Assembly: GCA_030696455.1 (NCBI GenBank)
Contig: JAUYSH010000135.1
Location: 1 to 37,502 of the forward strand
Direction of reading: 5' to 3'
From: Elusimicrobiota bacterium
GTDB lineage: Bacteria; Elusimicrobiota; Elusimicrobia; UBA1565; UBA9628
DNA: 37,502 bases
A program made the translations under genes and the position numbers. Positions 1 to 37,502 of this stretch are shown piece after piece. A model generated the notes under the pieces. The model did not search any database. It saw only the letters and a program-made list of their open reading frames with translations, and was not told the origin of the DNA. Position 1 is the first letter of the stretch; each line of letters opens with the position of its first letter.

Positions 1-21
1 CCCTTCCGCTCGGAAACCCAG

Positions 22-98
22 GCCGGTTCTCGGCCGAAGATTCTACCGCTTATCATTCAGGTTTTCGCGAAGCGAAAACCCTGGCGCCGAAGGCGCCA
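22..98. repeat. Hairpin cluster upstream of marR, two with GAA triloops
   Basis: Two hairpins stand side by side: a 9-bp stem (60-68 with 72-80, arm GGTTTTCGC) and a 7-bp stem (82-88 with 92-98, arm TGGCGCC), each closed by a GAA triloop and separated by one base. A weaker 5-bp stem (GGCCG/CGGCC) lies near 22-36. No T-run follows, so this is not a classic terminator. The stretch before marR shows no convincing coding frame. It may be the tail of an upstream transcript or a small palindromic repeat. The structure is seen directly; the role is unknown. Confidence 0.5.
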
Positions 99-150
99 TG
101 CCGTTCAAGGGCCGTTGTTCAAAACCCCATGAACTGGGAGCCCACTAGGC

Positions 151-179
151 TTGACGAAGCCCGGTCCCGGTGCTATACT
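151..179 (+). promoter_or_regulatory. Sigma70-type promoter of marR-pirin operon
   Basis: A TTGACG -35 box (151-156) and a TATACT -10 box (174-179) are separated by exactly 17 bp. Transcription should begin near 186, inside the following palindrome and about 19 nt before the ATG at 205. This decides the marR start: a TTG in frame at 151 is part of the -35 box and would lie upstream of the transcript. Confidence 0.8.
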
Positions 180-183
180 GTCT

Positions 184-205
184 TATAGTTCAACATTAAA
201 CTATA
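184..205. promoter_or_regulatory. Palindromic operator overlapping marR transcription and translation start
   Basis: TATAGTT (184-190), 8 bp, AACTATA (199-205) forms a perfect 7-bp inverted repeat directly after the -10 box and touching the marR start codon. AT-rich palindromes of this spacing are typical MarR dimer sites, and the position would block initiation, so autorepression is inferred. A single half-like sequence, TATAGTT, also occurs in the dtd/thpR intergenic region at 8101-8107. Confidence 0.65.
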
Positions 206-654
206 TGGGACCCCGCTATCAAGGCACGAAGACGGAAGTCCGGGCGCTGGCGGCGTTCGTCGCGCTGCAGCGCGCGGCGGAATCGGTCGCGGGGAGCACG
301 CAGGAGGAGATCGTCCGCGCGGGCCTGACGCAGAGCCAGTTCGGGGTGCTCGAGGCGCTCCTGCACCTGGGTCCGCTGTGCGCGAAGGACCTGGCCCGAA
401 AGATCCTGCGCACCAAGGGCAACCTGACCATGGTCATCGAGAACCTCGAGAAGGGGGGGCTCGTCGAGAGGACGGCGCGCGAGGACGACCGGCGCGTGCT
501 CACGGTCGAGCTGACGAAGAAGGGACGGCGCCTGGTGGAGGGGATGTTCCCGCGCCACGCGCGGGTCATCGAAAGATCGTTCGGCGTGCTGACGGCGGGC
601 GAGCAGGAGGAGCTGCGGCGGCTGTGCCGCAAACTCGGCAAGGCGCAGGGCTGA
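205..654 (+). CDS. MarR-family transcriptional regulator
   Basis: This is a 149-residue winged-helix regulator of normal MarR length. A long N-terminal helix is followed by the helix-turn-helix region (LTQSQFGVLEALLHL, then LCAKDLARKI with recognition helix KGNLTMVIENLEKGGLV). The wing carries the family signature REDDRRVLTVELTKKGRRL. A C-terminal dimerisation helix ends in GEQEELRRLC. MarR proteins bind palindromes as dimers and usually release DNA on binding a phenolic ligand or on oxidation. The ATG at 205 is chosen because the upstream TTG lies in the -35 box. There is no Shine-Dalgarno site, so translation probably starts from a very short leader. The downstream pirin gene follows after 10 bp with a good ribosome site, so both are likely autoregulated together through the palindrome at 184-205. 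The inducing signal cannot be read from the sequence. Confidence 0.88.
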   Translation: MGPRYQGTKTEVRALAAFVALQRAAESVAGSTQEEIVRAGLTQSQFGVLEALLHLGPLCAKDLARKILRTKGNLTMVIENLEKGGLVERTAREDDRRVLTVELTKKGRRLVEGMFPRHARVIERSFGVLTAGEQEELRRLCRKLGKAQG

Positions 655-664
655 AGGAGGCGGT

Positions 665-1390
665 ATGAACGAGAACGAAGGCTGCATCGAGGTCCGGAAG
701 GCGGGCGACCGCTTCCACACCCAGATCTCCTGGCTGAACGGGCGCCACAGCTTCAGCTTCGGGAGCCATTTCGACCCGACGAACACCCATCACGGCCTGC
801 TCCTCGTCAACAACGAGGACTACATCGAGCCGATGAAGGGCTTTTCCACGCATCCGCACCAGGACATGGAGATCGTGACCTGGATGCTCGAGGGCGAGGT
901 CGAACATAAGGATTCGATGGGCAACGCCGGGATCATCTATCCCGGCCTGGCTCAGCGCATGAGCGCCGGCACGGGCATCTATCACTCGGAGATGAACTCC
1001 CGCGGCGAGACGCGCGCGCACCTCGTGCAGATGTGGGTGCCGCCGGACACCGAGCGCATCACCCCCGGCTACGAGCAGCTCGACATCACCTCCGAGCTGG
1101 CGAAGGGCGGGCTCGTCGCGCTGGCCTCCGGCAACAAGGACCTGGCCGCGATCCGCATCAAGCAGAAAGACGCGACCTTGTGGGTCGGCCGCCTGGCCCC
1201 GGGCAAGACGGTCAAGGTCCCCGAGGCCTCGCACGTCCACCTGTTCGTCGGCAAGGGCTCCGGCTCGCTCGCCGGCGCCGGCGAGCTGGGCCAGGGCGAC
1301 GCCGCCCGTCTGGTCCGGGCGGGCACCCCGCTCTGGACCGCCGGCCCCCAGGGCTCCGAAGTCCTCATCTGGCAAACCCAAGTCGTCTGA
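665..1390 (+). CDS. Pirin-family bicupin protein (YhhW-like)
   Basis: A 241-residue bicupin close to the length of E. coli YhhW. The N-terminal cupin keeps all four metal ligands in pirin spacing: His63 and His65 (STHPHQDME), His107 and Glu109 (GIYHSEMN). The second cupin has degenerated, as is usual. Some members have quercetin 2,3-dioxygenase activity in vitro and others act as redox or transcription cofactors, so the substrate is open. The start is supported by AAGGAGG 4 nt before the ATG and 1 nt after the marR stop. Pairing with a MarR-type regulator fits a response to aromatic or electrophilic compounds; this is inference from context. A 76-bp palindromic element begins 3 nt after the stop codon. 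Confidence 0.9.
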   Translation: MNENEGCIEVRKAGDRFHTQISWLNGRHSFSFGSHFDPTNTHHGLLLVNNEDYIEPMKGFSTHPHQDMEIVTWMLEGEVEHKDSMGNAGIIYPGLAQRMSAGTGIYHSEMNSRGETRAHLVQMWVPPDTERITPGYEQLDITSELAKGGLVALASGNKDLAAIRIKQKDATLWVGRLAPGKTVKVPEASHVHLFVGKGSGSLAGAGELGQGDAARLVRAGTPLWTAGPQGSEVLIWQTQVV

Positions 1391-1393
1391 ATT

Positions 1394-1469
1394 GGTGCCA
1401 GGCCTCCCATTATCCCATTACCTTCAAACGCCGACTGAAGGGTAATGGGATAATGGGAGGCCTGGCACC
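1394..1469. repeat. Palindromic element PE1 (76 bp, 29-bp perfect stem)
   Basis: Positions 1394-1422 are the perfect reverse complement of 1441-1469, with an 18-nt centre. The tip is GGTGCCAGGCCT. It shares tip, arm sequence and total length with the element at 24592-24667. It starts 3 nt after the pirin stop codon and ends 21 bp before the rnr start. There is no coding capacity. It could also act as a transcription attenuator between the two genes. Confidence 0.9.
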
Positions 1470-1478
1470 TTAAACTGG

Positions 1479-1484
1479 CATAAT
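1479..1484 (+). promoter_or_regulatory. -10-like hexamer for rnr (leaderless candidate)
   Basis: CATAAT lies 6 nt before the ATG at 1491, just outside palindromic element PE1. No convincing -35 box is visible because the element occupies that position. If used, transcription would start at or next to the start codon. A GAGG between hexamer and ATG is too close to be an ordinary ribosome site. Confidence 0.4.
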
Positions 1485-1490
1485 GAGGAT

Positions 1491-3497
1491 ATGAGAGGAC
1501 GAGGGCGCGGCGGGCATCAGAGCCAGAAGGGCGGCAACCGGGGCGGCGGCAAGAGCTCCGGCGGCGGGAACATGCTCGACGGCAAGCTCCAGCACAAGGG
1601 GCGCTTCGGCTTCCTGCTCTCCGAGGCCGTCGGCGTGGCGGACGTGTTCGTCAGCGGCCCCACGCTCAGCCTCGCCATGGACGGCGACCGCGTCCGGGTC
1701 CGCCTCGGCGGCGAGCGCAACGGCAAGCGCATGGGCGAGATCGTCGAGGTCCTCACGCGCGCGCGCACGACCGCGATCGGATTTCTGCGCAAGGCCGGGA
1801 AATATTGGGCCGTCGTGCCCGAGGGCTCCGACGAGGCTCAGGCCATCGTCGTGCTCGGCTTCGCCCCCGGCGCCGGCGAGCCCGAAAGCGGCGTGCTCGT
1901 CGCGATCAAGATCGAGCGCTGGCCCACGCCCACCGTCGTCGCCGGCGGCACGGTCACGAAGATATTAGGCAAGGCCTCCGAGCCCTCGGTGCGCCTCTCC
2001 GCCACCCTGGCATCCAAGGAGATCGACACCGTCTTCCCCAGGGCCGTCGAGAGCGAGGCCGAGAAGATGGGCCTCGACCCGACGCCCGCGCAATGGGCCG
2101 GGCGCAAGGAGCTTTTCCATCTCCCGGTGTTCACCATCGACGGGGCCGACGCGAAGGACTTCGACGACGCGGTCTCCCTTGAGGAGCTGCCCGGCGGCCA
2201 CTGGCGGCTGGGCGTGCACATCGCCGCCGTCGCCGAGTACGTCAAGCGCGGCTCCGCCGTCGATGCCGAGGCGGTCAAGCGCGCCACCAGCGTGTACCTG
2301 CCCGGCCGCGTCATCCCGATGCTGCCGCCCAAGCTCTCCGATCATCTCTGCTCGCTGCGCCCCGGCGTGCCGCGCCTGACGCTCACTTGCTGGCTCGACC
2401 TCGACGAGCACGGCGCGCCGGGCAAGACCGTGCTCGAGGAGACGGTGATCCGCTCCTGCCGGCGCTTCACGTACGAGGAAGTGCAGGAGATCCTGAACGG
2501 CAACGAAGTGGAGCGCGTCACGCCGGGGGTCAAGGCCGTGGTGCTGCGCATGGGAACCTTGGCGAAAATGCTCACCAAGGTCCGCATGAGACGAGGGGCG
2601 CTCGACTTCATGACGACCGAGTATTACGTCAAAATGGACGAACAAGGATTACCATTGCTCGTGCTCAAGCGCCCGCGCCTGGACAGCCACCGCTTGATCG
2701 AGGAGTTCATGGTCGCGGCCAACGAGGCCGTCGCGCGGCATCTCTCGAAGAACAAGACGCCCTTCATGCGCCGCCTCCACGAGACGCCCGACCCCGCCCG
2801 CCTGCAGGCGCTGCAGGAGGAGATGGGCCAGCTCGGCATCGTGGCCAAGACCTCGCTTGTCGCGCATCCCGTCGAGGGCCTGCAAAGCCTGCTCGCCGCC
2901 GCCGTCGGGCATCCCTTCGAGGAGACCGCCAATATCCAGGTCATCCGCAGCTTGAAGCAGGCCCGGTATTCTTCAGAAGCGGGGGGGCACTTCGGCCTCG
3001 CCTCCAAGGACTACTGCCACTTCACTTCCCCGATTCGCCGCTACCCCGACCTCGTCGTGCATCGCGCGGTCAAAGGATTGCTCAAGGGCGACAAGATGAG
3101 CCACGTCTCCGGCATCGACCTGGAGGGCTTGGCCGTGCACTGCTCCGAGCGCGAGCGCGGCGCCGCCGAGGCCGAGCGCAAGGCCGTGGACATGGCGCGC
3201 GCCTCCATCCTCGGCCGCTCCGTAGGCGAGATCTTCGACGGCGTGGTCATCAACGTGACGCCCTCCGGCGCTTTCGTGTCCTTGCCCGAGTCCGGCGCCA
3301 CCGGCCTGTGGCGCGGCGCCAACGCGACCATCGGTCAGAAGCTCAAGGTGAAGCTCACCGGCGTCGACGAGGCCATGGGCCGCATCGAGCTCGAGCCCGT
3401 CAAGGACTCCCTGCCCAACCAGATCCGCGTCACCCCCTGGCAGAACAAGCACAAGCCCGCCAAGCCCTCTCCCTGGCAAAAGCGCCGCCGCCGGTAA
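1491..3497 (+). CDS. rnr: Ribonuclease R (RNB-family 3'-5' exoribonuclease)
   Basis: A hydrolytic 3'-5' exoribonuclease of 668 residues, shorter than E. coli RNase R (about 813) because the N-terminal helix-turn-helix part is missing. The first 26 residues are an Arg/Gly-rich tail, followed by a cold-shock-like OB fold (HKGRFGFLLSE) and the RNB domain from about residue 205. The RNB signature with metal-binding aspartates, DGADAKDFDDAVS, sits at about 218-230. A C-terminal S1 domain (about 575-640) precedes a basic tail ending KRRRR. RNase R degrades structured RNA in mRNA and rRNA turnover. The ATG at 1491 is chosen from the -10-like hexamer just upstream. An internal ATG at 1572 would remove the RG-rich tail and cannot be excluded. 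Palindromic elements lie on both sides of the gene. Confidence 0.93.
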   Translation: MRGRGRGGHQSQKGGNRGGGKSSGGGNMLDGKLQHKGRFGFLLSEAVGVADVFVSGPTLSLAMDGDRVRVRLGGERNGKRMGEIVEVLTRARTTAIGFLRKAGKYWAVVPEGSDEAQAIVVLGFAPGAGEPESGVLVAIKIERWPTPTVVAGGTVTKILGKASEPSVRLSATLASKEIDTVFPRAVESEAEKMGLDPTPAQWAGRKELFHLPVFTIDGADAKDFDDAVSLEELPGGHWRLGVHIAAVAEYVKRGSAVDAEAVKRATSVYLPGRVIPMLPPKLSDHLCSLRPGVPRLTLTCWLDLDEHGAPGKTVLEETVIRSCRRFTYEEVQEILNGNEVERVTPGVKAVVLRMGTLAKMLTKVRMRRGALDFMTTEYYVKMDEQGLPLLVLKRPRLDSHRLIEEFMVAANEAVARHLSKNKTPFMRRLHETPDPARLQALQEEMGQLGIVAKTSLVAHPVEGLQSLLAAAVGHPFEETANIQVIRSLKQARYSSEAGGHFGLASKDYCHFTSPIRRYPDLVVHRAVKGLLKGDKMSHVSGIDLEGLAVHCSERERGAAEAERKAVDMARASILGRSVGEIFDGVVINVTPSGAFVSLPESGATGLWRGANATIGQKLKVKLTGVDEAMGRIELEPVKDSLPNQIRVTPWQNKHKPAKPSPWQKRRRR

Positions 3498-3504
3498 TCC
3501 CGCC

Positions 3505-3582
3505 GGGGTCATGTTCGCCGTTGTTGCTGTATTCGGGCGGAAAGACCCTCTGAAATACTGCAACAACGGCAAACATGACCCC
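3505..3582. repeat. Palindromic element PE2 (78 bp)
   Basis: The arms start GGGGTCATGTT and match on the opposite side with only two mismatches over about 28 bp, around a roughly 20-nt centre. It starts 7 nt after the rnr stop. The stem differs from the other elements, but the tip (GGGGTCATG) follows the same pattern as GGTGCCAGG and GGTGTCAGG elsewhere in the window. Confidence 0.85.
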
Positions 3583-3604
3583 AATTGACGCCCAAGTGAC
3601 GGTA

Positions 3605-3633
3605 GTTACGAATTCCTGAAATCTCGTCGTAAC
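3605..3633. promoter_or_regulatory. Inverted repeat upstream of small membrane ORF
   Basis: GTTACGA (3605-3611) and TCGTAAC (3627-3633) form a perfect 7-bp inverted repeat with a 15-bp spacer, about 53 bp before the small ORF at 3686. A TTGACG at 3585-3590 could be a -35 box, but the matching -10 (TACGAA) is poor. It may be an operator or an RNA hairpin. Confidence 0.3.
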
Positions 3634-3685
3634 ACGTCTTGGTCACACTGCTTCTGTCGGTCCCTCCGACTGGGAGCACACCAAG

Positions 3686-3886
3686 ATGAACTACATGATA
3701 GTCGCCGCGGCCGCCGGCAGAGGAATAAACCCGGGTTTGCCGTGCAGCGAGGCCACGATGTTCTGCCTGTTCCTGGGGATCGCGGGCCTGATGCTCCTCA
3801 CCGCCGCCGCGATGATCGTGCGCCGCGAGGCGCCCCGGGACGCCGTGCGCTACGGGCGCTCACAGCGCCGCACGGACGGTCTTTAA
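3686..3886 (+). CDS. Small single-pass membrane protein (hypothetical)
   Basis: A 66-residue reading frame of no recognised family. A short polar N-terminus is followed by one strong hydrophobic segment at about 25-46 (FCLFLGIAGLMLLTAAAMIV). A basic tail rich in Arg follows, predicting one membrane span with the C-terminus in the cytoplasm. GGGAG about 10 nt before the ATG could be a weak ribosome site. Its last 27 nt overlap the 3' end of umuC on the opposite strand, which lowers confidence, although convergent overlaps are common here. It could be a real small membrane protein or chance. Confidence 0.4.
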   Translation: MNYMIVAAAAGRGINPGLPCSEATMFCLFLGIAGLMLLTAAAMIVRREAPRDAVRYGRSQRRTDGL

Positions 3887-5107
3887 GTCCTCCCAGCGCG
3901 TCGTCCAGCACGGCGACTGGCCCTCGCAGCGCGAGCCCCAGGCCGTCGAGCCCTTCTCCCCGCCGTAGCGCAAGGCGCCCGCGCCGAGGGAGGCGTTGAG
4001 GCGGTCCACTGTTTTCGAGAGGCGCGAGGAGCGCTCCGCGCTGCCGTCGTCGAAGAACTCGCTCTGCGAGACGACCGCGGGCTCGAGGCCTCCCAGCACG
4101 ATGCCGGCTTTCTTGTAAGCCCGGCCTTCCACGAATAATCTCTCGGCGAGCGCCTTGGCCGCGCGGATCAAGGTCGGCGTGTCGTTGGTGGGCGAGAGCC
4201 TTGTCGAGTCGCCCTCCAGCACGGGGCGGTCATCCTCGCGCCAGCCGAAGTGCACCTCGAGCTCGCCGGCGCGCAGGCCGTGGCGCCGCGCGCGCTCCCC
4301 GGCGCGGGCGGCGAAGGTGCCGAGTGCGGACTGCAGGGCCTCGAGGGAGTACGTCGGCTTGCCGAAGGAGCGCGAGACCGTCACCGACTGGCGCTCGGGC
4401 GGCGCGCCGGCCAAGGTCAGGCAGGAGATTCCGCGCAGCTCGTGGGCGAGCTTGAGGCCGCCGATGCCGAGCGCGCTTTGGATCACCGCGTCGCGGGCGC
4501 GGACGAAGTCTCCGGCGGTGCGGATGCCGTACGGTGCTAGGCGCACGGCGGAGCGCTTGGCGATGCCCCAGACATGAGTCACCGGCGTCTCGTCGAGGGC
4601 CCGCTCCCTCAAGGCGGGGTCGAGCAAGGACAGCACGCCCCCGCATCTCTTCGCCTTGTCGGAGCCGAGCTTGGCCAGGGCCTTGGTCGGCCCCAGGCCG
4701 ACGGCGACGGGCAGGCCGGTCCAGCGGCGGACCTCCGCGCGCAGGGCGTGGGCGCGCGCCTCGAGCCCGCCGTCGTCGGGAAAGGTAAGAAAGGACTCGT
4801 CGATCGAGTAGTTCTCGACGACCGGCGCGTGGCGCGAGAGGACGGCGGAGACCCGCCGGGACATGTCCACGTACAGCTCGTGGTTGGCCGACAGGGAGAC
4901 GATCCCGTGCTCGGCGACGAGCGCGCGGATCTCGAAGAAGGGCGCCGCCATGCCGACACCGAGGGCCTTGGCTTCCTCCGAACGCGAGATCACGCAGCCG
5001 TCGTTGTTGGACAGCACGATGACCGCTCGGCGCTCCAGCTCCGGGCGGAACGCGCGCTCGCAGGAGACGAAGAAGTTATTGCAGTCGACGAGCGCGAAGA
5101 CGGCCAT
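3860..5107 (-). CDS. umuC: DNA polymerase V catalytic subunit UmuC (Y-family)
   Basis: A Y-family translesion polymerase of 415 residues (E. coli UmuC has 422). The palm carries the first catalytic Asp at residue 8 (FALVDCNNFFVSCERAF) and the Asp-Glu pair at 103-104 (SIDESFL). Finger, thumb and little-finger regions follow. The C-terminus contains the UmuC-type WTTRWEDL motif, which separates it from DinB. UmuC with two UmuD' subunits forms Pol V, which copies damaged DNA. The ATG overlaps the umuD stop in a TAATG junction, so translation is coupled. The open frame continues upstream of this ATG through umuD, but that part is only a shadow frame. Expression is expected from the LexA-type promoter at 5403-5431. 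Confidence 0.93.
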   Translation of the reverse strand: MAVFALVDCNNFFVSCERAFRPELERRAVIVLSNNDGCVISRSEEAKALGVGMAAPFFEIRALVAEHGIVSLSANHELYVDMSRRVSAVLSRHAPVVENYSIDESFLTFPDDGGLEARAHALRAEVRRWTGLPVAVGLGPTKALAKLGSDKAKRCGGVLSLLDPALRERALDETPVTHVWGIAKRSAVRLAPYGIRTAGDFVRARDAVIQSALGIGGLKLAHELRGISCLTLAGAPPERQSVTVSRSFGKPTYSLEALQSALGTFAARAGERARRHGLRAGELEVHFGWREDDRPVLEGDSTRLSPTNDTPTLIRAAKALAERLFVEGRAYKKAGIVLGGLEPAVVSQSEFFDDGSAERSSRLSKTVDRLNASLGAGALRYGGEKGSTAWGSRCEGQSPCWTTRWEDLKTVRAAL

Positions 5108-5397
5108 TACGGCGCGCGCACGATGTGAAGGACGACGCCCCAGATCTCGAGGCCGTCGTCCTCGCGCCAGCCTGGAGGCAGGCGCCGGGTCAGCATCTCG
5201 CCGCGTACGACGGCCACGACGACGCGTCCCGCGGCGGGAGGCTCGGCCCGGTCGACGATCAGCAAGTCGCCGTCCTTGATGTCCGCGTCGGGCGCCGAGC
5301 CGGCGGCGCGCAGAAAGAACGTGGCCGCCGGCCGCCTGATCAGCCGGTCGTCGAGCTTCAGCCCGACGTCGTTGTAGTCCTCGCTGGCGACGAACAT
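5107..5397 (-). CDS. umuD: UmuD'-like protein: peptidase S24 fold lacking cleavage arm and catalytic Lys
   Basis: Only 96 residues against 139 in E. coli UmuD. Alignment through DGDLLIVD and the C-terminal IWGVVLHIV places residue 1 at about position 27 of UmuD, just after its Cys24-Gly25 self-cleavage site. The nucleophile equivalent of Ser60 is present (Ser34, AAGSAPD). The equivalent of catalytic Lys97 is Arg71 (MLTRRL for FTVKKL). An in-frame TAA two codons before the ATG rules out a longer N-terminus. The gene therefore appears to encode the mature UmuD' form directly, active for Pol V without RecA-stimulated cleavage. The call as UmuD is secure from the fold and the umuC partner; the loss of autocleavage is inferred from sequence. 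The transcript is probably leaderless. Confidence 0.88.
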   Translation of the reverse strand: MFVASEDYNDVGLKLDDRLIRRPAATFFLRAAGSAPDADIKDGDLLIVDRAEPPAAGRVVVAVVRGEMLTRRLPPGWREDDGLEIWGVVLHIVRAP

Positions 5398-5402
5398 GCC
5401 TT

Positions 5403-5431
5403 AGTATAATCGAACGCCCGTTCGAGCGCAA
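5403..5431 (-). promoter_or_regulatory. umuDC promoter with LexA/DinR-type SOS box in the spacer
   Basis: On the minus strand, TTGCGC (5431-5426) and TATACT (5408-5403) are separated by 17 bp. The spacer contains the 14-bp palindrome CGAACGGGCGTTCG (5424-5411), which matches the Gram-positive type LexA consensus CGAACRNRYGTTCG at every position. Repressor binding would cover the promoter. The -10 box ends 5 nt before the umuD ATG, so the mRNA should be leaderless. No lexA gene is in the window. Confidence 0.85.
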
Positions 5432-5485
5432 GTGCCGGGAACTATCCTAGGATGGGCGGGTCGCAACCGGCTGGAGGATCCACCC

Positions 5486-6901
5486 ATGAGGAAATCGCTC
5501 GCGCTTATCCTGTCGCTCGGCCTCGCCGTCCCGGCGTCCGCGCTGGAAGTCACGGTCTACAATTCGAACCTGGGCTTGATCAAGGAGACCCGGCCGTTCA
5601 CGCTCAAGAACGGGGTCAACTCGGTGCAGGTCGTCGACGTCGCCGCCCAGATCGACCCGACCAGCGTCCACTTCAAGTCCCTGACCGCGCCCGAGGCGGT
5701 GTCGGTGCTCGAGCAGGATTTCCGCTACGACCTGATCAGCCAGGAGAAGATCCTCCAGCGCTACCTCGGCCGCGAGATCGAGCTTCAGCGCTACGGCCTC
5801 GACGGCACCCGCAAGGAGGTCATCAAGGGGACCCTGCTCTCGGCGGCGGGCGGGCGCGTGATGAAGGTCGGCGATAAGCTCGTCCTTAATCCGCAGGGCG
5901 AAGCGATCCTGCCGGAGCTGCCTGAGGGCCTGCTGACCAAGCCGACCTTGATGTGGCTGCTCAACGCGCGTAAAGGCGGCGACCACAAGGGCGAGATTTC
6001 TTACCTGACCGGCGGCCTCTCCTGGAACGCCGACTACGTGCTCGTCGTCGACAAGGACGACGCGAAGGCCGACCTGAACGCCTGGGTCACCGTTTCCAAC
6101 AACTCCGGGGCGACCTACAAGGACGCCAAGCTCAAGCTTGTCGCCGGCGACATCCATCGCGCTCCCCAGCCGCAGGTTGCCCGGGGGCGGATGTACGCGG
6201 CCAAAATGATGAGCATGGAGATGGCCGACGGCGGCATGACCGAAAAGAGCTTCTTCGAGTACCACATGTACAGCCTGGGCCGGGCGACCACGCTCGCCGA
6301 CAATTCCTCCAAGCAGGTAGAGATGGCTTCGGCGGCCGGGGTGCCGGTGCGCAAGCTGTTCACCTACGACGGCGTGCAGGGCGTGCAGTGGAACTCCTTC
6401 GGCGACGCGGCGTACTGGGATCCGAACTACGGCCTTCAGTCGGGCAAAAAGGTCGCGGTGCACTTCGAGTTCGACAACAAGAAGACCGAGGGCCTGGGCA
6501 TCCCGCTGCCCAAGGGCCGCGTACGCGTCTATAAGAAGGACCACGACGGCTCCCTGCAGCTGGCCGGCGAGGACGCCATCGACCATACGCCCAAGGACGA
6601 GAAGGTGCGCGTGAAGATGGGCGAGTCCTTCGACCTCGTCGGCGAGCGCAAGCGCGTCGACTACAAGTCCGACCTCAAGGGCCGCCGCTTCGAGGAGACC
6701 TTCGAGATCAAGCTTCGCAACCACAAGGATGCCGACGCGGCGGTCACCGTCGTCGAGCATCTGTACCGCTGGACGAACTGGAAGGTCTCGGGCGCCTCCG
6801 CGAAGTGGGTCAAGCGCGACGCCCAGACGATCGAGTTACCGGTGACGGTCAAGAAGGACGGCGAGACCGTGGTGACCTACACCGTCAAGTATTCCTGGTA
6901 G
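5486..6901 (+). CDS. Secreted DUF4139 domain protein
   Basis: A 471-residue exported protein. A Sec signal peptide (MRKSLALILSLGLAVPASA) precedes a mature start LEVTVYNSNLGLIKE, which resembles the DUF4140-like N-terminal region. From about residue 180 the chain fits DUF4139 (ISYLTGGLSWNADYVLVV, then a C-terminal half with the motif VEHLYRWTNWKV). The family is widespread in envelopes of Gram-negative bacteria, and its function is not established. The ATG at 5486 is chosen because GGAGG lies 8 nt upstream and the signal peptide begins there; the frame is open further upstream but without support. The gene is divergent from umuDC and is followed by a strong terminator shared with the convergent gene. 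Confidence 0.85.
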   Translation: MRKSLALILSLGLAVPASALEVTVYNSNLGLIKETRPFTLKNGVNSVQVVDVAAQIDPTSVHFKSLTAPEAVSVLEQDFRYDLISQEKILQRYLGREIELQRYGLDGTRKEVIKGTLLSAAGGRVMKVGDKLVLNPQGEAILPELPEGLLTKPTLMWLLNARKGGDHKGEISYLTGGLSWNADYVLVVDKDDAKADLNAWVTVSNNSGATYKDAKLKLVAGDIHRAPQPQVARGRMYAAKMMSMEMADGGMTEKSFFEYHMYSLGRATTLADNSSKQVEMASAAGVPVRKLFTYDGVQGVQWNSFGDAAYWDPNYGLQSGKKVAVHFEFDNKKTEGLGIPLPKGRVRVYKKDHDGSLQLAGEDAIDHTPKDEKVRVKMGESFDLVGERKRVDYKSDLKGRRFEETFEIKLRNHKDADAAVTVVEHLYRWTNWKVSGASAKWVKRDAQTIELPVTVKKDGETVVTYTVKYSW

Positions 6902-6912
6902 CGGCGCCGGAC

Positions 6913-6952
6913 AAAGAAGAAGGCCCCCGCGAGAGCGGGGGCCTTCTTCTTT
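6913..6952. terminator. Bidirectional rho-independent terminator
   Basis: An 18-bp perfect stem (6913-6930 with 6935-6952) has a GAGA loop. The outer stem is A-rich on the left and T-rich on the right, giving a U-tract in both directions. It lies between the convergent stops at 6901 and 6964, so it serves both genes. Confidence 0.93.
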
Positions 6953-6963
6953 CCCGGAGGCGC

Positions 6964-7491
6964 TTAGTAGGCGCCGATCTCGCTCTCGAGATCCTGCTCG
7001 GGCAGGCTCTGGTGGCGGTCGGAGCGCACCGGGGACTTCTCGGCGGGCTTGCGGCGGCCGTCGAAGAGGTTCTCGAGCTTCTCGCGATCGGCGGCGATCT
7101 CCTTGGGCGCGACGGGCGCGTCGCCCTGGGCCGGCGCGGAGAGGTTGGCGCGCAGGGCGCGGTTGGAGCTCGCGGCGCTCTCGCGCTGCGCGGCGGCGCG
7201 GTTCATCGGGACCACGACGATGGGAAGGGCGACCGGGAGGGCCGGGGCGGCTTCCATCATGGAGGCCGGGACGGGGGCGAGCAGAAGCGGAGAGACCGGG
7301 GTGAGCAGGGGCGCCGGGAGGTTGATGCGCGGACTGATCATGATGTTGGCCGCCGGGCCGGGCAGGTTCATCGGGGTCCCGATGTAGAGGTTGCCGCGGC
7401 CGCCGGGGAGGATCGAGGTCACCTGGGCCGAAGCCGAGGTCGCGAGGATCAGAGCGAGAGTGGGGAGGACCGTCTTCATCTTGGTGTTCAT
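6964..7491 (-). CDS. Small secreted Ala/Pro/Leu-rich protein (shared N-terminal module)
   Basis: A 175-residue protein of no known family. It begins with a signal peptide (MNTKMKTVLPTLALILA, cleavage expected at SASA-Q). A tract rich in Ala, Pro, Leu and Val follows to about residue 95 with repeated LLTPVSP/LLLAPVP-like units, and then a charged tail. The tail contains LENLFDGRRKPAEKS, close to motifs in the CPBP protein at 35225-36538 and the kinase-like protein at 13840-15810. It looks like the shared N-terminal module without a following domain. The ATG at 7491 is supported by a TATACT 9 nt upstream; a second Met four codons later is possible. The location is probably periplasmic. Function unknown. 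Confidence 0.7.
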   Translation of the reverse strand: MNTKMKTVLPTLALILATSASAQVTSILPGGRGNLYIGTPMNLPGPAANIMISPRINLPAPLLTPVSPLLLAPVPASMMEAAPALPVALPIVVVPMNRAAAQRESAASSNRALRANLSAPAQGDAPVAPKEIAADREKLENLFDGRRKPAEKSPVRSDRHQSLPEQDLESEIGAY

Positions 7492-7500
7492 AGCCCCTAC

Positions 7501-7506
7501 AGTATA
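7501..7506 (-). promoter_or_regulatory. -10 box TATACT, 9 nt before start codon
   Basis: TATACT on the minus strand lies 9 nt before the ATG at 7491. No good -35 box is seen at 16-18 bp. An AGGGG between the box and the ATG is too close to the start for normal ribosome binding, so a leaderless transcript is likely. Confidence 0.5.
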
Positions 7507-7565
7507 GGAAGCTCGCGAATAATCACCGATGAGAGCGGTCAACCCAAGCACTTGATGGAGGTCAA

Positions 7566-7641
7566 CTGAAAATCCTCATTAAAAACAACACATATTTTCA
7601 ATATTACCCGAAGGGCCTAGACCGAAACGGCAGGGCCTAGA
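7566..7641. other. AT-rich intergenic patch with tandem decamer
   Basis: Between the small secreted gene and dtd, about 45 bp (7566-7610) are strikingly A/T-rich against the surrounding GC-rich sequence. They are followed by the decamer AGGGCCTAGA repeated at 20-bp spacing (7612-7621 and 7632-7641); the second copy contains the dtd stop codon. This may include the promoter region for the minus-strand gene downstream or an old insertion scar. Confidence 0.4.
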
Positions 7642-8095
7642 AGGAATAGGTGTCGAGGACGATGGTCACGGGGCCGTCGTTGACCGATTCGACCGCCATG
7701 GACGCGCCGAATTCCCCGGTGGCGACCGTCAGGCCCGCGGCGGCGAGCCGCTGCGCGGCGCGCCGGTACAGGGGCTCGGCCTGGTCCGGGCGCGCGGCGG
7801 CGGTGAAGTCGGGGCGGCGGCCGCCCTTGAGTTCGGCGCACAAGGTGAACTGGGAAATGAGAAGGATCTCGCCGCGGACGTCCAGGACGGACCGGTCGAA
7901 CTTGCCCGCGTCGTTGGCGAAAATCCTCAGGGCGAGGAGTTTGTCGACCAGCTTCTTGACCGAGGCCTCGTCATCCTCGAGCCCGACGCCCAGAAGGACG
8001 AGCAGGCCGGAGCCGATGGAGCGCTTCTCCCCGGCGCGGACGCCGTCCCGCAAAAGGACGGAGGCCGACAAAACCCGCATCGCCACGGCTTTCAT
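7637..8095 (-). CDS. dtd: D-aminoacyl-tRNA deacylase
   Basis: A 152-residue enzyme of family-typical size that hydrolyses D-aminoacyl-tRNAs (and Gly-tRNA-Ala) in the cytoplasm as translation quality control. Both signature motifs are present: SQFTL at 81-85, and the cross-subunit Gly-Pro motif in NDGPVTI, Gly-Pro at 141-142. The N-terminus MKAVAMRVLSASV aligns with the canonical MRAVVQRVSxASV, supporting the ATG at 8095 over the internal Met. It is divergent from thpR with only 20 bp between start codons, in which the two promoters overlap. Confidence 0.95.
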   Translation of the reverse strand: MKAVAMRVLSASVLLRDGVRAGEKRSIGSGLLVLLGVGLEDDEASVKKLVDKLLALRIFANDAGKFDRSVLDVRGEILLISQFTLCAELKGGRRPDFTAAARPDQAEPLYRRAAQRLAAAGLTVATGEFGASMAVESVNDGPVTIVLDTYSF

Positions 8096-8096
8096 T

Positions 8097-8113
8097 GAGA
8101 TATAGTTTATCTC
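8097..8113. promoter_or_regulatory. Overlapping divergent promoters of dtd and thpR
   Basis: The 20 bp between the two start codons hold a near-palindrome (GAGAT, 7 bp, ATCTC). On the + strand TATAGT (8101-8106) lies 9 nt before the thpR ATG. On the minus strand TAAACT (8109-8104) lies 8 nt before the dtd ATG. The -10 boxes overlap, so polymerases would compete, and neither gene has room for a leader. Confidence 0.5.
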
Positions 8114-8115
8114 TT

Positions 8116-8655
8116 ATGCGCCTGTTCATCGCGGTCGCCGCGGACGAGGAGGTCAAGTCGGCCGCCGCCGAGGCGGTCGCGCGCCTGCGCCGCGCCGGGG
8201 GAAGCTTCCGCTGGGTGGACCCGCGCGACATGCACACGACCTTGCGCTGGTTCGGCGCGACGCCCGAGGAGAGGCTGCCCGAGATCCGCGAGCTGATGGC
8301 GCGCGCCGCCGCCGCGGCGGCGCCGTTCGAGATCGTCTATGGCGGCGTGGACGCGTTCGACTCGCATGAGGAGGCGCGCGTGGTCTGGATCGGGCTGAGC
8401 GAGGGCGCGGGGCCGATGGAGAAGCTCGCCGGGCTGTTGCTGCGCGACGAGCCGCGTCCGTACGCGCCGCACCTCACCTTGGGCCGCAACCGCGCCGCCG
8501 CCGCCCTGCCCGCCTTCATCGCCGCCCTCAAGGCCGAGCCCGTCCTGGCCCTGCGCCGCCCCGTGACGAAGATCAGCCTCTACGCGAGCAAGCCCGCCCC
8601 CTTCGGCCACGCCTATGAGATTCTCTACGAGGCGGAACTGACCGGCCCGGCTTGA
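8116..8655 (+). CDS. thpR: RNA 2',3'-cyclic phosphodiesterase (LigT/ThpR)
   Basis: A 179-residue member of the 2H phosphoesterase superfamily, which opens 2',3'-cyclic phosphate RNA ends. The two catalytic H-x-T-L motifs are present at His40 (MHTTLRWFG) and His119 (PHLTLGRNR). The ATG at 8116 begins the typical MRLFIAV strand; an in-frame TTG at 8095 would sit under the dtd start. A degenerate palindromic element follows 3 nt after the stop, beyond which the convergent gene at 8729 ends. Confidence 0.92.
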   Translation: MRLFIAVAADEEVKSAAAEAVARLRRAGGSFRWVDPRDMHTTLRWFGATPEERLPEIRELMARAAAAAAPFEIVYGGVDAFDSHEEARVVWIGLSEGAGPMEKLAGLLLRDEPRPYAPHLTLGRNRAAAALPAFIAALKAEPVLALRRPVTKISLYASKPAPFGHAYEILYEAELTGPA

Positions 8656-8658
8656 ATT

Positions 8659-8726
8659 GGCGTCAGTCCTCCCGATCTCACTTCGGCGGGGCTGTCCTCA
8701 ACGCAAAGATCGGTAGGCCTGGCACC
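8659..8726. repeat. Palindromic element PE3 (68 bp, degenerate)
   Basis: The arms GGCGTCAGTCCT and, reversed, GGTGCCAGGCCT pair over about 20 bp with four mismatches around a 28-nt centre. The right tip is identical to that of PE1 and PE4. It begins 3 nt after the thpR stop and ends 2 nt before the stop of the convergent gene, filling the gap between them. Confidence 0.75.
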
Positions 8727-8728
8727 GT

Positions 8729-11470
8729 CTAGAAGGCTTCGTATTGAGGCTTCCACAGGCGCGAGAAGCCGATGGAGACGCCCGTGGTCATGATGTAGCC
8801 CCTGTTCGGGCGGGTCTTGAGCTGGAACCAGTAGACATCGAAGAACGGGGCCAAGGTCAGGTGGCGGCGGATCGGGATGCGCAGCTTGACGTTGAAGTCG
8901 CCCTCGAGGCGAAGGTCGCCGGCGGTGTCCTGCTTGGTCAGGAAGAAGTAGTTGTTCCAGAGCTCGCCCTGCAGCAGGGCCTTGGAGGGCCCGACCTCGC
9001 GCGAGAACACGGAGCGCAGGCGCAGACCGCTCTGGGTGTTCGGCGGCTCGCGGCCGAGGTCGCGCTTGAGGATGCCCGAAAGGACGAGCGTGCGCACGAA
9101 GGTCCCGTCGAAGAACTCGACGCCGGGGAAAAGGCTGTAGGCCTGCTTGCGGCGCAGGCCGCGCGCGGACTCGAACTCGCCGTCGTACTGCAGGCCGAGC
9201 GAAGGGCCCCAGGAGCGCGCGAGCCACTCCCGGCGGATCTGGCCCGCGCGGTGGGTGCCCAAGGTCAGCAGCATGATGCGGTTGGAGGCGAGGTTGACGG
9301 TCGCGGGAGCGTTGCGCGGCTCGAGGCGGCTCTTGGCGTACTCCGCCTCGACGGTGTTCGTCCATTTGAACTCGCGCTTGAGGTACTCGGCGTCGGCCTT
9401 GAACACGCCGCCGACGAGCAGCTCGTCGAAGCCCTGGATGCGGGAGTTGGGCACCGTGTTGAACTCGTCGGAGCGTACGACCTTGGTCTGACGCAGGTTC
9501 AGCCCGACGTCGCGGAAGTTCAGGCGCCAGAGGCCGGGCGCGCTCAGCGGAGCGCCGGCCATCCACCCGCGCCAGTCAGCGGCGCTCGCGCCGGCGGAAC
9601 GGGGCTTCAACTCGCCGAGCACGGCGGCGTCCACCGTCGAAGTCCCGTCGAAGAGCTCATAGGGCTCGGGCAGGCCCAGCGTCTCGGCGGCGGTCCTCGA
9701 GGTGGCGAGCCGGTATGAGCCCTTGGCGTCGAGAGGCGCGCCGCGAAGGCGGCGCTTCGAGTCGAAGCCGGACACCGTGAAGCGCAGCTTCGCGTCGACC
9801 GGCAGGCCGGCTTCCTCGCGACGCGCCTGCCCGGCGGCTTCGGCCGCGAGGCTCTTGAGCCGAGAGCCCGGCAGCGAGACGAGCACGGCCTGCCCGGCGC
9901 CGCCGAGGTTCGCGCGGATCAGGCCCTCGCGGACGCCGCCCGGCGTGTCGCCCATCATCCGCGACACGGGCAGCAGGCCCGCCTCGGCTCGTCCCCGCTC
10001 GGACAGAAGGCCCGCCGAGAGCGTCCAGAACTCGCGCGCCGTGTAGAACGGCCACTTGCGCCCCGTGCCCGCGAAGACGGCGCGCGCGGGGGGGATCAAA
10101 GGATTCTCGGTCGAGGCCGGCGCGACGAAGGCGTCCCACTCGCGGATCGGGAAGCCGTCGAGCTGGAGCGCGAGGTCGTCGAGCAGGCGCGCGGAGCTCG
10201 TCACCGTCCACGACGCGCGCTCATCCTCGACGCGCCGGTCGATCTCGTAGACGTTCAGAGCGGGGCGGTACGCGAGCAGCGCCGGGAACGGCGGAGCGTA
10301 GGCCGGGCGCTCGGCCTGGACGACGGTGGCCGAGGGCGGCGGCACGGTCGAGAAGCCGTCGGGCCCTTCGCCGAGGATGAGGTCGACGCCGGTCCCGGTG
10401 GTCAGGCGCTCGGAGCGCGCGAGCTCAGGCGGGGCGAGCAGGACGACGACGTCGGCCTCGGCGCGCAAGCGGGGGATGAGCTCGCTGACGGAGGTCGCCG
10501 CGTCGCGCACGGCCAGGCGGCCGAGCCCGAAGCGGGGGAGGAGCGCGCCGGCGGAGTCGGGCGTCAGCCCCACGAGGGCGACGCGCGTGCCGGAGGCGTC
10601 GACGACCGCGTACGGGGGGAAGGGCCCACGCGCGGCGTCCGTCGAGTAGACGAGGTTCGCCGAGAGGAAACGCACGCCGTCGGGATGCCCGTTCAGATAG
10701 GCCTCGAGGTCGGACCAATGCTCGATCTCGGAGGCGGAGATCGCCGACCAGCGCAGGCCGGCCCGCTCGAGGGCGTCGAGGACCTGGGGCGGCGTTCCGT
10801 CGGACATCGTCGAGCCCAAGGTCCCCCCGCGGGCGACGCCGAGCCACGGGCGGGGCGTAGCGGCCGCGGCGGCCGCCAGACGGGCGAGGCCGCCGTGCTC
10901 GCGGGCGGGGATGAGCACCGCCATGTCCCGCCCCTTCCAGCGCACGCGATAGAAGCCCGCGAAGCCTTGGCGCCAGCGGCGGGTCGCGCGGCGGTCGAGC
11001 TCGGCGCTCAAGGTCAGCGTGGTCGCGCCGGCCTGGGACACGTGGGCCGAGGCCTCGGCTTCCCGCTCACGCAGAGCCATCGCGCCGTAGACCGGGAACG
11101 TCGTCGGGTCGGCGGCCGACTTCACGAGCGCGGCGACGAAGTCCTCGGCCGGCGGGTAGACGAACGCGACGCCGTGCTCCGACTCGAGCGCCACGGCGGT
11201 GGAGGCGGAGTCCGTCGGCGGCGCGCCGAGCGCGCTCGGCAGGCGGCAGATGTGGTCGTCGCCGGTGAACGAGCAGGCGACGATGTCGACGCCGAGCAGC
11301 TCGGCGTCGCCGCCGGCGTCGCGCAGCGCGCGTTCGAGGGCCGGGACGACGGCCGTCGTCCCGGCCGAGGGCGTGTCCTCGATCAGGACCAGCCGCACGG
11401 GGGGAGCCGCCTGCGCGGCGGCGACGGCAAGGAAGACGGCGGATAGGAACGCAATCACGGGAGCGGGCAT
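8729..11470 (-). CDS. Degenerate UshA-like 5'-nucleotidase fused to outer-membrane beta-barrel
   Basis: A 913-residue exported protein. A signal peptide (about 1-21, ending AQA-A) precedes a region of UshA/5'-nucleotidase plan. The metallophosphatase strand pattern is recognisable around 225-300 (RFLSANLVYSTD, FPPYAVVDASGTRVALVGLT). The GNHEFD metal motif is replaced by SASEIEH near residue 245, and the later histidine motif has become LLAPPE near 345. A 5'-nucleotidase C-terminal-like domain follows at about 490-640 (GSRLKSLAAEA, KGSYRLATS). From about 690 to the end, alternating strands finish in SIGFSRLWKPQYEAF; a terminal Phe is typical of BAM-inserted barrels. Catalysis is doubtful; a binding or surface role is likelier. 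It is last in a minus-strand cluster with prc and a secreted kinase-like protein. Domain calls come from motifs, not a search. Confidence 0.65.
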   Translation of the reverse strand: MPAPVIAFLSAVFLAVAAAQAAPPVRLVLIEDTPSAGTTAVVPALERALRDAGGDAELLGVDIVACSFTGDDHICRLPSALGAPPTDSASTAVALESEHGVAFVYPPAEDFVAALVKSAADPTTFPVYGAMALREREAEASAHVSQAGATTLTLSAELDRRATRRWRQGFAGFYRVRWKGRDMAVLIPAREHGGLARLAAAAAATPRPWLGVARGGTLGSTMSDGTPPQVLDALERAGLRWSAISASEIEHWSDLEAYLNGHPDGVRFLSANLVYSTDAARGPFPPYAVVDASGTRVALVGLTPDSAGALLPRFGLGRLAVRDAATSVSELIPRLRAEADVVVLLAPPELARSERLTTGTGVDLILGEGPDGFSTVPPPSATVVQAERPAYAPPFPALLAYRPALNVYEIDRRVEDERASWTVTSSARLLDDLALQLDGFPIREWDAFVAPASTENPLIPPARAVFAGTGRKWPFYTAREFWTLSAGLLSERGRAEAGLLPVSRMMGDTPGGVREGLIRANLGGAGQAVLVSLPGSRLKSLAAEAAGQARREEAGLPVDAKLRFTVSGFDSKRRLRGAPLDAKGSYRLATSRTAAETLGLPEPYELFDGTSTVDAAVLGELKPRSAGASAADWRGWMAGAPLSAPGLWRLNFRDVGLNLRQTKVVRSDEFNTVPNSRIQGFDELLVGGVFKADAEYLKREFKWTNTVEAEYAKSRLEPRNAPATVNLASNRIMLLTLGTHRAGQIRREWLARSWGPSLGLQYDGEFESARGLRRKQAYSLFPGVEFFDGTFVRTLVLSGILKRDLGREPPNTQSGLRLRSVFSREVGPSKALLQGELWNNYFFLTKQDTAGDLRLEGDFNVKLRIPIRRHLTLAPFFDVYWFQLKTRPNRGYIMTTGVSIGFSRLWKPQYEAF

Positions 11471-11557
11471 TCTACTAAACGTCGATACGGGCGGGGGCCG
11501 GCGACCTGAGGTCCTCGGGGCCGCTCGGTCTCGAGCCTCGCTCGGGGTCGACCGCCG

Positions 11558-13834
11558 TTACTGCGTCACGGCTTGGCGGCGGCGGCGCTCGGCCTGCCCG
11601 ACCGGCAGGGGCGGCGTCACCGCGGTCAGGTCGGCCGCGATGCGCAAAGTCTCATCGAGCACCGAGTCGGGCGCGTCGGCCGCGGCCTCGAAGCCGGGTG
11701 CGTCCTCGTCGAGCCCCATGGCGGCGGGCGTCCCGGGCGCCGGAGCGGTCGTCGTCGAGACGGCGGGCGCCTTGCCGTCGAGGATGGCCAACGTGATCTC
11801 CTCGGAGGGGTAGGGCTTCTCCTTGCCGGCGGCGCGCTCCTTCTTGCGCGAGGCGAGGCGCTCCTCGTCGGTCTTGCGCTCGGCCAAGCGCTCCTTCTCG
11901 TTGAGCGAGAGCCCCTTATCTTTTTTTTGCTTCTCCCAGCGGGCCATGTCCTCCTTGATCCACTTGAACTCGCGCGAGGCCGCGACGCGGGCCGTCGACG
12001 CCTTGGTCAAGGTCGAGAGGTGCGCCTGCAGAGTCACGCTGCGGTCGTAGGGGACGGGCTCGACCTCGTCGTAGGGCAGCGCGCTCTTCTGCGAGCTCTC
12101 GGTCGACTCGCTGATGTCGCCGTAGAAGGGGAGGTGGATGTCGGGCAGCACCCCCCGGTTCTGCGTCGAGCCGCCGGAGACGCGGTAGAACTTCTGGATC
12201 GTCAGCTTCAGCGCGCCGGGCTTATAAGAACGGTAGGCCGGCGGGAGGTACTGGTTGAGCTCGAGCACCGACTGCACCGTGCCCTTGCCGAAGGTCTTCT
12301 TCTCGCCGACGACGATGCCGCGGCCGTAGTCCTGCAGGGCCGCCGCGAAGATCTCGGAGGCCGAGGCGGAGCCGTGCGCGGTCAGCACGATCATCGGCCC
12401 GTCGAAGGTCGTCATCGAGTCGTTGTCGCGCAGCAGCTTGATCGTGCCGCGGGTGTCCTTGACCTGGACGACGGGACCGGAGTTGATGAACAGGCCGGTG
12501 AGCGAGACGGCCTCGGACAGCGAACCGCCGCCGTCGCGCCGCAGGTCGATGATCAGCGAATCCACGCCGCGCCGCTTCATCTCCCCGATGAGACGCTCGG
12601 TGTCGCGCGTGGCGCTCTTGCCGTCGGAGCCGCCGCGCATGTCCGCGTAGAACGAGGGCAGGTCGAGCACGCCGACGCGCGAGGGCTTGCCGCCCTTGCC
12701 GGGCACGGTGAAGATCTTGGCCCTGGCCTCCTGGTCGGTGAGCTTGATCTCGTCGCGCACGAGGGTGATGACGACGCGCGTGGCGGGATCGATCGCGGCG
12801 GCGGGGATGACGCGCATGCGCACGGTGGAGCCCTTCTCGCCGCGGATCATCTGCACGAGACGGTCGAGCTTCATGCCGACGGCGTCGACGAACGGGCCGT
12901 CGCCCTGGGCGACCGCCTCGATCTTGTCGTTGGGCTTCAGGCGCTTGTCGGAGTCCGCGGGGCCGCCGGGGACGAGGGAGACGATGCGCGCGTAGCCGTC
13001 CTCGGAGCGAAGCACGGCGCCGATGCCGACGAGGGAGAGCTTCATGCTGATGTCGAAGTTCTCCTTCTGGGCGGCGGCGAGGTAGTCCGTATGGGGATCG
13101 AAGACCCGTGTCAGCGCGGAGACGAAGGTGGAGAACACGTCGATCCCGTCGTACTCCTTGTAGCTGCGCAGGATGCGGTCGTAGCGCTGGTCGATGGTCT
13201 CCTTGGCCGTGAGCTCCTTGGCCGGCTTGACCGCTTCTTCGGCCTTCGCCTCGGGCTTGGCGGCGGGTTTTTCCGCGGCCTTCTTGGCGGCGGCGGCCTT
13301 GGCCTCCTCGGCCTTGCGCTTGGCGAGGCGCTCGAGCAGGACCTCGTGCTTGATGCGCAGGCGCCAGAGCTCCTTGGACTCCTCGGGCGTCGCGGGCCAA
13401 GGCATCTCGTGGCGGTCGAGGACGATCTTCTCGTTGTTGGTGAAGTCGAAGGTGGAGGACGTCAGCTCCTTGACGTGCGCGACGCGCTCCTCGAGGCGCT
13501 TCACGACGCGTTCATGGATCTCGTAGGCGGCCTCGACGTCGCCGTCCTTGAGCCGGTCGTCGAGCGTGGCCCCGTACTTCGCCTCGAACTCGTCGACGTC
13601 GCTCTTCTCGAGGATCATGTGGTTGTAGTCGTAGGCCTCGAGGTAGTTGCGCAGGAAGTCCTTGGAGACCGCGTCGTCGATCGGGCGGCGCGCGTAATGA
13701 GTCTGCTCGAGCAGGCGGCCGACGAGCTCGGCGACGATGGGGCCGCCGCCGTACTTGTCGAAGGCGGAGGCGGGAACCGCGAGGACCAGCGCCAGCGAGA
13801 CGGCGAGCAGCCGCCGAAAAATCGTGTCATTCAT
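11558..13834 (-). CDS. prc: Tail-specific (C-terminal processing) protease Prc
   Basis: A 758-residue periplasmic serine protease of the Prc/Tsp type, family S41A. A signal peptide (about 1-24) is followed by the N-terminal helical domain, interrupted at about 185-215 by a Lys/Ala/Glu-rich insert (KRKAEEAKAAAAKKAAEKP). A PDZ domain lies at about 265-350 (SLVGIGAVLRSEDGYARI). The protease core has catalytic Ser near residue 490 in GSASASEIFAAALQDYGRG and the Lys general base about 25 residues later in KKTFGKGTVQ. Prc degrades or trims proteins with exposed C-termini and in E. coli controls murein hydrolases through NlpI. The ATG lies 5 nt after the stop of the kinase-like gene with AAAGG upstream, so the two are co-transcribed. 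The target may be a neighbouring envelope protein, but this is only inferred. Confidence 0.93.
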   Translation of the reverse strand: MNDTIFRRLLAVSLALVLAVPASAFDKYGGGPIVAELVGRLLEQTHYARRPIDDAVSKDFLRNYLEAYDYNHMILEKSDVDEFEAKYGATLDDRLKDGDVEAAYEIHERVVKRLEERVAHVKELTSSTFDFTNNEKIVLDRHEMPWPATPEESKELWRLRIKHEVLLERLAKRKAEEAKAAAAKKAAEKPAAKPEAKAEEAVKPAKELTAKETIDQRYDRILRSYKEYDGIDVFSTFVSALTRVFDPHTDYLAAAQKENFDISMKLSLVGIGAVLRSEDGYARIVSLVPGGPADSDKRLKPNDKIEAVAQGDGPFVDAVGMKLDRLVQMIRGEKGSTVRMRVIPAAAIDPATRVVITLVRDEIKLTDQEARAKIFTVPGKGGKPSRVGVLDLPSFYADMRGGSDGKSATRDTERLIGEMKRRGVDSLIIDLRRDGGGSLSEAVSLTGLFINSGPVVQVKDTRGTIKLLRDNDSMTTFDGPMIVLTAHGSASASEIFAAALQDYGRGIVVGEKKTFGKGTVQSVLELNQYLPPAYRSYKPGALKLTIQKFYRVSGGSTQNRGVLPDIHLPFYGDISESTESSQKSALPYDEVEPVPYDRSVTLQAHLSTLTKASTARVAASREFKWIKEDMARWEKQKKDKGLSLNEKERLAERKTDEERLASRKKERAAGKEKPYPSEEITLAILDGKAPAVSTTTAPAPGTPAAMGLDEDAPGFEAAADAPDSVLDETLRIAADLTAVTPPLPVGQAERRRRQAVTQ

Positions 13835-13839
13835 GTTGT

Positions 13840-15810
13840 TTACCTTTGAGCGGCGTTGCGTTCGACAAATTGGTTCACGAAGTCTGCGTCATTTTGGAGC
13901 GTCCAGTCCAGGTCCGCGGCGTTGAGGTCGAAGCGGGCGAGGAGGCCGGCCGCCTCGGCCGGCGTGAAGCCGGAGGCGGCCAGGTCCGCGACGATCGCGG
14001 CGCGGGTCTCGGGCTTCTTGAGGAATTCGCGCCAGGCGCGCACCCCGGGCTGGTAGTCCTCGATGGCGTTGCGCTCGCCGCGGTTCATCCACGGCATCTC
14101 GAGGGCGATGCGTTCGTCGGGCACCCGGCCGGCGACCGGGGCGGCGCGGCCGAAGGCCTGCTCGAAATCGATGAGCCAGGGGAGCCCTCCGTCATGGTCG
14201 GAGAGCACGTTGCCCGGGTTGACGTCGGAGACGCCGAAGGTGTGCAGGAACAGGGCGGCGGCGACGCGTTGCTCCTTGTTCAGCGGGTTCTTGTAGTGAG
14301 AAGGCGACGCCGCGAGCTTCTCCATGACCATGTACGACTCGTAGCCGTTCTTGACCGCGACGGAGGCGGGGACGCGGAAGTAGCGCCCGAAGAAGCGCCG
14401 GGCCAGACGTCGCAGGGCGACCTCGTTGCGGACGATGTCCCATTGGGCGATCTTGACGACATAGGGGGTCTTGCCCGGGGCCTCGACGGCCAGTATGACG
14501 GTGTTGAGCTTGCCGGGGTCGTCGCCGTGAAGCTTGTACTTCGTCTTGGCGTTGAGCGCGTCGTAGCCGGCGCGCCTGACGGCCTCGCGGGCGGAGACGA
14601 CCGTGTCGTCGAGCCCGGCCGGACCCTTCGCCGCGGGGCCGAAGACGAGCCGGGGGGCGGCGGGGCGCGCGGCGTCTCGGCGGGCGAGCTCGGCCAACGG
14701 CTGCGCGCCGGCCTTCGAGCCCCGGAGCTCGGCGACGGTCCGGGCCCAGGCCGCGGAATCCGGGCCCAGCCGCGCGCGCAGGCCCGACAGGAAGACGGCC
14801 GCGTCGAGGCCGGCGCGGCTCAGCAGCTCCGGAGCCAGCAGCTGATCGAGCACGGGCCGGACGCCGCCGGGGGCGAGGCTTCCCGCGTCGACGATCACCC
14901 ATCTCGTGCGCCAGTGCTGCCAGACGAGGTTGCCGCGGGCGAGGTCGGCGGTCACACCCGCGGATATGAGCTTGGCGGCGAGCTCGGGCCAGCCCTCGGC
15001 CTGGGAGCGCGAGAACGCCCCGCGCTCGAGCAGCTCGTGGGCGGTGGCCCCTTCGATGAACTCCTTGACGAGGACCTTGCCGTCGCGGCTCTCCGCGACG
15101 AGCCTGGCCACGGGCAGGCCGGAGCCCGCCAGCGCGCGCAAGGTCGCGGCCTCCTCGCGCACGCCCGGCAGCGCCATGGCGCCGGGGTGAAGAAGCTTGA
15201 TCGCGTAGTTGCCGTCGCGCGACTTCCATACTTTCGAGGTGCCGCCGTCGCCGGCGGGCTTGTCGAGCGTCGTCTTGACCCCGCCGACGCGAACGACGTC
15301 TCCGGGCTTGCCGGGCCAGCCGGGCGCTCGCTCGCCGAACGGCAGGCGCTCGAGCAGGGAGCCCCACAACGAGGGTTTGGCCTGATCGAACAGCGCCGCG
15401 CCCTCGGCCAGGCCGCTTCCGCCGGCGTCGGCGTCCCGCTCGGCCGACCCGGCCGCCGCGGCCGGCCGGATCGTCTGGCCGAGCGCGGCGGGCCGGGTGG
15501 CCGTCACGGCGGAGACCGGCAAGAGCGGTATGGGGACGGCTTGAACCGGGTGCGCGGCCGCCGGCGCGGCCGCAATGGGAACGGCGACCATGGAGGCCGG
15601 GGACAAAGCCGAGGCCAAGGTCGGCGCGCCGGCGCCCGTCAACGGCGTCACGGTGAGCTGGACGGGGACGGGGGCGCCCAACGACGAGCCGATCGAGCCC
15701 GACTGTCCGCCGGGCCGGACCTGGACGGAAACGGGCGCTTCGACCTGGCCCGCCGTCGCGGGGGCGGCCAGGGCGAGCATGAAAAACGCCATAAGGGCGC
15801 GGGATTTCAC
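13840..15810 (-). CDS. Secreted protein with two tandem kinase-like (APH/ChoK-type) domains
   Basis: A 656-residue protein starting at GTG. The signal peptide is residues 1-21 (MKSRALMAFFMLALAAPATA), followed by an Ala/Pro/Val-rich tract to about 120 with GAALFDQAKPS near its end. Domain 1 (about 165-345) has a kinase Lys in NYAIKLL (near 203), a catalytic-loop-like ADLARGNLV (near 288) and metal Asp in VIVDAG (near 305). Domain 2 (about 385-600) has YVVKIAQ (near 452), SDVNPGNVL (near 531) and WLIDFEQAFG (near 548). These follow the Lys, D-x4-N and [IV]D-x order of aminoglycoside and choline kinase folds, and both copies keep the key residues. Export is odd because ATP is scarce outside the cytoplasm. 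It is first in an operon with prc. The substrate is unknown and activity untested; the kinase fold is inferred from motifs. Confidence 0.7.
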   Translation of the reverse strand: MKSRALMAFFMLALAAPATAGQVEAPVSVQVRPGGQSGSIGSSLGAPVPVQLTVTPLTGAGAPTLASALSPASMVAVPIAAAPAAAHPVQAVPIPLLPVSAVTATRPAALGQTIRPAAAAGSAERDADAGGSGLAEGAALFDQAKPSLWGSLLERLPFGERAPGWPGKPGDVVRVGGVKTTLDKPAGDGGTSKVWKSRDGNYAIKLLHPGAMALPGVREEAATLRALAGSGLPVARLVAESRDGKVLVKEFIEGATAHELLERGAFSRSQAEGWPELAAKLISAGVTADLARGNLVWQHWRTRWVIVDAGSLAPGGVRPVLDQLLAPELLSRAGLDAAVFLSGLRARLGPDSAAWARTVAELRGSKAGAQPLAELARRDAARPAAPRLVFGPAAKGPAGLDDTVVSAREAVRRAGYDALNAKTKYKLHGDDPGKLNTVILAVEAPGKTPYVVKIAQWDIVRNEVALRRLARRFFGRYFRVPASVAVKNGYESYMVMEKLAASPSHYKNPLNKEQRVAAALFLHTFGVSDVNPGNVLSDHDGGLPWLIDFEQAFGRAAPVAGRVPDERIALEMPWMNRGERNAIEDYQPGVRAWREFLKKPETRAAIVADLAASGFTPAEAAGLLARFDLNAADLDWTLQNDADFVNQFVERNAAQR

Positions 15811-15816
15811 GATGTC

Positions 15817-15822
15817 ACTATA
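15817..15822 (-). promoter_or_regulatory. -10 box TATAGT, 6 nt before GTG start
   Basis: TATAGT on the minus strand lies 6 nt before the GTG at 15810, with a weak TGGCGC 17 bp upstream. It is the likely promoter of the kinase-like/prc/UshA-barrel cluster and would give a leaderless mRNA beginning around a GTG codon. Confidence 0.5.
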
Positions 15823-15856
15823 ACAGTAGTTCCGGCGACGCGCCAGGGGGCGGGCG

Positions 15857-16315
15857 TCAGGATTTTGCGACGAGGGCCTTCATCTCGCGGAGATAGCCGA
15901 TCATCACGGCCAGGCTCATATAAGGAACACGCACGCCCTTCTTGGACCAGCCCGAGTCGCCGGCCTCCGAGACCCATTCGCGCAGGTCGATGCCGGTCGT
16001 CCCTTTATGGAGGGTGACGCGGACGACGAGCTCGACACCCATCTTCTTGGGCACGCGGACGAGCTCCCGGTCCTCGGCGTCGACGGGCTCGGCGGGAAGC
16101 TTCTCGAGGGCGGGGAGGGTCTCTTCGAGCACCCGGGCGTTGAGGGTGACGCCCGCCTTGGTGGGGCCGGAGTAGGCGTCGCCCTTGACGAAGGTCCGGA
16201 TCGAGCCGTAGCGGTGGCCCTTGTACTCGTCGACGTAGAACCGGAGCTCGCTGGTCTCTCCGAGCGGGATCGCTCCCAGGTCCTTGAGCGGCTTGAACTC
16301 CTTTGACTCGGCCAT
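15857..16315 (-). CDS. Tandem PC4-like DNA-binding protein
   Basis: A 152-residue protein made of two copies of the PC4/p15 (YdbC-like) single-stranded nucleic-acid-binding fold. Repeat 1 spans about 23-73 (ELRFYVDEYKGHRYGSIRTF, then GPTKAGVTLN). Repeat 2 spans about 95-147 (ELVVRVTLHKGTTGIDLREW, then SKKGVRVP). Each has the strand, basic loop, strand and helix order of the family; repeat 2 is more diverged at its tip. Bacterial PC4-like proteins usually have one domain and dimerise, so a fused pair may mimic a dimer. The ATG at 16315 has AGGA about 7 nt upstream; a TTG five codons earlier is weaker. It is divergent from the DUF2339 operon. A role in transcription or repair is possible. Confidence 0.75.
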   Translation of the reverse strand: MAESKEFKPLKDLGAIPLGETSELRFYVDEYKGHRYGSIRTFVKGDAYSGPTKAGVTLNARVLEETLPALEKLPAEPVDAEDRELVRVPKKMGVELVVRVTLHKGTTGIDLREWVSEAGDSGWSKKGVRVPYMSLAVMIGYLREMKALVAKS

Positions 16316-16339
16316 GGCGCATCCTAGCAAAGGGCGGGC

Positions 16340-16368
16340 TTGACAGGAATCGGCGGCGGCCTTATCCT
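16340..16368 (+). promoter_or_regulatory. Strong sigma70-type promoter of DUF2339-M48-aas operon
   Basis: A perfect TTGACA (16340-16345), a 17-bp spacer and TATCCT (16363-16368). The -10 box ends 9 nt before the ATG at 16378, so the transcript should start within about 3 nt of the start codon. Confidence 0.8.
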
Positions 16369-16377
16369 TGGGCGTTC

Positions 16378-18840
16378 ATGGCGACAAACGAAGAGTTCCA
16401 GGCCGAGCTGCGCGCGCTGAGCCTGGAGGTCCGCGCTCTGCGCGGCGAGGTGGACTTGTTGAAGGGGGGCAAGCCCGCCCCGGTCGCCCCGCCGCCCGTG
16501 GAAGCGCCGGCGCCGCCGCCCAAGCCCGCGCCGACCGCGCCGGTCCCCACGCTCGAGGACCTCGTGCGCAAGACGAAGGGGCAGGCCCCGCTGGGCAAGG
16601 CGTCGGGCCCCCTGAGCTCCGCGCCGGCGGCGGCGAGCGGGTATTCCTCCGCGTTCTCCGAGAAGTTCATCGGCGAGAAGATGCTCCAGTACGTGGGCGC
16701 GATGATCCTCGGTCTCGGCGTGGTCTTTTTCCTGATCTGGCGCGCCCAGCACACGAGCCCGCACGAGCGGGCCTTCATGGCTACGGCGGCGGGCGCGGCC
16801 CTCGTCGGCCTCGGCCTATACGTGCGCTCGCGGCCCCCGTATCAGAATCTCACGGGCGCCCTGCTCGGCGGCGGCTGGTCAGTCCTTTACATCACGGCCT
16901 ACGCGGTCTATCACTTCGAGCCCGTCAAGATCGTCGAGTCGCCCCAGGCCGCGCTGGCCCTGCTGCTCGCGGCGGCGGGCGGGATGATCGGCCATGCCCT
17001 GCTGACGGGCTCGCGGGCGTTCCGGCTGTACGCGTTCAGCCTGGCCTACTTCCTGCTGCTGTTCTGCCGGGCGGACGTCGCCTCTTTCGACCTGTTCCTG
17101 TTGCTACTCGCCGCATCGGCCTTGATCGCCGTGGAGTCCGGCGAGGCCGACGTCCTGCTGCCGGCGCTGATCGGCTTCCACGCGAATTACGTGCCCGTGT
17201 ATTTCCGCACCATCGGCCTGCCGCCCGTGGAGCACACCGCAGCGAACTTCGCCCAGCCCTTCGGCTGGCTGGCCGGCGGCTATCTGATCGTCGCGCTCAT
17301 GCCCTTCGTGCCCCGCACGCGCGCGCGGCTCGACACGCCGGAGCAATCGCGCATCCTCGACGCCGCGCTGTGCCTCAACGCGGCATTGTTCGCCCTCGTC
17401 GCGGGCTCGATGGGCCGGGTCTACTTCGGCCACGCCAGCCTGCCGCGCGCCGGCGCCCTGAGCGCCCTGTTCCTGCTGCCCGCGATCGGCCACCTCAAGG
17501 TCCTCGGGCGCAAGGCGGCGTCGGTGAGCCTGGGCGGCGTCATTCCGCTGGCGCTGATGGCGGCGGCCGTCTTCGAGATGCCCGATCCGATGTGGAAGCT
17601 GATCGCCTGGGTCGGCGTCTCCACGGGCTGGGTGTTCATCGGCCTGTTTCTCGATCAGCCCGTCTGGCGCGCCGCCGGGCTGTGCATGGGCCTGCTGACC
17701 TTCATGTTCTACACCGAGGTCGCGCGCCGCGGCGAGGAGGCGCGCCGGGCCGCGGCGATGGCGCTGTTCGTGTTCTCGGGCCTCTCGTACTTCTTCTCGC
17801 GCTTCCATCGCCTGTGGCTGGCCGACCCCGAGGACTGGGAGAAGCCGGCGACCGAGTACTGGCTTTACATCGGCACGGCCGCGCTCGTGCTCGGCCTGTG
17901 GGGGGCGCTCGACGCGGCGCCGTTCCTGTGCTGCCTCGTGGCGCTCGCGATCGCCGGCGAGCACCTGGCCGTGAAGCTCGGGCGCGTGCATCTGTGGGTG
18001 CAGGCCGCCGCGCTCGAGCTCGGCTTCGGGTTCTACTCCTTCTTCGTGGACTACGGCGCGGCGCCGGCGATGGGCGTGTCGCCGCGCCTGCTGGTGAGCG
18101 TGGTCGTCATCGGCGCGTATTTGTACCTGCTGCTCGCCGATCCGATGGACGAGGAGCTTTCGTCGCGATGGACGCCGTTCAGCCGCGCCGAGCAGCGCCG
18201 CGCGGTCTCCTGGATGCTCCTGGCGGTCGCCTCGTTCGCGGTGTACCGGGAGTTCGACGGGCGCCTGCGCCTGCCCCTCTGGGCGTTCGCCTCGCTGGGG
18301 CTGTTCTGGCTGGGGCGGACGCTGAGGAACGCGGACTATCGCGCTCAGGCGCTCCTGCTCGCGGGGGGCACCGCGCTCGAGGCGGTCGTGTCCTACCTGA
18401 CGGCGCCGGCGGCCCTGCTCTCCGGGCTCACCGTGCCGCGCGCGGCGCTGTACTGGTCGTCGATCGGCGCCTTGCTGGGGGGGCTGTTCGTTTCCAAGAC
18501 GGCGGAGGCCGAGACCGATCGCGACGATAAGGCCGCGAGGATGTTCGCCTTGCTGGCGCTCGTGCTCGGCGCGGCTTATTTCGCCAAGGAGCTCGACCGC
18601 GTGCAGCTCACGATGGCGTGGACCGGGCTCGGCATCGCCTTCCTCGCCGGAGGCATCGCGCTCGGCTGGCGCGAGCTGCGCCTTCCCGGCCTGAGCCTGC
18701 TCGGCCTGTGCGTCGCCAAGGCGCTGCTCTCCGACACGGCGAATCTTCCGCTGCCTCACCGCGTGGCGAGCTTCGTGGCGCTCGGGGTCGTGCTCATCTT
18801 CGCCTCGAGCCTCTACAACCGGGCGGGCGCCGGCGAGTGA
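16378..18840 (+). CDS. DUF2339 polytopic membrane protein
   Basis: An 820-residue integral membrane protein. An N-terminal predicted coiled coil (EEFQAELRALSLEVRALRGE) and a Pro/Ala linker (to about 90) are followed by the family motif FSEKFIGEKMLQYVGAMILG at about 95-115. Many consecutive hydrophobic helices run to the end, ending LIFASSLYNRAGAGE. DUF2339 proteins are widespread in bacteria and have no settled function. The ATG at 16378 is chosen from the promoter position (the -10 box ends 9 nt upstream); an in-frame ATG at 16303 lies upstream of that promoter. The stop overlaps the GTG of the M48 peptidase gene (GTGA), so the peptidase and the phospholipid-repair fusion downstream are translationally coupled to it. 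Confidence 0.85.
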   Translation: MATNEEFQAELRALSLEVRALRGEVDLLKGGKPAPVAPPPVEAPAPPPKPAPTAPVPTLEDLVRKTKGQAPLGKASGPLSSAPAAASGYSSAFSEKFIGEKMLQYVGAMILGLGVVFFLIWRAQHTSPHERAFMATAAGAALVGLGLYVRSRPPYQNLTGALLGGGWSVLYITAYAVYHFEPVKIVESPQAALALLLAAAGGMIGHALLTGSRAFRLYAFSLAYFLLLFCRADVASFDLFLLLLAASALIAVESGEADVLLPALIGFHANYVPVYFRTIGLPPVEHTAANFAQPFGWLAGGYLIVALMPFVPRTRARLDTPEQSRILDAALCLNAALFALVAGSMGRVYFGHASLPRAGALSALFLLPAIGHLKVLGRKAASVSLGGVIPLALMAAAVFEMPDPMWKLIAWVGVSTGWVFIGLFLDQPVWRAAGLCMGLLTFMFYTEVARRGEEARRAAAMALFVFSGLSYFFSRFHRLWLADPEDWEKPATEYWLYIGTAALVLGLWGALDAAPFLCCLVALAIAGEHLAVKLGRVHLWVQAAALELGFGFYSFFVDYGAAPAMGVSPRLLVSVVVIGAYLYLLLADPMDEELSSRWTPFSRAEQRRAVSWMLLAVASFAVYREFDGRLRLPLWAFASLGLFWLGRTLRNADYRAQALLLAGGTALEAVVSYLTAPAALLSGLTVPRAALYWSSIGALLGGLFVSKTAEAETDRDDKAARMFALLALVLGAAYFAKELDRVQLTMAWTGLGIAFLAGGIALGWRELRLPGLSLLGLCVAKALLSDTANLPLPHRVASFVALGVVLIFASSLYNRAGAGE

Positions 18841-19658
18841 AGAGCCTCGCGCCGTTCGCGCTTGTCGCGATCGCGCTGTCGGTCGCGTTCGTCGTGAGCC
18901 GGGGCGGACGCAGCCGGGAGAGCCTCCTGCCCGTCTCTCGCGCCGTCGCCGAGCACGCCAAGGCGCTCGACCGGGGCTCGGCGATAGTCTTCCCGCTCTC
19001 GGCCGACGAGGAGCGCGCCATCGGCGAAAAGATCGACGCGGACCTGAGGCGTGCGTCGCAGCCGGCGCCCGGCACGACCGACGCTTCGCGCGCGGCGCTG
19101 TGGAAGGAGCTCGGGCTCGAGGCGGCCGGCTCGCCCATGGTGAAGCGCTTTCGCGGGCGCTACGAGTTCCGGGCCGTCGATCACGGAGGCGTCAACGCCT
19201 TCGCCGTCCCCGGCGGCTTCATCTACGCGACTTTGGGGCTGCTCGAGAAGCTCCACAAGGATCCCGACGCGCTCCTGTTCACGCTCGGCCACGAGATCGG
19301 CCACGTCGAGCTCGGCCATTGCGCCGACGCGTACCGCCTGCGCGCGGGCGCCAAGGACCCGCTGCGCGCGCTGCTCGGCGGCGTCGTCCTGCTCCCGCGC
19401 CTGCTCGCCTCGCTGCATTTTTCGCCGAGCCAGGAGCTCGAGGCCGACGCCTTCGCCGCCCGCCTGCTGCGCTCGCTCAAGCGGGATCCGGCGGCCGGCC
19501 TGCGGACCTTCGACGCCCTGGGCCTCAAGGCGGACGACGGCCGCCGCCGCGGCCCGGGCGGGGTCGTCGCCGAGGGGCTCTCCGATTATTTCCGCACGCA
19601 CCCCGGCTCGGGGGAGCGCCGCGCGGCGCTCGAGCGCGAGGCGGCCAAGGCTCGGTGA
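18837..19658 (+). CDS. M48-family zinc metallopeptidase, membrane-anchored
   Basis: A 273-residue peptidase with one N-terminal hydrophobic segment (about 5-21, APFALVAIALSVAFVV) that serves as anchor or signal. The zinc motif HEIGH is at about 152-156 within LFTLGHEIGHVELGH, and the third ligand Glu lies in QELEADAFAARLL at about 200. The NAFAVPGGFIY motif before the active site is typical of the BepA/LoiP-like branch of M48, which acts in outer-membrane quality control. The start is GTG, overlapping the DUF2339 stop by GTGA. The next gene also starts GTG and overlaps this stop. The position between a membrane protein and a lysophospholipid-repair enzyme suggests envelope maintenance. Confidence 0.9.
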   Translation: MKSLAPFALVAIALSVAFVVSRGGRSRESLLPVSRAVAEHAKALDRGSAIVFPLSADEERAIGEKIDADLRRASQPAPGTTDASRAALWKELGLEAAGSPMVKRFRGRYEFRAVDHGGVNAFAVPGGFIYATLGLLEKLHKDPDALLFTLGHEIGHVELGHCADAYRLRAGAKDPLRALLGGVVLLPRLLASLHFSPSQELEADAFAARLLRSLKRDPAAGLRTFDALGLKADDGRRRGPGGVVAEGLSDYFRTHPGSGERRAALEREAAKAR

Positions 19659-22600
19659 GCCCCCGTACGGCCTCTGCGGGCTTTCGCGGCTTCCTGGCAG
19701 CGCAGGCGACGGGGGCGTTCAACGACAACGCCTTCAAGACCTTCGTGGTCCTGTCCGTGGTCGCGGCCGCGCCCCAGGACGCGCCCGGGTTCATCGCCCT
19801 GGCCGGAGGCGCGTTCATCCTCCCCTTCCTGCTGTTCTCGACCGCCGGCGGCGACATGGCCGACCGCTGGCCGAAGGCCCGGCTCGTCGCGATCTTCAAG
19901 GCGATCGAGATCGCCCTGATGCTGCTCGCCGTTCCCGCGTTGGCGGCGCGCAGCGCGCCGGCCCTGGTGGTCCTGCTGTTCCTGATGGGGGCTCATTCCG
20001 CCTTCTTCGGCCCGGTGAAGTTCTCCATCCTCCCCGAGCTCGTCGACGACGCCGAGCTCTCCAACGCCAACGGCCTGGTGCAGATGTGGAGCTTCGGGGC
20101 GATCATCCTCGGCACGGCCTGCGCCGCGGAGCTCGTGACCTTGGCGGGAGGGCGCCCGGGGCTCGCGGCGGCCGCGTTCGCGGCGGTCGCGGCGGCGGGC
20201 TTCCTGGCGTCGCTTCTGATCCCGGCGTCGAAGGCGGCCCGGCCGGGGGCGGTGCTCTCCTTCAACGTCGTCTCGAGCACGGCCGCCAACCTCAGGCATC
20301 TCGCCGCGCTCGAAAGCGTCAACCTGGCGACCTACGCGGCCGCCTTCTTCTGGTTCGTCGGCGCGATGTTCCAGATGAACCTCTTGATCTACGGCACGCG
20401 CCTGATGGGCTTAAGCGAGCCGGCCTGCGGCCGCCTGCAGGTCCTGCTGGCGCTGGGCATCGGCGCGGGCTCCTTCATCGCCGGGCGCCTCTCGTGCGGC
20501 CGCGTCGAGCTCGGCCTCGTGCCCGTCGGCGCGCTCGGCCTCGTGATCTTCGGCGCGGATCTGGCCTTCGCCGCGCATTCGATGAACCGCGTGGCCTTCG
20601 ACCTGCTCATGGCCGGCCTCTCCGCCGGCTTCTACGCCGTGCCCCTGCAGGCCTTCATCCAGCAGCGCAGCGCGGCGGGGGAGCTCGGCCGGGTCGTGGC
20701 GACGGGCAGCTTCCTGTGCTTCACCGCCATCCTGATCGCGACGGGGGCGCTGTGGGCGCTCGACGCGAAGTTCCGCCTGGACCCGGCGCAGGTCTTCCTC
20801 GTGACCGCGGCGATGTCGGCGGCGGTGGCCTTCGAGATCCTCCGGCGCCTCCCGGACTTCTTCCTGCGCCTGCTGTTCCTGCCGCTGACGCGCCTCGTCT
20901 ACAGCATCCGCGCGGTCGGGCAGGAGAACGTGCCCTTGGACGGGCCGGTCCTGCTCGTGGCCAACCACGTCTCCTTCGTCGACGCGATCCTCATCGCGAT
21001 GGCCAACCAGCGCCTGGTGCGCTTCCTCATGCTGCGCGCCTACTACGACCTGCCCGTCGCCGGCTGGTTCTTCCGCGCGATGGGCTGCATCCCCGTCTCG
21101 AGCGGCGACGGTCCCAAGGCCCTCGTGGCCTCGTTCAAGCGCGCGCGTGAGTACATGATGTCGGGAGAGGCGGTCTGTATCTTCGCCGAAGGCGAGATCA
21201 GCCGGCACGGCCAGATGCAAAGGTTCAAGCGCGGATTCGAGTCGATGGTTCACGGGGTCGAGGTGCCGATCGTGCCGGTGCATTTGGATGAGGTATGGGG
21301 AAGCATCTTCAGTTTTTCGGAAGGGAGGATTATTTTCAAGTGGCCGCGTCGGATTCCATACCGGGTAACCGTAAGCTTTGGGAAGCCGTTACCGGCGACG
21401 GCGTCGGCATTCGAAGTGAGACAGGCCATTCTCGCCTTAGGGGCCGAGGCATTTTCACACCGGCTCCAGGACTCCCCACCGTTGCCGTTAGCCTTTAGCC
21501 GTCAGGCTAAAGGCCGGCCGTTCGCCCTGAGCATGGCCGATTCGTCCGGCACGCGTTTGAGCGCCTTACAATCGTTGACGGGCTCATATCTGTTAGGTAA
21601 AGCCGTTTCCGTTAACCTCGCCGAAGGCGAGGAAAACACTGGGATCTTTCTCCCGCCATCCGTCCCCGCCGCGCTCGTCAACATCGGCCTCGGTCTGCAC
21701 GGAAAGGTCGCCATCAATCTCAACTATACGGCCAGTAAAGAGGTCGTGGATGCGTGCATCAACAAGGCCGGCATCCGCACCATCGTCACCTCGCGCAAGT
21801 TCTCGGAAAAACTAGGGTGGGAACCGAACGGCAAAAAAATATATGTCGAGGATCTCGCCCCGGCCTTTTCCCCGTTCGCGAAGGCCGCGCACGCCGCCCT
21901 TTTCCTCGTCACCCCGTCCTTTCTCCTTGAACGGACGTTCTTCCGCCTGGCCCGCGGCCCGCTCGATCGCCTTGCCACCATCATGTTCACCAGCGGTTCC
22001 ACCGGTACCCCCAAGGGCGTGATGCTCACCCACGCGAACGTCCTCGCCAACCTCGAGGCCGTCGCTCAAGTGATCCAGTTCGGCCCCGACGACCGCATGC
22101 TCGGCGTCCTGCCCTTCTTCCACTCCTTCGGCTTCACCGTGACCTTGTGGATGCCCCTGCGCCTGGGCATGGGAACCGTGTATCACTACAATCCCCTCGA
22201 CGCCCGCCGCATCGGCGACCTGGCCGAGGAGTTCAAGGTCACCTGCCTGCTCGGCACCCCCACCTTCCTGCTCGCCTGGATGCGCCGCGTCGAGGCCGCC
22301 AAATTCAAGACCCTGCGCCGCGTCGTCGTCGGCGCCGAGAAGCTGCGCGCCGAGGTCGCCAAGGCCTTCGAAGAAAAGTACGGCCTCACCCCGCTCGAGG
22401 GCTACGGCGCCACCGAGCTTTCCCCCGTGGCCTCGGTCAACATACCCGACATCGCCTGGCCCGGCATCAAGCAGACCGGGACCAAGCTCGGCACCGTGGG
22501 CCAGCCCCTGCCCGGCGTGTTCATGAAGGTCGTCGATCCCGACACCGGCCGGGAGCTCGGCGCCGATCAGCCGGGCCTGCTGCTCGTGAAGGGCCCCAAC

Positions 22601-23047
22601 GTCATGAAGGGCTACCTCGGCGACGAGGCGCGCACGGCCGAGGTCGTCAAGGACGGCTACTACGTGACCGGCGACATCGCCCGCATCGACGAGGACGGCT
22701 TCGTCACCTTGACCGACCGGCTCTCGCGCTTCTCCAAGGTCGCCGGCGAGATGGTGCCGCACGTCAAGGTCGAGGAGAGCCTTCACGAGGTCCATGGCGT
22801 CCTCGACCTGACCTTCATCGTCGCGGGCGTGCCCGACGAGAAGCGCGGGGAGCGGCTCGTCGTCCTGCACAAGGCCGAGGTCGAGGTCGACGTCCTCCTT
22901 AAGAAGCTCGCCGACACCGGCCTGCCCAAGCTTTGGCTGCCGGACCGATCGAACTTCCACAAGGTCGAGGGATTCCCGCTTCTCGGCTCGGGCAAGGTGG
23001 ACATGCAGGCGCTCAAGGCCGAGGCCCGGCGCCTCGAGGCGTCCTGA
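19655..23047 (+). CDS. aas: LplT-PlsC-Aas fusion: lysophospholipid transporter/acyltransferase/acyl-ACP synthetase
   Basis: A 1130-residue three-part protein. Residues 1 to about 395 are an MFS transporter of the LplT type (FLAAQATGAFNDNAFKTF, MGAHSAFFGPVKFSILPEL). Next is a PlsC acyltransferase with HX4D at His438-Asp443 (ANHVSFVDA) and FAEGEIS. From about 625 comes an AMP-forming acyl-ACP synthetase with P-loop TSGSTGTPKG near 779-788, GYGATELSP, YVTGDIARIDEDG and a C-terminal catalytic Lys in GSGKVDM. In E. coli the same steps use two proteins, LplT and Aas: lysophospholipid is flipped inward, then reacylated. The combined architecture is known in other bacteria. The start is GTG at 19655 in a GTGA overlap with the M48 stop; the frame is open further upstream but only as a shadow of the peptidase gene. 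Around the PlsC/AMP junction (about 21290-21640) base composition and codon use change. Confidence 0.93.
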   Translation: MSPRTASAGFRGFLAAQATGAFNDNAFKTFVVLSVVAAAPQDAPGFIALAGGAFILPFLLFSTAGGDMADRWPKARLVAIFKAIEIALMLLAVPALAARSAPALVVLLFLMGAHSAFFGPVKFSILPELVDDAELSNANGLVQMWSFGAIILGTACAAELVTLAGGRPGLAAAAFAAVAAAGFLASLLIPASKAARPGAVLSFNVVSSTAANLRHLAALESVNLATYAAAFFWFVGAMFQMNLLIYGTRLMGLSEPACGRLQVLLALGIGAGSFIAGRLSCGRVELGLVPVGALGLVIFGADLAFAAHSMNRVAFDLLMAGLSAGFYAVPLQAFIQQRSAAGELGRVVATGSFLCFTAILIATGALWALDAKFRLDPAQVFLVTAAMSAAVAFEILRRLPDFFLRLLFLPLTRLVYSIRAVGQENVPLDGPVLLVANHVSFVDAILIAMANQRLVRFLMLRAYYDLPVAGWFFRAMGCIPVSSGDGPKALVASFKRAREYMMSGEAVCIFAEGEISRHGQMQRFKRGFESMVHGVEVPIVPVHLDEVWGSIFSFSEGRIIFKWPRRIPYRVTVSFGKPLPATASAFEVRQAILALGAEAFSHRLQDSPPLPLAFSRQAKGRPFALSMADSSGTRLSALQSLTGSYLLGKAVSVNLAEGEENTGIFLPPSVPAALVNIGLGLHGKVAINLNYTASKEVVDACINKAGIRTIVTSRKFSEKLGWEPNGKKIYVEDLAPAFSPFAKAAHAALFLVTPSFLLERTFFRLARGPLDRLATIMFTSGSTGTPKGVMLTHANVLANLEAVAQVIQFGPDDRMLGVLPFFHSFGFTVTLWMPLRLGMGTVYHYNPLDARRIGDLAEEFKVTCLLGTPTFLLAWMRRVEAAKFKTLRRVVVGAEKLRAEVAKAFEEKYGLTPLEGYGATELSPVASVNIPDIAWPGIKQTGTKLGTVGQPLPGVFMKVVDPDTGRELGADQPGLLLVKGPNVMKGYLGDEARTAEVVKDGYYVTGDIARIDEDGFVTLTDRLSRFSKVAGEMVPHVKVEESLHEVHGVLDLTFIVAGVPDEKRGERLVVLHKAEVEVDVLLKKLADTGLPKLWLPDRSNFHKVEGFPLLGSGKVDMQALKAEARRLEAS
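21491..21632 (+). repeat. Hairpins inside the PlsC/AMP-ligase junction of aas
   Basis: A 10-bp stem with 4-nt loop (GCCTTTAGCC at 21491-21500, loop GTCA, partner 21505-21514) and a 7-bp stem with GAA triloop (21616-21622 with 21626-21632) lie within the coding sequence. The surrounding 350 bp is visibly less GC-rich and uses the otherwise avoided TTA leucine codon at least four times. They could be traces of an inserted palindromic repeat kept in frame. Confidence 0.4.
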
Positions 23048-23065
23048 AGCCCGTCCCTTAAGGGC

Positions 23066-23071
23066 TATAAT
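23066..23071 (+). promoter_or_regulatory. -10 box TATAAT, 9 nt before start codon
   Basis: A perfect TATAAT ends 9 nt before the ATG at 23081 in the 33-bp gap after aas. The best -35 match, CTGAAG, is poor and overlaps the aas stop. The promoter would let the CNNM gene be expressed apart from the upstream operon, as a leaderless mRNA. Confidence 0.6.
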
Positions 23072-23080
23072 CCCCGCACG

Positions 23081-24586
23081 ATGATGATGTTCCTGCTGGT
23101 CGCCGGGCTGGTCGCCGCCAACGCGCTCTTCGTGCTCATGGAGTTCGCGATGGTGCGCGTGCGCCCGGCCCGCGTCGAGGTGCTCGCGCGGCGCGGCAGC
23201 AAGCGGGCCCTGGCGGTGCAGGAGGTGCTGACGCGCCTCGACGATTATCTCGCCGCGATCCAGGTGGGCATCACGGTCATCGCGCTCGCCCTCGGCGCCG
23301 TCGGCGAGCCGGCCGTCACCGCGGCCCTGAGCGAACGCCTCTCGGGGCTGTTCTCCGCCCTGCCGCCGCACTGGACCCGGATCATCTCGTTCTCCATCGC
23401 CGTGTCGACCTTGGCCGTGCTTCAGATCGTGCTGGCCGAGCTCGTCCCGCGCGCGGTGGCGATCAATTACGCCGAGCCGCTCGCGCTGTGGGGGGCGGCC
23501 CCGCTCAAGGTCCTGGCCGGGGTGCTGCGCCTTCCGATCCGCGCGATGACGGCCTCCTCCGCCGCGATCCTGCGCGTGTTCGGCCTCAAGCCCGCCTCGG
23601 AGGCGGAGCACACGGTCGGCATCGACGAGATGCGCATCCTGCTCGGCGAGACGCAGGAGAAGGGCGCCATCCCGCTCGAGCGCCTGCTCCTGCTCGAGAA
23701 CCTCTTCGACTTCGGCTCGGCGAAGGTCGCCGACGCGCTGCGGCCGCGCGAGCGCATCGCCTTCTTGTCGCTGTCGCGGTCCTGGGCGGAGAACCTCGAC
23801 GTCATCCGCGACAAACGCTACTCGCGCTACCCGCTGTGCGAGACGGACCTCGACACGGCGATCGGCTACGTGCACGTCAAGGACCTCGTGCTCGTCGACG
23901 GGGGCGCGGAGCCGGACCTGAAGCTCCTTCGCCGCGACCTTTACGAGGTGTCCGCCGGCGAGTCCCTCGAGAAGCTGCTCAAGACCATGCCCGACAAGGG
24001 CGTGCACCTCGCGATCGTGCGCGACCCTCTCAACCGCATCCTGGGCCTGCTGACGCTCGAGGACATCATGGAGGAGCTCGTCGGCGAGGTCCGCGACGAG
24101 TTCGAGAAGATGACGGGCTGGATGGAGGGAGAGTTCTTCGCGGGCGCGGCGGTCGACGCGAACCTGCCCACGACCGAGCGCAAGGCGACGATCCGGCATC
24201 TGATGGACAAGATGAAGGCCGCCAACCCCGAGCTCGACGCCGAGGCCGCCTTCGCCGCGGTGTGGGAGCGCGAGCTCAAGTTCGCGAGCGCGGTCGGCCG
24301 GGGCGTGCTCGTGCCGCACGCGCGCCTTCCCGGCCTGAAGGCGCCGTTGATCGCGGTCGGCCGCTTCGCCAAGGCCCCGCCCCTGCCCACGCCCGACGGC
24401 GTGCCGCTGCGCCTCGTCTTCCTGATCATGACCCCTCTCGAAACGCCCACGATGCAGCTCAAGGTGCTCCAGCGCATCGCCTCGCTCGTCACCAACGAGA
24501 CCTTGCGCCGCAAGATCCTCCGCGCCAAGACCGACGAGACCCTCCTCAACCTCCTGCGCACCGCCGACACCCTCCTCGCGACCTGA
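23081..24586 (+). CDS. CNNM/DUF21 transporter-like protein with CBS pair and PTS EIIA-like C-terminus
   Basis: A 501-residue membrane protein. Residues 1 to about 185 form the DUF21/CNNM membrane domain (FVLMEFAMVRVRPARVEVLA, IQVGITVIALALGAVGEPA). A CBS-domain pair follows at about 205-345 (YSRYPLCE, VHVKDLVLV, ILGLLTLEDIMEELVGE). Most relatives then carry a CorC_HlyC domain. Here the last ~145 residues instead look like a PTS EIIA-type-2/PtsN fold, with the phospho-accepting His at 413 in GVLVPHARLPGL and a TPLETPTMQLKVLQRIA helix. CNNM proteins are linked to Mg2+ or Na+ export. An EIIA domain suggests control by phosphorylation or nitrogen-PTS-like signalling, but no EI or HPr gene is in the window. 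Start supported by TATAAT 9 nt upstream; three Met codons stand in tandem there. Confidence 0.82.
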   Translation: MMMFLLVAGLVAANALFVLMEFAMVRVRPARVEVLARRGSKRALAVQEVLTRLDDYLAAIQVGITVIALALGAVGEPAVTAALSERLSGLFSALPPHWTRIISFSIAVSTLAVLQIVLAELVPRAVAINYAEPLALWGAAPLKVLAGVLRLPIRAMTASSAAILRVFGLKPASEAEHTVGIDEMRILLGETQEKGAIPLERLLLLENLFDFGSAKVADALRPRERIAFLSLSRSWAENLDVIRDKRYSRYPLCETDLDTAIGYVHVKDLVLVDGGAEPDLKLLRRDLYEVSAGESLEKLLKTMPDKGVHLAIVRDPLNRILGLLTLEDIMEELVGEVRDEFEKMTGWMEGEFFAGAAVDANLPTTERKATIRHLMDKMKAANPELDAEAAFAAVWERELKFASAVGRGVLVPHARLPGLKAPLIAVGRFAKAPPLPTPDGVPLRLVFLIMTPLETPTMQLKVLQRIASLVTNETLRRKILRAKTDETLLNLLRTADTLLAT

Positions 24587-24591
24587 AACAT

Positions 24592-24667
24592 GGTGCCAGG
24601 CCTCCCAGTAACCCATTACCCGCCAACGCGGGCGGGACAGTAATGGGATAATGGGAGGCCTGGCACC
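24592..24667. repeat. Palindromic element PE4 (76 bp)
   Basis: Arms 24592-24619 and 24640-24667 pair over 28 bp with two mismatches around a 20-nt GC-rich centre. Tip GGTGCCAGGCCT, total length and most of the arm sequence equal PE1 at 1394-1469, about 23 kb away. It starts 5 nt after the CNNM gene stop. Confidence 0.9.
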
Positions 24668-24687
24668 AAGCGCCCCTGTCTAAGATG

Positions 24688-24693
24688 TATTAT
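24688..24693 (+). promoter_or_regulatory. -10 box TATTAT, 6 nt before hemE start
   Basis: TATTAT lies 6 nt before the ATG at 24700. An earlier in-frame ATG at 24685 overlaps the box, so 24700 is the better start. No clear -35 is seen, and palindromic element PE4 ends 20 bp upstream. Confidence 0.5.
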
Positions 24694-24699
24694 TTAGGC

Positions 24700-25728
24700 A
24701 TGAGCAGCGAAAAACTGAGATTTTTACGGGCTTGCCGTTCCCAGCCGGTCGATGCGACCCCCGTGTGGTTCATGCGCCAGGCCGGACGCTACATGGCCGA
24801 GTACCGGGAACTGCGCAAGACGCACTCCATCCTCGCGTTGGCCAAAACGCCGGAACTGGCCTGCGAGGTGACGCTTCAGCCCGTGCGTGCTTTGCCGATC
24901 GACGCCGCGATCCTTTTCGCCGACATCCTGCTGGTTCTCGAGCCGATGGGGCTCAAGCTCAAGTTCGCTCCCGGCCCGACGATCTCCAACCCCGTGCGCA
25001 CCGAGGCCGACATCAAGCGGCTGAGGGTCAAGGACGCCGCCGCCGACCTCGATTGCGTGTTCCAGGCCGTGAGGCTCATCCGCCGCGAGACCGAGGGCAA
25101 GGTCGGGCTGATCGGCTTCGCCGGCGCTCCGTTCACCGTCGCCAGCTACATGATCGAGGGCGGCCACTCCGACCACTACAAGCTCACCAAGGCGATGATG
25201 ACCGACCGCCCCGACCTGTGGGACGCCCTGATGAAGAAGGTCCGGACCGTCACGGCCGAGTATCTCGAGGCCCAGGTGAAGGCCGGCGCCCAGGCCGTTC
25301 AGCTCTTCGACTCGTGGATCGGCGTGCTCTCGCCCGACCAGTACCGGCGCCACGTGCGGCCGCACTCGAAGTGGATCCTCGATCGCCTGGAGAAGTCCGG
25401 CGTCCCCGTCATCTCCTTCGGCACCGACACCAACGGCTTCCTCGAGGATTTCGCCTCGGCCGGCGGCTCGGTGATCGGCGTGGACTGGCGCATCGACATG
25501 GACGTCGCGCGCCGCCGGCTCGGCAAGAAGGCGGTGCAGGGCAATCTCGATCCGATCCTGCTCTTTTCCGGCAAGAAGGCCTTGAAGGCGGCGGTCAAGG
25601 ACATCATCGACCGGAATAACGGACGCAGCGGCCATATCTTCAATCTGGGCCACGGAATCCTGCCGACGACGCCGGTCGACACCGTCAAGATGGTCGCGGA
25701 TTGGGTGCACGAGTTCAGCCGGAAATGA
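24700..25728 (+). CDS. hemE: Uroporphyrinogen decarboxylase
   Basis: A 342-residue cytoplasmic enzyme of normal family length that converts uroporphyrinogen III to coproporphyrinogen III in heme synthesis. Signatures are clear: PVWFMRQAGRYMAEYR near the N-terminus, with the Arg and Gln that hold substrate carboxylates; FADILLVLEPMG with the catalytic Asp; GFAGAPFTVASYMIEGG; QLFDSWIG; and FNLGHGILP at the C-terminus. It is first of a five-gene operon, and its stop overlaps the hemG start (ATGA). Initiation is likely leaderless. Confidence 0.96.
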   Translation: MSSEKLRFLRACRSQPVDATPVWFMRQAGRYMAEYRELRKTHSILALAKTPELACEVTLQPVRALPIDAAILFADILLVLEPMGLKLKFAPGPTISNPVRTEADIKRLRVKDAAADLDCVFQAVRLIRRETEGKVGLIGFAGAPFTVASYMIEGGHSDHYKLTKAMMTDRPDLWDALMKKVRTVTAEYLEAQVKAGAQAVQLFDSWIGVLSPDQYRRHVRPHSKWILDRLEKSGVPVISFGTDTNGFLEDFASAGGSVIGVDWRIDMDVARRRLGKKAVQGNLDPILLFSGKKALKAAVKDIIDRNNGRSGHIFNLGHGILPTTPVDTVKMVADWVHEFSRK

Positions 25729-27167
25729 GACCGGGAAGACCGCCGGCGACGAAGCGCGTCGTCGTCCTCGGGGGCGGCATTTCCGGCCTCGTCGCCGCCT
25801 ATGAGCTCGTCAAGCGCGGCGCTCCGATCGAGGTGACGGTCCTCGAGGCGAGCAAGACCCTCGGCGGCAAGATCCGCACCGAGTCCATCGACGGACAGAT
25901 TTTCGAGACCGGCCCGGACAGCTTCCTGACGACCAAGCCCGAGATGCTCGAGCTGGTGCGCGAGCTCGGCCTGGCCAACGAACTGATCGGCACCGGGCCG
26001 GACGCCGGCGTCGACATCCTGCTCGGCGGTCGCCTGGTGCCGATGCCCGCGGGCATGAACCTGGTCGCCCCGACCCGCCTGCTCCCATTTCTGCTCACGC
26101 CCCTCTTTTCGCCCGCAGCGAAGCTCCATATGGCCCTCGAGCCCCTCCGGCCTTCGCGCGGGGACGGCAAGGATGAGTCGCTGGCGGATTTCGCGCGCCG
26201 CCGCCTGGGCGCGGAGGCCCTCGAGCGCCTCGTGGCGCCCATGCTCGCCGGCATTTATGCCGGCGACCCGGAGCGCATGAGCGTGGCCAGCACCTTCCCG
26301 CAGCTGCTCGACATGGAGAAGAGGGGGGGGCTCGTCAAATCGATGTGGCTGGGCTGGCTCGGGACGAAGCGCGCCGCCCGGCGCGACGGCCTGACGACCT
26401 TCATGACGCTGAAAGGCGGCCTGTCCATGGTCGTCGACGCGCTGCAGCGCCGCCTGCCGCCGCGCAGCGTGCGACTGGACACCCCCGCGCAAGCCGTGCG
26501 CCGCCGCGAGGGACATTGGGAGGTGGTCACCCCCAACGCCGTGATCGAGGCCGACGCCGTGATCTCGGCCTTGCCCGCCTACACGTTCGCCGACTGCATC
26601 GAGGGCATCGACCCCGAGCTCGCCGTGCGCCTTCGCGAGATCCCGTTCTCCTCGACGGCGACGTCGGTGCTGATCTACGACGACAAGGACATCCCGGTCA
26701 AACCGAAGGGCTTCGGCTTCCTCGCGCCGAAGGGGGAAGGGCTGACCGTGACGGCCGCCACCTACTCTTCGGCCAAGTTCCCGGGCCGGGCCATCCCGGG
26801 CCGCACGACCGTCCGCGCCTTCATCGGCGGCGCCGGGCGCGACGCCGACGCGGAGGGCGCGATCACGCGTCTCGAGTCGCGCGTGCGCGGCGACATCGAC
26901 AAGGTGCTCGCCCTGAAGGGCGCCAAGCCCGCGGCGATGAAGACGACGCGCTGGATCAAGACCAATCCGCAGTACGAGGTCGGCCATGCGCGCCGCCTCG
27001 ACCGCCTGGGTTCGTGCCTGAAGGGGCATCAGGGGCTCATCCTCGCCGGCGCCTCGTACGGCGGCGTGGGGCTGCCCGACTGCGTGCGCTCGGGACGCCG
27101 CGCCGCGGAGCTCGTTTTCGCCGGATCACGGAGGAGCCATGACGCCGTACGCCCAGGACTTGCTTAG
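25725..27167 (+). CDS. hemG: Protoporphyrinogen/coproporphyrinogen oxidase, FAD type (HemG/HemY)
   Basis: A 480-residue FAD enzyme. The dinucleotide motif VVVLGGGISGLVAAYEL lies at about 11-27, followed by EASKTLGGKIRTE and the substrate-binding region FETGPDSFLTTKPEM. The C-terminal FAD motif is GLILAGASYGGVGLPDCV. Whether it acts on protoporphyrinogen IX or, as in monoderm bacteria, on coproporphyrinogen III cannot be told from sequence alone. The ATG overlaps the hemE stop in ATGA, so the frame continuing upstream is ignored. Its 3' end overlaps the mgtC-like gene by 29 nt. The neighbouring hemE supports the heme role; later steps are not in the window. Confidence 0.93.
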   Translation: MRPGRPPATKRVVVLGGGISGLVAAYELVKRGAPIEVTVLEASKTLGGKIRTESIDGQIFETGPDSFLTTKPEMLELVRELGLANELIGTGPDAGVDILLGGRLVPMPAGMNLVAPTRLLPFLLTPLFSPAAKLHMALEPLRPSRGDGKDESLADFARRRLGAEALERLVAPMLAGIYAGDPERMSVASTFPQLLDMEKRGGLVKSMWLGWLGTKRAARRDGLTTFMTLKGGLSMVVDALQRRLPPRSVRLDTPAQAVRRREGHWEVVTPNAVIEADAVISALPAYTFADCIEGIDPELAVRLREIPFSSTATSVLIYDDKDIPVKPKGFGFLAPKGEGLTVTAATYSSAKFPGRAIPGRTTVRAFIGGAGRDADAEGAITRLESRVRGDIDKVLALKGAKPAAMKTTRWIKTNPQYEVGHARRLDRLGSCLKGHQGLILAGASYGGVGLPDCVRSGRRAAELVFAGSRRSHDAVRPGLA

Positions 27168-27780
27168 CCTCACCGTCGCCCTCGCCCTAGGAGCCTTCAT
27201 CGGGCTGGAGCGCGAGCTCAGCGACAAGGCCGCGGGCCTGCGCACGAACATCCTGATCTGCGTCGGCTCCTGCCTGTTCGCGATCCTCTCCCGCCTGCTC
27301 GCCGATTCGATCGGGACCGACGTGACGCGCATCGCCGCGCAGATCGTCTCCGGCATCGGCTTCCTCGGCGCGGGCGCGATCATGCGCGAGGGCGAGCACG
27401 TAACGGGTCTGACCACGGCGGCCACGATCTGGGTCGTCGCCGCCATCGGCGTTACGGTCGGCTTCGGCTATTATTCGCTCGCGGCCGCCGCCGCCGTGAT
27501 GACCTTGGTCGTCCAGGGCGTGTTTCCGCATCTCGACACGATGATCGACGAGCTGCGCCAGCGGCATACGTTCAAGATCGCCTCCGACCTCAACGACGAC
27601 GGCCTCGAACAGATCAAGACCATCTTCCGCAACTCGGACGTCAAGGTCCTGCGCCGCAAGCTGATGAAGCGCGCGAACCTGTACTACAGCGAGTGGTACG
27701 TCGCCGGCCCGCGCCTCGAGCAGAAGAACGTCGTGCGCATGCTCCTCGACAACAAGCATGTCCGGGAGCTCACCTACTAA
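27139..27780 (+). CDS. MgtC/SapB-family membrane protein
   Basis: A 213-residue protein. The N-terminal half is the MgtC/SapB membrane domain with four to five helices and the family motif GAFIGLERELSDKAAGLRTN at about 18-37, then GIGFLGAGAIMREG and GLTTAATIW. The C-terminal half (about 135-213) is a soluble ACT-like domain (HTFKIASDLNDDGLEQIK). MgtC proteins support growth at low Mg2+ and in pathogens modulate the F1Fo ATPase; many members have unknown roles. GGAGG lies 4 nt before the ATG, inside the hemG 3' end. The overlap indicates operon co-expression rather than a shared pathway. Confidence 0.9.
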   Translation: MTPYAQDLLSLTVALALGAFIGLERELSDKAAGLRTNILICVGSCLFAILSRLLADSIGTDVTRIAAQIVSGIGFLGAGAIMREGEHVTGLTTAATIWVVAAIGVTVGFGYYSLAAAAAVMTLVVQGVFPHLDTMIDELRQRHTFKIASDLNDDGLEQIKTIFRNSDVKVLRRKLMKRANLYYSEWYVAGPRLEQKNVVRMLLDNKHVRELTY

Positions 27781-27781
27781 G

Positions 27782-28819
27782 GTGAACGCGGCCAAGGTCC
27801 AGGCGGCCCTGGCGTCGCTCGGCCTGCCCAAGTTCCGCTGGGAGCAGGTTCGGCAGGCCGTCTTCGCCCAGGCGGTCTCCTCGTACGACGAAATCTCGGT
27901 GCTGCCCGCGCCGACGCGCAAGGCCCTGGCCGAGTCGGCGCCCCTGCTGAGCGTGCGCGAGCGCCGCGTGGACGTCTCCGGCGACGGGCGCGCGCACAAG
28001 GCCCTGCTCGACCTCTCCGACGGCAGCGTCGTCGAGACCGTGCTTTTGCGGCCGAGCGAGACGCGCTGGACCACCTGCATCTCCTCGCAGGTCGGCTGCG
28101 CGGTCGCCTGCACGTTCTGCGCGACGGGCCTTATGGGCCTCAAGCGCAGCCTGACGCCGGAGGAGATCACGGATCAGGTCCTGTTCTGGCGGCAGTACAT
28201 GGCGAAAAAGAACCTGCCCGGCCGATTGGACAATGTCGTCTACATGGGAATGGGGGAGCCCTTCGCCTGCTACGAGCAGGTCTCGGAAAGCTTAAAAACA
28301 CTTCTCGACCAGAAGCAGTTCGGCATCGGGGCGCGGCACATCTCCGTTTCCACGTCGGGGGTCGCTCCGAAGATTTCCCAGTTCGGCCGCGATTTTCCCC
28401 AGGTGAACCTCGCCATCTCCCTGCATGCCGCGACCGACGAGCTGCGCACGCGGCTCGTGCCGATGAACAAGGCCTTCAATCTGGCCGCGCTCGCCTCGTC
28501 GCTGAAGGAATACATCGCCTCCACAAATCGGAAGATATTCTTCGAGTATGTTCTCTTGAAGGGGGAGAACGACCGCCCGGAGGACGCCGACGCGCTGGTG
28601 CGCTGGCTCGATGGCGTCGGGCCGAAGGAGCTTCTCCACGTCAATTTGATCGTGTTCAATCAGACCGACACGGCGCACAAGCCGACCGACGAGCGGGACG
28701 CGCGAGAGTTCCAGGCGCGCATGCTCGCGGGCGGCTATAAATCCACGGTCCGGCAGAACCTGGGGCGCGACATCGACGGCGCCTGCGGCCAGCTGGTCGT
28801 TTTGGAGAGATCCGCATGA
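27782..28819 (+). CDS. rlmN: 23S rRNA (adenine2503-C2)/tRNA methyltransferase RlmN
   Basis: A radical SAM enzyme of 345 residues that methylates C2 of A2503 in 23S rRNA and A37 of some tRNAs. The iron-sulfur motif C-x3-C-x2-C is in GCAVACTFCATG, followed by VVYMGMGEPFACYEQV and ISVSTSGVAPKI. The C-terminal resolving Cys lies in GRDIDGACGQLVV, separating RlmN from simple radical SAM proteins. The start is uncertain: GTG at 27782 follows the mgtC-like stop after 1 nt and fits re-initiation, while ATG at 27758 in the same frame would overlap that gene by 23 nt without a ribosome site. The stop overlaps the next start (ATGA). Confidence 0.93.
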   Translation: MNAAKVQAALASLGLPKFRWEQVRQAVFAQAVSSYDEISVLPAPTRKALAESAPLLSVRERRVDVSGDGRAHKALLDLSDGSVVETVLLRPSETRWTTCISSQVGCAVACTFCATGLMGLKRSLTPEEITDQVLFWRQYMAKKNLPGRLDNVVYMGMGEPFACYEQVSESLKTLLDQKQFGIGARHISVSTSGVAPKISQFGRDFPQVNLAISLHAATDELRTRLVPMNKAFNLAALASSLKEYIASTNRKIFFEYVLLKGENDRPEDADALVRWLDGVGPKELLHVNLIVFNQTDTAHKPTDERDAREFQARMLAGGYKSTVRQNLGRDIDGACGQLVVLERSA

Positions 28820-29298
28820 GCGACGAGTACCGCCAGGAACAGCCCCCGAAGGACATCCGCGATCGCCCCTCCCGGGCCCGCTACGACAAGATCAAGTCCA
28901 CCCTCGACCTCAAGTGGCGGCGCCGCGCCCTGCAGAGCGAGCGCATGACGCGCGAGCTCACCGACCACCTCTGGGACGCGTTCGAGAACCCGTGGACATG
29001 GTGCGGCTTCTGGCTGCTCCAGCCCGACGGCAAGGCCTTCCAGCCGGGCCCCGCTCGTCCCGAGCCCCAAAAGGCCGCGGTCACCGTCGACGGCGCCATC
29101 GCAGACGCCCTGCGCTCCGGCGACGCCAAGCCGGGGGCCACGACGATCTTCGTGCCCGTCTTCGATAAGAACGCCCGGGTCTGGGCGATGTTCGAGGCGC
29201 GCTCCTCCGTCGTGTTCGACGACATGGACGCGCGCTGGATCGAGCGCCTCTTCAAGCCCTTCCAGACGATCGAGAAATTGCCCCCTCAGCAGCTGTAG
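28816..29298 (+). CDS. GAF-like domain protein
   Basis: A 160-residue soluble protein. A highly charged N-terminal 45 residues, probably helical, precede what looks like a GAF domain at about 48-155: NPWTWCGFWLLQPDGKAF resembles the opening strand of GAF/fRMsr proteins, and TIFVPVFDKNARVWAMFEAR with FDDMDARWIERLF the closing strands and helix. The catalytic cysteine set of free methionine-(R)-sulfoxide reductase is not evident, so a ligand-sensing or structural role is as likely. It is the last gene of the hemE operon, coupled to rlmN by ATGA. Family assignment is from pattern only. Confidence 0.65.
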   Translation: MSDEYRQEQPPKDIRDRPSRARYDKIKSTLDLKWRRRALQSERMTRELTDHLWDAFENPWTWCGFWLLQPDGKAFQPGPARPEPQKAAVTVDGAIADALRSGDAKPGATTIFVPVFDKNARVWAMFEARSSVVFDDMDARWIERLFKPFQTIEKLPPQQL

Positions 29299-29324
29299 AC
29301 CTGAATCCCCCGGCCGGAAAAATG

Positions 29325-29357
29325 GCCCGCCCAGGACCGTATAGGTCCCGGGCGGGC
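29325..29357 (+). terminator. Strong hairpin after hemE operon (terminator-like, no U-tract)
   Basis: A 14-bp stem (29325-29338 with 29344-29357, arm GCCCGCCCAGGACC, one mismatch) with GTATA loop sits 26 bp after the GAF gene stop. No T-run follows, so if it ends transcription it does so without a U-tract. Confidence 0.5.
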
Positions 29358-29495
29358 GCTCCTGGTGGGGTCGACGCGGACTGTTGTCGGTTCGAGTAAG
29401 CCTTTCCGCCGCGTCTTGGGAACATCGTAGCAGGCCGCCGTTTCTAATTTATTTCAGGCGGGCGCCGGGGCGTGGCGGATTCGAAATGGATAAGT
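29358..29495. other. Intergenic region with possible structured RNA
   Basis: After the hairpin the gap holds a 7-bp closing stem (GACGCGG 29373-29379 with CCGCGTC 29409-29415) around a 29-nt interior containing GGTTCGAG. No good coding frame is seen. Part may be the leader or promoter region of the next operon. A small structured RNA is possible but unproven. Confidence 0.25.
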
Positions 29496-29501
29496 CATAC
29501 T
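29496..29501 (+). promoter_or_regulatory. -10-like CATACT, 7 nt before start of HEAT/TonB operon
   Basis: CATACT ends 7 nt before the ATG at 29509. A TGGCGG 17 bp upstream is a weak -35. A GGG runs directly into the ATG and is too close to act as a ribosome site. Confidence 0.4.
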
Positions 29502-29508
29502 AAATGGG

Positions 29509-31149
29509 ATGAGAATCGCCATCAAGCTGAGCCCTCTTCTGGCGCTCGCGTTCCTCGCGAACTGCGGCGAGGTCACGGTGCGCACCGACATCCCGTCGGC
29601 TTACGACGCCCCGGCTCCCGGCACCTCCCCGCTGGCGCCCGGCGAGACCCGCCTCGACCCGGCGATCTCCAACGCGCTCATCAAGCTCGCCGAGGACCGG
29701 CGCAGCCTCAAGCGCGACCTGACCGGCATCGAGGGCACGCCGATCGCCGACATTCTGACCGTCGGCTCGCCGATCGGCTACGCCCTGCGCAACCGCTTCC
29801 TGAACGTCGGCATTCCGCTCGGCGAGGCCTTCGCCAGCAGCACCGATCCCGCCTTCCGCGGGCAGCTGCTCGAGCTCTCGCGCTGGGACCGCGACGGTGA
29901 GTCGCGCGCCGCGGCCTTGATCGCGCTGGCTCGCACCCACGACGGCAAGTACCTCCAGGTGTTCAACGAGGCGTTGATCCACCTCGATCCGGCGGTCCGG
30001 TTCGGCGCCCTCGAGGCGCTCGTCGTTTTCGAGCACCCGCGCCAGGCGATGCCGCTGCTGGCCGCCGCTTCCGAGCGCGACAGCGAACCGCTGCTTCGGG
30101 TTTACGCCGCCGCGGGGCTGGCGCGCATGGGCGACGACGCGGGCTTGCACCGCGTGCGCTCCTTCCTCGACAACCCCTCGTGGGTCGTCAAATCCCTCGC
30201 CGCCAAATACCTCGGTGAGCTGGGCACCGCCGAGGACTACGATCTCCTCCTGCGCCGCATCGACGGCGAGGTCGGCAACGATTTCGTCGTCGCGGAGTTC
30301 TGCGTCTCGGCACTGAAGCTGTGGCCCAAGAAGAAGGCCACCGAGGCGAACGCGCCGGCGGCGGCGACGGCCCCGGCTCCGGCGACGACGAGCTTGAGCC
30401 TGGCCTCGTTCTCGCTCGAGCCGCTGACCGTCACCGCGCCGCGCGTGCGCCAGCAGGAGCTGATCAATCCCCGCATCAACGCGCACCTGCTGCGCCTCCT
30501 CCAGCAGCGCATGGACGCCCGCCCCGACACGCTCGCCTCCGGCGACGCCTCCTTGTTCAACCTCGCGCGCCTGTCGACCTTGACCGGGTACTCGCTCAAG
30601 ACGCGCTACACCGAACTCGGCTTCCTGCTCACCGAGGGGCTCGCGGGGACCAAGGACTACCAGCTCCAGCGCGAGCTCGAGAACGCGGCGCGCTTGGCCA
30701 AGAACGTGCAGACGCGCGCGGCCGCGCTCGTGGCCCTCGCCTACGCCAAGGACATGCGCTACCTGAACCTCTTCCAGGGTGCGCTCAACGATCACTCCGT
30801 CACCGTGCGCTTCGCCGCGCTCGAGTCCCTGCTCACCCTCGGGGACCAGTCGGTGCAGCTCCAGCTCGGGGGTGCGGCGCGCAACGACCAGTCCTTGGCC
30901 GTGCAGATCTACGCCGCCGCCGGCATGTGGCGCAAGGGCGACAGCTTCGGCAAGGAGATCCTGCTGCGCTTCCTCGACCACACGGACTGGTTCGCGCGCG
31001 CGATGGCGGTCTACTACCTTGGCGAGATGGGCGGCGGCTACGAGTACCGCCGCATGGCGCAGTATCTCGACCGCGAGACGGATCCTTCGACGAAGGCGGA
31101 GCTGGCGACCGCCTTGATGAAACTCCACCCGAAAAAGGACGAGAATTGA
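29509..31149 (+). CDS. HEAT-repeat lipoprotein with internal duplication
   Basis: A 546-residue protein. The signal peptide ends in lipobox FLANCG (Cys19), so it is probably a lipoprotein. The rest is helical HEAT-like repeats in two homologous halves, about 70-285 and 350-545, joined by an Ala/Pro/Thr linker. Matching pairs are TRAAALVALAYAKDMRYLNL with SRAAALIALARTHDGKYLQV, SVTVRFAALESLLTL with DPAVRFGALEALVVF, and WFARAMAVYYLGEMG with WVVKSLAAKYLGELG. It begins the exbB-exbD-tonB operon, and its stop overlaps the exbB TTG. It may act as a scaffold for the TonB machine or help a substrate receptor; no family name is recognised and the role is inferred. Confidence 0.75.
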   Translation: MRIAIKLSPLLALAFLANCGEVTVRTDIPSAYDAPAPGTSPLAPGETRLDPAISNALIKLAEDRRSLKRDLTGIEGTPIADILTVGSPIGYALRNRFLNVGIPLGEAFASSTDPAFRGQLLELSRWDRDGESRAAALIALARTHDGKYLQVFNEALIHLDPAVRFGALEALVVFEHPRQAMPLLAAASERDSEPLLRVYAAAGLARMGDDAGLHRVRSFLDNPSWVVKSLAAKYLGELGTAEDYDLLLRRIDGEVGNDFVVAEFCVSALKLWPKKKATEANAPAAATAPAPATTSLSLASFSLEPLTVTAPRVRQQELINPRINAHLLRLLQQRMDARPDTLASGDASLFNLARLSTLTGYSLKTRYTELGFLLTEGLAGTKDYQLQRELENAARLAKNVQTRAAALVALAYAKDMRYLNLFQGALNDHSVTVRFAALESLLTLGDQSVQLQLGGAARNDQSLAVQIYAAAGMWRKGDSFGKEILLRFLDHTDWFARAMAVYYLGEMGGGYEYRRMAQYLDRETDPSTKAELATALMKLHPKKDEN

Positions 31150-31739
31150 ACAACAGCCCCTTCATGGCGTTGGCGCTCACCGGCGGCGACTGGGTCATCT
31201 GGGCGCTGGTCCTCAGCTCGATCGGCGGCGTCGCCGTGGCCTACGACCGTTGGAACCTCCTCAAGGAGGAGTCGAAGGCACTCACCGCCCTGCGCCCCGT
31301 GTTCCTCGCCGCGCTCGCCGCGGAGGATATTAATGCGGCCGCGAAAGCGGCCGCGGCCAATCCCGGCGCCGCGGCCCGCGTCCTCTCCGAGCCCGCCAAT
31401 CTCGCCGCGGCGCTGTCCGACGAGCGCCGCCACCTCGAGGGCCGCCTGCTGTGGCTGGGCACGCTCGGCAACAACGCGCCGTTCGTCGGCCTGTTCGGCA
31501 CCGTGCTCGGCGTGATCAAGGCCTTCCACGACCTGGCCGAGTCCGGCGCCGGCCCCGAGGTCGTCATGGTCGGCCTGTCGGAGGCCCTGGTCGCCACCGC
31601 GGTCGGCCTGCTCGTCGCGATCCCGGCCGTGCTCGCCTACAACTTCCTGCAGAAGAAGATGCGCGACCTGCTCTCCGAGACGGAGGCGCTGGGGCTGCGC
31701 TACGCCGCGCTGCGGACGCATCATGCACGCCGAGGGTGA
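31146..31739 (+). CDS. exbB: ExbB/TolQ-type proton-channel protein
   Basis: A 197-residue inner-membrane protein with three membrane segments (about 15-33, 104-128, 147-168). The MotA/TolQ/ExbB core is seen in [20 protein letters not shown] and [20 protein letters not shown], which line the proton path. It forms a pentamer around ExbD and passes proton-motive force to TonB. The start is TTG at 31146, overlapping the previous stop (TTGA), with AAGGA 6 nt upstream; ATG at 31164 is a weaker choice. ExbB rather than TolQ is preferred because a TonB-family gene, not TolA/TolB, follows. Confidence 0.9.
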
Positions 31740-32124
31740 CTCCGACGGCCCGATCACGAGCATCAACATCACGCCGCTCGTCGACGTGGTGCTCGTCGTC
31801 CTGATCATCTTCATGGCCACCGCGCCGATGATCGCGCGCCGCGCGATCAAGGTCGAGGTCCCCAGGGTCGCCAAGTCGGACAAGGCCGCCACCGACGCGC
31901 TCGCCGTCGCCTTGAACGGCAAACGGGAGCTCACCCTCGCGGGCAAGCCCACCACGCTCGATGAACTCAAGAAGGTCCTGACGGCGGCGACCGCGGCCAA
32001 GCCCGATCAGCCCGTCAGCTTGTCCGCCGACAAGACCTTGCCCTACGGGGAGATCGCGGAGCTGCTCGACGCGGTGCGTTCCTCCGGCGTCAAGAAGGTG
32101 GGCCTGGAGGTGCAGCGCAAGTGA
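31723..32124 (+). CDS. exbD: ExbD/TolR-type energy transducer
   Basis: A 133-residue protein with a short cytoplasmic N-terminus, a single membrane helix at about 17-36 and a periplasmic domain. The helix carries the essential proton-handling Asp21 in [17 protein letters not shown]. The periplasmic part ends [19 protein letters not shown], typical of ExbD/TolR. The gene overlaps exbB by 17 nt and tonB by 4 nt, so the three are produced together. Confidence 0.93.
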
Positions 32125-32882
32125 CGGCCCTGACCGCGAAGAAGCGGGCCCCGGCGCCGCCCCCGTTTCCGCGGTCGATCGCGATGTCGGCGGGCATGCA
32201 CGCGCTTTTCTTCGCGGCGCTGTGGCTTCTGCCGAATCTCTCGTGGCAGTCTTCGCCGCCGCCTTTTGAGATCGAGATCACGAGCCCGTTCCTCGGCGAC
32301 GGCCCCGCCAAGCTCGGCGCGCCGAAGGCCTTCGTGCCGGGCGTGCCCGCGATCGTCAATGTCGCCCCCGACGTCCCCGTTGCGCCCAAGCCCGTCGAGC
32401 AGGCTCCGCAGCCGCCCAAGGACTGGACGCTTCCCGGGCCCGACACGAAGAAGGTCGAGACGCTCGAGACCCCCGCCGCGACGCCGGGCGGCGAAGTCGG
32501 CGGCACCGGCACGGCGGCCAAGACCGGCGGCTCCGGCGAAGGCTCCGACGACGGCGTGCCCGGCGGCACGGGCCACGGCGGCACGCCCCTCAAGGAGCTG
32601 CCTCGCCTGCTCAACCGCGACGAGGTCCTGGCCGGCCTCAAGCGCCTCTACCCGGAGAGCGAGCGCCAGGCGGGCCGCGAGGGCGCCGTGATCATCATGA
32701 TCCACCTCGGCACCGACGGCCTCGTCTCCTCGTCCGACATCATGCACGCCGCCAGCCCCGACTTCGACGCCGCCGCCAAAAAAGTCGGCGCCCTCATGCG
32801 CTTCTCGCCCGCCATCGGCCTCAACGGCCGCCCCGTCCCCGTGCGCATGCCCCAGGAAGTCCGCTTCAAGCTCACGGACTGA
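32121..32882 (+). CDS. tonB: TonB-family protein
   Basis: A 253-residue protein starting at GTG (GTGA overlap with exbD). It has a cytoplasmic basic Pro-rich start, one membrane helix at about 20-40 (SAGMHALFFAALWLLPNL), a periplasmic Pro/Val/Lys spacer (about 60-120) and a Gly-rich stretch (about 130-155). The C-terminal TonB fold is at about 175-253 (EGAVIIMIHLGTDGLVSSSD, then AAKKVGALMRFSPA). It carries energy to outer-membrane receptors; none is encoded beside it. The spacer is rather short. Palindromic element PE5 starts 5 nt after the stop. Confidence 0.88.
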   Translation: MTALTAKKRAPAPPPFPRSIAMSAGMHALFFAALWLLPNLSWQSSPPPFEIEITSPFLGDGPAKLGAPKAFVPGVPAIVNVAPDVPVAPKPVEQAPQPPKDWTLPGPDTKKVETLETPAATPGGEVGGTGTAAKTGGSGEGSDDGVPGGTGHGGTPLKELPRLLNRDEVLAGLKRLYPESERQAGREGAVIIMIHLGTDGLVSSSDIMHAASPDFDAAAKKVGALMRFSPAIGLNGRPVPVRMPQEVRFKLTD

Positions 32883-32887
32883 GTGTC

Positions 32888-32945
32888 GGTGTCAGGCATG
32901 TCGTTCTTTGCATAAAGTTATGCAAAGAACGACATGCCTGACACC
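32888..32945. repeat. Palindromic element PE5 (58 bp, 27-bp perfect stem, 4-nt loop)
   Basis: Positions 32888-32914 are the exact reverse complement of 32919-32945, with loop AAGT. Tip GGTGTCAGGCAT. TTTT follows at 32947-32950, so it can also work as a terminator between the convergent tonB and GNAT genes. It starts 5 nt after the tonB stop. The stem interior is unrelated to PE1/PE4. Confidence 0.92.
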
Positions 32946-32962
32946 GTTTTAAGGGACGCCGT

Positions 32963-33472
32963 TTAGGGGCGCTTGATTTCGTAGACGACGGTGGGGTCGG
33001 GGGAGCCGTCGGGCTTTTGTCGGTCGAGGCGGCCGACGGACTCGGCGCCGATCTTTTCCAGCGCGCGGCGCGAGCGGAGGTTCTGCTCGCCCACGTGAAA
33101 CAGCGCGCGGCGCACGTAGATGAACGCGTGGTCGAGCATCAGGAACTTGAGCTCGCGGTTGAAGCCCCCGCCCCAGTAGGCGCGCGTCAGGAAGGTGAAA
33201 CCGATGCCGACGGAGTCTCGGCCCGCGAGGTCGTAGTAGCGGGAGGTGCCGATGATCTCGCCCGTGGCCTTGTCGAGCACGGCGAACGCGCCGCGCGACT
33301 TGAGAGCGCGATTGAAGAAGGGCTCGAAGACGCGCCGCTCGTGTCGGTTGGGGGCCGGGTGCTGCTCCCAGATCAGGGGGTCGGAGGCCGCGGCGTAAAG
33401 CTCGTCGAAATCCTCCGCCTTGAGCGGCCGCAGGCGCAGGCGCGCTCCCTCGAGGACCGGCTGCAGTTCCAT
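32963..33472 (-). CDS. GNAT-family N-acetyltransferase (RimJ/RimL-like)
   Basis: A 169-residue acetyltransferase of the RimJ/RimL type. N-terminal strand LEGARLRLRPLKAEDFDEL, then GIGFTFLTRAYWGGGFNREL as the acetyl-CoA region and the closing HVGEQNLRSRRALEKIGAES. Substrate unknown. The ATG overlaps the stop of the MFS gene in TGATG, so it is the third gene of the minus-strand operon with the CPBP protease and MFS protein. The open frame continues upstream but only shadows the MFS gene. Confidence 0.88.
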   Translation of the reverse strand: MELQPVLEGARLRLRPLKAEDFDELYAAASDPLIWEQHPAPNRHERRVFEPFFNRALKSRGAFAVLDKATGEIIGTSRYYDLAGRDSVGIGFTFLTRAYWGGGFNRELKFLMLDHAFIYVRRALFHVGEQNLRSRRALEKIGAESVGRLDRQKPDGSPDPTVVYEIKRP

Positions 33473-35223
33473 CAGGGCTTCAGGCGGCGGGAGGCATAGA
33501 AAACGGCCAGCGCCAGCGCGCTGAAGCCGGCGCAGATCCAGAACAGCGCGGTCGCCGTCGGCAGCGCTCCGAGCAGGGCGCCAAGCGCCAAAGTGACGAG
33601 GGCCGAGCCGAGGACGAACGCGCCGTACAGGAAGCTGATCGCGCGCGGCTGGTCCTTCTCGGAGACCGTGCGCTGGACCTCGGAGCGCAGCGACAGGTCG
33701 CTGGCCGCCCACGTCAGCGAAGAGAAAAGGATCAGGGGCAGCAGGATCGGCAGGCTCGTCGAGAGGGCCAGGGCCCAGATCAGCAGGAGCCCGAGCGCGC
33801 CCCACTTGACCCAGCCGTGCGAGCCGGGGAAGCGCGAGGCGAGCTTGAGCAGGACGGCCGCCCCGGCGAGCTCCCCGGCGTTGGAGGCGGTGAGCAGCCA
33901 GGCCGAGGCGGAGGGGTTCTCGAGCACGGTCTTGGCGAACACGGGGATCAGCAGGCCCTCGAAGACGCGGTGGACGATCTGCGGCAGCACGAAGGCGAGC
34001 GCGATCCAGCGCATGCGCCCGTCGCCCATCACGAGCTTGGCGCCGGCCTTGATGTCCTTGAAGTAGTCCGCGATCCGGCCGCGCACGCCGCCCGCGGCGG
34101 GGGGGGTGTTGGCGGGCAAAGCGTGGCGCACGCGCCAGAAATACCAGGCCGCGAGCGCGAAAGCCGGGGGCTGGATGACGAGAGACCACAGCGGGCCGAC
34201 GAGGCCGATCAGGGCGCCCGCGGTGAGGGCGCCGGCGACGCCGGCGACCTCGTACCAGATGTGGAGCTTCGCGTTGTACTTCTTGAGCGCGGCCTCGTCC
34301 TGGCCGAGGAGCAAGGTCGGGATCGAGTGGCGCGTGGTCTCGATGACGCCGGTCACGCCGCCGATGAGCAGGTACAACGGGATCAAGGTCCCCATCGAGA
34401 GCGCGCCGGCGGCGCCTACGGCGATCAAGGTCCCGACGAGGGCGGCCTGGGCGGCGACGGCGCCGGCCAGGACCTTGCGCGCGGAGAAGCGGTCGGCGAG
34501 GCCTCCCGCCGCCGCGGCGAAGACGGCCTGGGAGAGGCCGTAGACGACGACGAGGCCGGCGACGGCGGAGATGCCGCCGAAGGCGGTGAGCGCGAGCAAC
34601 GGCACGCTCAAGGTGATCGTCTCCATGCCCGACTTCAGCGCGGCGGTGCCGATCATCATGCGGCGGACGTTTTTCGCGGCTTCGGGGGAGGGGGTGGGGG
34701 AGCGGGGGGCGGGCGTGAGCGAGGCCGGCGAGAGGGGCGAGGGGGACAGCGACGGGGAGTCGAAGTGCGAGGGGGCGGCGAGGACGGAGGTGTCGGGGCG
34801 GGGGGTGAGGGCTTCGCCGGTCAGAAGAGAGAAGCTTTCGGACGCGGCGGCGGGGGCGGCGGCGAGGGGGATGTGGGGAAGAGCTCTCGTCAGGGCCGAG
34901 GCGGCCGCGACGCGGGACGGCAACGGCTTAACGGCTTCGATCTTGGGAACAACGGCGACGGCGCTGAGGCTTGCCGGCGAAATCGCGGCTTGGAGCGCCG
35001 GCGTGGGCGATAACGACGACGGCGACGTCAACGATGTCAACGACAACGGCAACGATGTTAACGACAACGGAGTGGAGAAGCTCGAGGGTAGACCGGCGCC
35101 CGTGACGGATAGGAAGGGGGTTGGAGCTGCGATCGGCTTCGCCGATCGGATTTGAGATAAGGCGTCGGCGGGGAATGAAGCCGAGAGCAGCGAGAATATT
35201 ACGGCGATTGCGGCGGGGCGCAT
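33472..35223 (-). CDS. MFS transporter with signal-peptide and low-complexity N-terminal extension
   Basis: A 583-residue protein. The last ~390 residues (from about 193, KNVRRMMIGTAALKSGMETI) are a 12-helix major facilitator of the drug-efflux/enterobactin-exporter kind (GLADRFSARKVLAG between helices 2 and 3). In front is an unusual 190-residue extension: a signal-peptide-like start (MRPAAIAVIFSLLSASFPADA, then LSQI) followed by a Ser/Pro/Leu/Ala-rich tract with many LSLTSL- and LSPAS-type repeats. The same plan occurs in three other proteins in this window. It implies a large periplasmic tail before the first helix. The start ATG lies 1 nt after the stop of the CPBP gene. The substrate cannot be read. 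Confidence 0.85.
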   Translation of the reverse strand: MRPAAIAVIFSLLSASFPADALSQIRSAKPIAAPTPFLSVTGAGLPSSFSTPLSLTSLPLSLTSLTSPSSLSPTPALQAAISPASLSAVAVVPKIEAVKPLPSRVAAASALTRALPHIPLAAAPAAASESFSLLTGEALTPRPDTSVLAAPSHFDSPSLSPSPLSPASLTPAPRSPTPSPEAAKNVRRMMIGTAALKSGMETITLSVPLLALTAFGGISAVAGLVVVYGLSQAVFAAAAGGLADRFSARKVLAGAVAAQAALVGTLIAVGAAGALSMGTLIPLYLLIGGVTGVIETTRHSIPTLLLGQDEAALKKYNAKLHIWYEVAGVAGALTAGALIGLVGPLWSLVIQPPAFALAAWYFWRVRHALPANTPPAAGGVRGRIADYFKDIKAGAKLVMGDGRMRWIALAFVLPQIVHRVFEGLLIPVFAKTVLENPSASAWLLTASNAGELAGAAVLLKLASRFPGSHGWVKWGALGLLLIWALALSTSLPILLPLILFSSLTWAASDLSLRSEVQRTVSEKDQPRAISFLYGAFVLGSALVTLALGALLGALPTATALFWICAGFSALALAVFYASRRLKP

Positions 35224-35224
35224 C

Positions 35225-36538
35225 CTACTTTTTATCTTGCAGCATCATGATCCCCTTCACCGCCAACGCGACGGCGCCGATGGCCCAGAATATGTTCGGC
35301 ATCAAGAAGAAGTAGCCGAGCACCAGGATGGCGGCCATGAGGAAGGCGAGAGCGGCGTTCAGCGGCTTGGGGGTCAGGGCGCCCGAGGCGATGTCGGGCT
35401 TCTGGGCGCGGATGGACTTGGCGGCCCTGAAGGCGAAGTAAAGGGCGACGGGAATGGTCGCGATGCTCAGCAAGGGCAGCCCGAGCGCGGTGAACACCAC
35501 GGAGGACGCGAGCAGGCCGTTGAAGAAGCCGTGCGCGGCCATGGCGGCGAGTATGCCCTCCTTCTGGTAGACGCGGCCGAGGATCATCGAGTGGACGAAC
35601 CGCGTGGCGAAGAGCACGGGGTCCGCGGTCTCGTGAAGCGCCACGAAGATCAGGGAGGTGGCGGTCGCGGGGAGGACGAAGGTTCCGAGGCGGAATTTTG
35701 CCGAGAGCTGGGACAGTTTTTTCTGCAGGCCGCCGCGGAAGATGGCCTCCTCCGAGACCGGGGCCATCACGGCGGCGCCGACCCATAGCGCGAGGGCGCT
35801 GATGATCGTCGGCATCGCCCCGGCGTCGGGCCCCTCGTAGTTCGGGTGCAGCTCGTAGCCGAGCAGCTGGGCGACGACGACGGTGACCATGGTGATCGCG
35901 ATCGGGATGACCGCGGCGAGGAAGCCGACGTTGAGCGTGCGCTTGACCGAGGTCGCCGGCGCGGGCGCGGCGTCGGGGGCGCGCAGGGACTTGACCCAGC
36001 GCGGGCCTTGAGACGGCGCGAGGCGAGGGGAGTCCGACGGAGCCGAGAGGCCGGCGTAGGCGAGGGCCGTGGGGCGGGCGCTCGAGCCTTCGAACAGGCC
36101 GTCGAGCGCCGCGCGCGGGGCCCCGGCGTCCGAGGTTTTCGCGGCCGAGGCGAGCGCGCCGCCGCCGGTCTGGAGGACGGCGAGGGCGGCGGGTTGGGCG
36201 GGGACGGCCGCGGCTCTCAGGAAGGGGGCCTTGAGCGCGTTCGCGGGGGCGATGATCCGGGTCGCGGCCGGACTCGCGGCGGAGACGGACGCGTAGATCA
36301 GAGGCGCCAATGAGGGCGCGGGCGTCAGCGTCGGGATCAGGCCGGCTTGGAGATTCGCGGACGGAAGAACGGCGGACATGCCGCCGAGGCCGTGGATCGA
36401 CGCGCCGGCGGCGCCGGCGGCGCCGGCGGGAGCGGCGACGCGCGCCGAGAGCGTCTGCGCGGCGGCCTGGTAGGGCGCGAGGCCGGGGGCGGCGAGGATG
36501 AGCGACAGCGCGACGAAAAAGCGGGTGATCCGGTTCAT
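35225..36538 (-). CDS. CPBP-family intramembrane glutamic protease with signal peptide and Ala/Pro-rich N-terminus
   Basis: A 437-residue protein. The C-terminal half (from about 215) is a CPBP/Abi membrane protease with all three motifs: EEAIFRGGLQ at about 260 (Glu-Glu and Arg), FVALHETADP at about 298 and HGFFNGLLAS at about 337. Relatives cleave prenylated CAAX proteins or bacteriocin-related peptides. The N-terminus has a signal peptide (MNRITRFFVALSLILAAPG, cleavage likely at AAA-QTL) and then about 180 residues rich in Ala and Pro, including ALDGLFEGSSARPTA. This extension resembles those of the MFS, kinase-like and small secreted proteins here. First gene of the operon with MFS and GNAT; TATACT lies 6 nt upstream. 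Confidence 0.85.
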   Translation of the reverse strand: MNRITRFFVALSLILAAPGLAPYQAAAQTLSARVAAPAGAAGAAGASIHGLGGMSAVLPSANLQAGLIPTLTPAPSLAPLIYASVSAASPAATRIIAPANALKAPFLRAAAVPAQPAALAVLQTGGGALASAAKTSDAGAPRAALDGLFEGSSARPTALAYAGLSAPSDSPRLAPSQGPRWVKSLRAPDAAPAPATSVKRTLNVGFLAAVIPIAITMVTVVVAQLLGYELHPNYEGPDAGAMPTIISALALWVGAAVMAPVSEEAIFRGGLQKKLSQLSAKFRLGTFVLPATATSLIFVALHETADPVLFATRFVHSMILGRVYQKEGILAAMAAHGFFNGLLASSVVFTALGLPLLSIATIPVALYFAFRAAKSIRAQKPDIASGALTPKPLNAALAFLMAAILVLGYFFLMPNIFWAIGAVALAVKGIMMLQDKK

Positions 36539-36544
36539 GAAAGC

Positions 36545-36550
36545 AGTATA
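36545..36550 (-). promoter_or_regulatory. -10 box TATACT, 6 nt before CPBP gene start
   Basis: TATACT on the minus strand ends 6 nt before the ATG at 36538. The upstream sequence is nearly all G/C and shows no -35 match. Same geometry as the other leaderless candidates. Confidence 0.5.
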
Positions 36551-36621
36551 GCGGTGGGGCGAGGGGGGCGCCCCGGTCCGAGGGGGCGAAAAGGCGGCGG
36601 CACTTAGCCTATGAGGAAAGG

Positions 36622-36649
36622 GGACCTAGGTCCTAGGGCCCGGCCTAGG
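36622..36649. repeat. CCTAGG cluster and 12-bp palindrome at rnd 3' end
   Basis: Three CCTAGG hexamers (36625-36630, 36632-36637, 36644-36649) lie within 25 bp; the first is the centre of the perfect palindrome GGACCTAGGTCC (36622-36633) and the last contains the rnd stop codon. CTAG is usually rare in bacterial DNA. It may be a weak terminator hairpin or a protein-binding site. Confidence 0.5.
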
Positions 36650-37502
36650 GAGTTTTGCCGTTGGCGCGGACCGTGGCCATGACCTTGAGGATGTCCTCGC
36701 CGTAACGGGTGCGCTTGAGCTCGGAGAGCGGGCCCAACGGGTCGCCGCCGTTGTCGCGGCAGGAGTGGATCGCGAGCACGCGCAGGTTCTCGGTGGTCAT
36801 GATGACGACGGGCTCGACGGAGTCCTTCTCGGAGCGGCTCTTGCGCCAGGCGCGCAGGGCCTCGAAGGTGCGCCACTCGAGATCGGACAGGCGCTTGCGC
36901 TCGGGCGCGGCGGCGGCCGGGCGCGTGATCGGGGGCGCGGCCTTGCCCTTCTCCACGGCGGCGAGCAGCCCGGCGGCGAAGCGCTCTAAAATATAGGGCG
37001 ACATGCCGCGCACGGCGGCCAGCGCCTCCTTGGTCTCGGGCATCGCCTGGGCCATGCGCACCATCAGATCCTCGGGCATGACGCGAAACGGCGCGCGGTC
37101 GCGCGACTGGGCCTGCTGCTCGCGGTACAGCCAGATCTCCTTGAGGACGGCCATCTGCTGGCCGCCGATGTCGTCGCGGCCGACGAGCTTCCAGTAGCCT
37201 TCCGTGTCGAAGGTCTTGAGATTGGGCTCGAGGGCGGCGAGGTCGCGGAAGGACTCGACGGCGTCGTCCATGCGGCCCTTCTCGAGGAGCAGCTTTTTCT
37301 GGATGTCGGCCAGGCGCATCAGGAAATGGGTGTCGCCCTGCGCGTAGCGGATCATCTCGTGCGTGAGCGGGCGCTTGCCCCAGTCGGCGCGCTGGAGCTT
37401 CTTGGAGATCACGATGCCGAAGTGGCGTTCTATGGCGGCCGCGAGGCCAAGCTCCTTTGTACCCAGAATGCGCGCGGCGATCATGGTGTCGTAGAGGTTG
37501 GC
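36645..37502 (-). CDS. rnd: Ribonuclease D, 3' part (truncated by window edge)
   Basis: The frame is open through the window end, so the N-terminus is missing; about 285 residues are visible. The DEDDy exonuclease domain is recognisable from NLYDTMIAARILG, then QRADWGKRPLTHEMIRYAQG with the following Asp (motif III, Tyr-x3-Asp in YAQGD). After about residue 110 of the visible part comes an HRDC-like helical domain (DLMVRMAQAMPETKEALAAV, SPYILERFAAGLL) and then a second helical, HRDC-like stretch. RNase D trims tRNA 3' ends. It stands upstream of the CPBP operon on the same strand, 106 bp away. Confidence 0.9.
   Translation of the reverse strand, partial: ANLYDTMIAARILGTKELGLAAAIERHFGIVISKKLQRADWGKRPLTHEMIRYAQGDTHFLMRLADIQKKLLLEKGRMDDAVESFRDLAALEPNLKTFDTEGYWKLVGRDDIGGQQMAVLKEIWLYREQQAQSRDRAPFRVMPEDLMVRMAQAMPETKEALAAVRGMSPYILERFAAGLLAAVEKGKAAPPITRPAAAAPERKRLSDLEWRTFEALRAWRKSRSEKDSVEPVVIMTTENLRVLAIHSCRDNGGDPLGPLSELKRTRYGEDILKVMATVRANGKTP

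Follow-up and report, generated by a model that had tools for sequence, protein, structure and literature searches.

Kinase folds that work outside the cytoplasm are known from animals, where the secretory-pathway kinase FAM20C is activated by FAM20A, a pseudokinase (PMC7948968). In bacteria, Legionella Lani_1194 and Lcin_0519 are predicted kinase families for which a role in decorating secreted factors or the lipopolysaccharide of the envelope was proposed (PMC9758233). ATP is generally held to be absent from the periplasm (PMC11335348), although a review cites uptake of ATP into the periplasm of E. coli (PMC7432876). Since little ATP is thought to be present outside the cytoplasm, exported kinase folds are unexpected. 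The gene analysed here is carried by an Elusimicrobiota contig of 37,502 nucleotides (contig C50, hereafter the window) and is predicted to code for such a protein (Table 1). No description of this protein in Elusimicrobia was found in the literature searched.

Table 1. Coordinates of the kinase-fold gene, its control elements, its domains and its neighbours in the window
Feature	Position	Strand	Basis
Kinase-fold gene	13840-15810	(-)	ORF of 656 aa, GTG start
-35-like element (CTGGC) in the promoter of the gene	15842..15846	(-)	kept upstream of orthologues
-10 element TATAGT, 6 nt 5' of the start codon	15817..15822	(-)	predicted leaderless transcript
Signal peptide, residues 1-20	15751..15810	(-)	N-terminal hydrophobic segment; putative cleavage ATA/GQ
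Ala/Pro/Gly/Val-rich linker, residues 21-139 (119 aa)	15394..15750	(-)	composition
Domain 1, kinase fold, residues 140-392	14635..15393	(-)	alignment, tree, PDB profile matches to kinases, Foldseek
Domain 2, kinase fold, residues 393-656	13843..14634	(-)	alignment, PDB profile, Foldseek
Tsp/Prc tail-specific protease (PDZ, S41), exported	11558..13834	(-)	Pfam; starts 5 nt past the kinase stop codon
Exported 913-aa protein, 5'-nucleotidase-like region	8729..11470	(-)	profile match; synteny; downstream in the cluster

Gene start, promoter and export signal

The region upstream of the gene is organized identically in 11 orthologues, the window included: CTGGC, TATANT, exactly 6 nt, then GTG or ATG. 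The distance of 6 nt between the -10 box and the start codon is constant (11/11) and is also found in two paralogues in which the leader precedes GGDEF domains. The composite pattern CTGGC-N17..20-TATANT-N6-RTG occurs once in the window versus zero expected, and twice in the 4.0-Mb genome, i.e. ahead of the kinase gene and of an exported GGDEF gene on contig C139 (zero in the reversed control). With a -10 box lying 6 nt from the start codon, transcription would begin at the start codon itself and a leaderless mRNA is predicted. The same arrangement is frequent in the genome. TATANT-N6-ATG matched 84 times versus 4 times for the reversed pattern, ATG opens a substantial ORF at nearly all of the 30 sampled loci (L114-L143), and among the TATAAT sites followed by ATG 3-10 nt on, the spacing of 6 is the peak (39/95). 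This suggests widespread leaderless transcription in the Elusimicrobiota genome of the window.

The signal peptide reads MKSRALMAFFMLALAAPATA followed by GQ and is the sole membrane-like segment of the protein. Each of the 20 orthologues whose 5' end is complete has a signal-peptide-like hydrophobic N-terminus, including one missed by a crude filter because of an Asp within its h-region. The signal peptide proposed in the original prediction is thus borne out, with a start that the promoter fixes. A true start further downstream is ruled out by the segment that opens the 20 complete orthologues, and a wrongly annotated start by the constant promoter spacing together with these signal peptides. 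Six divergent domain-2 paralogues (L039, L100, L102, L103, L104 and the second protein in L108) also display, by eye, signal-peptide-like N-termini. The linker that follows consists of 24% Ala and 13% Pro, and the whole protein contains no cysteine. The start of the linker is common to exported GGDEF proteins and matches the C139 protein with an E-value of 1e-14.

Two other proteins of the window, an MFS transporter (33475-35223, (-)) and a CPBP/Rce1-like protein (35228-36538, (-)), combine a signal-peptide-like start with a long Ala/Pro/Ser/Leu linker.

The kinase-fold protein is predicted to be exported via a Sec-type signal peptide. A leader that fails to export the kinase domains, leaving them in the cytoplasm, is very improbable given the signal peptides of the 20 orthologues behind a start fixed by the promoter, the lack of any further membrane segment in the protein and the partners that are exported by their own signal peptides in both lineages described below. 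What speaks for cytoplasmic domains is the neighbouring MFS protein, which has a similar leader and linker: the position of its motif A would require a cytoplasmic linker, a poor fit with linker export.

The two kinase folds and their conservation

The original prediction recognized two kinase folds, and this holds in the light of structural matches, profile matches and the alignment of the two domains with each other. The key residues stand at the places given in that prediction. Domain 1 contains K205 (YAIKLL), E220, D289/N294 (TADLARGN) and D308 (VIVDAG); the corresponding residues of domain 2 are K453 (YVVKIA), E463 (RNE), D529/N534 (SDVNPGN) and D548 (LIDFEQ), preceded by GKLNT at 433-437. 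AlphaFold models built from shallow alignments (8 and 6 rows) reached a mean pLDDT of 72.8 for both domains together and 78.3 for domain 2, whose activation-segment region is of low confidence. For each model, the 50 Foldseek matches listed all have a kinase fold (best E 3e-4 for both domains and 1e-3 for domain 2), with low TM-scores of 0.2-0.4. They comprise Bud32/PRPK, PknA and Rv3910, which probably correspond to domain 1. Profile searches against the PDB retrieved RIO2 for domain 2 (E 0.0085) and protein kinases for domain 1 (E about 0.01), the top match of the latter (E 0.005) being a chain labelled acyl-CoA dehydrogenase. When the profiles of the two domains were compared without the linker common to both, the hinge, the catalytic loop and the metal Asp were paired (E 1.3e-5, probability 81). 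The fold, the Lys, the Asp-x4-Asn and the metal Asp expected of the Protein-kinase-like fold superfamily are all present, with moderate model confidence.

Single-sequence matches to particular families were weak, namely APH (13.9 bits), TCAD9 (12.2 bits), the MAD6 kinase (E 5e-4) and Bud32. The APH score is below the cut-off of PF01636 (23.2 bits), the best member reaching an E-value of 0.0018. TCAD9 matches (PF19974, cut-off 40 bits) extend to 15.1 bits over about 23 residues, and fall on the domain-2 catalytic loop in 10/19 members (best E 9e-5). No Pfam match was obtained to FAM20 up to E 10 (HMMER filters apply), nor, at the limits applied to the window protein and the domain sets, to SelO, HipA, CotH or choline kinase. 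For want of such a match, the protein was not taken as a direct member of FAM20, SelO, HipA or CotH, and choline-kinase membership is likewise without sequence support. By its sequence, the protein falls into none of the named families tested.

A kinase fold repurposed for AMPylation or for another nucleotidyl or acyl transfer has a SelO-type precedent, cited in PMC7948968, and an unusual invariant GKLNT motif lies near the glycine-loop position of domain 2. Nonetheless, this is improbable for a protein devoid of any SelO match in Pfam whose residues are ordered as in ordinary kinases.

The two domains evolve differently. In domain 2, GKLNT, K453, E463, D529, N534 and D548 are invariant in the 21/21 homologues that have this domain, and the catalytic residues are unchanged down to about 40% identity. 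The key residues are also retained in the frameshifted L036. This orthologue, located in the complete Elusimicrobiota chromosome CP096137.1 (L036:4098-6190), is split across frames, which points either to a broken gene or to a sequencing error. Domain 1 has degenerated in 10/26 homologues (L006, L007, L011-L015, L018, L019 and L038), where the Lys and/or the metal Asp are lost. On the domain-2 tree, domain 1 must have switched between the intact and the degenerate state at least twice. The four proteins reduced to domain 1 (L020, L027-L029) all have the full residue set; L037 is interrupted by a contig end. The window protein falls in the intact-domain 1 group. The claim that both domains are intact consequently stands for the window protein and its near relatives but does not extend to the family. 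Two equally intact kinases are not a family property, and domain 1 would often be a pseudokinase. From this loss in domain 1, set against the constancy of domain 2, we infer that domain 1 acts as a pseudokinase or has a regulatory role.

Partner genes, distribution and exported GGDEF proteins

The kinase gene lies directly upstream of the Tsp/Prc gene, on the same strand, in 12/12 genomes of the genus, and the two genes are separated by -4 to +22 nt; one of the genomes (G113) has domain 1 only. The two genes are apparently co-transcribed. Outside the genus the Tsp link is absent, save for a divergent Tsp neighbour in one genome of another genus. In the sister family f2, an exported ceramidase-like hydrolase comes next after the kinase gene in 4/6 genomes, overlapping it or within about 24 nt; the one protein tested matches PF04734 with an E-value of 3e-11. 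An exported neutral ceramidase-like protein of this family is encoded immediately after the kinase gene at L108:6629-8077(+). A lipid substrate for the kinase is conceivable in family f2.

Downstream in the cluster of the window, the profile of five orthologues of the 913-aa protein matches 5'-nucleotidases (E 4e-6), and the metal ligands of this region are apparently lost, as read from the sequence. An alternative reading is a nucleotide sensor without catalysis, in which the folds would bind extracytoplasmic nucleotides and control the Tsp protease or another envelope enzyme. The frequent degeneration of domain 1, the Tsp gene directly downstream and a 5'-nucleotidase-like protein with apparently lost ligands would all speak for such a sensor. 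It is nevertheless rather unlikely, the catalytic Asp, the Asn and the metal Asp being strict in 21/21 domains 2, beyond the usual needs of binding.

Full-length domain 2 was found in 23 of the 341 genomes of the phylum searched, all within one order. Adding distant domain-2 relatives brings the total to 31 genomes, one of them outside the order. A search of genome contigs with the window protein, which reaches close relatives alone, returned Elusimicrobia only. Relatives of the gene were found neither in viral contigs nor on plasmids, and a viral or plasmid origin was rejected. A weak match in the genome of the window (C113, E 0.08) was taken as chance, the main plus-strand ORF there reading as aminotransferase-like. 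Some distant relatives sit in very large proteins. In L096, L097, L098 and L099, domain-2 relatives lie inside large multidomain proteins with open frames of 1,300-4,900 aa, one of which matches DnaJ and RamC_N and carries the kinase-like domain twice.

Seven GGDEF-bearing proteins are encoded in the genome of the window, and the leader of the kinase protein is found in the C139 protein only, which has the promoter in common with the kinase gene as well and contains two GGDEF domains. Proteins in which two GGDEF domains come after a signal peptide and a linker are encoded at L049:5344-7737(-), L053:3282-5702(+) and L039:2042-5083(-); one of the three has, by eye, a kinase-like region ahead of the GGDEF domains and one has domain 2 after them. 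The L039 protein (G258) thereby unites a signal peptide, two GGDEF domains and domain 2 in one chain. As kinases and GGDEF domains both require nucleotides, the puzzle extends beyond one gene.

Another reading of the kinase is a secreted effector that also crosses the outer membrane and acts in or on another cell, where ATP is abundant. The occurrence of domain-2 relatives in very large multidomain proteins, with open frames of 1,500-4,900 aa, is in line with secretion, and so is the fact that exported GGDEF partners would need nucleotides too. An effector is yet decidedly unlikely: a delivery domain was not found in the window protein, and its gene, which stays at a single locus within the genus, is linked to that of a periplasmic protease of housekeeping type.

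Possibly, one Elusimicrobiota order runs nucleotide-dependent enzymes outside the cytoplasm, each preceded by a signal peptide: kinases in tandem or single form, GGDEF proteins, and fusions of GGDEF with kinase domains. This generalization is tentative and remains doubtful. If true, extracytoplasmic nucleotide-dependent enzymes would imply a so far unrecognized supply of nucleotide or phosphate donor in the envelope, together with a phosphorylation circuit that is linked to Tsp proteolysis.

A candidate envelope tandem and its known counterparts

The gene start, the signal peptide, the kinase folds, the invariant domain-2 residues and the gene order, all drawn from sequence, can be assembled into a model in which the protein is a pseudokinase-kinase tandem of the envelope. 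Domain 1 would have a regulatory part, and domain 2 would modify a substrate in the envelope that is connected with the partner. We consider this model about evenly balanced between right and wrong. The tandem protein would be exported, then act in the periplasm or on the cell surface. Domain 2 would be the catalytic phosphotransferase, phosphate being the group presumably transferred. Domain 1, a second kinase fold, would be mainly regulatory or substrate-binding; its catalytic set, kept in full in the window species, has been lost at least twice elsewhere. The substrate would likely be a protein or glycan of the envelope, handled together with the partner gene, which in the genus is the apparently co-transcribed Tsp/Prc gene, and the donor may be trace ATP or another compound. 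The model is weakened by a periplasm deemed ATP-free, by the poor model of the domain-2 activation segment, by the low TM-scores and by the missing Tsp link outside the genus. A further weakness comes from the MFS protein nearby, whose leader is of the same kind and whose topology fits poorly with linker export.

If domain 2 is active, the protein would be a bacterial kinase that is exported and has a defined partner, and bacterial phosphorylation outside the cytoplasm, together with its donor, would become a testable question. Among kinase-fold proteins, its unusual features would be its predicted location outside the cytoplasm and its partner set.

Several described systems can be compared to this protein. 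Bud32/PRPK, RIO2 and APH kinase-like families are the nearest by weak profile or fold matches; they are cytoplasmic, unlike the predicted location here, and the matches of the window protein are under curated cut-offs. CotH, an atypical kinase of bacteria, likewise acts on an outer layer of the cell (PMC7821199), but its setting is the spore coat, and the window protein has no Pfam match to it. Legionella Lani_1194 and Lcin_0519, compared by description only, differ as predicted effectors with another genomic context. In its way of working, the tandem would be closest to the FAM20A/FAM20C pair, by analogy and not as a member by sequence. The likeness would lie in a signal peptide, a kinase fold outside the cytoplasm (export being predicted here) and the pairing of a pseudokinase with a presumably active kinase (PMC7948968). 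In contrast to that pair, the window protein is bacterial, holds both domains in one chain, has no cysteines and no Pfam family match, and would work without an ATP-fed secretory lumen. That an intact kinase fold is repeatedly combined with a decayed one would also offer a bacterial parallel to FAM20C-FAM20A.
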